The notes under the pieces are model-generated. The model had not been told where the DNA came from, searched no databases, and worked only from the letters and a program-made list of their open reading frames with translations. A DNA stretch of 64,000 bases from the NCBI GenBank assembly GCA_034231615.1, contig CM067298.1:26306528-26370527 (forward strand), given 5' to 3'. Below are positions 1 through 64,000 of this stretch, piece by piece. A program made the translations under genes and the position numbers. Position 1 is the stretch's first letter. Each line of letters starts with the position of its first letter. Origin of the DNA: Meghimatium bilineatum (Eukaryota > Mollusca > Gastropoda > Stylommatophora > Philomycidae).

Positions 1-439
1 CTCTCCATAGGCTTTGTTCTGGTATATATAATCTCTATCCTCTCTCCATAGGCTTTGTTCTGGTACATATAATCTCTATCCTCTCTCCATAGGCTTTGTT
101 CTGGTACATATAATCTCTATCCTCTCTCCATAGGCTTTGCTCTGGTACATATAATCTCTATACTCTCTCCATAGGCTTTGTTCTGGTATATATAATCTCT
201 ATACTCTCTCCATAGGCTTTGTTCTGGTATATATATAATCTCTATACTCTCTCCATAGGCTTTGTTCTGGTACATATAATCTCTATCTTCTCTCTATAGG
301 CTTTGTTCTGGTACATATAATCTCTATACTCTCTCTATAGGCTTTGTTCTGGTACATATAATCTCTATACTCTCTCTATATGCTTTGTTCTGGTACATAT
401 AATCTCTATACTCTCTCTATAGGCTTTGTTCTGGTACAT
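1..439. repeat. 41-bp minisatellite, about 11 copies, cut by the window edge
   Basis: Copies are marked by AGGCTTTGTTCTGGTACATA at a 41-bp spacing from position 9 to 421, with one 43-bp step at 214-257 from an extra AT. Copies are more than 90 percent alike. Variants alternate between CTCCATAGG and CTCTATAGG and between TACATATAATC and TATATATAATC. Confidence 0.95.
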
Positions 440-1159
440 ACCTTAAGGGAGTGTCTACTTCAGTCAAGACTGAGATTTTGCATGGCGGATAAAGCTATTT
501 CTTTTCTGTAGCCCAAATGCCAATTTTGAAATCTTTCATTGGATGACTTGTGTTTGTTACCTTCCCACGTTTTCCATCTCTACTATGGGTGCTGATTTTA
601 TTGCCCAAGTGATGATCTGAAATGCCTGGGTTTACACCTTCTCTAGCTCAGGCAATGTGATATTTGACGTTGGACACAGATAATTTGAACAATATTTCCG
701 GTGTGTACATATGTCCTGATGAAAAACTTCACTATTTTCTAGTTTATGCCCCATGTGAGTCTCACTTATTTTATTCAGGATGTTCCCCGACTTTGTTTTT
801 GCTTTGTTTATGTGTTCCTACCAGTCATCCAATTGTAAAATGTGACTCACAGATATGTGAATTACTTGTCTTCTTTCAGGAGATATTCCTTTATTTTGTT
901 TTCACCATATTTTCTTTTCTGTTAGAGTAAAGCAAGTAATGACACACCAGTAGTTTGCCCATGTGGTTAAGGCATCTACATTTCGTACCTGATGCATGTT
1001 TATGTTTGCACCATATTACTAACTCATGAGCTTAAATCGCTGAAAGTGGTAGCTCACATATAAGAATTAACTATGAAGTACATGACAATTAATTTCACAA
1101 ATTTCAAATACAATCTTTACAATCATTTATAATATTCTATTTGGAATATTAACAAATCT

Positions 1160-1600
1160 CCTATGTATGTCACTACTATTATTTGTGTCGAATATAACCA
1201 AAAGTCATGTATTCGTTATTGATTCTGCTACGTCTAATTTAACCAAAAGTCATATGTACGTCAAATATATTTTTTCTGTTGAATATAACTAAAAAGTCTA
1301 TATACATTATTGCTATATTTTTGTACATCTGAATTAAACGAACATTCTTTTTTTAATGTCGATGATGTCTTTAATCTAATACAAACAAAAATTCTATGTA
1401 TATAACTTATAACTGTTTCTGTCGAATTCACCAAAAGTCCAAAGTACATCATTGATATTGTTTGTGGAGTGTATAATCAAAAGTTCTATGTAAGTCATTG
1501 ATGTTATGTGTATCAGATATAATAACACATCATATGTAAATCTTTGATAGTTTTTGTGTCGAGTATAACCCAAAAACCTAAGTACGCCATTGACATTGAT
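1160..1600. repeat. decayed tandem repeat, about 58 bp, roughly 7 copies
   Basis: The motif TCGAATATAACCAAAAGTC with a following CATTGAT recurs around 1189, 1237, 1277, 1420, 1470, 1510 and 1560, with many substitutions. It is an old array between the exon at 1813 and the 41-bp array. Confidence 0.6.
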
Positions 1601-1812
1601 TGACTTATCCCTGTAGTCAAGAAGAAGATCAAACATCCCTGGTTTGATCAAAACTTACATACCGTATCATGTATATATAATCATAGAATCATATTCTCGC
1701 AGACAATATCAGCAATTTTCGGTGACTCATAGCTAAACACCTGCTACCATATCGGTATCCTACCGACACATGTATTTCCCAACAAGAAAGCTTTAGCTTT
1801 ATTTAAACTTAC

Positions 1813-1884
1813 ATGGTCTGAATCTTAAGCAAGGGAGCGAACGTCCCATTAGCGAGCGCTTGTATTTCATTGTCGTAAAGTGAC
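1813..1884 (-). CDS. slit: slit exon: domain 2, LRR5 (last exon in the window)
   Basis: A 72-nt exon with acceptor AG at 1885-1886 (tract TTTGTTTCCCAG) and donor GTAAGT at 1807-1812. It reads SLYDNEIQALANGTFAPL then LKIQT and a split codon beginning AT (Met or Ile). It matches SLYDNxxQxxAxGTFxxLxxIQTM of Slit domain 2. The next exon should encode the domain 2 LRRCT cap (CDCxLxWLADYL in the family). No such sequence occurs in 1-1812, so it must lie outside the window. Confidence 0.94.
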
Positions 1885-2385
1885 CTGGGAAACAAACGAT
1901 AAATTTACAAAATATAGCATATACATTTGCTTAATCTGGACAAACAAAGGTAAACCAAACACGAAAATACATCATTTAAATGATATAATAACAAGATCAA
2001 ATTCATACAATCTGAAAGGGATTGATGATTACAGACCAGAATGGCGTTTGATGTCTTGAACAAATTGCCAGATTAAACTGGGAATTTTACAACTTTATTT
2101 TGTTAATTAAGGAAAAACATTTTCGTTTGGCTTTACATCTACAGGCGGTATGCGGTTCGGAATATTTCTTGCCATTGTTCTGCTTCTAGACTAAAGTTTA
2201 TGTAGCAACAAGAAGTGCAAGAATATGAAAACTTCTCAGAATATTTAATGTACGTATAATATTTTCTACAAAACTGAAGGTTTCAAATGAAACTCAATAC
2301 ACTGTAACATGGGGAGAACACGTGGAAATGTTTCACGGTTGAAAAAGAGGTGCATCACCAAAAGATGCTTACTTTCTTTAATGAA

Positions 2386-2680
2386 GATTCTCCCGCGTGT
2401 TGCTGGGATTCGAAAGGAGAGCAAGGATTTCCTACTCTGTTATCTGTCATGTACGTCGTAAAAGGCGACTAAGATGGTTGGGGTGGGGATGGATTTGACT
2501 GTCCTATCACATTAAAAAAAACAAGTGACCCAGAAGTCATGCTGGAATCGGATATGTCACGCATAAAAGCGCAGATATCACAGCCATGCCGTAAACCATG
2601 ACAATGCATTCCGTTAACCAGACTACACCCTGTTAACCTGCATGAGATTCACGCCAGCAATTGCAGAGGAAGAGGTTTAA
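2386..2680 (+). mobile_element. SINE-A copy (AAG-tail family), near full length
   Basis: It starts near GTTGCTGGGATTCGAAAGGA and ends in GCAGAGGAAGAGG. Inside are the family landmarks GTCGTAAAAGGCGACTAAG, GCTGTAAACCATGACA-like GCCGTAAACCATGACAATGC and CCTGTTAACCTGCATGAG. The same order of landmarks recurs at many sites in this window in both orientations, and a copy at 31611-31888 has target-site duplications, which supports a short retroposon. The resemblance of the GGCGACTAAG block to conserved central domains of invertebrate SINEs is my inference. Confidence 0.8.
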
Positions 2681-2929
2681 TGAAAAATGTGTAGCCAACA
2701 AAAATGTATCTAAAAAAAAAACCCACCCGAATTTAAAACCGCGACATTGTGAACCCACATTTATAAAAAAAAAGGTTTATCGAGTAAACAAATCAAGTAT
2801 TTAATTTTTTTTTTTCAAGCAGCTTCTTTCAAGCATTTCCAGGATATATTGGTTGTGAGATGATGTTTATATAGTACACTTGTGCTTGAACTGAAATGCC
2901 ATGAGAGTAGTATGTGTTCAGCAAAATCT

Positions 2930-3750
2930 GTCATGCTTGTTCATCCTTGCTCATCATATGGGTTCATATAAGAGAAAACTGTTGCTTATCCTGGTTGCTC
3001 ATTCTTGTTCATGATATGGGTTTATATAAGACTCATGATAACCTGGTTTGTTCGTCATATGGGTGTATATAAGAACCTTGCTCACCCAGGTTGTTCATCA
3101 TTGCTCATCCTATAGGTTTATATAAGACTCCTGTTCAGCCCTCTCATAATTTCTCATCCTATAGGTTTATATAAGACTCCTGTTCAGCCCTCTCATAATT
3201 TCTCATTCTATAGGTTTATATAAGACTCCTGTTCAGCCCTCTCATAATTTCTCATCCTATAGGTGTATATAAGACTCCTGTTCAGCCCTCTCATAATTTC
3301 TCATTCTATAGGTTTATATAAGACTCCTGTTCAGCCCTCTCATAATTTCTCATCCTATAGGTTTATATAAGACTCCTGTTCAGCCCTCTCATAATTTCTC
3401 ATCCTATAGGTGTATATAAGACTCCTGTTCAGCCCTCTCATAAATTCTCATTCTATAGGTTTATATAAGACTCCTGTTCAGCCCTCTCATAATTTCTCAT
3501 TCTATAGGTTTATATAAGACTCCTGTTCAGCCCTCTCATAATTTCTCATCCTATAGGTTTATATAAGACTCCTGTTCAGCCCTCTCATAATTTCTCATCC
3601 TATAGGTGTATATAAGACTCCTGTTCAGCCCTCTCATAAATTCTCATTCTATAGGTTTATATAAGACTCCTGTTCAGCCCTCTCATAATTGCTCATCCTA
3701 TAGTGTTATATAATACTCCTGCACATCATTGCTCAGCCTATTCATACATT
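2930..3750. repeat. 49-bp minisatellite, 12 good copies plus degenerate flanks
   Basis: CTGTTCAGCCCTCTCATAAT recurs exactly every 49 bp from 3131 to 3670. Each unit also contains TATAGGTTTATATAAGACTC. Copies from 2930 to 3120 and after 3700 are more diverged. A further fragment (CCTATAGGGATATATAAAAA) sits at about 4055, inside an interrupted LINE remnant. Confidence 0.95.
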
Positions 3751-3764
3751 CATTGGTATCATGC

Positions 3765-4010
3765 CTTCCGGCGTAGGCGATCATGTCTCTCCACAGTCTT
3801 CTGTTTGTTATAAATTTAAATATAGTTTCTGATGAGTCTGTATCATGCCAGGCTTTCAAGCCTTGCATCATGCCAGGTTTTCAAACCATCCAACATTTTC
3901 TCACGTTGTCATCCTCTGTCTCTCTTACCCTCGATCTTTCTAGTTGTTACGACGTTCTCCAGCCCACATCTACTGATGACATGACCCAGAAACTGTGATT
4001 TTCGTCTTCT
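3765..4010 (-). mobile_element. non-LTR retrotransposon remnant, C-terminal end of the RT polyprotein
   Basis: Read on the minus strand it gives LINE-like C-terminal wording: FWVMSSVDVGW, RETEDDNVRKCWM, and TNRRLWRDMIAYA near its end. This is the usual 'G-R-x-R-Q-x ... NRRLWRxMI' tail of RT polyproteins. It has frame changes and stops, so it is dead. The 4285-4510 fragment lies upstream of it in the same orientation and is probably from the same family. Confidence 0.7.
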
Positions 4011-4079
4011 AATACAGTTAATAAGTTATATATTTGAGTTGACCAGCTCAGCCTATAGGGATATATAAAAATCTTGCTC

Positions 4080-4285
4080 AGTGTATAGGAAGCCAACTCG
4101 TCTGCATGGCATCTGCAGGGAACACGTGATCACACGCGAGCTGGAGTTTCGATAGCCACCATTCCCCGGATCGGTGTCGCTCGGAGAGCGTAGAGTCGAG
4201 ACTCGGACCAGTACCCGTACTGTACGTCTTGGCGATCACCAGCGACCAGCCGAGACCGTGTGTGCGGAGTATATGATCTCATAAT
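4080..4285. other. GC-rich patch of unknown origin inside LINE debris
   Basis: About 200 bp, clearly richer in GC than the surroundings, with several CG dinucleotides (for example CACGCGAGCTGG, TCGCTCGGAGAGCG, GGCGATCACC). It separates two LINE pieces on the same strand. I do not recognise it. It could be an inserted element or an unlabelled part of the LINE. Confidence 0.4.
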
Positions 4286-4510
4286 AGTTAGGGGGCAGTT
4301 TCTATATCTTTGTTTCCAAGTTTAGCTTATGGTTTTTCAAAGCTCATTTTGACAGTCCGCCAAATATGGTAGTCGCTTTCCCTATACGTGCATTTACTTC
4401 ATTGTCTGGGGAGAAGGTGGAAGTAATTGTAGATCCTAAGTAACAAAAGTTGTCAACTTGCTTTACAGGAGTATTGTTTAAATCAATGTTTGTGGTACAT
4501 TACTTTACGA
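4285..4510 (-). mobile_element. non-LTR retrotransposon remnant, RT thumb region
   Basis: The minus strand reads VKQVDNFCYLGSTITS, then NEVNARIGKATTIFGGLSK. This is the conserved 'V-x-x-F-x-YLGSxI ... E-I-x-x-R-I-x-K-A' segment that follows the RT palm in LINE polyproteins. It is separated from the 3765-4010 C-terminal piece by a minisatellite fragment and a GC-rich patch. Confidence 0.8.
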
Positions 4511-4554
4511 TGATACAAGTGGGCCTGTTTCCTTCTACTTACTATGGTTCATAT

Positions 4555-4654
4555 TGTTCTTGTGATTCAAATACATCATTTCATGGATCGTAGATTATAT
4601 TTATCATAGCACAAGAATAATACTTTCGTCTATAAAGACGGAAAAGTGCACACA

Positions 4655-4655
<1 letters not shown>
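4555..4655 (+). repeat. dispersed repeat family F
   Basis: CATGGATCGTAGATTATATT followed by ACAAGAATAATACTTTCGTC and AAAGACGGAAAAGTGC. The same order occurs at 22280-22402 on plus and, reversed, at 11085-11210. In this copy it runs directly into a TA microsatellite. No coding content or terminal repeats were seen. Confidence 0.65.

Positions 4656-4657
<2 letters not shown>

Positions 4658-4717
<60 letters not shown>
4658..4717. repeat. (TA)n microsatellite
   Basis: About 30 uninterrupted TA dinucleotides. Confidence 0.98.
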
Positions 4718-4718
<1 letters not shown>

Positions 4719-5112
4719 TATAGATGCATATATAGCATGCTTCAATTATACAATTATATAGAATGCTTCTAGTCCCGTAAATGAGTAATTATGACTTTGT
4801 ACACTCGCTACACTCGCTTTCAGGCTTTCAGACCAAAAATGTATCGCAATCACACAATTATTTCAGCCAAAAAGAATGTTGTGTAGTTCGCTAGCGAATG
4901 AGTTAAGTGGCTGCAGAAATGCTTCCCTTTTAACTGGCATGTTTTGTACAGAATTATGGTTCCTTACCATTCACAGTGCCAACACACCTGGTATTTCATC
5001 TTCGAATTCTTGCTTGCTAGTAGTATTTACAGATATATGTGACTCTCATTTGGGACATGAGTCTTTGATTATGAGAGACAGTAATAAACATGATTTTCCC
5101 AGAACGATCGTC

Positions 5113-5192
5113 TCTTTCATTACAAATTTCCCCCATGGGTGAAAGTACATGATCTTTCATTACAAATTTGCCCCATGGGTGAAAGTACATGA
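5113..5192. repeat. 40-bp tandem duplication
   Basis: Two adjacent copies of a 40-bp unit containing TCTTTCATTACAAATTT and CCCCATGGGTGAAAGTACAT, differing at one base. Confidence 0.9.
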
Positions 5193-5576
5193 TCTTGATA
5201 GCCACTGAAAAAAGCTCTAATCCACTTAACAGTTTGGGAATTCATCTTGGTTTATGAGTACAGGAATAACATAATTATTTAGTCTTCCTCTTCTCGCTGT
5301 GTTATTGCGATATGAGTGCTCTTATTATATGTTCATCAATCAGTATATCTATGATAATTGTTCGCATATACTATTTAGAACATATCAAACAACCGATCAT
5401 TTTTTGGCCTTAGTGATTTTTTAGATAACATAAATATGTTTTGCAGTTGGTCATTGCTATCGAACAGTCCTAATACACAATTATCTGTGGCAGATTTAAA
5501 CTAAGTACCTTGACAATCCTAGACACGCTTTGTACCAAGTCGCCACAGAATCAGACTAAATTGTTAGTATATCGTA

Positions 5577-5740
5577 TATCTTCTTCTTCTTCTGCGTTAA
5601 TTCTCAAAATCCTGCTCGATCTCTCTTGTAGCAGGACAATGGACCTACTAGATTTCCTGCAGCATGTAATACAGGGAATGGACATGCGATGCGTCACCGT
5701 TTTATTTGCGCCAATAGCCTGACACATCCATCTTCAGCTG
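5577..5740 (-). mobile_element. SINE-A copy, short (A2) form
   Basis: It opens with TTCTTCTTCTTCTGCGTTAA (the reversed AAG tail) and continues through CTCTTGTAGCAGGACAATGG and TTTCCTGCAGCATGTAATAC to GACACATCCATCTTCAGCTG. The A2 form shares the tail half of SINE-A and carries an extra GTAGCAGGACAATGG block. Confidence 0.75.
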
Positions 5741-6007
5741 ATTATATATATATATATAAACACCTAGCAATATGTATGGTAACTGAACTGGAATGTACAC
5801 AGATAAATACAAAAGAAAGAAATAATACTGAATGATTAAGTTCAAGAACATTACTTAAGAATTACTAAGTTATATAGTTGAAACGACATAAAGATGTAGT
5901 ATATTCATATATTTCTACTAATATGCATATATTGATATTTATAATATGCTGTTTAAGTCTCTAAATTACCGTGTCAGTGTGATTTACAGTGTTAACAGAC
6001 TACTTAC

Positions 6008-6079
6008 AGAAGATTCAAACCGGAGAGATCCTTGAATGCATCCTCTCGTACACAACTAATCTTGTTGGCATTGAGTAAT
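6008..6079 (-). CDS. slit: slit exon: domain 2, LRR4
   Basis: A 72-nt exon with acceptor AG at 6080-6081 and donor GTAAGT at 6002-6007. It reads LLNANKISCVREDAFKDL then SGLNL and a split Leu codon. It matches the Slit domain 2 repeat LLNANxIxCxRxDAFxDLxxLxLL with the conserved Cys. A 24-27-bp minisatellite starts about 140 bp upstream of its acceptor. Confidence 0.95.
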
Positions 6080-6215
6080 CTGAGAACACAGTTCACTAAT
6101 AGTGTTTGAGAAAATATTATTCCATTTAAAATTAACAAGTTCAGCGAAAGTACACAGAAAACAAATACAGAAAATATGTGTATTGTACTCGTAAGAAGAA
6201 CGGTGAGAAAAGGCA

Positions 6216-6740
6216 AACACGTGAAATAGTAACAGGTGGAAAACATATGAAATGGTAACAGGGAACAAACGCATGAAATTGTAACAGTCAACAAATATGT
6301 AGTAACAGGCAACATAAATATTGTGACTTGCGACAAACACATTGTAACAGGGGATAAGTACAGGAAATAGTAATATGTGACAAACATATTGTAATAGGCG
6401 AAAAATATACTAAATAGTAACAGGTGACAAACACAGGAAATAGTAACAGTCAACAAACATATAGTAACAGGTGACAAAAATATTAAATAGTAGCAAGTGG
6501 CATGCATATGAATTAGCAGCAGTTTACAAACCTATGAAATAGTAGCAGGCTAAAAACGTATGAAATAGTAACGGGAGACAAACATACGAAAAAGTAACAG
6601 GCAACAAATATAGGAAATAGTAACAGATAAGAAACAGGAAATAGTAGCTTCTGACAAAAGCATGAAATAGTAACAAGTCGCAAACATATGAAATAGTAAC
6701 AGGTACACATACATGAGACAGTAACTGGCGACAAACAGTG
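6216..6740. repeat. 24-27-bp minisatellite, about 20 copies
   Basis: Variants of GAAATAGTAACAGGTGACAA with ACATAT spacers repeat through the interval with moderate divergence. Open frames crossing it on the minus strand (runs of cysteine, tyrosine and phenylalanine) are products of the repeat. Confidence 0.9.
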
Positions 6741-7297
6741 TCGCTATCCTTTGCTCTCCTTTCAGACTCAGCAACACACGGGCGTTTGAATATATATAAG
6801 TAATCAACTTGTGACATGAACAAATACACTTGAGATATAATTGGTTCAATTTAAAGAGATGTTCAATGTTCAAAAACAACAACTAGCAAGGTAAGAGCTC
6901 TTCAAATATAGCTCATCAACTGATTATGTGATCCTATTGCTTCTTGTACATGAAGAGTTTCAATTTTCAGTAAATTAATATTTTGTTTCATTTATATTTT
7001 TAGCATCTCTGTTACCATGGTTACATATTATTTACAGTAATTTTATTTCATTCTAACTTCTGTTTTCAAGAAAAGTGATATGTTATCATTTAGATATTCA
7101 ATATTTTGTTTTGGGGGGAACTAGGGGAAAGAAAGAACAAACTGGATCTAGCAGGTTTATAACTGAGAAAATACATTACATTTATCTATCTATATACATG
7201 TTATCAAAATATTAATCTTCGGAGGTTGGGGTGACTGGATTACCAGAAACGTGCACTCCACTATTTTGTATAGTTTGAAAACTCTTGATTCTTCATT

Positions 7298-7400
7298 AGA
7301 AACTGGCTTCACAGCACGTTGGACATTTCCAAAAGTGCTCCGCCTTTTGTTCCAGCAGACATCCCAGTGTATACAGACTCAGAGTTCCGGTCAGGTGTTG
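7298..7400 (-). repeat. dispersed repeat family E, coding-like 'AEHFWKCPTC' fragment
   Basis: The minus strand reads LLEQKAEHFWKCPTCCEASF and then a stop. A related stretch with one internal stop (AEHLW*CPTCCEASF) is at 11288-11360, and a more diverged one (RSEQIWRCPVC) at 38456-38660. This suggests a decayed mobile-element ORF with a CPxC motif. The parent element is not recognised. Confidence 0.55.
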
Positions 7401-7519
7401 ATTGTGTGATCTTCGAAACTTTCCAGAAAATTTACTTTTCCTTCCCTCACCTTTATATAATCTCATTTCTGACATTCTCTGTATGTGTACGTCCACATCC
7501 TCATTGACATCTTCATATT

Positions 7520-7810
7520 GAAACGAATTCCACCGAAGACGGATATGTCGGGCCATTATCGCAAATAAAATGGCGATACAACGCATTTCCATTCTTTGGA
7601 CTACATCCTGCTGAAAATATGGTAGGACAATGGTCCTGCTACATGGGAGATCCAGCGGGAGTTTGAGAATGTCCTGCTACAAGGGAGATCCAGCGGGAGT
7701 TTGAGAATGTCCTGCTACAAGGGAGATTCAGCGTGAGTTTGAGAATGTCCTGCTACAAGGGAGATCCAGCGGGAGTTTGAGAATGAACGATGAAGAAGAA
7801 GAAAGAAGAA
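7520..7810 (+). mobile_element. SINE-A2 copy with an internal minisatellite
   Basis: It runs from CCGAAGACGGATATGTCGGG through ATGGCGATACAACGCATTTC and GGACTACATCCTGCTG to a tail of GAACGATGAAGAAGAAG. Between block and tail, a 38-bp piece of the SINE is repeated four times (7634-7785). Confidence 0.8.
7634..7785. repeat. 38-bp tandem repeat inside a SINE, 4 copies
   Basis: TCCTGCTACAAGGGAGATCC starts at 7634, 7672, 7710 and 7748, exactly 38 bp apart, each followed by AGCGGGAGTTTGAGAATG or a one-base variant. The other A2 copies here have this piece once, so the array arose within this insertion. Confidence 0.95.
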
Positions 7811-8409
7811 GAAAGGAATGTATTACTGTCATGAATACTTCTGCTTTATCTCTTATTAGCTTTGTGCCGTCTATCGCACGATAGATACACAATACACGAT
7901 TTTTGCCAGTAAGTCGGGTCTCTCGTTTCCTCTGACCCCAGTATGACCAGTGCATTTATATCCATGTAATTCTCTGTAACAATTGAGTTGTTAAATAAGT
8001 CCCACCATTCTTTTCTCAGCATGTACTTTCACAAGTTTAAATTGACACAAGTTTAAATCAACAGATTTGTTGTTTTTTTTAAATACACCAATTAAATTGT
8101 AGGAATTTGAAATAAAAGATTCTGGAAGTGGGAAGTGTAACATATATTTTTGGTACTTTTTCATATAAAATCTTTTTATAAGGGGACATTTTTTTTTTAC
8201 ATAAGTAAGGAGGTGGGGTGTTGGTAAATTCTTGGGGTGTGTGTGTGTGTAAAAATGTACAAAATATTATGGACAGCCACAGAAACAGAATACGCTGATT
8301 ATAGTTAAACTTCTCCATCTCTGAAACATTTAAAGTGAACTGCACTATATGTAAGTTTTTTTTAAAGTAATGTAATGAGGAAGGCAATCCACGCGTCTCA
8401 AGTACTTAC

Positions 8410-8481
8410 AGCAGTTGTAAGGAGCTGAGGCCATTAAACACACCAGGTGGAAGCTCTGTGATCTTGTTGCCATACAGCACC
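8410..8481 (-). CDS. slit: slit exon: domain 2, LRR3
   Basis: A 72-nt exon with acceptor AG at 8482-8483 (weak tract, CAACCCTAG) and donor GTAAGT at 8404-8409. The translation is VLYGNKITELPPGVFNGL then SSLQL and a split Leu codon. It is nearly identical to the family repeat VLYGNKITELPxxxFxGLxSLQLL, among the most conserved parts of Slit domain 2. Both ends are phase 2. Confidence 0.95.
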
Positions 8482-9004
8482 CTAGGGTTGAACAGAAACA
8501 GCAAGCGAATTTTGGGTTATCAACAAATGTACACTTTCTTTCTCTCGATGTCAAAGCATGGAGAATCAAACGTAACGTAATTAAGTAAAATGTTCATAAC
8601 TCTGGTATAGTGATGATGGTTAAGACATGAACATGATATCATTGAATGGTGTAACGATGAAACTGCACACGGTTTTGTAACAAATTGAGATGATATAGAT
8701 ATTGGTGTTACAACAGAGCACGGGTGGAGAACATGTGTGTGTGTGTGGGTCGGTGGGCTCCCACTGAAGTTTTTTACTTGTCTGTTCGCGACAATAAGAA
8801 TTTTTTTTATTTAGTCCCTTGCAGTTTTAAATATTATTTATTGAGTTGCGGTCAGTGCATACAGTACTGTAATATCAGAATGGGGAGAAGGCATGGAGGA
8901 CAGCTAAAATTGTCTTGGAGGAACGCATATAACCGGTGTGTCGTGCTATTTTATCCACCCCTGCTATAAGGGGTGTAAGTAAAAGTAAAGTAACCCATAG
9001 CATT

Positions 9005-9243
9005 TATTAATGCCGTCGGGGTGTGAGTTGTTAGCGATCTCACATTTCACAGGCTCTGCATATGGGTAGCCATCTCCTCTCCCTCGCAATCTTTACTTCC
9101 CGGATTAATCCGGTACCCATTTAAAGCTGGGTCGACCTGGGAGTCGTTGAGATCTGAAAACATTTCCGCATCAACTGGGGAATGAACCCAGGACCACTCA
9201 TATGCGAAGCCAGTGCGCTAACCACTGCGCGAACGCGGCTCCC
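9005..9243 (-). mobile_element. tRNA-derived SINE
   Basis: On the minus strand the head reads AGCCGCGTTCGCGCAGTGGT, then TAGCGCACTGGCTTCGCATA, then a B-box-like GGGTTCATTCC. This is the layout of a tRNA-like pol III promoter (A box, then B box about 40 bp later). The body follows for about 160 bp. No second copy was found in the window. Confidence 0.75.
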
Positions 9244-9261
9244 ATAAGGGGTGTAGATTTT

Positions 9262-9935
9262 GCTGAAACAGATAATGTAAATGTTAGTTGTAACAGAGAG
9301 AATGTAAATGTTAGCGGTAACAGAGAGAATGTAAATTTAGTGGTAACAGAGAGAATGTAAATGTTAGTAGTAACTGAGAGAATGTAAATTTAGCGGTAAC
9401 AGAGAGAATGTAAATGTTAGTGGTAACAGAGAAAATGTAAATTTAGCGGTAACAGAGAGAATGTAAATGTTAGTAGTAACTGAGAGAATGTAAATTTAGC
9501 GGTAACAGAGAGAATGTAAATGTTAGTGGTAACAGAGAGAATGTAAATGTTAGTGGTAACAGAGAGAATGTAAATGTTAGTGGTAACAGAGAGAATGTAA
9601 ATGTTAGTGGTAACAGAGAGAATGTAAATGTTAGTGGTAACAGAGAGAATGTAAATGTTAGTGGTAACAGAGAGAATGTAAATGTTAGTGGTAACAGAGA
9701 GAATGTAAATGTTAGTGGTAACAGAGAGAATGTAAATGTTAGTGGTAACAGAGAGAATGTAAATGTTAGTGGTAACAGAGAGAATGTAAATATCAGTGGT
9801 AAAAAAAGAGTATGTAAATGTTAAAGGTAACAGAGAATTTAAATTTAGCGGTAATAGAGAGAATTTAAATGTCAGTGGTAACATAGAGAATGCAAATTTA
9901 GTGGTAACAGAGTGAATGTAAATGTCAGTAGTAAA
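9262..9935. repeat. 27-bp minisatellite, about 25 copies
   Basis: Unit GAGAATGTAAATGTTAGTGG with TAACAGA. The central part (about 9500-9790) is almost perfect, and the ends carry AAATTTAGCGGT variants of 26 bp. A 178-residue minus-strand open frame (repeating TNIYILSVT) arises because 27 is a multiple of 3. I do not call it a gene. Confidence 0.96.
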
Positions 9936-9999
9936 TTCTCTGTTCTCATTCACTTAAATTATATCCATTTCTGTGTGTTTTCTCATCAGCAAGCTTCGC

Positions 10000-10345
10000 C
10001 GACTGTTGTAGCTCATACAGTGGTCCATAGAGCTATGAATCCAGTGTTTTTCTATGGGCCAGTATGATTGTCTCACAACCCATACTCAGAATATTCTTGA
10101 AATAAATGTTATGCAGTCTGTGGCACCTATGTATTTTACACATAAATGTATTGCCTATTTTAAATTGTGTAAATTGTGTTGTGACTGTAGAGTCGGTTAT
10201 GTCCTGTTCTGAGGCTCAGTACTTCTGGTTGGTAGTCGGTAGTACCTTCCTAGCTAGTTGATCTGCTCTGTCATGTCCTGGTATTCCACAGCGATGGGTA
10301 CCCACTGCATAGCTACCTTATGCTAGTTACATAGTCCGGTCAGTA
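10000..10345 (-). mobile_element. non-LTR retrotransposon RNase H remnant
   Basis: The minus strand reads QWVP, then, after a one-base frame change, HRCGIPGHDRADQLARK, the signature around the last catalytic Asp of retrotransposon RNase H domains. Further along come LRTGHNRLYSH and a decayed tail region. Stops and frameshifts show it is dead. This domain type occurs in I, Jockey and related LINE clades. Confidence 0.8.
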
Positions 10346-10479
10346 GTGGTAAGTCTTTGGTAGAAGTCATGATAATGCTAACAATAATAATAGAGATGAT
10401 GTCACGAAAGTATTTTGACGGTGTCCGAAAGAGAAACAAAGAATATAAACATTACTATCTGCAATATATGTCGTATGAT

Positions 10480-10680
10480 GTGACTGAGGAGTTTAGGCAT
10501 GGAATTGGCTGTCTGATCCCAGTGAGAGCTAAAGTGACACAGAAGTCAAGCAGAAGTCGGATTTGCCAGACCGAAAATTCCAGATATTATAGTTAAGCTG
10601 TAAACCATGATACAACGCATTGCGTTCACCGGATTAGACCCTCCTAATCAGCAGGACTTTGATAAAGAATGAAGAAAGAA
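10480..10680 (+). mobile_element. SINE-A copy, 5'-truncated
   Basis: Landmarks GGAATTGGCTGTCTGATCCC, AAAGTGACACAGAAGTCAAG, AAGCTGTAAACCATGATACA and a GAATGAAGAAAGAAAGATG tail are in family order. Confidence 0.75.
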
Positions 10681-10763
10681 AGATGATGTCACTGAATAGA
10701 GGCTATAGACCTGTGTGATAATAAGGATAATATAGATGATTGCAATACGTATTATGCAGACAC

Positions 10764-10766
<3 letters not shown>

Positions 10767-10807
<41 letters not shown>
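10767..10807. repeat. (TA)n microsatellite
   Basis: About 20 TA dinucleotides. Confidence 0.98.
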
Positions 10808-10809
<2 letters not shown>

Positions 10810-10814
10810 CTTAC

Positions 10815-11060
10815 AGGGTGGCAAGAGTTAAAAAGGAGTAGAGAACGATGTAACAGGGTTACTCCATATGTACTCCGTTCTTCTCAACAAAGCGGCACAT
10901 TGTCGGCCGAGGGTACCACTGATAGCACGTTTTTCAGTTGTTTTAGCGATGCTCCTTAAGGGTTTCAAAAAAAAAACAACTTTATAAACAGGACCCTGCG
11001 AGCAAGATTCAAACCCGCCTCCTCCTTCAGTACAATTCGAACGGCTCAATCACTAGCCAG
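10815..11060 (-). mobile_element. SINE-B copy (tRNA-like head)
   Basis: The minus strand begins CATCTCCCTGGCTAGTGATT, then has a B-box-like GGGTTTGAATCTTGC and CTGTTTATAAAGTT. It ends near GTTACATCGTTCTCTACTCC. Head and body layout match copies at 23036-23290, 27357-27600 and 50990-51215. Confidence 0.65.
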
Positions 11061-11084
11061 GGAGATGCTTTGATATATTAGTAT

Positions 11085-11210
11085 GAAGGCACCTTTCCGT
11101 CTTCCCAGACGACAGTGTTATTGTTGTGCTTGAAGAAATAATATCTACAATCCATGATGATTATGGATATGATTCACATAACTAATCTGAGCCACACAGT
11201 ATGTACGAGG
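11085..11210 (-). repeat. dispersed repeat family F, reversed copy
   Basis: AGGCACCTTTCCGTCTTCCC through ACAATCCATGATGATTATGG is the reverse complement of the family F order at 4555-4655 and 22280-22402. Confidence 0.6.
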
Positions 11211-11287
11211 TATCACACTCCCACTTGTACCAACATATAGTGTTGTGTGTTTTCTTTGATGTTCATCCCTTGAACTTGATTCTTGGT

Positions 11288-11480
11288 TAGAAACTGGCCT
11301 CACAGCACGTGGGGCATTACCATAAGTGCTCTGCCCTCTGTTCCAGCAGCCATTCGACTCGGTGGTGTTTCGAGTCTAATGCTGCGAAACAGACGTTGAC
11401 ATCAGGGCACAACTCTGGCCCTTGTGACAGGTTTCTTTATTGTTTCGCCCACCCACGCCGTGCCTGTAACTAGTTCAAGC
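11288..11480 (-). repeat. dispersed repeat family E, longer copy
   Basis: The minus strand reads LLEQRAEHLW, then a TAA, then CPTCCEASF and a stop. Upstream it contains CHKGQSCAL-like sequence. See 7298-7400. Confidence 0.5.
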
Positions 11481-11579
11481 ACAACGTCGGCCTGTCGGAA
11501 CAACATGATAACTGTTATCGGAGGTTACAACTGCGGGATTGTATATATGACGTGCCATGTAGCTTCTCTAAGAAGATAA

Positions 11580-12340
11580 CCTTAATATAAAGGCATGTCA
11601 TCTACTAAGGTTTTTTGACATAGAGTCAAAAAAAAATCCACAGGTAACACCAGCAGGAAAGCAACATAACATATAATCAACAGCCAACCCAGACAGGAAC
11701 AACACAGAGATGACACAACACAACAAAGAGCACCAACCAGACAGAATAAAGTCCTTATAAAATGCATTATAAACTTCATTTCATAATTTAAAAAAAAAAT
11801 AATAATCTTTCTCCACAGGTACAATCAGCAGCCGATACTGCACAACCAATGTCAGCATAGACAACTACAGACAACATGTGTTCCAGACACACTAAGCGAA
11901 TGAACAGCACAGGAAAGAAGCAGAAGAAAGCGCTCCAACCAATCCTGCACAAAGTCCTTTTAAGGACTACCACCTTATAATCCAGACCGACACAGCGAAG
12001 GAACAACACAGCAAATAGCTCCGAATAGAAGAAAGAGCTCCAACCAATCACCACAAAGTCCTTCTAAGGACTACCACCTTATAGTCTCATCAATACCAGA
12101 GACAGGCAGAGCCACAACATAGTCCATACAAGGACTGAAGCTAGGAGGCCCTACAGCGAACCCGGCTAACAGAGCCACATCCTAGCAACAACGAGGCAGA
12201 CAAGTCACAAAAACCACAGGTCCACAACCGCCGCGATATAACCAATATGGACACCAGTCCTAGGTTGAAAGAGGCGGGCATTGACCATATGAGGCATAAA
12301 CCCCTACTTAACAAACAAAACAAACAAACAAATTAAGGTT
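11580..12340. mobile_element. unknown element built of repeated modules with a palindromic core
   Basis: Two modules about 105 bp apart (from about 11934 and 12040) share CTCCAACCAATC, then AGTCCTTTTAAGGACT or AGTCCTTCTAAGGACT (11953-11968, 12057-12072), then ACCACCTTATA. A weaker module lies at about 11728 and a degenerate palindrome at about 12118. The 3' edge has AACAAACAAAACAAACAAAC. It is richer in GC than its surroundings and shows no open reading frame of note. I do not recognise the family. Confidence 0.45.
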
Positions 12341-13154
12341 TTCTGTTGCATGGGTGGTTTGTCTAGTGAGCCATTGGTGAGACCCACAGACACAACCACA
12401 TGCGTCTTGAACTAACTACTATCACTCCTTTGTTTTTATACAATTCCAGATCTTTCCACTCCAGATGAATGTTTATTGGTGAAAATATACACGCCTATAC
12501 ACTCCTATATCCGTCTTTAAAATGTAACAAATGTCATTATTTATGAAAATAGCAGCAATGCTTGCATATCTGTACAACGTTTCAAAAACGTCCAGGATAT
12601 TTGTACCGAAATTGTAATGCCTCAGTATCTGTCATAGACCGTGTTTCCACACACACGATCATGCCTTTGAGAAATCAATGCAATTATGATAAACTGCTGA
12701 TTAAATCAATAAATGTAGCAATAGAGATTATACTGTTGACTGCAGCAATAGTGGTTGTAACTAAAACTGTGGTAATGAAAATGATGCCTCCTATTAGTAG
12801 CGGTGATATCGATGACTGGTAACATATTATACCGATCACATCAGTAATAACAATTATATCCGTGACTGTAACTATAAGTTATGCAAATCATTGTAACAAT
12901 ATACATTATAAAAATTACTAATAATATAACTTATACAAATGATTAAAACAATATATATTATACCGTTAATACAGATAACTGTAACAGATATGAATTAGAC
13001 AGATGACTGTAGCAATATATATATGATTGTGATTGATACAGATGATTGTGGTAATATAGATGACTTTATTATTAGCATAGTGACAGCAGAGCTTAGATAT
13101 GTTATCGATGATTGTTAATATAAGATGACAACGATAATACTGGTGTGTACTTAC

Positions 13155-13226
13155 AGTGAGCTCAGAGAATATAAACCCGAGAAAGCGTCTGGAGATATGT
13201 AAGAAATTTGATTGTTTCCCAAATCT
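13155..13226 (-). CDS. slit: slit exon: domain 2, LRR2 (its 5' junction seeded a minisatellite)
   Basis: A 72-nt exon with acceptor AG at 13227-13228 (pyrimidine tract TTGTCTTTCCAG) and donor GTAAGT at 13149-13154. It reads DLGNNQISYISPDAFSGL then YSLSS and a split Leu codon, matching DLSNNQISxIxPDAFxGLxSLxSL of Slit domain 2. The oddity is outside the exon. The 36 bases at 13210-13245, spanning the last 19 bases of the intron and the first 17 of the exon, recur with about two changes in each of 77 tandem units immediately upstream in the transcript (13298-17347). The coding exon itself looks intact. The real acceptor is the copy nearest the exon body. Confidence 0.94.
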
Positions 13227-13245
13227 CTGGAAAGACAAATATTGT
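13210..13245 (-). promoter_or_regulatory. slit exon 3' splice site, founder-like copy of the minisatellite
   Basis: On the gene strand: ACAATATTTGTCTTTCCAG then the exon start AGATTTGGGAAACAATC. The array units read ACAATGTTTGTCTTTCCAG (or GTCTGTCC) then AGATATGGGAAACAATC. That is about 34 of 36 bases shared across the intron-exon border. Beyond these 36 bases the exon continues into coding sequence while the units continue into CTAACCTCATGC, so the duplicated segment ended 17 nt inside the exon. A 52-bp spacer (13246-13297) that starts unique and ends in partial unit sequence lies between this copy and unit 1. Confidence 0.9.
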
Positions 13246-13297
13246 ATCTCATACATTTATGGACGTTAATATTAAACATTGTGATAGCATGAGGTTA

Positions 13298-16200
13298 GAT
13301 TGTTTCCCATATCTCTGGACAGACAAACATTGTGATAGCATGAGGTTAGGTGATTGTTTCCCATATCTCTGGAAAGACAAACATTGTGATAGCATGAGGT
13401 TAGATTGTTTCCCATATCTCTGGACAGACAAACATTGTGATAGCATGAGGTTAGATTGTTTCCCATATCTCTGGACAGACAAACATTGTGTTAGCATGAG
13501 GTTAGGTGATTGTTTCCCATATCTCTGGACAGACAAACATTGTGTTAGCATGAGGTTAGGTGATTGTTTCCCATATCTCTGGACAGACAAACATTGTGTT
13601 AGCATGAGGTTAGGTGATTGTTTCCCATATCTCTGGACAGACAAACATTGTGTTAGCATGAGGTTAGGTGATTGTTTCACATATCTCTGGAAAGACAAAC
13701 ATTGTGATAGCATGAGGTTAGATTGTTTCCCATATCTCTGGACAGACAAACATTGTGTTAGCATGAGGTTAGGTGATTGTTTCCCATATCTCTGGAAAGA
13801 CAAACATTGTGATAGCATGAGGTTAGATTGTTTCCCATATCTCTGGACAGACAAACATTGTGTTAGCATGAGGTTAGGTGATTGTTTCACATATCTCTGG
13901 AAAGACAAACATTGTGATAGCATGAGGTTAGATTGTTTCCCATATCTCTGGAAAGACAAACATTGTGTTAGCATGAGGTTAGGTGATTGTTTCACATATC
14001 TCTGGAAAGACAAACATTGTGATAGCATGAGGTTAGATTGTTTCCCATATCTCTGGACAGACAAACATTGTGTTAGCATGAGGTTAGGTGATTGTTTCCC
14101 ATATCTCTGGAAAGACAAACATTGTGATAGCATGAGGTTAGATTGTTTCCCATATCTCTGGACAGACAAACATTGTGTTAGCATGAGGTTAGGTGATTGT
14201 TTCCCATATCTCTGGACAGACAAACATTGTGTTAGCATGAGGTTAGGTGATTGTTTCCCATATCTCTGGACAGACAAACATTGTGATAGCATGAGGTTAG
14301 GTGATTGTTTCCCATATCTCTGGACAGACAAACATTGTGTTAGCATGAGGTTAGGTGATTGTTTCCCATATCTCTGGACAGACAAACATTGTGATAGCAT
14401 GAGGTTAGATTGTTTCCCATATCTCTGGACAGACAAACATTGTGTTAGCATGAGGTTAGATTGTTTCCCATATCTCTGGAAAGACAAACATTGTGATAGC
14501 ATGAGGTTAGATTGTTTCCCATATCTCTGGACAGACAAACATTGTGATAGCATGAGGTTAGATTGTTTCCCATATCTCTGGACAGACAAACATTGTGATA
14601 GCATGAGGTTAGGTGATTGTTTCCCATATCTCTGGACAGACAAACATTGTGATAGCATGAGGTTAGGTGATTGTTTCCCATATCTCTGGAAAGACAAACA
14701 TTGTGTTAGCATGAGGTTAGATTGTTTCCCATATCTCTGGACAGACAAACATTGTGTTAGCATGAGGTTAGGTGATTGTTTCCCATATCTCTGGACAGAC
14801 AAACATTGTGATAGCATGAGGTTAGATTGTTTCCCATATCTCTGGACAGACAAACATTGTGATAGCATGAGGTTAGATTGTTTCCCATATCTCTGGACAG
14901 ACAAACATTGTGTTAGCATGAGGTTAGGTGATTGTTTCCCATATCTCTGGACAGACAAACATTGTGTTAGCATGAGGTTAGGTGATTGTTTCCCATATCT
15001 CTGGACAGACAAACATTGTGATAGCATGAGGTTAGGTGATTGTTTCCCATATCTCTGGACAGACAAACATTGTGTTAGCATGAGGTTAGGTGATTGTTTC
15101 CCATATCTCTGGACAGACAAACATTGTGATAGCATGAGGTTAGATTGTTTCCCATATCTCTGGACAGACAAACATTGTGTTAGCATGAGGTTAGATTGTT
15201 TCCCATATCTCTGGAAAGACAAACATTGTGATAGCATGAGGTTAGATTGTTTCCCATATCTCTGGACAGACAAACATTGTGATAGCATGAGGTTAGATTG
15301 TTTCCCATATCTCTGGACAGACAAACATTGTGATAGCATGAGGTTAGGTGATTGTTTCCCATATCTCTGGACAGACAAACATTGTGATAGCATGAGGTTA
15401 GGTGATTGTTTCCCATATCTCTGGAAAGACAAACATTGTGTTAGCATGAGGTTAGATTGTTTCCCATATCTCTGGACAGACAAACATTGTGTTAGCATGA
15501 GGTTAGGTGATTGTTTCCCATATCTCTGGACAGACAAACATTGTGATAGCATGAGGTTAGGTGATTGTTTCCCATATCTCTGGACAGACAAACATTGTGA
15601 TAGCATGAGGTTAGATTGTTTCCCATATCTCTGGAAAGACAAACATTGTGATAGCATGAGGTTAGATTGTTTCCCATATCTCTGGAAAGACAAACATTGT
15701 GATAGCATGAGGTTAGATTGTTTCCCATATCTCTGGACAGACAAACATTGTGATAGCATGAGGTTAGATTGTTTCCCATATCTCTGGACAGACAAACATT
15801 GTGATAGCATGAGGTTAGGTGATTGTTTCCCATATCTCTGGAAAGACAAACATTGTGTTAGCATGAGGTTAGGTGATTGTTTCCCATATCTCTGGACAGA
15901 CAAACATTGTGATAGCATGAGGTTAGGTGATTGTTTCCCATATCTCTGGAAAGACAAACATTGTGTTAGCATGAGGTTAGGTGATTGTTTCCCATATCTC
16001 TGGAAAGACAAACATTGTGATAGCATGAGGTTAGGTGATTGTTTCCCATATCTCTGGACAGACAAACATTGTGATAGCATGAGGTTAGATTGTTTCCCAT
16101 ATCTCTGGACAGACAAACATTGTGTTAGCATGAGGTTAGGTGATTGTTTCCCATATCTCTGGACAGACAAACATTGTGATAGCATGAGGTTAGGTGATTG

Positions 16201-17347
16201 TTTCCCATATCTCTGGAAAGACAAACATTGTGATAGCATGAGGTTAGGTGATTGTTTCCCATATCTCTGGAAAGACAAACATTGTGATAGCATGAGGTTA
16301 GATTGTTTCCCATATCTCTGGACAGACAAACATTGTGATAGCATGAGGTTAGATTGTTTCCCATATCTCTGGACAGACAAACATTGTGATAGCATGAGGT
16401 TAGATTGTTTCCCATATCTCTGGAAAGACAAACATTGTGTTAGCATGAGGTTAGGTGATTGTTTCCCATATCTCTGGACAGACAAACATTGTGTTAGCAT
16501 GAGGTTAGGTGATTGTTTCCCATATCTCTGGAAAGACAAACATTGTGATAGCATGAGGTTAGATTGTTTCCCATATCTCTGGACAGACAAACATTGTGAT
16601 AGCATGAGGTTAGATTGTTTCCCATATCTCTGGAAAGACAAACATTGTGATAGCATGAGGTTAGGTGATTGTTTCCCATATCTCTGGACAGACAAACATT
16701 GTGATAGCATGAGGTTAGATTGTTTCCCATATCTCTGGACAGACAAACATTGTGTTAGCATGAGGTTAGATTGTTTCCCATATCTCTGGAAAGACAAACA
16801 TTGTGATAGCATGAGGTTAGGTGATTGTTTCCCATATCTCTGGAAAGACAAACATTGTGATAGCATGAGGTTAGGTGATTGTTTCCCATATCTCTGGAAA
16901 GACAAACATTGTGATAGCATGAGGTTAGATTGTTTCCCATATCTCTGGACAGACAAACATTGTGATAGCATGAGGTTAGATTGTTTCCCATATCTCTGGA
17001 AAGACAAACATTGTGATAGCATGAGGTTAGGTGATTGTTTCCCATATCTCTGGACAGACAAACATTGTGATAGCATGAGGTTAGATTGTTTCCCATATCT
17101 CTGGACAGACAAACATTGTGTTAGCATGAGGTTAGATTGTTTCCCATATCTCTGGAAAGACAAACATTGTGATAGCATGAGGTTAGATTGTTTCCCATAT
17201 CTCTGGAAAGACAAACATTGTGATAGCATGAGGTTAGGTGATTGTTTCCCATATCTCTGGAAAGACAAACATTGTGATAGCATGAGGTTAGGTGATTGTT
17301 TCCCATATCTCTGGACAGACAAACATTGTGATAGCATGAGGTTAGGT
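13298..17347. repeat. 51/54-bp minisatellite, 77 units, each carrying a copy of the slit acceptor
   Basis: I count 41 units of 54 bp and 36 of 51 bp, which sum exactly to 4050 bp. Plus-strand units contain TGTTTCCCATATCTCTGGA, then C or A, then AGACAAACATTGTG, then A or T, then TAGCATGAGGTTAG. Four positions vary: presence of a GTG triplet, GACAGAC versus GAAAGAC, GATAGC versus GTTAGC (27 units), and CCCATAT versus CACATAT (3 units). Because both unit lengths are multiples of 3, two frames stay open for about 1400 codons, one per strand; these are not called as genes. Units 17-28 (14141-14773) have the same variant order as units 31-42 (14876-15508), a 735-bp shift. Confidence 0.97.
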
Positions 17348-17589
17348 GAGACCTTAACATTGTTCTCAGTTTTATTTCCGCAGTTACATATCAATCGTAA
17401 AGCCCATAATCCGTCAAGGTATTATTGATGATGTGTTATGTCCATCAACATGTATATTACTTCAGTGATTTATTAAATCAGCGATGTGGTTGAATGTAGA
17501 CAATTGAGATCTAATCATTTTCTGATGTTGTTTGTTAGGGATTTTCTTTGTCCTCCTCGGCCCCTTCCAACCTCAATAGTTCCCTGCAG

Positions 17590-17860
17590 GATTACTTTTG
17601 ACACGAACGTGCTTTGTCGAGGCAGGAAAGAGGAACGACTGTTTTACCTGCCATGAATATTGTAGGAGACAACTAAGGGGTTTTGGGTGGAGTTGGCTAT
17701 ACCATCCAATAGAGGGTGAAGCAGCCCATGTTGATTTCTGATGTGTCAAACCAAACGGCGTATATATCGCACCTAAGCTGTAAACTATAACTCAACACAT
17801 TCTACAATATGGATAACATCAATGCAAGTTTGTAGTAGTTTTGGAATGAACGAAGAAGTA
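17590..17860 (+). mobile_element. SINE-A copy, old
   Basis: GAGACAACTAAGGGGTTTTG, GGTGGAGTTGGCTATACCAT, AAGCTGTAAACTATAACTCA and GAATGAACGAAGAAGTAGAC follow the family order with many substitutions. Confidence 0.65.
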
Positions 17861-18617
17861 GACAAGAAATCATGTGGCTTACACTCCCAAACCATGCAAG
17901 TTTTCGTCGATTTACTTTTCATTATTTGCAATAAAACGATGACAACTTCTATATCAAAATATAAATTTAGACGTACTACACATCTAGACAGATTCATTAT
18001 CAGCTGGATGACCTAAGTTACGATAGTCATACAACTGTATTGCCAAATAGTCGAAATTCATTGTAATACAATTTCAAATTGAATATGGCAGAAATGTGTG
18101 TTTCACGTAATTATTGTCCAAATTCATATTTTTTTTCTAAAAATCCAATTCCTTATTGTATCCTTTGTGCTAAGGAAAGAGTAGTAGGGATGTGGTTTTC
18201 CTGGGCTACATGTTATGTTAGAATGCATTGTCCATTACAAGAGATGACTGTCTATCAAAAATGGTAAGGCGTTTTGACTTCATCTAATTACGATTGACTT
18301 CATTGAATATGACTATTCAGTGTGGTAGTCACTACCATCTGTTGGAATAGCGAGGATCAACATAGTTCGGCATTATGGTACACTCCCTTGAGACTGCTGC
18401 GAGCATGCGTTATTATTATTCATTGTCCTTTGTTACTAGAAACTGTCCTTTTATAAGAAGTGTCAGAAGAATACCATTCTTTCTCAATGTTATGATGCGT
18501 ATTAATCCAAGTTTCGCCTAAATATAATTGTATTATTTTCCTCCATCCTACGAGATTGTATCTTTCTCAGGAATTTACTACGGCCAGCGGTTAAATGCAG
18601 TTTTTCACTAGTAGTAG

Positions 18618-18642
18618 TATATATATATATATATATATATAG
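18618..18642. repeat. short (TA)n tract
   Basis: About 12 AT dinucleotides, abutting the LINE fragment that follows. Confidence 0.9.
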
Positions 18643-19350
18643 TGGTATATATCCACTATTTCAGGGACCTCTTATTTGCTAATGACTGTGCCCTAAATGC
18701 CAACTCTGAGGCTGATCTACAAATTATTATAGACATATTCTCCAAAGCCTGTACCAACTTCGGACTTACTATTAACACTGAGAAAAAAGTCATGTTACAA
18801 CCAGCTCCTGGCAAAAGCTATCTCGAGCCCTGCATAAAGGTAAATGGCATATCACTGACAGTTGTGAATACATTCACATACCTAGGTAGTACGTTATCAC
18901 AAGATGCCAACGTTAATGATAAGTTTATACAAGGATCGCCAAGGCAAGCACCACTTTCGGCAGATTGTACGCAAATGTTTGGCGTAGAAATGACATTAAC
19001 CTACAAACTAAGCTGAAAGTCTACAGAGCAGTGGTACTTCCAGTGCTGTTATAGGATATCGAAACATAGACTGTGTATAGACGTCATGTGAGGAAAATCA
19101 ATCACTTTCACAACTTGTCTCAGAAACGTTATGGACATCAGATGAAAAGACACGATTCCAGATACCACTGTCCTTGACAGATCTGGTATCCCCAGCATCA
19201 ACACTATCCTGATGTAGACACAGAGTGGTTGGGCAGGTAATTTGGTACGTATGCCAGACTATCGCCTGCCAAAGATACTTCTCTATGGTGAGCTGGAGAA
19301 GGGTAAACGATCTCAAGGTGGCCAAAAGAAGAAAAACAAGGACTCATTAA
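18642..19350 (+). mobile_element. non-LTR retrotransposon RT remnant
   Basis: The first 124 codons are open: FRDLLFANDCALNANSEADL, then ACTNFGLTINTEKK, then VVNTFTYLGSTLSQDANVND. This is the RT palm to thumb region. The catalytic FADD box is FAND here, so an active-site Asp is lost. After about 19016 homology continues in other frames (LKVYRAVVLPVLL, RRHVRKINHFHN, LSPAKDTSLW) with stops. It is a dead fragment in the plus orientation, opposite to slit. Confidence 0.88.
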
Positions 19351-19394
19351 ATACCTCACTGAAAGCGTTTCAAATAGACCAAGACACATGATAT

Positions 19395-19645
19395 TTTTTT
19401 CTTTTTCGTTCGCTCCATTGTAACCAGCACGGATATCCATGTGATTTCCGCCGGGAGCGTGATTACGTTGTGCCACCTTATGCGTCTTGCAGGCCTAGCA
19501 CATCCGATTTCGGCATGCCATGACAATTCGGGTGGGCTACCCTAGCCTGTGACAGACTCCCTATCTGTCGCCAGGCACGCGTGTGTGTGGTGACTCTTCG
19601 CCCAGACGATTTTTGCTCACGTCTGTCTCGCACGAGGTGTTCCAC
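19395..19645 (-). mobile_element. SINE-D copy
   Basis: CGCTCCATTGTAACCAGCAC, GTGATTTCCGCCGGGAGCGT, GATTACGTTGTGCCACCTTA and GCACATCCGATTTCGGCATG are the reverse complement, in order, of the copy at 41308-41432. It continues with a GC-rich body (TGTGACAGACTCCCTATCTG) absent from that copy. Confidence 0.75.
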
Positions 19646-20235
19646 TGTCTATGAACGTGCCTCGTGTAATTGGACGTACTGTTCCTGTGCCCTTTGTTAT
19701 TATCACTTTGTTTTTATCACTTTTACATCGGGTATATATCCACTATTTTATTATCACTTCAACACCTATATCTCTAACTATTTCGTGGTTGGTTACTGAT
19801 TCCGCAGGCCGTGGATACATGGACAGTTGTCAGATTTTTATTTTCTCTAGAGTGATGGTAATTTTGTTTTTGGCTGTTAAAATTGTAATTTCTGCTTTTA
19901 CCATCTAACGCAAAAGTGTGTAGACTAGGTCTGTAAATTAATATAAGTCTATCTGTTCAACATACACATATGAAATAGAGATTTAACTTCTTAATTCATG
20001 TTAGAAAAAATGAGGAAGTCAGTCCTTGTATGTATAAAAATCAAGGTAGTGTATGTATAACATCAAGGACGGGAGTGTCTAAAATCAAAGACGTGAGTGC
20101 TTGAAAGACGGAGAAGATGCAGTACGATAGAGGACATGCCATACGTGGAAAATGGGAATGTGCTTAGCTAACAATATGACAATCAATACAAGGTAACTGC
20201 GTGAAACGTAACAACAATTAGACTTAAATTTCTCT

Positions 20236-20366
20236 TATCAAGTAAAACCTTCGATATCAGACTAATTTTTTATCAAGTAGAACCTCCGATATCAGACTAA
20301 TTCTCTATCAAGTTGAACCTTCGATATCACACTAATTCTCTATCAAGTTCAAGTAAAACCTTCGAC
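20236..20366 (-). repeat. inverted outlier block of the 35-45-bp array
   Basis: Three to four units (AACCTTCGATATCAGACTAA, TTCTCTATCAAGTTGAACCT) are the reverse complement of the array starting at 20585, about 220 bp away. The block and the array can form a long stem. Confidence 0.85.
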
Positions 20367-20584
20367 AATTAGACTTAGACGTAAAACACAGGTTTATATT
20401 TCGTTTCAATGGGACACGACAGACTATAGGCTTAGGTAACAATCCAATTTACCAGGTAGCATTGCAATAGACAGTAATGGTACTATTTGATAGAAAAAAT
20501 AAGACAATATTATATTAACATAATTAAAGGGACAACGTGTGCACACTACACACCATGATGATGGAAGTTTGCAAAATATGAAAG

Positions 20585-22038
20585 GCTCTACTTAATAAGA
20601 GAATTAGTCTGATATCGAAGGTTATACATGACAAGAGAATTAGTCTGATATCGAAGGTTATACATGACAAGAGAATTAGTCTGATATCGAAAGTTTTACT
20701 TGACAAGAGAATTAGTCTGATATCGAAAGTTTTACTTGATAAGAGAATTAGTCTGACATCGAAGGTTTTACTTGGTAGAGAATTAGTCTGATATCGAAGG
20801 TTATACATGCTAAAAGAATTAGTCTGATATCGATGGTTCTGCTTGATAACAAAATTAGTCTGATATCGATGGTTCTGATTGATAACAAAATTAGTCTGAT
20901 ATCGAAGGTTTTACTTGATAGAGAATTAGTCTGATATCGAAGGTTCTACTTGATAGAGAATTAGTCTGATATCAAAGGTTTTACCTGAACTTGATAGAGA
21001 ATTAGTCTGATATCGAAGGTTTTACTTGAACTTGATAGAGAATTAGTCGAATATCGAAGGTTCTACTTGATAGAGAATTAGTCTGATATCGAAGATTTTA
21101 CTTGAACTTGATAGAGAATTAGTCTGATATCGAAGGTTCTACCTGATAGAGAATTAGTCTGATATCGAAGGTTTTACTTGAACTTGATAGAGAATTAGTC
21201 TGACAGCGAAGGTTCTACTTGATAGAGAATTAGTCTGATATCGAAGGTTTTACTTGAACTTCATAGAGAATTAGTCTGATATCGAAGGTTCTACTTGATA
21301 GAGAATTAGTCTGATATCGAAGGTTTTACTTGAACTTGATAGAGAATTAGTCTTATATCGAAGGTTCTACTTGATAGAGAATTAGTCTGATATCGAAGGT
21401 GCTACTTGATAGAGAATTAGCCTGATATCGAAGGTTTTACTTGAACTTGATAGAGAATTAGTCTTATATCGAAGGTTCTACTTGATAGAGAATTAGTCTG
21501 ATATCGAAGGTGCTACTTGATAGAGAATTAGTCTGATATCGAAGGTGCTACTTGATAGAGAATTAGTCTGATATCGAAGGTTTTACTTGAACTTGATAGA
21601 GAATTAGTCTGATATCGAAGGTGCTACTTGATAGAGAATTAGTCTGATATCGAAGGTTTTACTTGAACTTGATAGAGAATTAGTCTTATATCGAAGGTTC
21701 TACTTGATAGAGAATTAGTCTGATATCGAAGGTGCTACTTGATAGAGAATTAGTCTTATATCGAAGGTTCTACTTGATAGAGAATTAGTCTGATATCGAA
21801 GGTTCTACTTGATAGAGAATTAGTCTGATATCGAAGGTTCTACTTGATAGAGAATTAGTCTGATATCGGAGGTTCTACTTGATAAAGAATTAGTCGGATA
21901 TCGGAGGTTCTACTTGATAGAGAATTAGTCTGATATCGGAGGTTCTACTTGATAGAGAATTAGTCTGATATCGAAAGTTTTACTTGATAAGAGAATTAGT
22001 CTGATATCGAAAGTTTTACTTGATAAGAGAATTAGTCT
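20585..22038. repeat. 35-45-bp minisatellite, about 39 copies
   Basis: GAGAATTAGTCTGATATCGA plus AGGTTCTACTTGATA gives 35 bp. Longer units insert TGAACTTGA. GATATC, a 6-bp palindrome, sits at the centre of nearly every unit. Confidence 0.96.
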
Positions 22039-22279
22039 GGGGAAAGATGTTAGGGTGAACCTCTATTTCTGTACGAAGACGTATGCAAACTCAATATGCA
22101 GATAAGGAATATATACGGAATCATGGGAACATTATAACATAAAACCTGCTGTACAGAGGGGGAAGATCCGGAATGGTATAAAGGGAAAAGTGATAGCAGC
22201 TAGTTTTAATGGCTGCACGTCTAAGAATACAAACAACAGCATAGGATGGTACAAGTAGACATGAGATTTCTTGTTCTTA

Positions 22280-22402
22280 CCATGGAAGACTCTTTGTGGC
22301 TCAGATTGTGAGACACATGAATCATCGTCATGGATCGTAGATTAAATTGTTATAATACAGGAATAATACTGTTGTCTAAAAAGACGGAAAGGTGCCTACT
22401 AT
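22280..22402 (+). repeat. dispersed repeat family F
   Basis: CTCAGATTGTGAGACACATG, CATGGATCGTAGATTAAATT and AAAAGACGGAAAGGTGCCTA are in the order seen at 4555-4655. Confidence 0.65.
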
Positions 22403-22795
22403 GTAAAAACAAAAAGTTATAACACATACACGTAGCAAGACAGAAGTAAGGTAATACTAAACAAAACTAAGACACGATAACACATACTGAAGGAAAGAAA
22501 GTCACAAAAATGAGGAACGATAACATGAAGATAAAGAAACGAAAACGCAAAAAAAAATAAAAAAAAAAAATAAAAATGATAAAATAACAAATAAAAATAA
22601 ATAATACAAAAGTAAAAGAAAATGTTAATACTAAATTAAAGAAATGCTAACGTGAAACTAAAGTAATGATAACATGAAACTAAAGTAATGATAACAGAAA
22701 AATAATGACATGATAACATAAACATGTAAATAACCCAACAATACTGTTTTACCTGTGCAACAATAGACTAACAGAATAAAGTCTATAAGACTTAC

Positions 22796-22867
22796 ATTCG
22801 TTTTAAGCTGGCTAGATCTGCAAATGCCCTTGATGGAATCTGTGTTATGTGATTCTCCTCAAGCCGT
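22796..22867 (-). CDS. slit: slit exon: domain 2, LRR1
   Basis: A 72-nt exon with acceptor AG at 22868-22869 and donor GTAAGT at 22790-22795. The reading is RLEENHITQIPSRAFADL then ASLKR and a split Ile codon. It matches the Slit domain 2 repeat of the form RLEQNxIxxIPxxAFxxxxxLRRI. The next intron in the transcript, about 9.6 kb, is the one that contains the 51/54-bp acceptor-bearing minisatellite and the 35-45-bp array. Confidence 0.94.
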
Positions 22868-23035
22868 CTGAAACAGTCGCACATATTCATACTTTTATTT
22901 ATCTTTGTTTAGCTAAAATTTTCTGGTAAAAATATCACGGGTTAGGATCGTATATTTTCATAAATTCAAATTCTGGAATAATAAAAGAAGAAGGAATTTA
23001 AAAAAATGAGAGATTCATACTTGATCAAATCGGAC

Positions 23036-23290
23036 TAGCAAGCTGGGGATTTCCCAGGCATATTGATTAAGTCATTCGATTTGTGCTCATGAGGTCGTGG
23101 GTTCAAATCCAGTTCCCAACATCTTGTTTATAAATGGAGTTTTTTCGGAGGTCCATTAGGAATATCGTTATCGCTTGAATCTAAGGAGTTACGTGTTATG
23201 ATCGGTACTCTCGGCAGGTGTCTTGCCTACACGCTGAGAAGGACGGATTAGAGGGACGGATTAAATATGGGATTACCTGAGTACAATGAA
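23036..23290 (+). mobile_element. SINE-B copy (tRNA-like head)
   Basis: GATTAAGTCATTCGATTTGT, then the B-box-like GGGTTCAAATCCAG, then CATCTTGTTTATAAATGGAG. The head is tRNA-like, with a related copy at 27357-27600. It ends near TGGGATTACCTGAGTACAAT. Confidence 0.75.
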
Positions 23291-23959
23291 GTAATTATCT
23301 AGGCATTTTAAGCCCTTTAAGATTCAGCATGTATTTCCACAACCCAATTCGTTTGAAAGGTAGCTTTCTATTATATTAGTCTTTATATTAATATTCATTA
23401 TATCTTCTTATAGTATTTTAGTATTGACATGTCTCCTGACATGCCAGACTGATAAATGTACATTTGTGCACCCCGTGATGTTGTCTGCACATTAGTGATA
23501 TATTGTCAATCTTGATATTCAATCGTTCCTTCTAGAACATCCTTTAAACAGAAGTCACCTTTATGCGTCTAAGAGATTTAATTTCTCTGATTTAATAAAT
23601 ATCTTTCATTTCTTACCAATAACATATCTATATTTGTCTGAATTTTGTTGCTTTCCAATAATCTTGTTTTCAGATATTTGGTTAAGAAGTTCTTTGCGCC
23701 ATCGACACGTATAAGACCTACTGCCACACACCATCATACAATGTTGAAGAAACGAAATGAATGAAATATCCTTCTAAAGTGATGCATTTGACTTTTCAAT
23801 TGATTTTCATTGTTAACTGCGTATATTTTGTGTCGACTGCCAATGAAGATCACGGACAAAGACAAATTAGTCATTTTAGAAGGATAATTAACTATGAGCC
23901 AGTATGTCTTATATATGTCGATGGTTACGCTAGCATTAGTAGTTGTACTGTTTATAACT

Positions 23960-24300
23960 AAATGACAGTTCATTAGACTACAATCATCCCAAATTGATTT
24001 CATTCTCGTTAGACAAAGACAAAAGAGACACATCAGTGATGCAAGAGTTTTCCAAAACATAGACATTTACACAATCACAGACCTGTTATGCTCACTGAGA
24101 AAAGCAAACACATAAGAATAACACAAAGAAAAGAAACAAGACAATGGCAGGAAAAAGTTCTAAACTTTAAAAATTCTAGAAAAAACAATAAAAAGCGATG
24201 AATTATATAAGGAAATGACTCTAATTTTTCAAACTCTACCAAAAGAAACTGATACCATCCAAAAAGAATGGGATATTTTCAAAAATGCAATGTTAAAACA
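23960..24300 (+). mobile_element. non-LTR retrotransposon, end of the endonuclease domain
   Basis: One frame reads IDFILVRQRQKRHISDARVF, then QNIDI and, slightly frame-disturbed, DLLCSLRKAN. This is the 'QIDYILV-x-x-R ... V-R-x-x-x-x-x-x-x-S-D-H' end of LINE AP endonucleases. It is followed by a charged linker (TLPKETDTIQKEWDIFKNAM) typical of the EN-RT spacer. The minisatellite at 24331 follows at once. Confidence 0.65.
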
Positions 24301-24330
24301 ACTACAAAATCTAATTCTGTGAAGCGTGCA

Positions 24331-25100
24331 TTAAAGGTGACACTAAGTACCTTGATATGAAGCACAATTAAAGGTGAAACTAATCAGAGTGTTTAATGCT
24401 ATGAAGAAAGCATTAAAGGTGACACTAAGTACCTTGATATGAAGCACAATTAAAGGTGACACTAAGTACCATGATATGAAGCACAATTAAAGGTGACACT
24501 AAGTACCTTGTTATGAAGCACACATTAAAGGTGATACTAAGTACCTTGATATGAAGTACGCATTAAAGGTAATACTAAGTACCTTGATATGAAGCACGTA
24601 TTACAGGTGACACTAATCAGAGTGTAATGCTATGTAGCATGCATTAAAGGTGATACTAAGTACCTTGCTATGAAGCACGCATTAAAGGTGACATTAAGTA
24701 CCTTGATATGAAGCACGTATTAAAGGTGACACTAATCAGAGTGTATTGCTATGAAGCATGCATTAAAGGTGATACTAAGTACCTTGATATGAAGCACACA
24801 TTAAAGGTGACACTAAGTACCTTGATATGAAGCACGCATTAAAGGTGACACTAAGTACTTTGATATGAAGCACAATTAAAGGTGACACTAAGTACCTTGA
24901 TATGAAGCACAATTAAAGGTGGCACTAAGTACCTTGTTATGAAGCACGCATTAAAGGTGATACTAGTACCTTGCTATGAAGCACGCATTAAAGGTGACAC
25001 TAAGTACCTTGATATGAAGCACAATTAAAGGTGACACTAATAAGAGTGTATAATGCTATGAAACAAGCATTAAAGGTGACACAAATAAGAGTGTCTAAAG
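24331..25100. repeat. 38-bp minisatellite, about 20 copies
   Basis: CATTAAAGGTGACACTAAGT plus ACCTTGATATGAAGCACG. Some units are replaced by a variant with CTAATCAGAGTGTATTGCTA, which recurs about five times, giving a mixed two-type array. Confidence 0.95.
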
Positions 25101-25394
25101 AACGACCGACTATTAATTTGAGCACATGTAGGTTTATCTCATGCAAATTAACGAGCTGGAGAGTATGCAGTCATGAATATCTCGGTTACCGTATCCAATT
25201 TGCTCTACTTGAAGGCATGGATTGCCTTGTGTTGTATGTGGATCCGCTGAAAGCTATTTATGTTCATATTTCGTTATAAATGAGACTAGTGACTCCCACC
25301 CCATTCCAACAATGTTAACGACAGTACAGAGTACCTTGAACATCTAAGTGAAATACATGCCTGCAACTGACACTTTTCACTGAATCCTTTTGTA

Positions 25395-25640
25395 GGGGTC
25401 TTCCTCCGCTCCGCCTATGAAGTTTCCAATTCTGTTACCTCTTCCACATTTGTTCTTGGCCAGTAATACCTCTGTCGCCCTGCTCTCTTCTTATTCCCTG
25501 TAAGTTCCAATAAAGGACATGTATATTCATGTTGTTCTCTGAGGGCGTGTTGAATCCGCGTTCTCTCCAATATCTCTAACCGCTTTGGTTTCAACAATGT
25601 TCTCCTCGATTTCATAGGCACAGATGAATTCAAGTGTAAA
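25395..25640 (-). mobile_element. possible LINE C-terminal fragment
   Basis: The 72-codon minus frame has LTGNKKRAGRQRYYWPRTNV, resembling the 'G-x-R-x-R-G-R-Q-R-x-x-W' tail of RT polyproteins. No YLGS or YADD segment accompanies it, so this is only a suggestion. Confidence 0.3.
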
Positions 25641-26104
25641 CAACCGATATATTTGATCTGTTTGGTTTACTATTCGGTATACATTTGTCACCAGAGCCGA
25701 TAATCAAATACCAAGACATTCCATTCTATTGACGGTTTTTGTGGGCTCGTTCAGTCTTCAGTCGCTCAGCGGTAGTCGATTACGGAGAGACAACTGCACA
25801 GTTTATCTTTCTTATCCGGCGTCGTAACGGAGGGTTGAATGGAAATACGATCACAAATCAGAACAAATCCGTCGACGCGGCTTTCAAGTCTCCCGTGAGA
25901 TATGAGTGGAAGTCAAATTTTGGGTTCTCAGAAGTCTAATAACAAACTTTATCATGGTTAAATATTCGCATTCAACCATCGATTGTACCACAAAATACTT
26001 ATACACGTGACCATTATGTTGTACTCAGGGGACGATTTGAGCTTCTTACCAGTTTTAAAATACCAAATTTTCTTTTAGGTCTTACCTTTTCTCTCTCTTT
26101 CTTT

Positions 26105-26475
26105 CGATATCTTTAAATTGAACATTGCCATGGTTTTCTTCACCCCTTATGAACATGAACATTGACATTGTTTTCTCTATCCCATATAATCTTAAACACG
26201 AACATTGACATGATTTTTCCTATCTCTTATAATCTTAAACACGAACATTGACATAATTTCCCCTATCTCTTATAATCTTAAACACGAACATTGACATTGT
26301 TTTCTCCATGCCGTATAATCTTAAACACGAACATTGACTTGATTTTCCCTATCTCTTATAATCTTAAACACGAACATTGACATGATTTTCTCTATCCCTT
26401 ATAATCTTAAACACGAACATTGACATGATTTTCTCTATCCCTTATAATCTTTAACTTGAACAATGACACGATTTT
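26105..26475. repeat. 43-bp minisatellite, about 8 copies
   Basis: AATCTTAAACACGAACATTG plus ACATGATTTTCTCTATCCCTTAT-like variants. Confidence 0.93.
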
Positions 26476-26699
26476 CTCCATCTCTAATACCATTCAACTT
26501 GAACACTACCATGCGGACTCCACAGTGTCATGTGGACTCAGTGTCAATGGTTGACAAGAACGTATCTCACCACAAGAGGTACAGATTAAATGATCAATTG
26601 TTCATGTTGTTCATATCACTCTTCTATAAAATAATATTTCTGTTTTTTTCTTCATATAACGTATTACTGTTCTACTAATTGTTCATGGTTTACTTCCAT

Positions 26700-27060
26700 A
26701 TATCAGGATTGCTTTCGTTTAATCTCCAAGAAGTGTCTTGATTTGATGAAGAGATTTTTGCACGGACAGCAAAAATATGTTTCGCAGGATGTTCTTCATT
26801 TTGTGAAGTCTCGCCTTTGCTTGGGTTACTTTACATTTGACTTTTGAAATACATCTTTCACTTGCTGTTATCAAAATAGCCAAATATTAAAATCAAATTT
26901 GTTCACCTACCCCCAGCTGGTAATTGTCTTCTACAACGATATTTATCATTTCTTGTAACATTGTTTCATTGTTTTACGAATACAAATGATGTCATCAGTA
27001 TATCGCATGTTGTGTATATTATGCCCTCCATATGATATTCCTGTACTGTCTGTATGGGTC
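26700..27060 (-). mobile_element. non-LTR retrotransposon RT remnant (YTDD)
   Basis: The minus strand reads HNMRYTDDIICIRKTMKQCY, the RT catalytic box with the usual N-x-R-Y-A-D-D-x-x-x context and Ala replaced by Thr. The flanking sequence has stops. It is a short decayed piece. Confidence 0.7.
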
Positions 27061-27079
27061 TCACTATTTCATTACACAC

Positions 27080-27245
27080 ATTCAGTTCTTCTTCTTCTTC
27101 AGCGTACATTCTCAAACTCCCGCTGGATCTCTCTTGTAGCAGAACAGTGGTATTACTAGATTTCCAGCATGATGTAGTCCAGGAAATGGAAAAGCTTTAT
27201 GTCGCCGTTTCATTTTCGACAATGGCCCGATACATCCATCTTGGT
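27080..27245 (-). mobile_element. SINE-A2 copy
   Basis: TTCTTCTTCTTCAGCGTACA, CTCAAACTCCCGCTGGATCT, TGTAGCAGAACAGTGGTATT and CGACAATGGCCCGATACATC are in the reversed family order. Confidence 0.8.
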
Positions 27246-27356
27246 CGGACACAGTGAATTTTAAGAACAACTGGTGATATTTTGCAGATCACTAACAGTT
27301 CATACGTCAATAAAACCATATGAAATCGCAACCATTTCTACGAAAGTATCTTTAGG

Positions 27357-27600
27357 TATCTTTCTGGATTAGTGGTTAAGCCGATCGCTTTGTGCTTAAG
27401 AGTTCCTGGGTTCGAGTTCCGCTCGCGACATCTTATTTACATATGATATTTATTTGTTCCGAAAATCCTTGGGAATTATCGTTTCAAACTACGTACTTCG
27501 AGTGGTCCTTTCGGTATGCCGTTTCTTTGAGAACGATGGAGTGCATGAAATAACTATAGTTAAATGAAGCCAATCCTCTACGACTTTTCAATCTAATAAA
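27357..27600 (+). mobile_element. SINE-B copy with clear A and B boxes
   Basis: GGATTAGTGGTTAAGCCGAT (A-box region) followed by CCTGGGTTCGAGTTCCGC (B box), then a 160-bp body containing CGAGTGGTCCTTTCGGTATG. It is not a functional tRNA gene: no cloverleaf closes and the body runs on. Confidence 0.8.
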
Positions 27601-29344
27601 ATATATAAAGTTACTGACGTTATGCCAGCTACATCATCTCAGGTATCCCGTTAGTCAATGAAAAATATGAGCCTAAAACTGGTGTGGGCAAAATATGGAC
27701 CTAAATTGGTGTGAGAAAATATGGACCTAAACTGGTGTAGGCAAAATACTGCTCGTGAAACCATTTTTCTGGTCCGCCAGGAGAATCTAAAAATACTATA
27801 TGCACCCATCAACCCCCCCTCCCCCAATCGAGATAGCAAAACATTATTGGGAGCTCCAAGAGACTTATAATGGACATTTTTGACCATATTCAACGTAAGA
27901 AAATCCTCAATCCGATCCACCGACCCAAAATAGGTTGTCAACTTCTGGGACCTAACACAATATTTTCCAAAACTCCTCAATGGAGTACACATCAAATAAA
28001 CAGATTGGGTGACGGCACACAACCATATCTAAGCTCCTGTTGAGTGTTTGTACAGGAAACTACAGAAACAAAGATCCATAGAAATGAGAAACTGAATATC
28101 TCCGATAAGTTCGCTAGTGAAAGCACATACCTATAGTTAATTGAAAAACTGATTTAAATTGTTGTTCTGTACATGTCATGTCCAGACGTTCTACCCTTCT
28201 TACTGAAAGTATTATCATCTGATCACTAACAATGTAGCTGCTGGAGCCTTTTTCTCTCATTCTGGATATTTTCTTTTGAGATGAGTGGACAGAACAGTGA
28301 TTTGAATATTGAACACTAGTATTGTACTTATAATACAAAAACCTTTCACATTCCGTGAATATGCTTTGTTTCTGGTGATGTCTTTCGTTTGTTTCCTGCT
28401 AGTCTCTGTTCCAACAGATAAATCCGTGTCGGCTGTCCATCTTAAACTCTCCTGATAATTGTGTTTCATCAACGTCTACAATTTCTCCGATGGCCACCTG
28501 ACGCGAGAGGACAGGACCGGCTATTTGATTAATTAAGATAAAAAGATGGGGTTTCCTGACAGTCTGACTCTAGGGACAGTTTGTAGAAATGTGAGTACCC
28601 CACTCCCGGACAGTCATAACCGATAGTGAAAATGACTGTTTCCTGAGAGGAATCACATAGAAGTTGGATGGTCAGTTGATGTAGACTGGGGAGTGGGCGT
28701 CAAATTACCTCTACGGTAGCGACACAGCTTTTGCATTTCTCATATTGTGAATTGACAGGAAATACTTTTACAGTGTGATGCTGATGTGTGATTTTCATGT
28801 CTGTCTGAAAGCTTGTTCGTGTTTAGTCCACAGCCAAAACATTCTCAAGATGGCATATACGTCGTGTATGCTTAGTAATGTTATGAGTACCCTCAAAAAC
28901 TCACAGTGGATGAGTGTAGTATATGTGTTGTACTTACTTCTACACAAGGTATATGCTAGCAAAATTGTTGTGTTAAAATTAGAAGTGACATTATGTTATA
29001 TGTACTTCTATACAAGTTGTATACTAGCAAAATGAGTGTCTTTGAATGACAATTGACATTGTGTTGCTAATGTCGAAAATGGAGCAAAAAACGGTTACAT
29101 TGTGAATTGTTATTAATAATGTATTAATGTATTATTAAAGACTGTTAGGAGTGGATGTCACAAAACAGTCATATTGAGCATAAACTGGCATTCTAAATAA
29201 AACGTTAGGGGGGGGGGGGAACGAAGGCGCATTCGCAGCCACACGTGAACCACTACACCGCATTTCGATCTCCTGGTTACATCATAAATATTGGTAAAAC
29301 TTAGAAAAAGGGCAGACAAATTTTGAAATGATAAATAAAACAAG

Positions 29345-29510
29345 GTACAGCCACAGTTGGATGTGTTGGGCCATTGACGTGAATAAAACGGCAACACAAC
29401 TCATTTCCATTCTCTGAACTACAGCGTGCTGGAAATCTAGTATGGTCATTGTCTTGCTACAAGAGAGATCCAGCGGGAATGAACGCTGAAGCAGAAGAAG
29501 AAGAAAGATA
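29345..29510 (+). mobile_element. SINE-A2 copy
   Basis: GTTGGATGTGTTGGGCCATT, AAAACGGCAACACAACTCAT, TCTTGCTACAAGAGAGATCC and a GCAGAAGAAGAAGAAAG tail. It ends about 60 bp before the donor side of the LRRNT exon. Confidence 0.8.
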
Positions 29511-29572
29511 ATATCATTTTTGGTTACAGATACAACTATTCTGATCCCAAATACTTCAGAAGCAATACTCAC

Positions 29573-29717
29573 ATTTCGATAGCAGATTCGGGAATGTTGT
29601 CTGGTATTTGAGTGAGTCCCTTGTCTCGACAATCTACAACACCATCAACACAGCGACACTGTCGTGGACATAGATTTTCTTCCATGCATTCTACTGAGTG
29701 TCGACTCTCAAATGTTG
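29573..29717 (-). CDS. slit: slit exon: inter-domain linker and domain 2 LRRNT cap
   Basis: A 145-nt exon with acceptor AG at 29718-29719 and donor GTGAGT at 29567-29572. It enters in phase 1 and leaves in phase 2. After a linker (TFESRHSVECMEEN) it reads LCPRQCRCVDGVVDCRDKGL and TQIPDNIPESAIE. This is a textbook LRRNT cap with Cys spacing C-x3-C-x-C-x6-C, and it matches the start of Slit domain 2 (CPxxCRCxDGIVDCRxKxLTxIP). In characterised Slits domain 2 contacts the first Ig domain of Robo. The exon opens that domain here. Confidence 0.95.
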
Positions 29718-30745
29718 CTGGAAAGACGACACACAAGCTGTATGTACTTTGTAATACAATTTACTATATGAACATAAATGTATGTCAAAACATAGGGCCT
29801 ATATGAAACTATAATGATAATTTAATACATCAGATTTATTATGGATGTCATGGCTGATGTTTACAATATATGCTTACATTTCTTACACAATAGCTTCTGT
29901 CAAAGCAACCCCTTAAAAATCGCACTCTTTCTCGATTCTTTCACTCTTTCATCACTAATTAATCTGTTTCTAATTTTTAAATTTTATTATTGAACTATTT
30001 CACTCTAATTCACTATTTCACTAATTGCCTATTTCACTGATTTAAAAATTCACTAAGTCACTATGTGAAGAACATTATTTTTTTTAAATGACCTTACATA
30101 CGCAAAGTGTAAGCCAATAAAATGAACAAAACATAACTTAAGAGAAAATAGAAGAGAACTGATCCGGAACTGGAAGTACTAGATGAGGACATGAACAGTT
30201 GGAAGGCTATGTAGAGCTATGCTCCAACGAAAGTCAGATACAAGATATCGTGTTGTGTTACTGTTGAGACCTAGAGTTGTTGATTGAATCACATATTGAC
30301 ATCCAGTGTTAAATTGTTGAGAATTAATGTTTATGTATGCATCTCCTATGAACAACTAAATTAATAATAACTACGTTTACATTGTTGAGACTTTGAGTTA
30401 CATAATAAATTGCCGAGTGACAACCAATGTTAAATTCAGGAACTGTCTGTATTGTCATTGTTATATTGTACTGATAGAGCGGTTTGAATTGCTGACTAGC
30501 TGGTTAGTTGGTTGCTGATCCAGCGGTATATGGGCTCATGCAGTTGGACCCATTTCAGTTGTATGAAATATGTATGTGTATATAACTTGGCTCAGGGTGG
30601 ATCGAAGATCCACAGACTTCCCAGCACTATAATGTCATTATAATGCTGACTAGCTCATTAACATGTTTATTGTTGTGTGTCTGTGGTAAATCTCGAGCAT
30701 GGAAACAGTATAATAAATATATTTATGAAATGTGTAGATACATAC
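29718..30745 (-). other. slit intron between domain 1 LRRCT and domain 2 LRRNT exons
   Basis: About 1.0 kb, the shortest intron and the only one without a long minisatellite. It holds a short TTTCACTAAT-type run (29970-30060) and a CAAC-tail SINE (30480-30645). The rest is unremarkable AT-rich sequence. Confidence 0.8.
30480..30645 (-). mobile_element. SINE-C copy (CAAC-tail family)
   Basis: The minus strand reads ATAGTGCTGGGAAGTCTGTG, CGATCCACCCTGAGCC, ATACCGCTGGATCAGCAACC and ends in CAACTAACCAGCTAG. The order matches the better copy at 54235-54445. Confidence 0.75.
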
Positions 30746-30909
30746 CGTCACACTTGAAGTCATCTTCTTGCAGTTCTGAAATTTCAGCGTTGCGCAAATG
30801 AAGAGGCTGATGACACTCAGTGAATAGTGCTAAAGTTGGATTCCTGCGTAGCCACCGAGAAAACCACGCTAGATGGCAATCACAGACCAATTTGTTGTCA
30901 TTGATTCTT
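30746..30909 (-). CDS. slit: slit exon: domain 1 LRRCT cap
   Basis: A 164-nt exon between an AG at 30910-30911 and the donor GTATG (30741-30745). It starts RINDNKLVCDCHLAWFSRWL and ends EDDFKCD plus one base (phase 1). CDCHLAW with the later TECHQPLHLR and FKC gives the four-cysteine LRRCT cap (C-x-C ... C ... C). Its wording is that of Slit domain 1 (CDCHLAWLSxWLR ... LRGxNV ... FxC). The cap closes the first LRR solenoid. This exon and the next make the assignment to Slit firm. The following intron, about 1.0 kb, is the shortest in the window and has no minisatellite. Confidence 0.95.
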
Positions 30910-31259
30910 CTGGAAGGCAACAATAAGAAGTATGAAGATACAAACTATTTAAATTAATGTTATACGTGAATGTAATTTTGTTATATTGTCTTATAAAAAT
31001 AGGTTCAAATGGATTATATATTGTCTTTTGTACTCGAGTTTGCCCTATATTTTCATCGTTGCTCACAATATCACTTGTCGAGTATACCATTCAGAGAACG
31101 TAATTTCGTCCCTCACAACATCACTTGTCGAGTGTACCACTTAGAGAACGTAATTTCGTTGTTTTAAGCTATAATCAGCCGACATTTCGTTTAAGTGCAT
31201 TTCAAACATATAATGCAAGAAGCATTGCTAGATCACCAGACATCAATAATTATTGGCGG

Positions 31260-32330
31260 TAAATCACTTTGTAACTTGCATATGCCAATGATATCGATCT
31301 CTTAGCTTATTCCGAATCTCAACTCAAGGAACTCATCTCAAAATTGGAAGACGTAGTCAAGTATTTTCAATAGACATTAGCATTGATAAATGCAATATAT
31401 TGATTATAGATTAAACAAGATCCCACAAACATCCAGTTAAACGGTCACAAACGTGAAGAAGTTACCACCTACAAATATCTCGGGTCCCAGATATGTGATG
31501 ATCGTAACTCAGGAACTGAGATTAAGTTAAGACTCGAGATGGCTGCAATGGCAATGTTGAATATTGTTTGGAAAAGTAAGATCAGTATTACAGTAAAGAT
31601 AAATCTATTCTTTTTCTTCTTCTGCGTTCGTTCTCAAACTCTTGCAGATTAGCAGGATATAGTCCAGAGAACGGAATGAGTTGTGTTATCGTTTACAGTA
31701 TTGCTTTGTTATTTGCACCTTTCGGCCGGATACATCCGACTTCAGCATGGATTTGGATCACTGACCCTATATGGAATGAGACAGCCAACTCCCTCTCATA
31801 ACCTCCTTAGTCGCCTCTTACGACATGCATGGAAGTTAAACAGTGTTGCTATTCTTAGTTCCCCTCTCGGGCCGGTTACACAACGACAAAATATATTCAG
31901 ATCACTAGGGTTAAGTATACGTTTATACGGATGTGAAAACTGGACACTCAATGCATACGGAAATGGGGATTTAGGCTTTTGAACACAAGTGCTACAGACT
32001 TCTGTTGAGAATTAGTTATATAGAAAACACGACAAATATATACGTTCAGCACAAAATAAGCTAACATGCAGTTATCAAAAACCAATTTTGTCAGTGGTGA
32101 AACAGCGTACATTTGTTTAGCTTGGATAAGTAACAAGACACTAATCACTTTCTAAAATTATTTTGCAAGGAACAGTCGAGTTTGGAATGAGAAGATGAAA
32201 ATAAAGAAAATCATGGATTAATAACATCAAGGAATGTTCTTGTCATAATTTTATTACACTCCTCAGAATGGCTGAGGATAGAGGTGTGTGTGGAGCTTTT
32301 TGTGGTGATGTATCCAGCGTGGCATCCCTA
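31260..32330 (+). mobile_element. non-LTR retrotransposon RT remnant with a SINE inside
   Basis: Before the SINE: ANDIDLLAYSESQLKELISK, then REEVTTYKYLGSQICDD and IKLRLEMAAMAMLN. After it: RSLGLSIRLYGCENWTLNAY, then decayed C-terminal wording. The motif order is the RT palm (ADD mutated to AND), the YLGS box and the LYGCE-WT box. Frameshifts and stops are present. The SINE at 31611-31888 splits it between KSKISITVKI and RSLGLS. Confidence 0.88.
31611..31888 (-). mobile_element. SINE-A full-length copy with target-site duplication
   Basis: AAATCTATTC (31601-31610) and AAATATATTC (31889-31898) flank the element, matching 9 of 10. They define its ends: the reversed AAG-type tail TTTTTCTTCTTCTGCGTT on the left and the head GCCGGTTACACAACGACA on the right. 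The interrupted LINE frame resumes just after the right duplication. This copy fixes the family length at about 278 bp and its direction. Confidence 0.9.
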
Positions 32331-32818
32331 CGATTTTGACAGTTTATAGGTATTATTATTATTATACAAGTAAACAAAGTTCTTCGGCTCGATGTCTAAC
32401 CATCGATTTCTTTAAACAATGCAAATGGCTTGGACACTATGCACGCAGGTTTTGTTTATATTGTCATTTTTCTTTTCTTAATTCAAGAGCAATTAAACGT
32501 CGAAGAGGGCTGGCTCCTAAACAACATAACTAGACAGCTGAGTTTTTTGGTCATATAAAGAGACATAACACTATACTGGTCATAGCAAAATGTTCCGGTT
32601 AATGGTGGGGGATGGTTGCTATCAGGCTCGCCCAAATGGAATAATAGTTCGGTGCTTCAGTGCTTTCTGGATATTCATCTGGATATTCAACATATATTAC
32701 GTGTTTTATTTTCTGAATGGGATAGATTAGAATATGGTTTATCCATTTGGAGATGCTGAAACAACATTGTGACAGGTCTAGCAAACCGACATTGTAGAAC
32801 TAAAAGGCTCGTAGAAAC

Positions 32819-33480
32819 ATGGAGAGTTCTCTGAAGACGATAATCAAACGTAAAGAAACCATAAAATTTGGAACAACAAATATTTGTGGATTAAGAAACA
32901 AAGTAGAAGATATTATAGAAGAAATGAAGAAAAGAAATATTTTAATTTTAGACCTGGCAGATACCAGAATTAAAGGTGTTGGATGTAAACAACTGCATGT
33001 AAATTACGCACGACTCTATGCTGGAGTTGACTGAAATACACGCATTAAACATGGGATTGGATTTATAATAGATCCATTGACCTCGAAAGGAATAGTGGAT
33101 ATCAAGTACGTATCAGAAAGGATAATAACAGTTGTTGTGATAGTAAACGGTGTAAGTACAACATATATTCAAGTAGAAAAAAACATGTGATGCTCGAAAC
33201 AATGAAGTTGGGTGTGACGAATAATTTTTTGACAATTTAAATGACACAATGAACATAGTAAACAGAGACGAAAATGTCATGAGAGACTTCAACGCCCACT
33301 TAGGAAAGGACAGATACGGCATAGAAGAATATCTAGGACCATTTGGTGATATAACGAACAGGAAAAATGACAATGGATATATACTGATAGAAAACTTTAA
33401 CAGTGAAAGAATTCACTTATCTTGGAAGCATCATATCAAACATGGGGAAAACAACAAAGACATCCATACATAGATGCACC
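32819..33480 (+). mobile_element. non-LTR retrotransposon AP-endonuclease remnant
   Basis: It reads TIKFGTTNICGLRNKVEDII, then NILILDLADTRIKGVGCKQL, then after a stop TRIKHGIGFIIDPLTSKGIV, and NVMRDFNAHLGKDRYGIEEY. These are the EN motifs W/T-N-[IV]-x-G-L, [SL]-[ED]-T-R and G-D-F-N-A, here RDFNA. Several stops are present. A large part of the RT is missing before the C-terminal piece at 33490-34010. Confidence 0.9.
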
Positions 33481-33489
33481 ATTGGTCTT

Positions 33490-34010
33490 CGTGCCGGATC
33501 TTTGGGAAAATGCCATCTGTTTTCAAAAACACATATGTGTGCATGAACAGCAAAACTGCACTATATAAAACGATTATCATACCATCACTATACTACCAAT
33601 GTCAAACGTGGAAACTAACAACAGAATCCAAAAGAAAACTTGTCACAACAGAAATGACTTGTCTACGTAGAATTTTCAGATTAACAATAAGAGACAGAAT
33701 CAGGAACGAAAACATCGTAAGACTAACAAACACAACTGCCAATCCTGGATTACATCATAACATAACAGATTAAGTGGTTTTTGCATGCTTCCAGACTACC
33801 ATCAGACAGTGCCCCTCACAAAGTATTACTATACAGACACGATGGATACAAAGCCAGGGCATACCTTGCAAACGATGGATTACAGAAATAAAAGAATCAA
33901 CAAAAACAAATATATATTAAGCACACTAAAAGCCATCTCCAGAGAACTACTCTATCCTAACACTGCAAGGCAGAAAGGGGTATAAAGCGAAGAGAAAGAA
34001 AATTTAAAAA
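33490..34010 (+). mobile_element. non-LTR retrotransposon RT C-terminal remnant
   Basis: It reads ALYKTIIIPSLYYQCQTWKL, then RKLVTTEMTCLRRIFRLTIR, DRIRNENI, and PSPENYSILTLQGRKGYKAK near the 3' end. The first segment is the LYKT-x-I-x-P-x-L-x-Y-x-x-x-x-W box. Joined to the endonuclease piece before it, the copy has an internal deletion of most of the RT. The same family ends at 53550-53945 and 62085-62150. Confidence 0.85.
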
Positions 34011-34149
34011 AAAAGAAGTGGAATTCAGTGGAATATATTTACAGTTTTCACGTTGTAATGTTCTGCTATTGATCACCCCCCCCCTCCCTCCTTTCGAGTA
34101 GATGGCTAACCGACTTGTGGATTTGCACTCCGTCATAGAACCTATGTCC

Positions 34150-34420
34150 TGTTACTTGGACCAGCAAGGTCTCATTGGTTTGATGTTGTATGTCGAACCG
34201 ACGCATATAAAACAACTAGAGGAACAGGAAACCTGAAATGAAACCATCCAATCGAGGACGTGAGGATCCGACAAGTCTTTCCAAATATGGCAGACATGGC
34301 ACACGTCTTGTGTGCCGGAATACTTTTGGTGGAGGTGAATGGAATGATGAAGCACATCTCTGCGTGTGATGCCTGTGTACATCTTTCCCTGTGATGACGC
34401 ACATCCCAGATACACTACTC
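34150..34420 (-). other. unassigned stretch, possibly a decayed retroelement
   Basis: Three overlapping minus frames are open for 68-87 codons. One contains CFICVGSTYNIKPMR, which loosely recalls the V-G-S-T-x-x-x-K segment of GIY-YIG nucleases of Penelope-like elements. No second motif supports this, so I leave it unnamed. Confidence 0.2.
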
Positions 34421-34820
34421 ATAGATGAAGGTCTAGGAAGTCTAGCAAAGTCAAAGCAGGTTCATAGTTGCAAAATTGTGTTCCTGGTCCCATACCATAT
34501 TTTGTTGGAGCAAACAAACAATATTGGTACTATTGTACCACAAAATACGAACACAACAAGGAAAAAAAATGATGAGAAAATCATATAAACCTACATACTT
34601 ATGTAAAATATACAATGAAATAATCATAAATATGCACGACATAACAACGAAGCAAACAAAACTATATCAAGAAAAGCAATTAATAAAATTTAAATTTAAA
34701 AAAAACAACAGCAACAACTGCGCAAATAAAATGTGTGTCAAGGAAATAAATAAACAGAATTAGTTGGAGAAATAGCCAACGAAACAAAACTGTGCAGGCT
34801 AAACTAACAACAATACTTAC

Positions 34821-34892
34821 AATACCCTCAACATTTTCATATTGTCGAACAAATTTGCAGCAAGTGACGTCATATTGTTGTTACTTAGGGTT
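34821..34892 (-). CDS. slit: slit exon: domain 1, LRR6
   Basis: A 72-nt exon with its acceptor AG at 34893-34894 and donor GTAAGT at 34815-34820. It reads TLSNNNMTSLAANLFDNM followed by KMLRV and a split Leu codon. It corresponds to the last full LRR of Slit domain 1 (family pattern TLNNNNITxL...FxxMxxLRxF). The next exon is the LRRCT cap, the expected order. Both ends are phase 2. No premature stop or frameshift is present. Confidence 0.93.
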
Positions 34893-35014
34893 CTGTATTG
34901 AAGAAAAATGAAATACCAAATAATTATTATAATACGTTTCTCGTGATCAGTAGGTAAGAATTTAGCAATAATTGTATTTCTAGCTGTATTTTTCTGCAGT
35001 TTCTATGTTATGGT

Positions 35015-35165
35015 TATGAATGACAAAATCTGATGTGCTGGGACGGAAGGTGCAAAAAACGCCGAACCGCTGTAAACCAGTAGCACAACGTACATCACGA
35101 TTTCCAATTGAAACGGCACTATTTAGTGCTGGTAATGAGAAAGCGAACGCAGAAGAAGAATGTAT
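35015..35165 (+). mobile_element. SINE-D copy, diverged
   Basis: ATCTGATGTGCTGGGACGGA, CAGTAGCACAACGTACATCA, CAATTGAAACGGCACTATTT and GAGAAAGCGAACGCAGAAG parallel the landmarks of the copy at 41308-41432. Confidence 0.6.
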
Positions 35166-35364
35166 AATGCAAAACAACAATCACATATATACCACAGTTG
35201 TGATATATGATATAGGGCCTACATTATATTCTTTTTAGTTATCAAGCACGGAATTCACATCCAGTTAGTTAGTCGCCAGATAATCATTATTTCACTCCAG
35301 ACACGTATAGTTAGTGGCCAGATCATCATTATTGCACTCCGGACACATCCCCGTAGGTGTTTGT

Positions 35365-35368
<4 letters not shown>

Positions 35369-35457
<89 letters not shown>
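35369..35457. repeat. (AT)n microsatellite, about 44 repeats
   Basis: Uninterrupted AT run. Tyr-Ile runs in frames across it are artefacts. Confidence 0.99.
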
Positions 35458-35458
<1 letters not shown>

Positions 35459-37499
35459 TACACACATCACATACATGTAAGCATATATTCATACACATAA
35501 GCATACAACCGTACGTGCATACAAACACGCACGCAAACACATACCCATTCACACTTCCAACCACCTACCAGTCGTGCACAATCACACACATACAGTCATC
35601 TATCTATACACACATGGATGCATACATACATACATACATACATTTTCATTCTCGACGTTGTAGTGGGGCAGGCAGTCAATTTCTCACTGTCCTTCCATTC
35701 TGGTGCACTACAAAACTGTTCACACTTATTCATTTCTCTTTTGTCTGAGCTGTGTGTATATATGGTTGCATCATGAAGTTTTTTGTGTAATTGAGAAAAT
35801 TCGTGAAATTCGCCACTCTTCTTATCCATTCCATCCGCAACACGTTTTCTCCAGTTGTATTACTACACTTGTCATTGCCTTTTTGTCTCTGTCCATCTCT
35901 ATCCATTCATTGTCTTTTTATAATTAATGCAATTTATAAACTCCTAAGTAACGTGTCTTCCTTATTCTGTTATCCTTGACTTCCCGCGTTTGATTCAACT
36001 TCCCTGTGTATCGTCTATGTGTTGGTTTAAGGAGAAGATAATCAATGTTGATCACATTATGGTATGCTTTTACATGAGGCCACTCGATATCGTCCCTTAG
36101 TTGGACAAGTCCAATAAGAATATCTTATTTATTATTATTAATTATATTATTTCTAATATATCCACTTCTGTCAGTCTTTGACAGTTTGAATAGACCAAGG
36201 CTAAAATTAATGACAGATAACGCGGTTGTTAGCATCAGCAGAAAAGGTGACAAGTTTTGCATGTCTGCAGCTGCCACTGAGTTCCGGTTTTCGGTACAAG
36301 ATGGAGGCTGTGTTTTCTCCTACTTGCGATGGACGCTTGGACGAAGGATTAACAACCCTTCTTAGTAGAATTCACCATTTTTATGAATCAAAGATTATGT
36401 TTAGTGATGGGTGCAATGATTGTCGCTGTAATTTGTTAGAGTGTAAATAGTGTCCAAGTTTCGGAATCATCAATCAGGATTTGTGTTTAATAATGCCTTC
36501 TGTTCGCGGTAATTTGTTGGATTGTAAACAGTATTCAAAAATTCGATACAGTAATGTAAGAACGATGTTCCAAACTGGAAAACAGTGCAAATGTGTACGG
36601 ACATGAACAATTATCAACTACATATTCTTGGAGTAAGTCAATGTAAATGGATAAATTCAGGTAAAACAATAATATACAACGAAACTATGCACATAGTTCA
36701 TTCAGGGAGAACAAATAACATTCACACGAAGGGGTGGCCGTTATCATGATAAACACAACATGAAAAGGGTTAATAAGCTGGGAACCTGTAAACGAAAGGA
36801 TTTTAACAGCCTCTTTTCAAACAAGATATTTCAAATTATGTAACTATGACCGTTTTCGTCTTGCAGACGGTTGTTTAGCGATAAGAGTAAGAAATCCGCG
36901 GAATATTTTCTCAGGAATGGTGACTTTCCAAACGATCATATCACAGCAACGGAAGATTTTTGTTTGCGTCTTTCTCTTTTTATTTCTTACGTATCTGTAA
37001 ACATATTATTTTTGAACTTCAAATATAATTTAAAATTATAGTCCATTTATAAATTGTTAATCACACATTCAATCGAATATCTCAGAGACTGAATGCAGAG
37101 ATCTTTGGCATGCAATATTACATTTTATCCGACACAAAAATAATTTTATCATTTATTCCATACCTGCTCTGGATTGTGCATGTCGGCGAAATTCTTTGAT
37201 GTTTTTGGTCTATTGCAAATAAGTGGAGTTAAAATTTTAGATATTACAATAAACATGTTACTGTCAAGTAACATGCATTCAACGGCGTATCATCTAAAAT
37301 TTCTTGATAGGTCAAATTGCTGTATGAGTTATCAATTGTATATGTTGTCACTCGTGTGTGCAATAGTAAACGTCTCTGCAATATGCAGCAGTTAGTCTGC
37401 CCTTCGGTCACCATTAGAACCCATGGTTTCTTTTTTTCGTTTTACTTTTTTTGTCTATTGTCTATCCGCAGGTGGTGGTGTTCTTGTAGCACACTTGCC

Positions 37500-37975
37500 G
37501 TTGAACATAGGGGTATGTGAAGGAGATGTAGTCTGCATTCCAGAGCCAGATTTGTTGCTTTAGTTGAAGTGTAATCATGTTTGTTTTGTTCAGGGTGGTC
37601 TTGATATTGTCTATCAATTGTTTTCCTAGGTCTGCCATTGACTCTGTATTCTGATTACATCTTGTTAAGCTCTTATGGGATGTTGATCTTTCATCCTCAT
37701 AAGATGGCCAAACAATTATATCTGCTATTTATCTAAATATTCGATGCATGATGTGATGCCTATTATCTTTCTGATGTTCACACTGCGTATTTTTTCGAAT
37801 ACTGTGACTCCATTAGACTTCATTATAGATTTCATTTCGCAAGTTTCGATCTTTCTCTTATGTGTAGATGTCAGTTTCCAGGTCTGGCATTGGTAGCATA
37901 ATGTTGGTATAAAGATGCTCTCAATCATTTGTTTCTTTACTTCCATGTTGATTTTAAGGTGCAATAGCAAAGGTG
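37500..37975 (-). mobile_element. non-LTR retrotransposon RT C-terminal remnant
   Basis: The minus strand reads IESIFIPTLCYQCQTWKLTS, then THKRKIETCEMKSIMKSNGV, IRSVNIRKIIGITSCIEYLD. This is the post-palm C-terminal region of a LINE polyprotein. Downstream sequence (to about 37500) continues the homology in disturbed frames. Confidence 0.8.
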
Positions 37976-38455
37976 ACAGCTCAGGGTTTCTTAACTGCGC
38001 TTAAATACTGTATTATTTTAGTGGATATTGGATGAGATGTATTTTGTTGCCACTGTATATGTGCATAATGGTGTGCTCAACATACACTTATTTATATAGG
38101 GACATCATTCTGTGGTCTTGTCCACGAAATAATTTCTTCAAAATTCCACATCTGATGATTCCAAGAGCTTAATTATTTTTAATTGTTGCAAATATTGTAA
38201 TCCATCTCGGTGCCATTAGTCATCGTCCTCCCGGATTACATGATCCAAACATTTTTTTTTCTCCAAAACTCAATGTCTATTTTGGATAGGTACTATTATG
38301 AACAGATCAGAACAATGTGTAATTCTACACTTCAGAACTAGACACAACCGACTCCACAGTTACATGTACAATTAGCTGGCGTCATGCGCGATGTGGCAAT
38401 GGATCGAGCTGATGTTTAAAACTCAAGAGATATAGCACGCGAGAGTGAGTCTAGT

Positions 38456-38660
38456 GTGGACAATGATTCCTTTTCGTTAGCCAGGATTAAAGATCAGTGT
38501 TTGAAATGCGGTGTTGTTAGAAGTGAACACTTTGCAAAGTGCAGAAGAATGATGGTCAACCAGCAAAGAACTGGTACTGTCAGCAGAAGTGTAATGGCAG
38601 ATACATTCAGGGAGAGATCGGAGCAAATATGGAGGTGTCCAGTGTGCAGTGATGGTGATC
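38456..38660 (+). pseudogene. coding-like fragment with CxxC and CPxC motifs
   Basis: The 72-codon frame has DQCLKCGVVRSEHFAKCRRM and later RERSEQIWRCPVCSD. Two Cys pairs suggest a zinc-binding segment. Its end resembles the family E fragments at 7298 and 11288 (AEHFWKCPTC, with NQxxTGT about 17-20 residues before). I infer that it is part of a mobile-element ORF, not a host exon: no splice sites or slit-like content are visible. The frame runs straight into the CTAAA repeat. Confidence 0.45.
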
Positions 38661-38670
38661 CGACGACTAA

Positions 38671-38850
38671 CTAAACTAAACTAAACTAAACTAAACTAAA
38701 CTAAACTAAACTAAACTAAACTAAACTAAACTAAACTAAACTAAACTAAACTAAACTAAACTAAACTAACTACCTAACTACCTAACTAACTAACTAACTA
38801 ACTAACTACCTAACTAACTGACTGACTAATTAACTAACTAACTAACTGTA
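38671..38850. repeat. (CTAAA)n pentanucleotide array passing into (CTAA/CTAC)n
   Basis: About 19 nearly perfect CTAAA units to about 38767, then a 4-bp phase with CTAACTACCTAACTAACTAA. The abrupt change from 5-bp to 4-bp periodicity suggests successive slippage phases. Confidence 0.97.
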
Positions 38851-38869
38851 GAAGAATCTATAGAGATGA

Positions 38870-39070
38870 AAATAGAACTAATAATAATAAGCTTTGTGTA
38901 CTTTCGAAAAGCTTTTGATAGACTATGCCGTACTACACTCTGGGAAATACTGAAAATGTACGGCTTTAACCAACAATACATCAACATAATAAAGACTTTC
39001 TTTTAAGAAGCATCGCGCTGTGTTAGAACTGAAACAGACGATTCTGAATGTTTTACAGTTAGATCCGGTT
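38870..39070 (+). mobile_element. non-LTR retrotransposon RT remnant (fingers/palm)
   Basis: It reads FVYFRKAFDRLCRTTLWEIL, then KMYGFNQQYINIIKTFF, a stop, and CVRTETDDSECFTVRSG. This is the early RT motif D-[FY]-x-K-A-F-D with its usual continuation. The leading catalytic Asp is Tyr here (YFRKAFD). It is a dead fragment. Confidence 0.88.
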
Positions 39071-39439
39071 AGATACCAATTTGGTTATACCAGAGCTTTT
39101 AACCATGCGGATGTTGTGGTCTTGGTAATTCGGTGACCCCCCAGCCCCATAACATTAATTTTGGTATCTCAGCTCATTAGCAATCTAGAGTTATGTAAGA
39201 TTGATGATAGTGAGTTCTTTCGGGATCCTGTCAGAGAGAAGCACTTTAAGCTATATCAGTATCAACTTCGAATAGATTCAGACAATGTATCTTGATTCTC
39301 ATTGTAGTGTATCCACTTCTAACTTTCTTTAACAAGACACGCATCTATGAAATGCTTTTATTATTGACATTTACCTAATAAATGTACTCGAAATATTAAA
39401 AACCACGGGCGAAAGAGTTCAAATGTTTAGTGAATCAAT

Positions 39440-40370
39440 TTATATGATTTTTAGTTCAATACATTTGTCTGTACTCTCACTTATTTATATCGCATTTGCA
39501 GTTCAATACATCTGTCTGTAAGCACAGTTATTTATATCTCATTCCTAGTTCAATACATCTGTCTGTAAGCACAGTTATTTATATCTAATTTCTAGTTCAA
39601 TAAATCTGTCTGTAGGCACACTTATTTATATTTGACTTTTAGTTAAATACATAGTCACAAATGATGGCAGATGTGAAACAGAAGTTAAAAGGAGAATAGG
39701 AATGGCTAAAAGTACCTTCAATGGCATGAGGAAATTATTAATATCTAAACAAATTACAAACAAGTTAAAAATGAGAATTATAAAATGCTACATCTATTCC
39801 ATATTAATGTATGGCTCAGAAACATGGACACTCAATAAACAATTAGAAGACAAAATTGATGCCTTTGAGATGTGGGTATATAGAAGAATAGGGAGAACAT
39901 CATGGAAAGAGAAGAAAACAAATAAAGAGGTGCTAAAGACACTTAATATGAAGAAAGAACTACTAAAAGAAATAAAGATCAGGCAAATAAAATACTTTGG
40001 ACACATTAAAAGACATGACACCCTATTGAAGACCTTACTTGAGGGTAAAGTCAAAGGGAAGCGAGCAAGAGGTAGGCAGAGATACAAGTGGGAGAGTAAC
40101 ATTACACGATGGACAGGTTACAGTCTAGCAGAGTGCACCACCAAGACAAGAGACAGGAGATGTTGGAGATACGTTGCAGCCAACCTTCGTTGCGGAGACG
40201 GCACTTGATGATGATGATGATTTGTTCGCCCACACATGTATCTCTAATTTCTAGTTCAATACATTTGTCTGTAAGTACACTTGTTTATTTGTGAGTTCTG
40301 GTTCAATATATATTGATTTATACACACATTTATATCTGGTTTTTAGTTTAATACACCTGCCTGCACACAC
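39440..40370. repeat. 48-bp tandem array split by a LINE insertion
   Basis: TTCAATACAT or a one-base variant recurs at 39453, 39501, 39549, 39597 and 39645, each with CTGTCTGTAAGCACA-like and TTATTTATAT blocks. The pattern resumes at about 40256, 40301 and 40347. The LINE (39651-40222) lies between. Confidence 0.85.
39651..40222 (+). mobile_element. 5'-truncated LINE with an intact C-terminal ORF
   Basis: It begins inside the RT thumb (IVTNDGRCETEVKRRIGMAK) and stays open to 40208: YSILMYGSETWTLNKQLEDK, AFEMWVYRRIGRTSWKEKKT, IKIRQIKYFGHIKRHDTLLK, KGKRARGRQRYKWESNITRW. The 3' end is a GAT-rich microsatellite (ATGATGATGATGATTT). An unbroken frame of more than 180 codons makes it the youngest-looking LINE here. 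It lacks the endonuclease and RT palm, so it cannot move on its own. Confidence 0.92.
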
Positions 40371-41019
40371 ACACTTACTAAACTTTGATTTCATAGACCA
40401 CTGATCTCGTCTGTGTCATGCATGATGCATTGGTGCCATTTAAAGGAATTTCTCAATAAGATTTTTGTCTCCCTTATCTTAAAGTAAACATATTGTTGGT
40501 TTCCTTTCACAAACTTCAAAAATTTACGGGTGTATCTGGCCTGCTCTGTCCTGAGCATACATTATCCTTGTCTCTCTAAAATTGTCTATCGTCACAAATC
40601 ATATACTATCAAAACGGATGTGTGACCTGAACACAGTCATCATTTTCCTATTTTAGAGTATTGTACGCCTCCTGATAATGTATTTCTACCTATCAATGAG
40701 AATCCCAAATAGTGATGTGTTACTTGACGGTAGTGGCAAGCCACAGAAGCTAAAGATAACTGATTCGAATTCAGATGCAGGTAATATGACATCTAGATTG
40801 TTTAGAGAAGTAGCTCTCAACATGGAGCTCTTGGGGGCCATGGAGATTAGTAGGAATATCACAAATTATTCTTTAAATTAGGAGCCACAGACCTACAAAT
40901 GGATGTCATAAGAAGGTAATTATTTAAACTGTAAACAATAAAGTTCTTATCAACAGAAAATCTTACTAACTTGCAAAAAAAAGATAATTTTATTTTAGAC
41001 ATCAGGGAGGCAACTGAAT

Positions 41020-41075
41020 ACAATGTGTAAAAAAAAGGCGGGCCACTGGTCAAAATAGATTGGGAACCATTGGTT
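41020..41075. mobile_element. possible solo hAT terminus
   Basis: CGGGCCACTGGTCAAAATAG then TTGGGAACCATTG followed by GTTTAGAA, which fits a hAT-type 8-bp target (nTnTAGAn). I could not find the opposite terminus. Confidence 0.35.
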
Positions 41076-41307
41076 TAGAACTGTAACCAACTAACAAACG
41101 TAAATGTTGCCTAGAAAATAATTTTAGCTAGAATACCTGGACTGAGCATTCTTTAATATGTAGTGTTTGTTTTAAAGTAAAATATCTTTGATCTACAAAG
41201 AACTAATTAAACAATGACTAACTTTGGTTAGCATATTCAAACAGTCATGAAAATAGTTCTTTAGTATTAGATCTCAAAATCTCGCTGGATATCACTTGAA
41301 GAACCAT

Positions 41308-41432
41308 GCCGAAATCGGATGTGCTAGGCCTACAAGGCGCATAACGGTGGCACAACGTAATCACGCTCCCGGCGGAAATCGCACGGATATCCGTGCTGGT
41401 TACAATGGAGCGAACGCACAACAAACAAACAA
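41308..41432 (+). mobile_element. SINE-D copy
   Basis: GCCGAAATCGGATGTGCTAG, GGTGGCACAACGTAATCACG, CCGGCGGAAATCGCACGGAT, TGCTGGTTACAATGGAGCGA, ending in ACAACAAACAAACAAAC. Confidence 0.75.
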
Positions 41433-41589
41433 ACTTGAAGAACAACCAATTTCCAGCAGGTTATAGTCCAGAGTGAACCGAAATGTGTTGTTTTGGGTTG
41501 TTGTGCATTGGTCAGACACATTCAACTTTAGCGGTAGAACCTATATATTCCATGTGTTACCAATTACACTGAGGTGCAACGGGTTTCGC

Positions 41590-42965
41590 ATTGATCTCGA
41601 GTGGACTCAGGGTTAGCAGATAATCAAGATCCTAAAAGTACCTCCTCGTGGTGCGCTCTGGAAATAGAAATACAGCTGCTCTTGCTGTCTGCTGTCATCC
41701 TGGCCAACACTCTTAGACTCGTGTATGTGGCTGTAGATGAAATGAGAGTTGTCTGCAAAGGGACAGGCAATACCTCCGAGACCACTACGCCGGCCAAAAA
41801 AGCAGAAATATTGGAAGGACGGCTAATGTTAATGTCCCGACATGGGTAGATCTCGCTAAGATATGGTGATCCTAAGAGTACTTAATGAATCTGGAAAAGG
41901 CAACACTCAGAAGAGAACAGCGCAGTGTATATTAAATGATATAGTGGCATCGAAGCTACAATCATACAGAACGAGACGGACTGGTGGATGTGCTGTTCAT
42001 GCTCGAGAACATACAGTAGTCCACCTGTACCACCACAATTGACCCCATTCAAAGTAGGAGTCATGACTGAGGTAATGGATGCGCCAACGTCAACATTCAG
42101 CCCTGGGCATGGCAAAAAAAAATGTAATACAGGAAAACCCCATTGCACATAGGAAAAGCATTGAACAAATGTTGGAGAGCACATTGTTCAAAGCTTCTGT
42201 CCGAAGCAGTCCTGTGACTCGGACTCTGGACGCTGTGGGCAACCTAGACGGAAAACAAGTCCTTGTCTTCGAGGACATCTCAAACCTAGTCTAAATTGAT
42301 TGTCGCCATTGCCCAACACTGCCCATACAGAGATAGTTGGGTTCACTCACTACCCAAGGATATAGAGGAGAATGACACCCTTCTTACACGAGACTTGTCA
42401 CCGACTGCGAAGCTACTCGTCCGCAATCTTCCTAATTCTTTGAGTGATAAAAGCAATGGCGGAGAGTCAAAACACAGGCCGAGTCTGGCAATATGTTGGA
42501 AGGCCATCACAGACGGACGAAGCGAGTGGGTGAGAAATGTAGAGGTCAAATTCTAGATCCCCGACGTGTTTGGCAAAGCAGCGCCTCGTCTAGGAAGGCG
42601 TATCAACCCTAAGTCTAATTCTACTGTCGTCATTGCCCTACACGGCTCATACAGAATAAATTTGGTTTGGGACCTAGAGACACGAAGGTTGGTAATGTAA
42701 TGGTCTTCTTACATGAGGAATCGCTCACTGGCTAAGAAGCGCCTCGACGAAGGAAAGACATACAATGGGTGACCCTGGAAGACTATCAGCTCATCTCGTG
42801 ACGTATTCCCCCTCTGAGGAGAAGGCTCCTTCAAAAGGCATTACAATAAGACAAAAGCTGAAGTCTCCTGGTTATGAAAGATAGCTCCAAGAAACCACAT
42901 CACTGCACGTAGGAAGTAAGAGCAAATCCCTCGCAATTACTGGGGAAAGCAACCAACCAACCAAC
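41590..42965. mobile_element. GC-richer composite element with a CAAC tail, unknown family
   Basis: About 1.4 kb with higher GC and more CG dinucleotides than the flanks, ending AAGCAACCAACCAACCAACC. It contains an internal diverged duplication about 320 bp apart: GCCATTGCCCAACACTGCCC with CATACAGA (about 42304) and GTCATTGCCCTACACGGCTC with ATACAGA (about 42627). Several short open frames exist (for example 42296-42556 on plus) but none has a recognisable domain. The tail resembles that of SINE-C. Confidence 0.45.
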
Positions 42966-43270
42966 CCAATCAATTAAGCTACGGCCGATGTTCGTAGCCA
43001 TATCACTATAGTAGACTGTGCGTCGCAGCCAGTTTATTACAGTTGCTCGAACAGCACGCTAAACTCCAATTTTGCACATCTGAATTGTTCCAGGATGAAT
43101 GTTGCGTGATCGTATTTGTTGTTCTGAGTAGCTATTGACGTGATCACAGGCGTCCACCGCTATAGTCCCGACCACATATATAAACTATATGTATCTCTTG
43201 TGTACTAAAGTGAAAAAGATAAGAATCAGAAAGAAGAGACAATACTAATATGTGCACTAAATGTACTTAC

Positions 43271-43342
43271 AGAATTTCCATATTTTTTAAGTGTCGAACT
43301 GCTCCATCAGAGAGGCATGTGATTTGATTGTGATCCAATTGT
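43271..43342 (-). CDS. slit: slit exon: domain 1, LRR5
   Basis: A 72-nt exon lies between an AG at 43343-43344 and the donor GTAAGT (43265-43270). It begins with base 3 of a codon and joins in phase to the previous exon, giving N-L-Q-L across the junction. The translation is QLDHNQITCLSDGAVRHL followed by KNMEI and a split Leu codon. This matches the Slit domain 1 repeat of the form QLDYNQISCIEDGAF, including the conserved Cys in the middle of the repeat. The intron before it is about 9.5 kb and the one after it about 8.4 kb. Phase 2 at both ends makes the exon symmetric, so skipping it would remove one LRR without a frameshift. Confidence 0.93.
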
Positions 43343-43444
43343 CTGTCAATATAAGAACAAATACAATAACAATAATGAACTCCCGCGTTAAAAAAGAAAC
43401 AAATTGCGATCAAGCAGTTAAAACATGTTCACATTTTCAATTCA

Positions 43445-43560
43445 AGAATACTTCTTCTTCAGCGTTCATTCTCAAACTCCTGCTGGATCTCCCTTATAGC
43501 AGGACCATGGTTGTCTAGATTTCCAGCAGGATGTAGTCCAGAGAATGGAAATGCGTTATG
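43445..43560 (-). mobile_element. SINE-A2 copy, truncated
   Basis: ACTTCTTCTTCAGCGTTCAT, CTCCTGCTGGATCTCCCTTA, TAGATTTCCAGCAGGATGTA and GTCCAGAGAATGGAAATGCG. It begins about 100 bp from the acceptor side of the LRR5 exon. Confidence 0.8.
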
Positions 43561-44124
43561 TTCTTGGACAAAAGACATTCAAGAATGCCTGGACATGTCA
43601 CTAAAAGAGGCGGGACAACTTACTCAAGACCGCGGAGATTTCAAGAGTTCCATAGGAAAGACTACGTTCTGGAAAGAATATCTCACCTGCAGATGGTAAC
43701 TTTTGACATCTGCTATTGATCCCCTATTGTTTTCTTCTAAGTGCAATGAAGGCTTGTAACAGACAAGGCTCAATCAGTAGATATTTGTTCGAAGCTTTTC
43801 CATCATGTACCGTCTGAGACAATTAGTCGTCCATATTTGTTATGGCGCACAGAAAGCGCCAGAGATCGTTCTCGAATTGACAGTTGAAGTAATACGGTAA
43901 AGAAGGACCAACAGAAAATATTGTAAAACAGACATTGTTCTAGAACCAACAGGGAAATAGGAAAAGAGGGGGAAAAAAGTAACATCTGGGGCAAGAATTA
44001 GAAGCAGAGATACAAAGGCTGGGTAGAATATGGAAAAAAAAATATGGAAGTGATAGCTAAATATATAACAAGATGAAGGAGTTCTGTAGAGGATCTAAAA
44101 GGTATATAGATAGAAATGAGCTGC

Positions 44125-44285
44125 ATGCCATCGTGAGTGTGTGCATCCATGTATGTGTTTTGTTTTCCTTGACATATGTATCCATGTATGTCACTTGTTT
44201 TCCTTGACGTATGTATCCATGTATGTCATGTGTTTTCTTTGACATATGTATCCATGCATGCCACTTGTTCCTGCTGATATATGTA
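44125..44285. repeat. roughly 37-bp tandem repeat, 4 copies
   Basis: TGTATCCATGTATGTCACTT plus GTTTTCCTTGACATA, with diverged outer copies. Confidence 0.9.
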
Positions 44286-44524
44286 TCCTTATAATGAAGA
44301 TTTATTGGTCGATGCCTTGATGTGATCATTCTTTGTTTTGCCCCTTGTTGTATTGACCAATACCCGTCACCAGGATTTTTAAAATTTATTTTTACATATC
44401 TACCTTGCATTTCATAGGGAGGTAACTCTTTGTGTCACATTAACACAATAACCTACAGAAAGATTCATGTGTAGGACGTTTCTTTACAAGACAGATCGCT
44501 GAGAATTGAAACATTTTGGGGGGT

Positions 44525-44690
44525 ATTCTTCTTCAACATTTATTCTCAAATATCCGCTGGATTTCTATTGTAGCAGGACAATTGTCCTACTAGATTTCCT
44601 GCAGGATGTAGTCCAGACAAAAGAAATGCGTTGTGTAACCGATTTATTTGCGTCAATGGCATGACACATTCGTATTCGGCGATTAGGGGG
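44525..44690 (-). mobile_element. SINE-A2 copy
   Basis: TATTCTTCTTCAACATTTAT, GTAGCAGGACAATTGTCCTA, TTTCCTGCAGGATGTAGTCC and GCATGACACATTCGTATTCG are in the reversed family order. Confidence 0.75.
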
Positions 44691-45069
44691 GGGGGAGGGG
44701 AATTCAAGAACGCTCTACAGAAACCATCCATAGGAAGCAGGATGTAATCGCGAGTAATTGCTTTGAATCATAACAAACAGCCGCAGCAAGTGCTACGCAG
44801 CGATGCATATTCTCTCCCTTACAATACCAAAATGGTTGACAGTCAATACTGTAAGTTTTTCTAAAAAAACAGCACGAATACATACTCGCTAGACTTACTT
44901 TCCTAATGTTCATTTTTCTTTATGTGTTTGTTCTCATACTCCTGCCGATTATCAGGATGCAATCCGGAGGAGGGTAAACGTTGTATCATGATTTACTTAC
45001 TACATGCATAAAAGATAACAGTAGAGCTATTCATTGATCCCCTTTTTGGGTTCCGACGACATATTTTGC

Positions 45070-46340
45070 GCCTCCTTATTCTACACATTACATGTAACGC
45101 GGCCATGTGGACGTCTATAGTGTCGTTTATAGAATGTCTTCTTCTTTTCTTCCTCCTTTACCCTTTACGGGTGTCGAGAGAGATACAGTGTTCATGTTCT
45201 CACTTTTTAGCAGCTCTAGATAATGTTATTTGGTGTTCGTGTAATGTCTCTTTGATGTTGTCGATCCAGCGTACTCCAGGTCTACTCCTTGCTCTTCTTT
45301 CTGCTTCTCCTCTATTCCTTTATGCCTTATAAACTAATGAATCACACGGAATTCTTTCCAGATGACCGAACCATTGTATCTGTTGGTTTTGTATGTATTG
45401 TAGAATTGATATGACACTCACTCTTTCTCTTATGACCTAGTTTCTAATTCTGTGTCTTCTGGTCACTCCTGTTGCTTTTCTCAGACATCTCATCTCTGTT
45501 GTAACCAGTTGTTTCTTATGTTTTGTTGTTAAGGTCCATGTTTGACATTGGTAGCACAGGATTGGAATGAAGATACTGTGGATAAGATGTTTTCTGTTGT
45601 CATTGGTAGCATTTTGTGTTGTTATAAAGGGGATAATTGACCTAGTATTTCATTCGCTTTGCTGCAACGAATGTCTATTTCGGTGTCCATCTTTCCATCT
45701 GAAGAGAATGTTACGCCTAAATATTTGAATGTGTTGGTTTGTTTAATGAATTGATTTTCACTGATATATTTAGATTGTGTGTATCCCTTCCTATTGCCAT
45801 GGTTTCTGTTTTAACTATGCTTATCTTCATGCTGCTGTTCTTGTACTCGATGTCCATGGATGTTAGATGACGTTGTTGTTCTTGCACTCGATGTCCATGG
45901 ATGTTAGATGACGTTGAAGTTCAGTTTCTTCATTTGCTATTATAGCCTGATCGTCGGCAAAGAGTAGTATTTTCATTTTGGTGCTCTTTGGTATTTTCAT
46001 TTTGCATCTTGGCTTTTTTCGTAATGATAGCAATATATATGATAAACAGAAGTGATGATAAAATGTATCCTTGCCGTACTCCCTATGTGACTTTGGTTTT
46101 TAGAATGGATTCATCAAAACAATAGTTTTGATGTTCCTTTATTCGTGCGAATTACACTCTCACAGTTCACATATAAGCTTTGGCATATTTTAATAAGGTG
46201 GTTGTTGATTCCATAGTTAGCCAGTGTGTGCCATAGAATGTCTACAGTTCTTTATCGTCATTTTCTGTTGTGCATGTAGTCTTGATAAATGCTTTTGGTC
46301 GAAAAGTCGATTTGTGTGCATGATTATGTGTTTCCAGTGA
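45070..46340 (-). mobile_element. non-LTR retrotransposon RT remnant, longest LINE segment in the window
   Basis: The minus strand, from right to left, gives HWLTMESTTTLLKYAKAYM, VRQGYILSSLLFIIYIAII, LLFADDQAIIANEETELQRH (catalytic FADD intact), SENQFIKQTNTFKYLGVTF with SSDGKMDTEIDIRCSKANEI, then MVRSSGKNSV-like C-terminal wording. Stops and frame changes are frequent, and part of the palm-thumb region is tandemly duplicated (LTSMDIEY twice, 45838-45925). It lies in the same orientation as slit. Confidence 0.9.
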
Positions 46341-46727
46341 TTAGCAAAACTTCGTTACCGTGTTCCCAGCTTCACCTGTTCGATTTCAGTTTTGCGCAGT
46401 AAGTACATGTTATCGATGTTCTATTAAGAGTAGTTGTATTAGACTAAATCTTGAGAGCCGTTGCTTTATAATCGAAAGAGCTAAGAATATAAATCTGAAA
46501 ACAGAACTGGAGTTATCTCCTGTATAGTACTATTATCTACTGTTACGGCCTACTGTGTAATTATCTCCCTGTTATCAGTGCTATAATTGTCTGCTGTAAC
46601 TCCGGATTTATGTACAAGAGTAATGGTAAATGTCAAAATTGACTAATGTGGAAAAGATAGAAGCTGAAGTTTTGAGAATGTTCGCTACTTTTGTTAAAGT
46701 CCGTACAAGCAAGCTCGTGATGCAACT

Positions 46728-46790
46728 TCTGCCTGTATTCTCAAACTCCAGCAGATTAGCAGGATGTAGTCCAGAGAATGACATGGATGC
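46728..46790 (-). mobile_element. SINE-A tail fragment
   Basis: GCCTGTATTCTCAAACTCCA, GCAGATTAGCAGGATGTAGT and CCAGAGAATGACATGGATG. Confidence 0.65.
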
Positions 46791-46974
46791 TGCAACTAAA
46801 ATATTGTCCTGGATATGTCTGATATTGTCATCTGGATAATGCCATAGATAATGCAACTTTGCTTAAAGGGTAAGTTGGCAGCAGGATGCTTCCTAAAAAA
46901 ACTTCATAAACTACCCTTTTAATGAGGTGGTGGGGGGTACTGTTGGATGACCATTTTATGGGGTGTGGCATGGG

Positions 46975-47141
46975 CAGGGCCGGCCCTAACAATTGAGTGG
47001 CCCAATGCGAAACGGATTGAGCGGGGCTCGGTCTGGGTATGGAAGAGGATAATAAAATAAATTATAATATGAATTTATGGGCCTATGAAGTGCGGGGTCC
47101 GATGCGGCCGCATAGGTTGCAATGGCCTAAGACCGGCCCTG
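46975..47141. mobile_element. short inverted-repeat element (hAT-like MITE)
   Basis: The left end CAGGGCCGGCCCTAAC and right end TAAGACCGGCCCTG form imperfect terminal inverted repeats (CAGGGCCGGYC). Subterminal blocks GTGGCCCAATGCGAAACG and TTGCAATGGCC also pair partly. 167 bp, no coding capacity. An 8-bp target duplication is not clear (GGCATGGG versus GGTACCTT). Confidence 0.7.
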
Positions 47142-47299
47142 GGTACCTTCTTTTTATTCTTGTTTCTCAGTTCTAAATGTTATTTTCTAATTTTCTAATG
47201 GAGTGATTTGAACCCATTAACCCAACATTAACCCCCCCCCCCATTGTAGAAATGTGCATTGGAGCAATTCTATCTGCATGGTTTACTTAGATATTGTGA

Positions 47300-48015
47300 A
47301 ATGATATTAGTTAATACGGGTAATCTTTAACTTACCTTCTCTATGTGTTAATACGGGTAATCTTTAACTTACCTTCTCTATGTGTTAATACGGGTAATCT
47401 TTAACTTACTTTCTCTATGTGTTAATACGGGTAATCTTTAACTTACCTTCTCTATGTGTTAATACGGGTAATCTTTAACTCTCTATGTGTTAATACTTTA
47501 ACTTGCCTTATTTATGCGTTAACACATGTTATCTTTAACCTATCTTCTCTATGAGTTAATACATGGTTATCTTTTACACTCCTCATAACCTCTTAGCGAT
47601 AGTCCGTTTTGTTCAAGTGAAACTTTCAAAAATATGTGTTCTACGTAAGTACTATTGTTCTTCCGTTTCACGCAATTTTGCCTTATATTGATTCTCTATG
47701 AGTTAATGCAGGGTATATTTAACCTACATTCTCTATAAGTTAATACAAGCTATCTTCTATATTTAACCTACCTTCTCTATGTGTTAATACGGGTTATCTT
47801 TAACCCACTGACTCTATGAGTTAATACAGGCTATTTTCTTTATTTAACCTACTTTCTCTTTGAGTTAATGCAAGCTATATTTAACTTACTTTATCTTTGA
47901 GTTAATGCAAGCTATATTTAACTCTCTATGAGTTAATACAGGCTATCTTCTATATTTAACCTACCTTCTCTATGAGTTAATACAGGCTATCTTCTATTTT
48001 AGCATACCTTCTATA
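47300..48015. repeat. 37-bp minisatellite, young core and decayed flank
   Basis: GTTAATACGGGTAATCTTTA plus ACTTACCTTCTCTATGT repeats near-perfectly five times from about 47312 to 47480, then continues as diverged GAGTTAATACAGGCTATCTT units to about 48015. Confidence 0.93.
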
Positions 48016-48299
48016 TGATGGGTTGATAGCTGTCCAAAATAATTATGCTACCAATTTAATATTAACAAAGACGGAGAGAAAGTGACTATGGTGGCAATGC
48101 AAGGATAATCAAAAACCAAGAATATGTTCAATTATTTCTGTCCAGTACAGCTTTCTCTCAGGGGAATACGTTTAGTCTATTCAATCTAAATGCTAAATCT
48201 GCCCTGCTATTTGACGCCGTGTTATGGTCACCGCCTGTTTCCATATCAGACGGCTAAAAGTAATAAATAAGCAGTAGTTTAAGAGAACTTGAGATAAAT

Positions 48300-48840
48300 C
48301 AATACAGTTGTAGATCAATAAAATCAAGGAATGAATACATCATCAACAAACAATCACATATTGTAGATCACTGAAACCAAGGATTGAATACATCATCAAG
48401 AAAAAATCCCATACAGTGTAACGAAAGAATACATACATTGCCAGAAACAATACAACTGTAGATCGGTGAAGCGAAACAATGCAGACATCGCTAAGAAACA
48501 TTACAATACAGTTGAAGTTCAATAAAGCAAAGGAATGAATACATTTTCTGGAAACAATCACATATATTTGTAGATAAATGAAGTCAAGGAATTCATATAT
48601 AATCAGGAAACATCATTTACGACTACAGGTCAATGAAGTAAAAGATTGCATACTTCCTCAGGAAACATCATTTACGGATGTAGGTCAATGAAGTAAAGGA
48701 TTACATAAATCATCAGGAAACAATAGCATAGTGTTTTAGGTAAATACAGCTAAGCCTTTCATACATCCTTAATAATCAAATATAGTTGTAGATCAACAAA
48801 GCGTAAGAATGCATTGATCCTTATAAGAATAGAATAAATG
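48300..48840. repeat. degenerate precursor repeats
   Basis: Loose units of about 50-60 bp built on GTAGATCAATGAAGTCAAGG and GAATACATCAT. The wording is related to the tight 28-bp array that follows. Confidence 0.7.
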
Positions 48841-49560
48841 TGTAGGTCACTGATTGGATACATCCATAGTGAAGCAAAGGATTAACTACACCCATAGTGA
48901 AATCAAGGATTGAATACATCCATAGTGAAGTCAAGGATTGAATACATCCATACTGAAATCAAGGATTGAATACATCCATAGTGAAGTCAAGGATTGAATA
49001 CATCCATAGTGAAGTCACGGATTGAATACATCCATAGTGAAGTCAAGGATTGAATACAAACATAGTGAAATCAAGGATTGAATACATCAATAGTGAAGTC
49101 AAGGATTGAATACATCCATACTGAAATCAAGGATTGAATACATCCATAGTGAAGTCAAGGATTGAATACATCCATAGTGAAGTCAAGAATTGAATACATC
49201 CATAGTGAAGTCAAGGATTGAATACAAACATAGTGAAGTCAAGGATTGAATACATCCATAGTGAAATCAAGGATTGAATACATCCATAGTGAAGTCAAGG
49301 ATTGAATACATCCATACTGAAATCAAGGATTGAATACATCCATAGTGAAGTCAAGGATTGAATACAAACATAGTGAAGTCAAGGATTTAATACAAACATA
49401 GTGAAGTCAAGGATTGAATACAATCATAGTGAAGTCAAGGATTGAATACATCCATAGTGAAGTCAAGGATTGAATACAAACATAGTGAAGTCAAGGATTG
49501 AATATAAACATAGTGAAGTCAAGGATTGAATACAAACATAGTGAAATCAAGGATTGAACA
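48840..49560. repeat. 28-bp minisatellite, about 25 copies
   Basis: AAGGATTGAATACATCCATA plus GTGAAGTC, with recurrent variants ACAAACATA and CTGAAATC interspersed. Confidence 0.96.
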
Positions 49561-49825
49561 GATCCTCATGAAAATTGGACAGAGATGTAGGTCAATGAAG
49601 CCAAGAATTGCCTATATTTTCAAGAAACATCACACACAGTTCAGACTGTGATACTAATTATTAATTAACATATTGTGTTAGTCTTTAATAAAATACAGCT
49701 AGACGAAGAACACATGCAGCACAACAATCAACGAACGATACAAATAAGACTTTCAATAGAGCTCTGTCATTGAACTCTACCACGCGGAGATACCCTTACT
49801 TCTCACAGCATTTAATTCCCTATTG

Positions 49826-50556
49826 CACAGGTTCCCACTTTACTATTTTCGAAATGCGACCCTATTTTATAGAAGTAAAAATATTCACGACCCATTTTAT
49901 AGTAACCCGCGACCTCACACTGTGGTTCTCGAGACCCTAACGGAGAGTAAGGAATAGCAGTTCTGTTACGTGCCATGCACATCGTAAAAAGTTAATACTG
50001 TATGGGAGTTTTAGGGGATGGAGTTGACTGCACCATTCCATAGAGGATACAAAGTCATCCACAGCCACACTAAAGTCGGACAGTTTTCAGAAAAAATGGT
50101 GCAGATATCACATTCAAGCTGTAAACCATGACACAGCGCATCCGATTTTCGAATCCTGTTAATCTGCATTAGTTTGAGAACGAACGCTAAAGAAGAATAC
50201 CGGCGACCGCAAACATTTAAAAGAAGCTTTATAATAGTGTTAACAATACATAGAAAATAGATGTATCAGTATAATATTATTCTATATACCTGTAATATAT
50301 TTAATGTGATGACTGAAATTATAACTCGCTAACAAAATATACAACTGCTATATTGTTATTGTGCTATATTGTTATTGGTTATATGAAATATTTTAGAATG
50401 ATGATGTTATTCAAATGTAAAGACACCGAATAAAATGTTAACCAATGATATTTAAAAAAAGTATTTTTGTTTTAGTTTACTACTTCAGCCGACAACTTCA
50501 TAGAAAACACTAGTTGACCCCATTTGGGATTGCGACCCATGGGTTATGGACCTGTG
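49826..50556. mobile_element. hAT-like element with a SINE nested inside
   Basis: The left end CACAGGTTCCCACTTTACTA with GCGACCC blocks and the right end GCGACCCATGGGTTATGGAC then CTGTG form terminal inverted repeats typical of hAT MITEs. A SINE-A copy (49925-50205) interrupts it. Flanking 8-mers match only partly (CCCTATTG, TCCTAGAG). Confidence 0.65.
49925..50205 (+). mobile_element. SINE-A copy nested in a hAT-like element
   Basis: GTTCTCGAGACCCTAACGGA, GTTAATACTGTATGGGAGTT, GGAGTTGACTGCACCATTCC, CAAGCTGTAAACCATGACAC and a tail GAACGCTAAAGAAGAA. Confidence 0.75.
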
Positions 50557-50699
50557 TCCTAGAGAGAATAGGAATAGTACACATTTAGTCATTTAGAGGT
50601 ATAGTTCCTTAAACCAATACAAACGAGATGCGCTATCATTAGAATCAAATAGAAAATCTTGACTTAGACATTTTGTGGTTTGAATAAGGATTCGAAGTT

Positions 50700-50990
50700 A
50701 ATACGGATTGTTTGTTGCCTGATCCCAACAGCATGGAAGCTAAGAATCGCAACCCCGTAAACTGACACGCATGTTGTAAAAGGCGAATAAGACGTTCTTG
50801 GCTCTATCCCTAGAGGATCAGAATAAAACATAACCAAGCTGAATTCGGATATTTTGGGTAGAAATTCGCACATATCGCAGCTAAACTGTAAACCATGATA
50901 TAAAGTAATGCGTTATCCTGGCTATATCATGCTAATCTGCAGGAACGTGAAAATGTATACAGAGGAAGAAGATTATAAAAACGGTTCAAA
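50700..50990 (+). mobile_element. SINE-A copy
   Basis: TGTTGTAAAAGGCGAATAAG, ATCCCTAGAGGATCAGAATA, GCTAAACTGTAAACCATGAT, TGCTAATCTGCAGGAACGTG and a tail of ACAGAGGAAGAAGATT. Confidence 0.75.
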
Positions 50991-51215
50991 ATGTATAGAG
51001 GAGTGACTTTATTGTACTCGTGTCACCTCATATGTACTCTAGATCTACAAACGAAGCCAAACCACGCCTGCTGACAGTACCACTCATACCACGTAGCTGC
51101 ACAGCTTCAATCGATAATTCAATGGAATCTCCGAACACATTAAATTAATTTTGTAAAATAGACGCTGGGAGCGGGATTCGGACATGCGATCTCTTGGGCA
51201 CAAAGCGAAAAAAGA
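50990..51215 (-). mobile_element. SINE-B copy, diverged
   Basis: On the minus strand: CGCTTTGTGCCCAAGAGATC, B-box-like ATGTCCGAATCCCGC, then a body with GGTATGAGTGGTACTGTCAG, paralleling 27357-27600. Confidence 0.65.
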
Positions 51216-51452
51216 ACTCATTTGACCATTTCCTTGATTTTTATTGGTTGTCACATAAAATATAATATAGTCATAGTGACCAATGAAAACACGGGATAAT
51301 TATAATCAAATGAGTCATTAAGATGGTTTGATTTCTCATTAGCTAGCATGTCTTATATTGTAGACTGTCATGGTGTAACATCTTACGGAGAACTCAGGGT
51401 CATACAGTTAGAGCAAAATAGAAATTACTGCAGAAGATATTTTGCGTTAGAG

Positions 51453-51758
51453 CAGGGGTCGGGAACCTTTTTGTCTGAGAGAGCCATGGACACCACATAT
51501 TTTGAAAAGTAATTCTGTGAGAGCCATAAGTTATGTTTAAAACTGTTTATGCAGGGTTGCTATTTTTCTGTCTTTTAGGTCAGCGGAGTTTATCTCTTTT
51601 ACCACTTCTGATGCTGAGCTGCAGTAGACTTTAGCTCATTTGTAGAATGAAATATTGATATGCAATTAATATGTAGAAAAAAGAGTCTTCTAAAGAAACA
51701 TTTTTTTTATAATCGAACATTTGTCTGCGAGCCAGATGCAGCCATCAATAGAGCCCTG
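51453..51758. mobile_element. hAT-type MITE with a target-site duplication
   Basis: Left end CAGGGGTCGGGAACCTTTTT with GAGAGCCATGGACACC; right end GAGCCAGATGCAGCCATCAA with AGAGCCCTG. The flanking 8-mers CGTTAGAG and CTTTAGAA share 6 bases and fit the nTnTAGAn target preference of hAT elements. 306 bp, no transposase. Confidence 0.8.
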
Positions 51759-51834
51759 CTTTAGAAGAACATTGCAGGTAATAATGTCAATGTGTGTACT
51801 AATCATTGTCAACAAGTGACTACAACTTTGCAAC

Positions 51835-51965
51835 TTAAAATCTGTAGACTCTGTTATCAAGCTACAACTTAAATTCTGTAGACTAAATTATTCAGTTGCG
51901 ACATCAAATATGTAGACTAAGTTATCAAGTTGCGTCTTCAATTCTGTAGACTAAGCTAAAGCATG
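51835..51965. repeat. roughly 32-bp tandem repeat, 4 copies
   Basis: TCTGTAGACTAAGTTATCAA with GTTGCGACTTCAAAT-like spacers. Confidence 0.8.
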
Positions 51966-52264
51966 AAACGGGGTAATGAAGTTTTGCTAATAACATGAAA
52001 CACACACACAAATCGACGTTTCGACCGAAAGGTGTTTATCAAGGTTTATATAGGAACTTTACTTTACTTTTTACTTTCATTACAATAGGAACTGTTTGAG
52101 TGCTCATTGTTATTACATTATGAACTGTTAGAGTACACAGCTGTCTGCGGTGGAAATTAAACCTGGTAAGATGGCCATTCATGACGAGCTCTGTACCTCT
52201 TAGCCGGAATGTGCCTTTTATTGAAAACTAATTAGACAGTGTATTACTGAGGCCCTAAAGGGGG

Positions 52265-52520
52265 ATCAAATAATAGCACACAGTTTACCTTCCATGCAGT
52301 CGTAATAATCGACTAAGGAGGTTATGAAGTGGAGTCGGCTGTCCTATCCCATATAGGACCAAAGTGACACAGAAGCTATGCTGATACAGATGTTTAATTC
52401 CGAAAGGTGTAGATATCACAGCAAAGCTGTACACCATGACACAGCTCATTTCTGTCTCCGGACTATATCTTGCTAATCTGCAGGAGTTTGATAACGAACG
52501 AAGAGAAACATTAGACAGAC
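52265..52520 (+). mobile_element. SINE-A copy
   Basis: CGACTAAGGAGGTTATGAAG, TGGAGTCGGCTGTCCTATCC, CATATAGGACCAAAGTGACA, AAAGCTGTACACCATGACAC and a tail of GAACGAAGAGAAAC. Confidence 0.8.
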
Positions 52521-52805
52521 ATGTGCCAATGTTGAGAATGCATGCGGACAATCAAACATATGCGCCCTTAATGTTGTCTTCACAAAAAGGGTAGCGCAAA
52601 GATGTAGACATCCCTATCAACCTGAATAAAAACCACAATACAATGTGACAGTTCTAAGACAAACTGCCACCTTTATAAGAGAGATTCATGTGGTGGTATG
52701 TGCTAACGATGAAGTCGGCGAAACAAAGACAAACAAAGCCAAACAAACAAGTCCAAACAAACAAACACACACACAAACGGAGAGACCGATAGAAAGAATA
52801 CTCAC

Positions 52806-52877
52806 AAGTTTTTCAGCAACGTGGAGCTCTTGAGTGTTTGTCGACCAATGTACTGTATGTTGTTGTAGCTGAGGTCT
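52806..52877 (-). CDS. slit: slit exon: domain 1, LRR4
   Basis: This 72-nt internal exon is the most 5' exon of the gene in the window. On the minus strand it follows an AG at 52878-52879 and is followed by the donor GTGAG (52801-52805). It starts with the last base of a split codon and reads DLSYNNIQYIGRQ, then ends LLKN plus two bases of a Leu codon (phase 2). That is one complete leucine-rich repeat. It aligns with the fourth LRR of the first LRR domain of Slit proteins (family pattern DLSxNxIQxI...IKNL). The product would be secreted, and domain 1 lies N-terminal to the Robo-binding domain. The next exon upstream was not found in 52878-64000. The LRR alone could fit other LRR proteins; assignment rests on the following exons, which continue in phase. 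Confidence 0.88.
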
Positions 52878-53019
52878 CTGTGGAGGAAAAGTAAACATTC
52901 GGTTCAGTCAGTCTTCAAGTTTAGTCTTGCCTAGAAAACGTCAATTATTCTAATTTGGACTGAAAATGAAATCGTTGCAAAACTCTTAACTGCTGCATCG
53001 GTGTACATATTGAAATTGT

Positions 53020-53130
53020 GTATCTCTTCTCAAGTTGTAATTTTTGCAATTATGTACATCTTCTCAAGTTGTAATTGTTGCAATTATGTATATCTTCTCA
53101 AGTTGTAATTGTTGCAATTATGAACATCTA
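53020..53130. repeat. roughly 33-bp tandem repeat, about 3.5 copies
   Basis: TTGCAATTATGTACATCTTC with TCAAGTTGTAATTG. A diverged continuation reaches about 53360. Confidence 0.85.
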
Positions 53131-53454
53131 CTAAAGTTGCAATTGTTGAAGTTATTGTTGAAGATGTAAGTATTGCATTTATGTAGTTCTACATATGTAA
53201 TTGTCGTAATAATGTAGCCTGCAGAGATTGTACTTGTAAATCATGTAATTGTTGCCATTTTGTAATATGTAAAGGTGTGATTGTTGCATGATATAGCATG
53301 TATGGGTATAATTGTTAAATGTTATATGTAAGTGTTGTAAAGGTGGCCTTACTGCAATAAGCCTATGTTAATGTGTGGATGTTGCAATGAAATTGTAAAG
53401 ATGTGGCTGTATCAAATATGTAACCATTAATCAGGATATGTACCTTCAGTTCAC

Positions 53455-53530
53455 TTTGTACTTTTTTATTATTGATAGTCCATACTTCACATCCATAAAA
53501 ATAATTAGTTCATATAACACCCATATCCCT
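53455..53530 (-). mobile_element. short LINE RT fragment, inverted to its neighbour
   Basis: The minus strand reads NYFYGCEVWTINNKKV, the Y-G-C-E-x-W-T box of LINE polyproteins. Confidence 0.55.
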
Positions 53531-53549
53531 CAATTTCGTATATGTATTG

Positions 53550-53945
53550 ATATGGATATATGGAAACGACAGCACAAGACAGACGTAAACTTGTGACAGC
53601 TGAAATGGCATGCTTACGCAGAATCCTAGGAATATCGCTAAGAGACAGGGTGAGGAATGAGGACATCCGACAAAAAACCAGCCCTACCCCAATCTTAGAA
53701 TACATCAAGAGACAGCAGATAGAATGGTTTGCACACATCAGCAGACGACCATCAGACGGCATACCATATCAAGCTATGCTACACAGATACAGCGAAGGCA
53801 GACCTAGAGGTCGACCACGAAATCTATGGACAACTGAAATAAAAGAGGCGACAAATTCTACAATATACTCAGCACACACGTATCCAGAAAACTCTTCTAC
53901 CCCTGACGCCGAAAGGCGTTATATTGAGGTTATCTTCTTGTAGAA
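53550..53945 (+). mobile_element. LINE RT C-terminal remnant with an open frame
   Basis: The open frame (53560-53943) reads DRRKLVTAEMACLRRILGIS, LRDRVRNEDI, QQIEWFAHISRRPSD, EGRPRGRPRNLWTTEIKEAT and ends PENSSTPDAERRYIEV. It belongs to the same family as 33490-34010. It lacks the endonuclease and palm. Confidence 0.88.
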
Positions 53946-54234
53946 GCTTCATGGCACATCATCTATACAATTATGTTTTTTATTTTGTTGTTGAAATGTG
54001 TTTCATGTTTACCTGAATATATATGTATGCACCCTCTGTGGTTGGGAAGGAGCCAGAGATGTACTGTGCAGCACTGGGGAGGAGGAAACTGACAGCACTG
54101 TTTTTTCCTATGACTGAGACCCATAATAGAGGCACAGTGACTCAGGACGTGACAATCCTTTTGACTTGAACTATTTGTTGCATGCCTAGAGCAGTAGAGA
54201 AGTTCGGCATAACCAGTAGTCAATTGGTGGCGGG

Positions 54235-54445
54235 GAATGAGCACAGTGAACCCTATCTTGGCTACTGGCTAGAAGCAGTGCATAGGTTGAAACCTACCTT
54301 CCTGGAGGTGTGATAGTTATTCTCTGGTTCTATCCCGGGGTGGGCTGAAAAATCACCCACTTCCCAGCAATATAATGCCATTTAATGGCATTATGTCAAA
54401 GGGCATGAGTCCATGGACCGCTGGATCAGCAACCAACCAACCAAC
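54235..54445 (+). mobile_element. SINE-C copy (CAAC tail)
   Basis: GGGGAATGAGCACAGTGAAC, TCTGGTTCTATCCCGGGGTG, CACTTCCCAGCAATATAATG, TGGACCGCTGGATCAGCAAC and the tail CAACCAACCAAC. A TTCTATCCC segment may be a worn B box. Confidence 0.78.
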
Positions 54446-55310
54446 TATGTATTTCTATGACTAACACAATACTACGATATATTACTATAATTGATATAAT
54501 ACTATTTAATGACGTAGTATTATTATAATTGAAGTATTGCTATAAGTAATATATCACTATATGAATGTGATTCTTTAACTGATGTATTGCAATATGGATG
54601 TAATACTGTAACTGATGTATTTCTATAGGTATGTAGTATAAATCATGTATTATTGTTAAATGTATTCCTATAACTTATGTATTGCTATAAGGGATGTATT
54701 ACTACAACTGACGTATTACTATATGTAATGTATTAATATAATTGATATATTGCAAAAACTGCAATATTATATATATAAATGATGTATTACTATAAATAAT
54801 ATATTACTATAACTGATGTATTACAATAACTGATCTATTACTATAACTGATGTATAGCTATAAGTGATGTATTACTATAACTGATATATTGCTATAAATT
54901 ATGTATTACTATAACTGATGTATTGCCAACCCTAATTGTGTCAGCAAGTATTGTGTCAGTCGTAGTAATACATCATTTAAAATTTTACATCAGTAATATC
55001 GTTACAGCTATTATATTATTACATCATTTATATTAACATTACACCAGCTGCATTAATTGCGGCTGCTAATAAATTAAGTATTTATATAACTGATGTAATA
55101 CTACACTGATGTAATACTACAGGTGATGTAATACTACAGGTGATGTAATACTACAACTGATGTAATACTACAACTTATGTAATACTATAGCTGCTGGAAT
55201 ACAATAACTAATATACAACTATAACTTATGTGTTACTATAGCTGCTGGAATACAATAACTAATATACAACTATAACTTATGTGTTACTATAGCTGCTGGT
55301 GTAATATTTT
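54440..55310. repeat. AT-rich 17-18-bp tandem repeat, heterogeneous
   Basis: CTATAACTGATGTATTA and its variants fill 54440-54920. A related block of GTAATACTACAACTGATGTA lies at 55085-55190. A 53-bp unit containing TAACTTATGTGTTACTATAG occurs two to three times at 55195-55310. Confidence 0.85.
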
Positions 55311-55474
55311 AACCTTTTTAATCCTAGACATGTGTAGTCGTTTTACCAATATTTAGCTGGGTAAGGGAAGTAGTGATAGTCAAGGGATTTGAAAGCAGGT
55401 TAGATTTTCGACAAATAAGATAGTGCATTGTCTCACTGTTACACCGACTCCATACAACTGACTAACAGAACACA

Positions 55475-55585
55475 TGAACATACAGACATCCATTCTGTCT
55501 TGTCTGTATTACAGACATATCATCCATTCTGTCAAGTCTGTATTACCTGCATCCATTCTATCTAGTCTGTACTACAAACATATCA
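55475..55585. repeat. roughly 35-bp repeat, 3 copies
   Basis: CATCCATTCTGTCTTGTCTG followed by TATTACAGACATAT-like sequence. Confidence 0.8.
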
Positions 55586-56094
55586 TAATTATGATCTCAA
55601 CATTTCTTCCTCAATTTTTTCCGACCTGTTTCATTTTTCTGCCGGAAATAGCATTCAACAGTAAACAGGACTGGAAGCAGAAATATGCGAACATGTCCTA
55701 CAGTTCAAACTGGCATGGCCACCCACACACTCCTACTCATCCAACTCGCACGTACTCAAACTAATTCAGCAAAAATAACTAATGTAGCCATGCAGATGGG
55801 TGTCCGGTCAGCGAGGGGGAACTTAAAAACATAATGTTTATTTTTTTATTTTTTTATTTGTTTTATTATAAAAGTGGCAACTCCGCTAAGTGGATAAACT
55901 AGTAGGTGTGTCCAGGTACGGAGGTACATTATAGTGCGCGTAGAGTCAAGTAATAGATGAGTAAAGTTCTAGAAACATCGAATAATCGACAGGAAATGGA
56001 AGGGAATGGTTGAATTTATCTGCGTGATCTAAAACGTAATCTACATGCTGAAAGACACGGAAACGGAGAAGGAACTAAATATTTTAAATTTTTT

Positions 56095-56170
56095 CTATCT
56101 ATCCATATATCCATCCATCCATCCTCCCATCCATCCTCCCATCCATCCATCTACCCATCCATTCATCCAT
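56095..56170. repeat. (CATC)n microsatellite
   Basis: CCATCCATCCATCCTCCCAT-type run. Confidence 0.93.
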
Positions 56171-56500
56171 CACTGACATTTTCTAGTTGTTCTTTGTTAA
56201 TGACTATTGTAGGTGTGAGTTCATCTCTGTTTATATGCATTATCTTTGTTATTTTTGTATTGAGGAGCGGTTTGTGTGTCTTGCTATAATGTTTTACTGA
56301 CATAATAATCTGATCTAAACCTATGAGTATCCTTGGTTTTAGTGTAGTGTAACCTGCATACCCCTAATATCTGGACTCTCATGTTCTCCGATATTAAGGG
56401 GTTGAAACTGTTCATAACATGGGTTGTTTCGTACATTTCTCACGATAATTTCTGCGTATATATTGAACATATTCTGTTATACAGAATAAAGAACGGAATG
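56165..56500 (-). mobile_element. non-LTR retrotransposon RT remnant
   Basis: The minus strand reads FNIYAEIIVRNVRNN, and further on KITKIMHINRDELTPTIVIN then KEQLENV. These are the LFN-x-Y-A-E segment before the catalytic box and the K-T-K-x-M-x-I ... I-N-x-x-x-x-E-x-V segment after it. The palm box itself is lost in frame changes. It abuts the CATC microsatellite. Confidence 0.65.
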
Positions 56501-57751
56501 TATAGAATCGTGATTTACAACTAGTCTGCGATATTTACATATTTATGACTTTACATCTCATTTTTGGATGATTTGATTGGAATGTGATCTTTCGCTGGGT
56601 GGGGAACTGCATGCCTAACTCTGCTGTTGTCTCTAACTAAGGCAGTAGAGACGATTTTTGTTGTGTGTTTTCCTTAATGTACGCTTAATCACTTTTTTTC
56701 CCTGAGGGATTTTTATGATTTGTTTAAGAACACAGCACCAAAAAAGGGGGGAGGGGTGTGGTAGGGGTTTTATCGTGTCAGTTGCTAGGTACTAAATATT
56801 ATAGACCTATTTTATTTTGTTAGGGGGTTTGAACCTTTCAAAGGTTCAAACCCAGCCATATTTCCCATCTTACGTCATGCACGGTACCTACTAGTATCAC
56901 TTGTGGTGTATCCAACTTATTAGCTATTAACATCAGGTTTCCTATGTTTGTTACAATATGACAATTATAGTGGGATGAAAATATGTGTGCCTATCTTCTG
57001 CCTATCAAAATAGGTCTTTCTGAACGTATTTGTATTGTATATAAAATCCCTACAACCAAAACATGTGTGATTAATGGCTGGGTCCTGTCTAGAATATGCA
57101 GCCAGAATTGGCACTGTGTATTATGTACGTGATCGTTAGTTGCTCAAGGGGCATCCTGTACGAGTGGATTAATGCATGAACGTTTGAATTACAAAAACTA
57201 CTGGCTAAAGGGAAATCAAACTTTCTTAATGATCCATTGACTCTTATCGTGAATTTCATTTATCACTTTGGTTATACTCTGCGTTATATTCTGCATAAAA
57301 GAGCTAGTAACAGAAACAGTTATGTTACATAACACCCAAAAGTTTCTTATTGTAAAAGATAGACGTCCAATCTAATGTTACTGTTGAGAAGACTCGAACA
57401 TCGTTATGTGCACTTTATATATATATATGAAATAATAAATTATATGCATTGCACTGTAGAGGCATGTGATATTGATATAAAGATTGATTCTATGCCAGAG
57501 TAAAAGAATCGGTCTCCAGCAGGTTTTACCACAGGGGAAATTATACGTTTATTATACGTTTATACGAAATTATAGGGTTGTTAACCCCATGTTCAACCTG
57601 TTTCATCGTTTCGTACGACCTATATGGCAGACGGTAGTGTTAATATATTGTGTTGCATCTCGGTTCCCGATCACCCATATATGATATGACGTATATCATA
57701 AGGTTGAATTAGGCTCAAAGAAACATCTATTTCAGCTTTGTCTAGCTAAAA

Positions 57752-57924
57752 TAATGAGGCCTTCATTCGGTATGTTTTTTGATTATTGTTATATTTTCGA
57801 TTGGTTAATATTTACATACTTGGAGTAGCCGTAGCTATTTTTGGCATGCGATTCCAAGTATATAAATATTGACCAACGGATAACACGGGAATAATCAAGA
57901 AAAGGACGAATGAACGCTTCATTA
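57752..57924. mobile_element. foldback MITE, copy 1
   Basis: The left end TAATGAGGCCTTCATTCG and right end CGAATGAACGCTTCATTA are inverted repeats. The pairing continues inward (GATTATTGTTATATTTTC with CGGGAATAATCAAG; TTGGTTAATATTTACATACT with AAGTATATAAATATTGACCA), so almost the whole 173 bp can fold as one hairpin. Confidence 0.82.
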
Positions 57925-57989
57925 CTTCAGCTGGATGGCCTGTACAGTCGCGAGCCATATCTTGGGAACAGTGATATTATTTTTCAACT

Positions 57990-58235
57990 ATCCGTATAAC
58001 ATAAGTTTAACAATCCTGGTTACCATAAGTCTGACAATCCTTACTATCACAAGCCTTACAATTCTGACTACTACATTCCTGACAACCACAAGCCTTACTA
58101 CCACAATCCTGACTACTATAAGCCTGGCAATTCTGACTACCACATGCCGGACAATTGACAAACATTGTACCACAAGCCGGATAATTGACAAACGTTGTAC
58201 CACAAGCCGGACAATTGACAGATATTGTACGACAT
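57990..58235. repeat. short tandem repeats
   Basis: 18-20-bp units like AATCCTGACTACCACAAGCC, passing into three copies of a roughly 30-bp unit (ACCACAAGCCGGACAATTGA). Confidence 0.85.
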
Positions 58236-59265
58236 GTGGGTTAAATTTAGAGTAATCATTGTCATGTAACACATTTGACTTTCCCGTGAATTGGCTGTCG
58301 ATACAAAGTTTACCCGAAATGACAAATGAAAATCTTGGAAAAGTAAAATGCGTCTCTTTAGAAGGATGCTTCCCGATAAGCGGGCAGGACTGCATACTTG
58401 ACTAAAAACATGCCACCATCCTGTTAGATAAGTGTACTAAACCTCAGCATTGTAGCTGGAGTAGAACTTTCCTGCAGGGATGGATTTTTTTCAAGGCAAT
58501 GATCAAGATATGTTATAAAGATGCCAGCCCCTCTATTTTATGATTGATACAGTTTCATGACATGAACCCCGAATTATATGGCTTTAGACAGCACACACGA
58601 AGAAATTAAACCAAAAAAAGTTCACAAGCTTATTTTGAAAATGACAGACCAGATTTACACAATCATCACCACCATCATACAGCCTTAACCCATCAGGTCG
58701 TAGGGGTACCACATTGGATACTTCAGCAAACAGAGTCCTCCAACAGGCACACATACAAATTATATCTTGGTTGATCGACAGCTACGGTAGCAACAAGAGT
58801 GTTTTTGTATCACGAAGTGGTAGCGTGTAAAAAATAATGTACTGAACGTTATTTTTCAGCAATATGAACATTCCAAATAATAACAGTATTTTAAATGAAT
58901 AAAATTAATATTTATTTCTAAGCTTTAATGTTCATATTCTAATCCAACCAGAACCGTTGGACCAGAATCACAAAATAATTATAATAATATGGAACCGACG
59001 AAGAGAACAAGAGTTGCTATTATGTGCAGATTATAATTCTGCCAAAACGACTCAAACACAAATGAATGACATCTGTTTGTAGTCTATTCAATAACAGATT
59101 TCAACAAGTTTGTTGTGTGGTTGGTTTATCAGATTTCTCTCTTAACATTTCCGCATTTGTTACTGATTTAATTTTATGTTTTCTCAGATTACAATTTCCT
59201 GTATACAATTCCATATTCCATTAGATGTGTTGAACCGTCTGCGTTAGAAGACATCTGCACATAAT

Positions 59266-59438
59266 TAATTAGGCCTTTATTAGTTACTTTTTATTATTGT
59301 CGTGTTTCCATTGGTCACTATTTATATACATGAAGTCGCTTGCCAAAAATAGCCAAGGCGACTCCAAATATATAAATAATGACCAATCTAAATCATGACA
59401 ATAGGCAAAAACGTAACGAATGAAGTCCTAAATAATTA
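59266..59438. mobile_element. foldback MITE, copy 2
   Basis: TAATTAGGCCTTTATTAGTT and the right end AACGAATGAAGTCCTAAATA pair. The inner stem has CCATTGGTCACTATTTATAT with ATATAAATAATGACCAA and the tip GTCGCTTGCCAAAAATAGCC. The order and stem match copy 1, about 1.5 kb away, with substantial divergence. Confidence 0.8.
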
Positions 59439-59689
59439 TGTGCAGCGGTCTTATAAGAACAGTAGATGGTCGTGGTTGAACCCGCTTGTAACAGCGTGAT
59501 AAGATATGGTAGGGCTGATAAATGTTGAGCAACTCAAGTCACATCATCTTGGAAGTCTTTCTTATATTTACAGATGTTTGATGAAACGTAGTGTAAACTA
59601 ACAGTGAGTAATGTCAGTGTTCAACGCTATTAGACAACACATTTATATAATGGCAGAAAAACATATAGATAAATTACACAGCTAAATTC

Positions 59690-60240
59690 CATAGACAAAT
59701 GAATTACATAGATTTAAAGCTTGATTACATATGAATCTCATAGATAAAAAAATATATTACAGAGACATATAGATTGAAAGCTAGATTACATAGACACACA
59801 AATCACATAGATTGACAGCTAGATTACATAGACATACAAATAACATAAAATAAAATAGATTGAAAGCTAGATTAAATAGACACACAAATCACATAGATTG
59901 AAAGCTAGAATACATAGACATACACATCGCATAGGCTGAAAGCTAAATGTCATAGATATATAAATCACATAGATTGAAAGCTAGATGACATACATATATA
60001 AATCACATAGATTGAAAGCTAGATGACATAGATATATGAATTACATAGATTGAAAGCTAGATGACATAGATATATGAATCACATAGGTTGAAAGCTAGAT
60101 GACATAGATATATGAATTACATAGATTGAAAGCTAGATGACATAGATATATGAATCACATAGGTTGAAAGCTAGATGACATAGATATATGAATCACATAG
60201 ATTGAAAGCTAGATGACATAGGCTAGATATATAGATAATA
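59690..60240. repeat. 38-bp minisatellite, about 14 copies
   Basis: ATAGATTGAAAGCTAGATGA plus CATAGATATATGAATCAC; more diverged before about 59940. Confidence 0.94.
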
Positions 60241-60989
60241 CACATGCAGTAGATACAATGTTCAGTAAAGAGGAGGTTTCGTCTAAAAAATAGGTATTCG
60301 CCAACTTTTAGATTGTAATTCCCTTTTTTATGACCGCAGTGACGGCCTTATTTGTGAAAAATTGTTAAGGGGGGGGGGGTGTCCCCTTATTTTTACATAC
60401 CTAGGACTAAAGCCATCTTTTTCCAATTAGCTAAGCGTTTATTTTCACCTCATCCATCTACGGGGCTTATTAACAATCTTAGACAGGCGTGATTTGTATT
60501 GTCTTACTTGTCTGACTATTTCTACTTTAAACCATATTAGACATCATGCCTGTCTAATATGTTTGTCTGGCTGTCCGCTGTCAAAAAGTAAATAAATAGA
60601 GGAAAACAGATATAGATAACAAGATAAAATAAAGTAACCAAGCGACTAGCAGACCTGATCTTTGTTATATGGAAGAGCTCAAAGAATCTGACACACATGA
60701 TATCCGATTAGCCGAGACTCGAGTGAGGAAACAGACACAAAATAAGATAAATGAGCACAGAAAGCCAATTTAATGAAGGATGAACGGCGGGAGGGCAAAC
60801 AAGACAACCTCTGGGGTCAAGGAAGAAACAAAGAGAGAAAAGATATTTCAAAAATAACAGAACTAAGAAAAGATTGAACAGAAAAAAATACGATTGTTGT
60901 GACAGGCTTCGTGATATTCCACCTCCGTAATTTCCTTTAATGGTTACACGTCGCGATATAGGACTTATTGGCTCCTACTCTGTGTCGTC

Positions 60990-61270
60990 TCATGGCAGTC
61001 ATCTCCCTCCTATTCTTTGTCTTCTCATCCCCAGCAATCTTCCTCCTACTCTTTGTCTTCTCATCGCAGCAACTCTCTCCTACTCCCTACTACTCTTTGT
61101 CTTCTCATCCCAGCAATCTCCCCCTACTCCTTGTCTTCTCATCCAAGCAATCTCCCTCCTACTCTTTGTCTTCTCATCCCAGCAATCTCCCTCCTACTAT
61201 TAGTCTTCTCATCCCAGCAATCTCCCTCCTACTCTTTGTCTTCTCATCCCAGCAATCTCCCTCCTACTTT
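60990..61270. repeat. 35-bp minisatellite, about 8 copies, strand-asymmetric
   Basis: TCTCATCCCAGCAATCTCCC plus TCCTACTCTTTGTCT. The plus strand is almost purely pyrimidine over long stretches. Confidence 0.94.
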
Positions 61271-61689
61271 TTCATCATTACTCTTATTCGACTCTATATA
61301 CCTTCTTATTCTAATCTCCCCACGTCTACTTACTGCTCCACTTGAGCGTTGAAGCTTTCTAATTAACTCAGAACCCGAAACATTTCCTCAGTTCCATATC
61401 GCTGTTAAGTGTCTCTTCCTCGATCAATTCTTGACTTATATTTGTTCTGTCAGAATTAATGGAAACACACTTCCATTTATTTATGTTACAGATAATTGTC
61501 TTGGAATAATGTAAGGATCATAATTATTGATAAACATGTATTTTCGACAACTCCTGGTTCATTCAAGCCAGTCTAAGTGGTTTGTTTTTATGAGCAGTTA
61601 ATCGTTGTCACTGATATAATTTAAAGCCAGAATATTTTTTTTCTAAATACATTCGTATAAACATTTTGTCACTATATATTATATTTTAG

Positions 61690-61790
61690 CGTTCGTTTTG
61701 ACAGTTCCTCTGGATCTCACTTGTAAGAGAACAAGGGATTTACTAGATTTAAAGGAACGCACAATGCAGAGGACGGAGATATCGTGTACT
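61690..61790 (-). mobile_element. SINE-A2 fragment, old
   Basis: GCGTTCGTTTTGACAGTTCC, CTGGATCTCACTTGTAAGAG and TTACTAGATTTAAAGGAACG match reversed family landmarks with many changes. Confidence 0.5.
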
Positions 61791-62084
61791 ATAGTTTTAC
61801 GTGCTCCACTGGTTTGCCAGGTAGTAGTAATGTATTATAGTCAAATTTCAGGCAAAACAATGCCAAGAAATAGCCAAACCTCTAATTGTTAAAAACATAT
61901 TTACGAAAAAGAAACCAATACATTACATGGTCAGTAACATCTATAATTTTTAAAGTACTTTCACAAGGAATATGTTCAACGGGGTTTAGATCTCCGACTC
62001 AAAACTTTTTCTGGGTCCAGTGATTTATATATACATATATAAATACATGAATGAATATATATAAATGAAGCCACAGGAACACGT

Positions 62085-62150
62085 TTACAAACAGCACACA
62101 GGAAGGCTATCTCCAGAGAACTCTTCTACTCCTGATGCCGCAAGGCAAAC
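62085..62150 (+). mobile_element. LINE 3'-end fragment
   Basis: AGGCTATCTCCAGAGAACTC then TTCTACTCCTGATGCCGCAA. It matches the 3' ends at 33935-33985 and 53885-53920. Confidence 0.7.
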
Positions 62151-62179
62151 AGGGAATTACAACGTATATATATATATAT

Positions 62180-62455
62180 ATTCTTTTTCTGCATACATTC
62201 TAAAATCCCTGTATATCTGTAGGATGTAGTCAAAAGATTGGAATGATGTGTCATAATTTGCAGCTTAGTTGCGACATCTACGGGTTTCACCATAATACAT
62301 CCAACTTCAGCTTGGCTTCTGGGTTATTTGGACCATAAATAGGATGGGGCAGTAAACTGACTCCCATAACCTCATTAGTCGCTTATTACGTCATGCTTGC
62401 AGAGTAACGTTATCGATATTCTTTGCTCCTCTTTCGGACCCCCAACAGCACACTA
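62180..62455 (-). mobile_element. SINE-A copy, full length
   Basis: TTCTTTTTCTGCATACATTC, ATACATCCAACTTCAGCTTG, CTGACTCCCATAACCTCATT, AGTCGCTTATTACGTCATGC and the head CTTTGCTCCTCTTTCGGACC. It lies between two TA tracts. Confidence 0.8.
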
Positions 62456-62462
62456 GCGTTTC

Positions 62463-62583
62463 TATATATATATATATATATATATGTGTGTGAGTGTGTG
62501 CGTGAGTGCGTGCGTGCGTGCGTGTGTGCGTGTGTGTATGTATGTATGTATGTATGTATGTATGTATGTATGTATGTATGTAT
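62463..62583. repeat. compound microsatellite (TA)n-(TG/CG)n-(GTAT)n
   Basis: Three adjoining simple-repeat phases in 120 bp. Confidence 0.97.
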
Positions 62584-63278
62584 AAATTACCAATACATCA
62601 GTGTTCACATTATATAATGCTCTGTAACGCCAGTCCATCAGTGTTTGTACTCAATTTGGCGTTATTTTCCTAATAAATTTGTGTTCTTACTATAGCAGAA
62701 TTTATAATACATGATTTTGGAATTATAGCAAGTTTTACTAGCTTTGCTCTCATACGAAAGTAAATATCTGATTTACTTCTAACGTATTAATGCCATTTTT
62801 TGCATATGATATTTCTCTAGACCTAATAAATATATACTTTATATTGTATATCATGTCCAGTTTTTATAAATGAATGAAATTGTTTGATCTTTGTCGGCAT
62901 CATGCTTATTGTGTATAGAGAAAAGAAATTTTACCACTTCAGATACAACAATAAGCCCCGTCTATCTTGTATTCAAGAGTACAAAACAGTGAAATATCAT
63001 GCTTTAATCATGCCAATTGTATGATAACCCATGACTTCTTATTATTGACTGTAAAAATCCTATACAAATGTGTGTGATATGTTTGTTGGCAAATAGACTT
63101 TTGATATATATCGTAAATAAATTAAAATTGAAACCAAAGACTGCATTGTAATGAAAACTGTAAGTCATAGAGTATATGCCATATCACATTAACACACACA
63201 ATTTCAATTATATACATTAAATATGTGCTTACATCATTTTGAAGTAGGGCACAGCTAGTGAAACGTGTTACAGAGAAG

Positions 63279-63525
63279 GGGTGGACAGAATACGACCCGC
63301 GTGTAAAATTCGGCTCACAAAGCCATTTTCAGTGATCTGCCAAGCTGATTAAAATTACTACATGCATTGGCCAGGGATACGAAAATACTGAGAACATCAC
63401 AGAATCTATATATACAGAAGAAGAAATACGTAGCTCTATGTTTTTCCTGTAACGCATAGAGTTCTCTTATTTAGTAAATAGTCGGATGAAGGTCGTTTAT
63501 TTAGGTAGTTTGGCCCCCCGTGATC
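63279..63525. mobile_element. probable hAT-like MITE
   Basis: GGGGTGGACAGAATACGACC, GCTCACAAAGCCATTTTCAG and GCCAAGCTGATTAAAATTAC resemble the subterminal wording of common hAT MITEs (CAGGGGTGGCCAA...GGCCCGCG). A candidate right end TAGTTTGGCCCCCCGTG lies at about 63507. The target duplication is not clear. Confidence 0.5.
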
Positions 63526-64000
63526 GCAATGAGAGTTCATAATAGTTGATAATTGTTGTCAGAAATCGACATTGTTCGAGTATTGATGCAATAATTTCCC
63601 ATCACATCATACTTTCCTGACCTTAACTTTCATACGTCACTTCTTCACTAAATAGATATGATTAGTTAACCTTTTACATCTGACCTCTGCACACTGCTCA
63701 AACAACTGTCAACAAATACATGGGCCTAGAAATACGTTTTACCTTCCGATGGGCGTCTACTATTTAACTGGTGTAATATTATTTCTACATGCCGTTTGCT
63801 AATGCCATTTATATTTCTGCTCATGAACTAATCGTATAATACTGTTTACATCTGCGTTTCTGTTGTATTCTTAAATTCTAATTTATCGGGAGTTACAAGC
63901 TCTCCAGTAAACGCTGATGCCACTATTTTCCAGAAAGAATACGTTGCATGAACACACATGAAGATGAGACTGGGCAACGTTTTATAAAGCTATAATGTTT

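Follow-up and report, generated by a model that had tools for sequence, protein, structure and literature searches.

The window, the whole stretch of 64,000 nucleotides of Meghimatium bilineatum DNA that was analysed, lies on contig C1, with window coordinate x corresponding to C1 position 26306527 + x. Ten exons in the window fit the gene slit, all on the minus strand, and those for LRRCT1 (30746..30909) and LRRNT2 (29573..29717) are among them. The exon of main interest here, 72 nt long, lies at 13155..13226 and encodes LRR2 of domain D2 (DLGNNQISYISPDAFSGLYSLSS). It is preceded by an acceptor AG at 13227-13228 and followed by a donor GTAAGT starting at 13154 (AG/A...CT/GTAAGT, with slashes at the junctions), and the exon itself is open and conserved. 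The donor of the upstream exon, which was located by exon finding and encodes LRR1 of D2 (RLEENHITQIPSRAFADLASLKR; 22796..22867, minus strand), opens an intron of 9569 nt before the LRR2 exon, and 43% of this intron is taken up by a minisatellite array.

For comparison with SLIT2, we joined the D2 LRR exons from 13226 onwards, four in all, into one query. This query aligned with domain D2 of human SLIT2 (PDB 2v9s/2v9t) in one stretch of 95 residues, equal in length on both sides, in which query residues 1-95 correspond to residues 62-156 (138 bits). Higher total scores were reached by six of those listed (ALS, LRRC15, LGR5), each in four or five stretches; in the two of these alignments that were compared at the level of residues, no single stretch exceeded 46 bits. 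The 72-nt LRR exons are homologous to SLIT2 D2, which identifies them as domain D2 of slit. We take 2v9t to be the Robo-bound form. A previous interpretation of this DNA from its letters alone (the sequence-only reading) had assigned the exon to LRR2 of the Robo-binding domain of slit, and both the match to human SLIT2 D2 and a paralogous exon described below bear this out.

The array and the border it shares with the exon

On the minus strand, TRF detected one array at window positions 13274-17349 (period 54, 77.5 copies, 95% matches). The array was split by a minus-strand search for TCCAGAGAT(A/T)TG, which returned 77 array acceptors in addition to the real one. Successive acceptors were spaced by 54 nt (40 times), 51 nt (36 times) or 88 nt (once, the last step to the real acceptor), and since no other spacing occurred, no unit was missed by the search. 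In transcript order, each of the 77 units (51 or 54 bp) consists of an intronic piece of 15-18 nt, 19 nt ending in AG, and 17 exonic nt, and thus contains a copy of the 3' splice site. The first piece is ACCTAACCTCATGCTATC, with variants and a 3-nt deletion, after which the unit reads ACAATGTTTGTCTTTCCAG (or ..CTGTCCAG) and then AGATATGGGAAACAATC. The real border at 13210..13245 reads ACAATATTTGTCTTTCCAG before the junction and AGATTTGGGAAACAATC after it. These 19 intronic and 17 exonic bases are present in 77/77 units, of which 25 have 2 mismatches and the remaining 52 have 3; the sequence-only reading had given 'about two' changes per unit. It had also described how the match gives way to a different piece of 15-18 bp. 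Indeed, this piece has no significant resemblance to the adjoining intron: by eye it seemed alignable with the intronic bases next to the real acceptor, but 1598 of 3000 shuffles scored equally well, and we make no claim of homology between the two.

The array adjoins the authentic boundary, with 47 nt between array and exon. Its units are homogenised (mean pairwise identity of the 36-nt core 0.985), whereas the boundary copy has diverged, with two private differences that set the real border apart from all 77 units. All of these properties are shared with the 'mirage' minisatellites considered below. Four kinds of variant were distinguished among the units, and they follow one another without a fixed period. 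The last unit is truncated after ACAATGTTT; it is followed by 28 new bases (13246..13273), which are flanked by ACAATGTTT and ACAATATTT, and then by ACAATATTTGTC... at the shared border.

The resemblance between border and array is far beyond chance. The best match covered 34/36 bases, as compared to a maximum of 24 in 200 dinucleotide-shuffled arrays and to 22 of 36 at the best-matching other site of the window's minus strand. Seven other slit acceptors matched the array at 15-20 bases (one of the seven, 22866, was placed one base off the true start at 22867). In the whole genome of 1.61 Gb, a 31-base unit core had 78 matches at ≤3 mismatches, and 78/78 lie at the slit array locus; the reversed core pattern had 0 matches at the same threshold, and no second haplotype of the array locus was found in this whole-genome core search. 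The sequence-only reading had named a chance alignment and a satellite dispersed through the genome as the findings that would overturn it, and it withstood both checks, the latter at ≤3 mismatches.

Both strands of the array contain long open frames (1381 aa on the minus and 1406 aa on the plus strand), because 51 and 54 are both multiples of 3. A coding role of the array was considered and rejected: the open minus-strand frame differs from the frame of the exon, and the latter has 30 stops within the units. The exon frame has 3 further stops after the last array acceptor.

Origin and growth of the array

A slit-like paralog on contig C2 has a matching 72-nt exon (DLGNNQITQIAPDAFSGLRSLSS) that is 83% identical to the slit exon, has identical boundaries and encodes DLGNNQI (AGATCTAGGAAACAACC). 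In the intron before this exon TRF detected only an AG dinucleotide run and no minisatellite, and 6/6 boundaries tested in the paralog had 0 extra copies. DLGNN is encoded by both the slit exon and the paralog exon, and DMGNN by the array units. Since the paralog has the exon but no minisatellite in the preceding intron, the exon is the older element and the array was derived from it. On this comparison of sequences, the slit exon is the source and the array the copy, the direction that the sequence-only reading had proposed. Contig C2 also contains a COX1-like stretch with 5 TGA codons.

When the units were written as a string of variant codes, units 36-47 recurred as units 50-61, which represents a duplication of a 12-unit block, and units 5-9 recurred as units 12-16. 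The 5' flank of the array is continuous with the intronic piece of the first unit, and this continuity of the 15-18 nt piece with the flank is predicted by a model of tandem duplication. The exceptional spacing of 88 nt equals 51 + 37. Together with the flanks of the spacer, ACAATGTTT and ACAATATTT, this suggests that the parental copy probably received an insertion of 37 nt, which would have displaced its intronic piece.

Arrays at other splice boundaries

The survey of splice boundaries covered the window and 100 kb on either side of it (264 kb). From the candidate rows of a motif-based exon finder, several of which offered alternative ends for one exon, we picked 20 slit exons, one row for each. 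Among them the exons at -39324, -51523 and -56797 are doubtful, and D1 exons upstream of 52877 were missed by the finder. Boundary windows of 32-36 nt were searched for tandem copies with ≤4 mismatches within 8 kb. Such copies were found at 3/20 slit acceptors and at 0/20 slit donors. The three acceptors are those of the exon at 13226 (77 extra copies), of an exon at -23833 (C1:26282694; 10 extra copies of a 39-bp unit with about 8 exonic bases, the AG being intact in 9/10) and of an exon at -32834 (C1:26273693; 3 extra copies of a 64-bp unit with about 34 exonic bases). In the latter two arrays the real acceptor is the final repeat, and in all three the 5' edge starts with the intronic end of the unit, as read by eye. 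Neither boundary is tandemly copied in eight other minus-strand slit exons of the window, namely those at 1813..1884, 6008..6079 and 8410..8481, the LRRNT2 and LRRCT1 exons, and the D1 LRR exons at 34821..34892, 43271..43342 and 52806..52877.

As a control, we used 60 of 150 listed matches to LDL-receptor class A, with 350 bp per side. The choice was not random, most of the 60 standing high in the list. In these stretches, 59 acceptors and 49 donors could be placed by script. In a similar test, copies were found at 0/59 acceptors and 2/49 donors. One of the two donor arrays (L053) is clear, with a 46-bp unit that contains about 13 exonic bases and GTAAGT and is present in 8 copies before the stretch ends. 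The other (L035) is weaker, with 12 copies of a 29-bp unit before the stretch ends, GTAAGT or variants of it, and only about 4 exonic bases (read by eye). At a further locus, L050, a 36-bp array ends at the acceptor, with GAG as opposed to CAG in the exon; this borderline case was left out of the hits. Minisatellites at splice boundaries thus recur in this genome. The sequence-only reading had named no described VNTR built from a live splice acceptor in slit. Uniqueness of the array is not supported, given the two further slit acceptors, the donors of L053 and, less strongly, L035, and the mirages described for amphioxus in the consulted part of PMC3087553.

In the 264 kb, 85 arrays (period ≥20, ≥3 copies) cover 36.6 kb. 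Other nearby arrays differ between two near-identical copies. With random placement of the 85 arrays, 0.29 slit acceptors with an array would be expected, as compared to the 3/20 observed (P 0.003 in a post hoc test that assumes a 45-nt seed; P = 0.03 for the two slit acceptor arrays found afterwards). Slit and control boundaries differed at acceptors (3/20 vs 0/59, P 0.014), not at donors (0/20 vs 2/49, P 1), and for all boundaries taken together the comparison was 3/40 vs 2/108 (P 0.12). We do not regard enrichment of arrays at splice boundaries as established. PF14830, a family that marks molluscan hemocyanin, has 50 matches in the genome, which on this basis is that of a mollusc.

We consider the recurrence across the genome a more interesting result than the single slit array. 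Within slit, one type of event is seen at three sizes, with 4, 11 and 78 copies of the acceptor region including the real one, and other genes show boundary arrays at donors. This suggests that boundary minisatellites may be common in minisatellite-rich genomes. A bolder reading, which we offer tentatively and regard as rather doubtful, is that the birth of minisatellites in this mollusc lineage favours splice boundaries, and that tandem duplication across splice sites goes on throughout the genome and scatters copies of live acceptors and donors over its introns. Such a process would place decoys in 3 to at least 77 copies, variable in copy number, in genes such as slit, and would supply raw material for new introns and exons.

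Use of the decoys, rival readings and known systems

Splicing to any of the 77 decoys would add an insertion that is 1 modulo 3 long and includes a stop (77/77), and this frame argues against a productive use of the array copies as splice sites. No GTRAG donor occurs in the array, the closest sequence being GTGAAA in 3 units. With a rough acceptor matrix built from 17 other slit acceptors, the score was 12.7 for the real acceptor, as compared to 9.1 for the 28 decoys of T type and 3.9 for the 49 of G type. The decoys would most likely be silent, because their use causes a frameshift and a stop, the array has no good donor and the real acceptor scores best. Judged by AG-free length, in contrast, the decoys look equal to or better than the real acceptor: 47-50 nt upstream of the decoy are free of AG in 76/77 cases and 40 nt in one, with CTAAC motifs in these zones, as compared to 19 nt at the real acceptor and a span of 14 to 50 nt in 8 real slit acceptors tested. 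RNA structure gave no support for a hiding of the decoys (z-scores of -0.80 for the real site, +0.39 for two units and +2.47 for three units).

These data bear directly on the idea that the array acts as a VNTR of poison acceptors, in which splicing to decoys would be frequent enough to reduce or regulate the output of slit through frameshift, premature stop and decay, so that array length would tune the slit level. The AG kept in all 77 decoys, the out-of-frame insertion with its stop in each of them, the long AG-free zone with a CTAAC motif, and the close similarity of T-type decoys to the real acceptor (1 differing site, at -14, over -19 to +3) are all consistent with it. We nevertheless consider it unlikely, given that the decoys score below the real site and that only 3/77 lie ≤300 nt from the real donor, the other 74 being more than 300 nt away. 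Moreover, slit is dosage-sensitive in model animals, and strong use of decoys should be selected against. Amphioxus mirages, too, are seemingly spliced normally, according to the part of PMC3087553 considered. Mirages might also feed new protein sequence, with decoys serving as in-frame alternative acceptors. This could plausibly apply to the -23833 array, since every 39-bp unit there contributes 13 codons that are in frame and free of stops, and 10/10 extra copies are open. The copy nearest to the -23833 exon has, however, lost its AG, the -32834 array runs into a stop after 16 codons in 3/3 copies and the 77-unit array gives a frameshift and stop throughout; as an account of the arrays this is highly improbable.

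An error of assembly might have joined the array wrongly or given it an incorrect or inflated number of repeats. The assembly is not perfect, as it contains a probable unpurged haplotig next to a gap of 100 N, about 58 kb past the end of the window. Yet the 264 kb contain no N run other than that gap (122476-122575), the four kinds of variant in the array show no fixed period in their order, and the two other slit mirages have clean edges, which makes an artefact very unlikely. A dispersed satellite or transposon-borne repeat that abuts the exon by chance might be considered in a region so rich in minisatellites, but the confinement of the core to the array locus at ≤3 mismatches and the presence in the unit of coding sequence that is conserved in the paralog reduce its probability to almost nothing.

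Most likely, then, the array is a 'mirage' minisatellite that arose from a tandem duplication across a splice boundary, and its decoy acceptors are mostly silent by-products. The initial event would have been a short tandem duplication that spanned a live 3' splice site, starting in the intron and ending in the exon. Growth to 77 copies, presumably neutral, would have followed by multi-unit duplication or unequal exchange. The spliceosome would still pair the last and strongest acceptor with the exon's own donor. The slit arrays offer a natural test of how the spliceosome chooses among many near-identical sites.

To our knowledge, ordinary intronic VNTRs such as that of ABCA7 are not built from a splice boundary. 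Like the ABCA7 repeat, which affects splicing (as described in the part of PMC5954066 consulted), the slit array is an intronic tandem repeat in a functional gene. The human IFI6 (6-16) minisatellite, as summarised in the consulted part of PMC4526556 (citing Turri et al. 1995), contains multiple splice donors, and its units serve as alternative sites. The slit array is likewise a minisatellite with splice sites that adjoin an exon. However, the IFI6 sites are donors that function in mRNA and yield protein isoforms, whereas those of the slit array, which lacks GTRAG, are acceptors whose use is at most putative.

The closest counterparts are the amphioxus mirages. As reported in the parts of PMC3087553 and PMC3902484 consulted, these occur in Adh3 and the globins BflGb6 and BflGb9, with troponin C and PGBD5 as further cases; their units span exon-intron borders, and the arrays adjoin the authentic acceptor or donor. 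Concerted evolution homogenises the units of BflGb6 except at the boundaries of the cluster (PMC3087553, PMC3902484). RT-PCR suggested normal splicing, and haplotypes differ in copy number (PMC3087553). The slit unit, too, spans an intron-exon boundary and adjoins the authentic one, so that the kind is already described. Host lineage and size are new within the open-licence papers searched, and no mollusc case of a mirage minisatellite was among the matches listed there. The phenomenon, otherwise confined in these matches to cephalochordates, human IFI6 apart, is thereby extended to a mollusc, where the arrays provide a natural test of whether new introns or exons can originate from boundary minisatellites, an idea put forward for the amphioxus globins in the excerpts considered. 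Unlike the amphioxus mirages, the slit array resides in a mollusc, has 77 extra units as compared to 3 and 6 in the BflGb6 haplotypes given in the consulted part of PMC3087553, and is one of three arrays in a single gene; in the largest, every decoy would lead to a frameshift and a stop.

Further minisatellites at slit acceptors

A second slit acceptor minisatellite, with a 39-bp unit and 10 extra copies, was found at positions 6160-6589 of L021, a stretch of the contig that carries the window (C1:26282687-26283116, where C1 denotes that contig), upstream of the slit exon at C1:26282694. All extra copies of this array are open and in frame, and in the copy nearest to the exon the AG is changed to AA. 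A third slit acceptor minisatellite, located in the neighboring stretch L020 (L020:7133-7383, C1:26273660-26273910), has a 64-bp unit with 3 extra copies. The exonic part of this unit comprises about 34 bases; the copies are 98% alike and the array looks to be of recent origin.

The intron with the 77-unit array

Two open frames traverse the 77-unit array, one of 1406 amino acids at 13208-17428 (+) and one of 1381 amino acids at 13249-17394 (−). Open frames arise on both strands of the array from unit lengths that are multiples of 3; we rejected both as genes. The same intron also contains a 35-bp unit that forms two arrays in opposite orientation (20230-20348 and 20582-22039). Just 5' of the real slit acceptor, a GAG can be read at 13248-13250 (−), which, if used, would add 21 in-frame nucleotides without a stop.

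Boundary arrays in LDL-receptor class A genes

At two LDL-receptor class A control loci, L035 and L053, minisatellites were observed at the donor side of the boundary, with units containing GTAAGT or a variant thereof. Both arrays reach the end of the analysed stretch, and only about 4 exonic bases are in common in the L035 array. At a third such locus, a 36-bp array of 5.8 copies (L050:457-665, or 144-352 when the locus is read in reverse complement) terminates at the acceptor, with GAG in the units versus CAG at the real site. We regard it as a borderline case of a mirage, a minisatellite whose unit spans an intron-exon boundary.

Unequal copy numbers beside a gap

Similar stretches lie on both sides of a 100-N gap at C1:26429003-26429102 (L029:8476-8575). 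In larger pieces they are about 94-99% alike, and they probably represent an unpurged haplotype or a recent duplication. Copy number was unequal between the two stretches in 6 of 13 comparable minisatellites, a count that excludes arrays with another reported period or without a partner; one example is 23.0 versus 59.0 copies. Minisatellites of this kind look unstable in this region.
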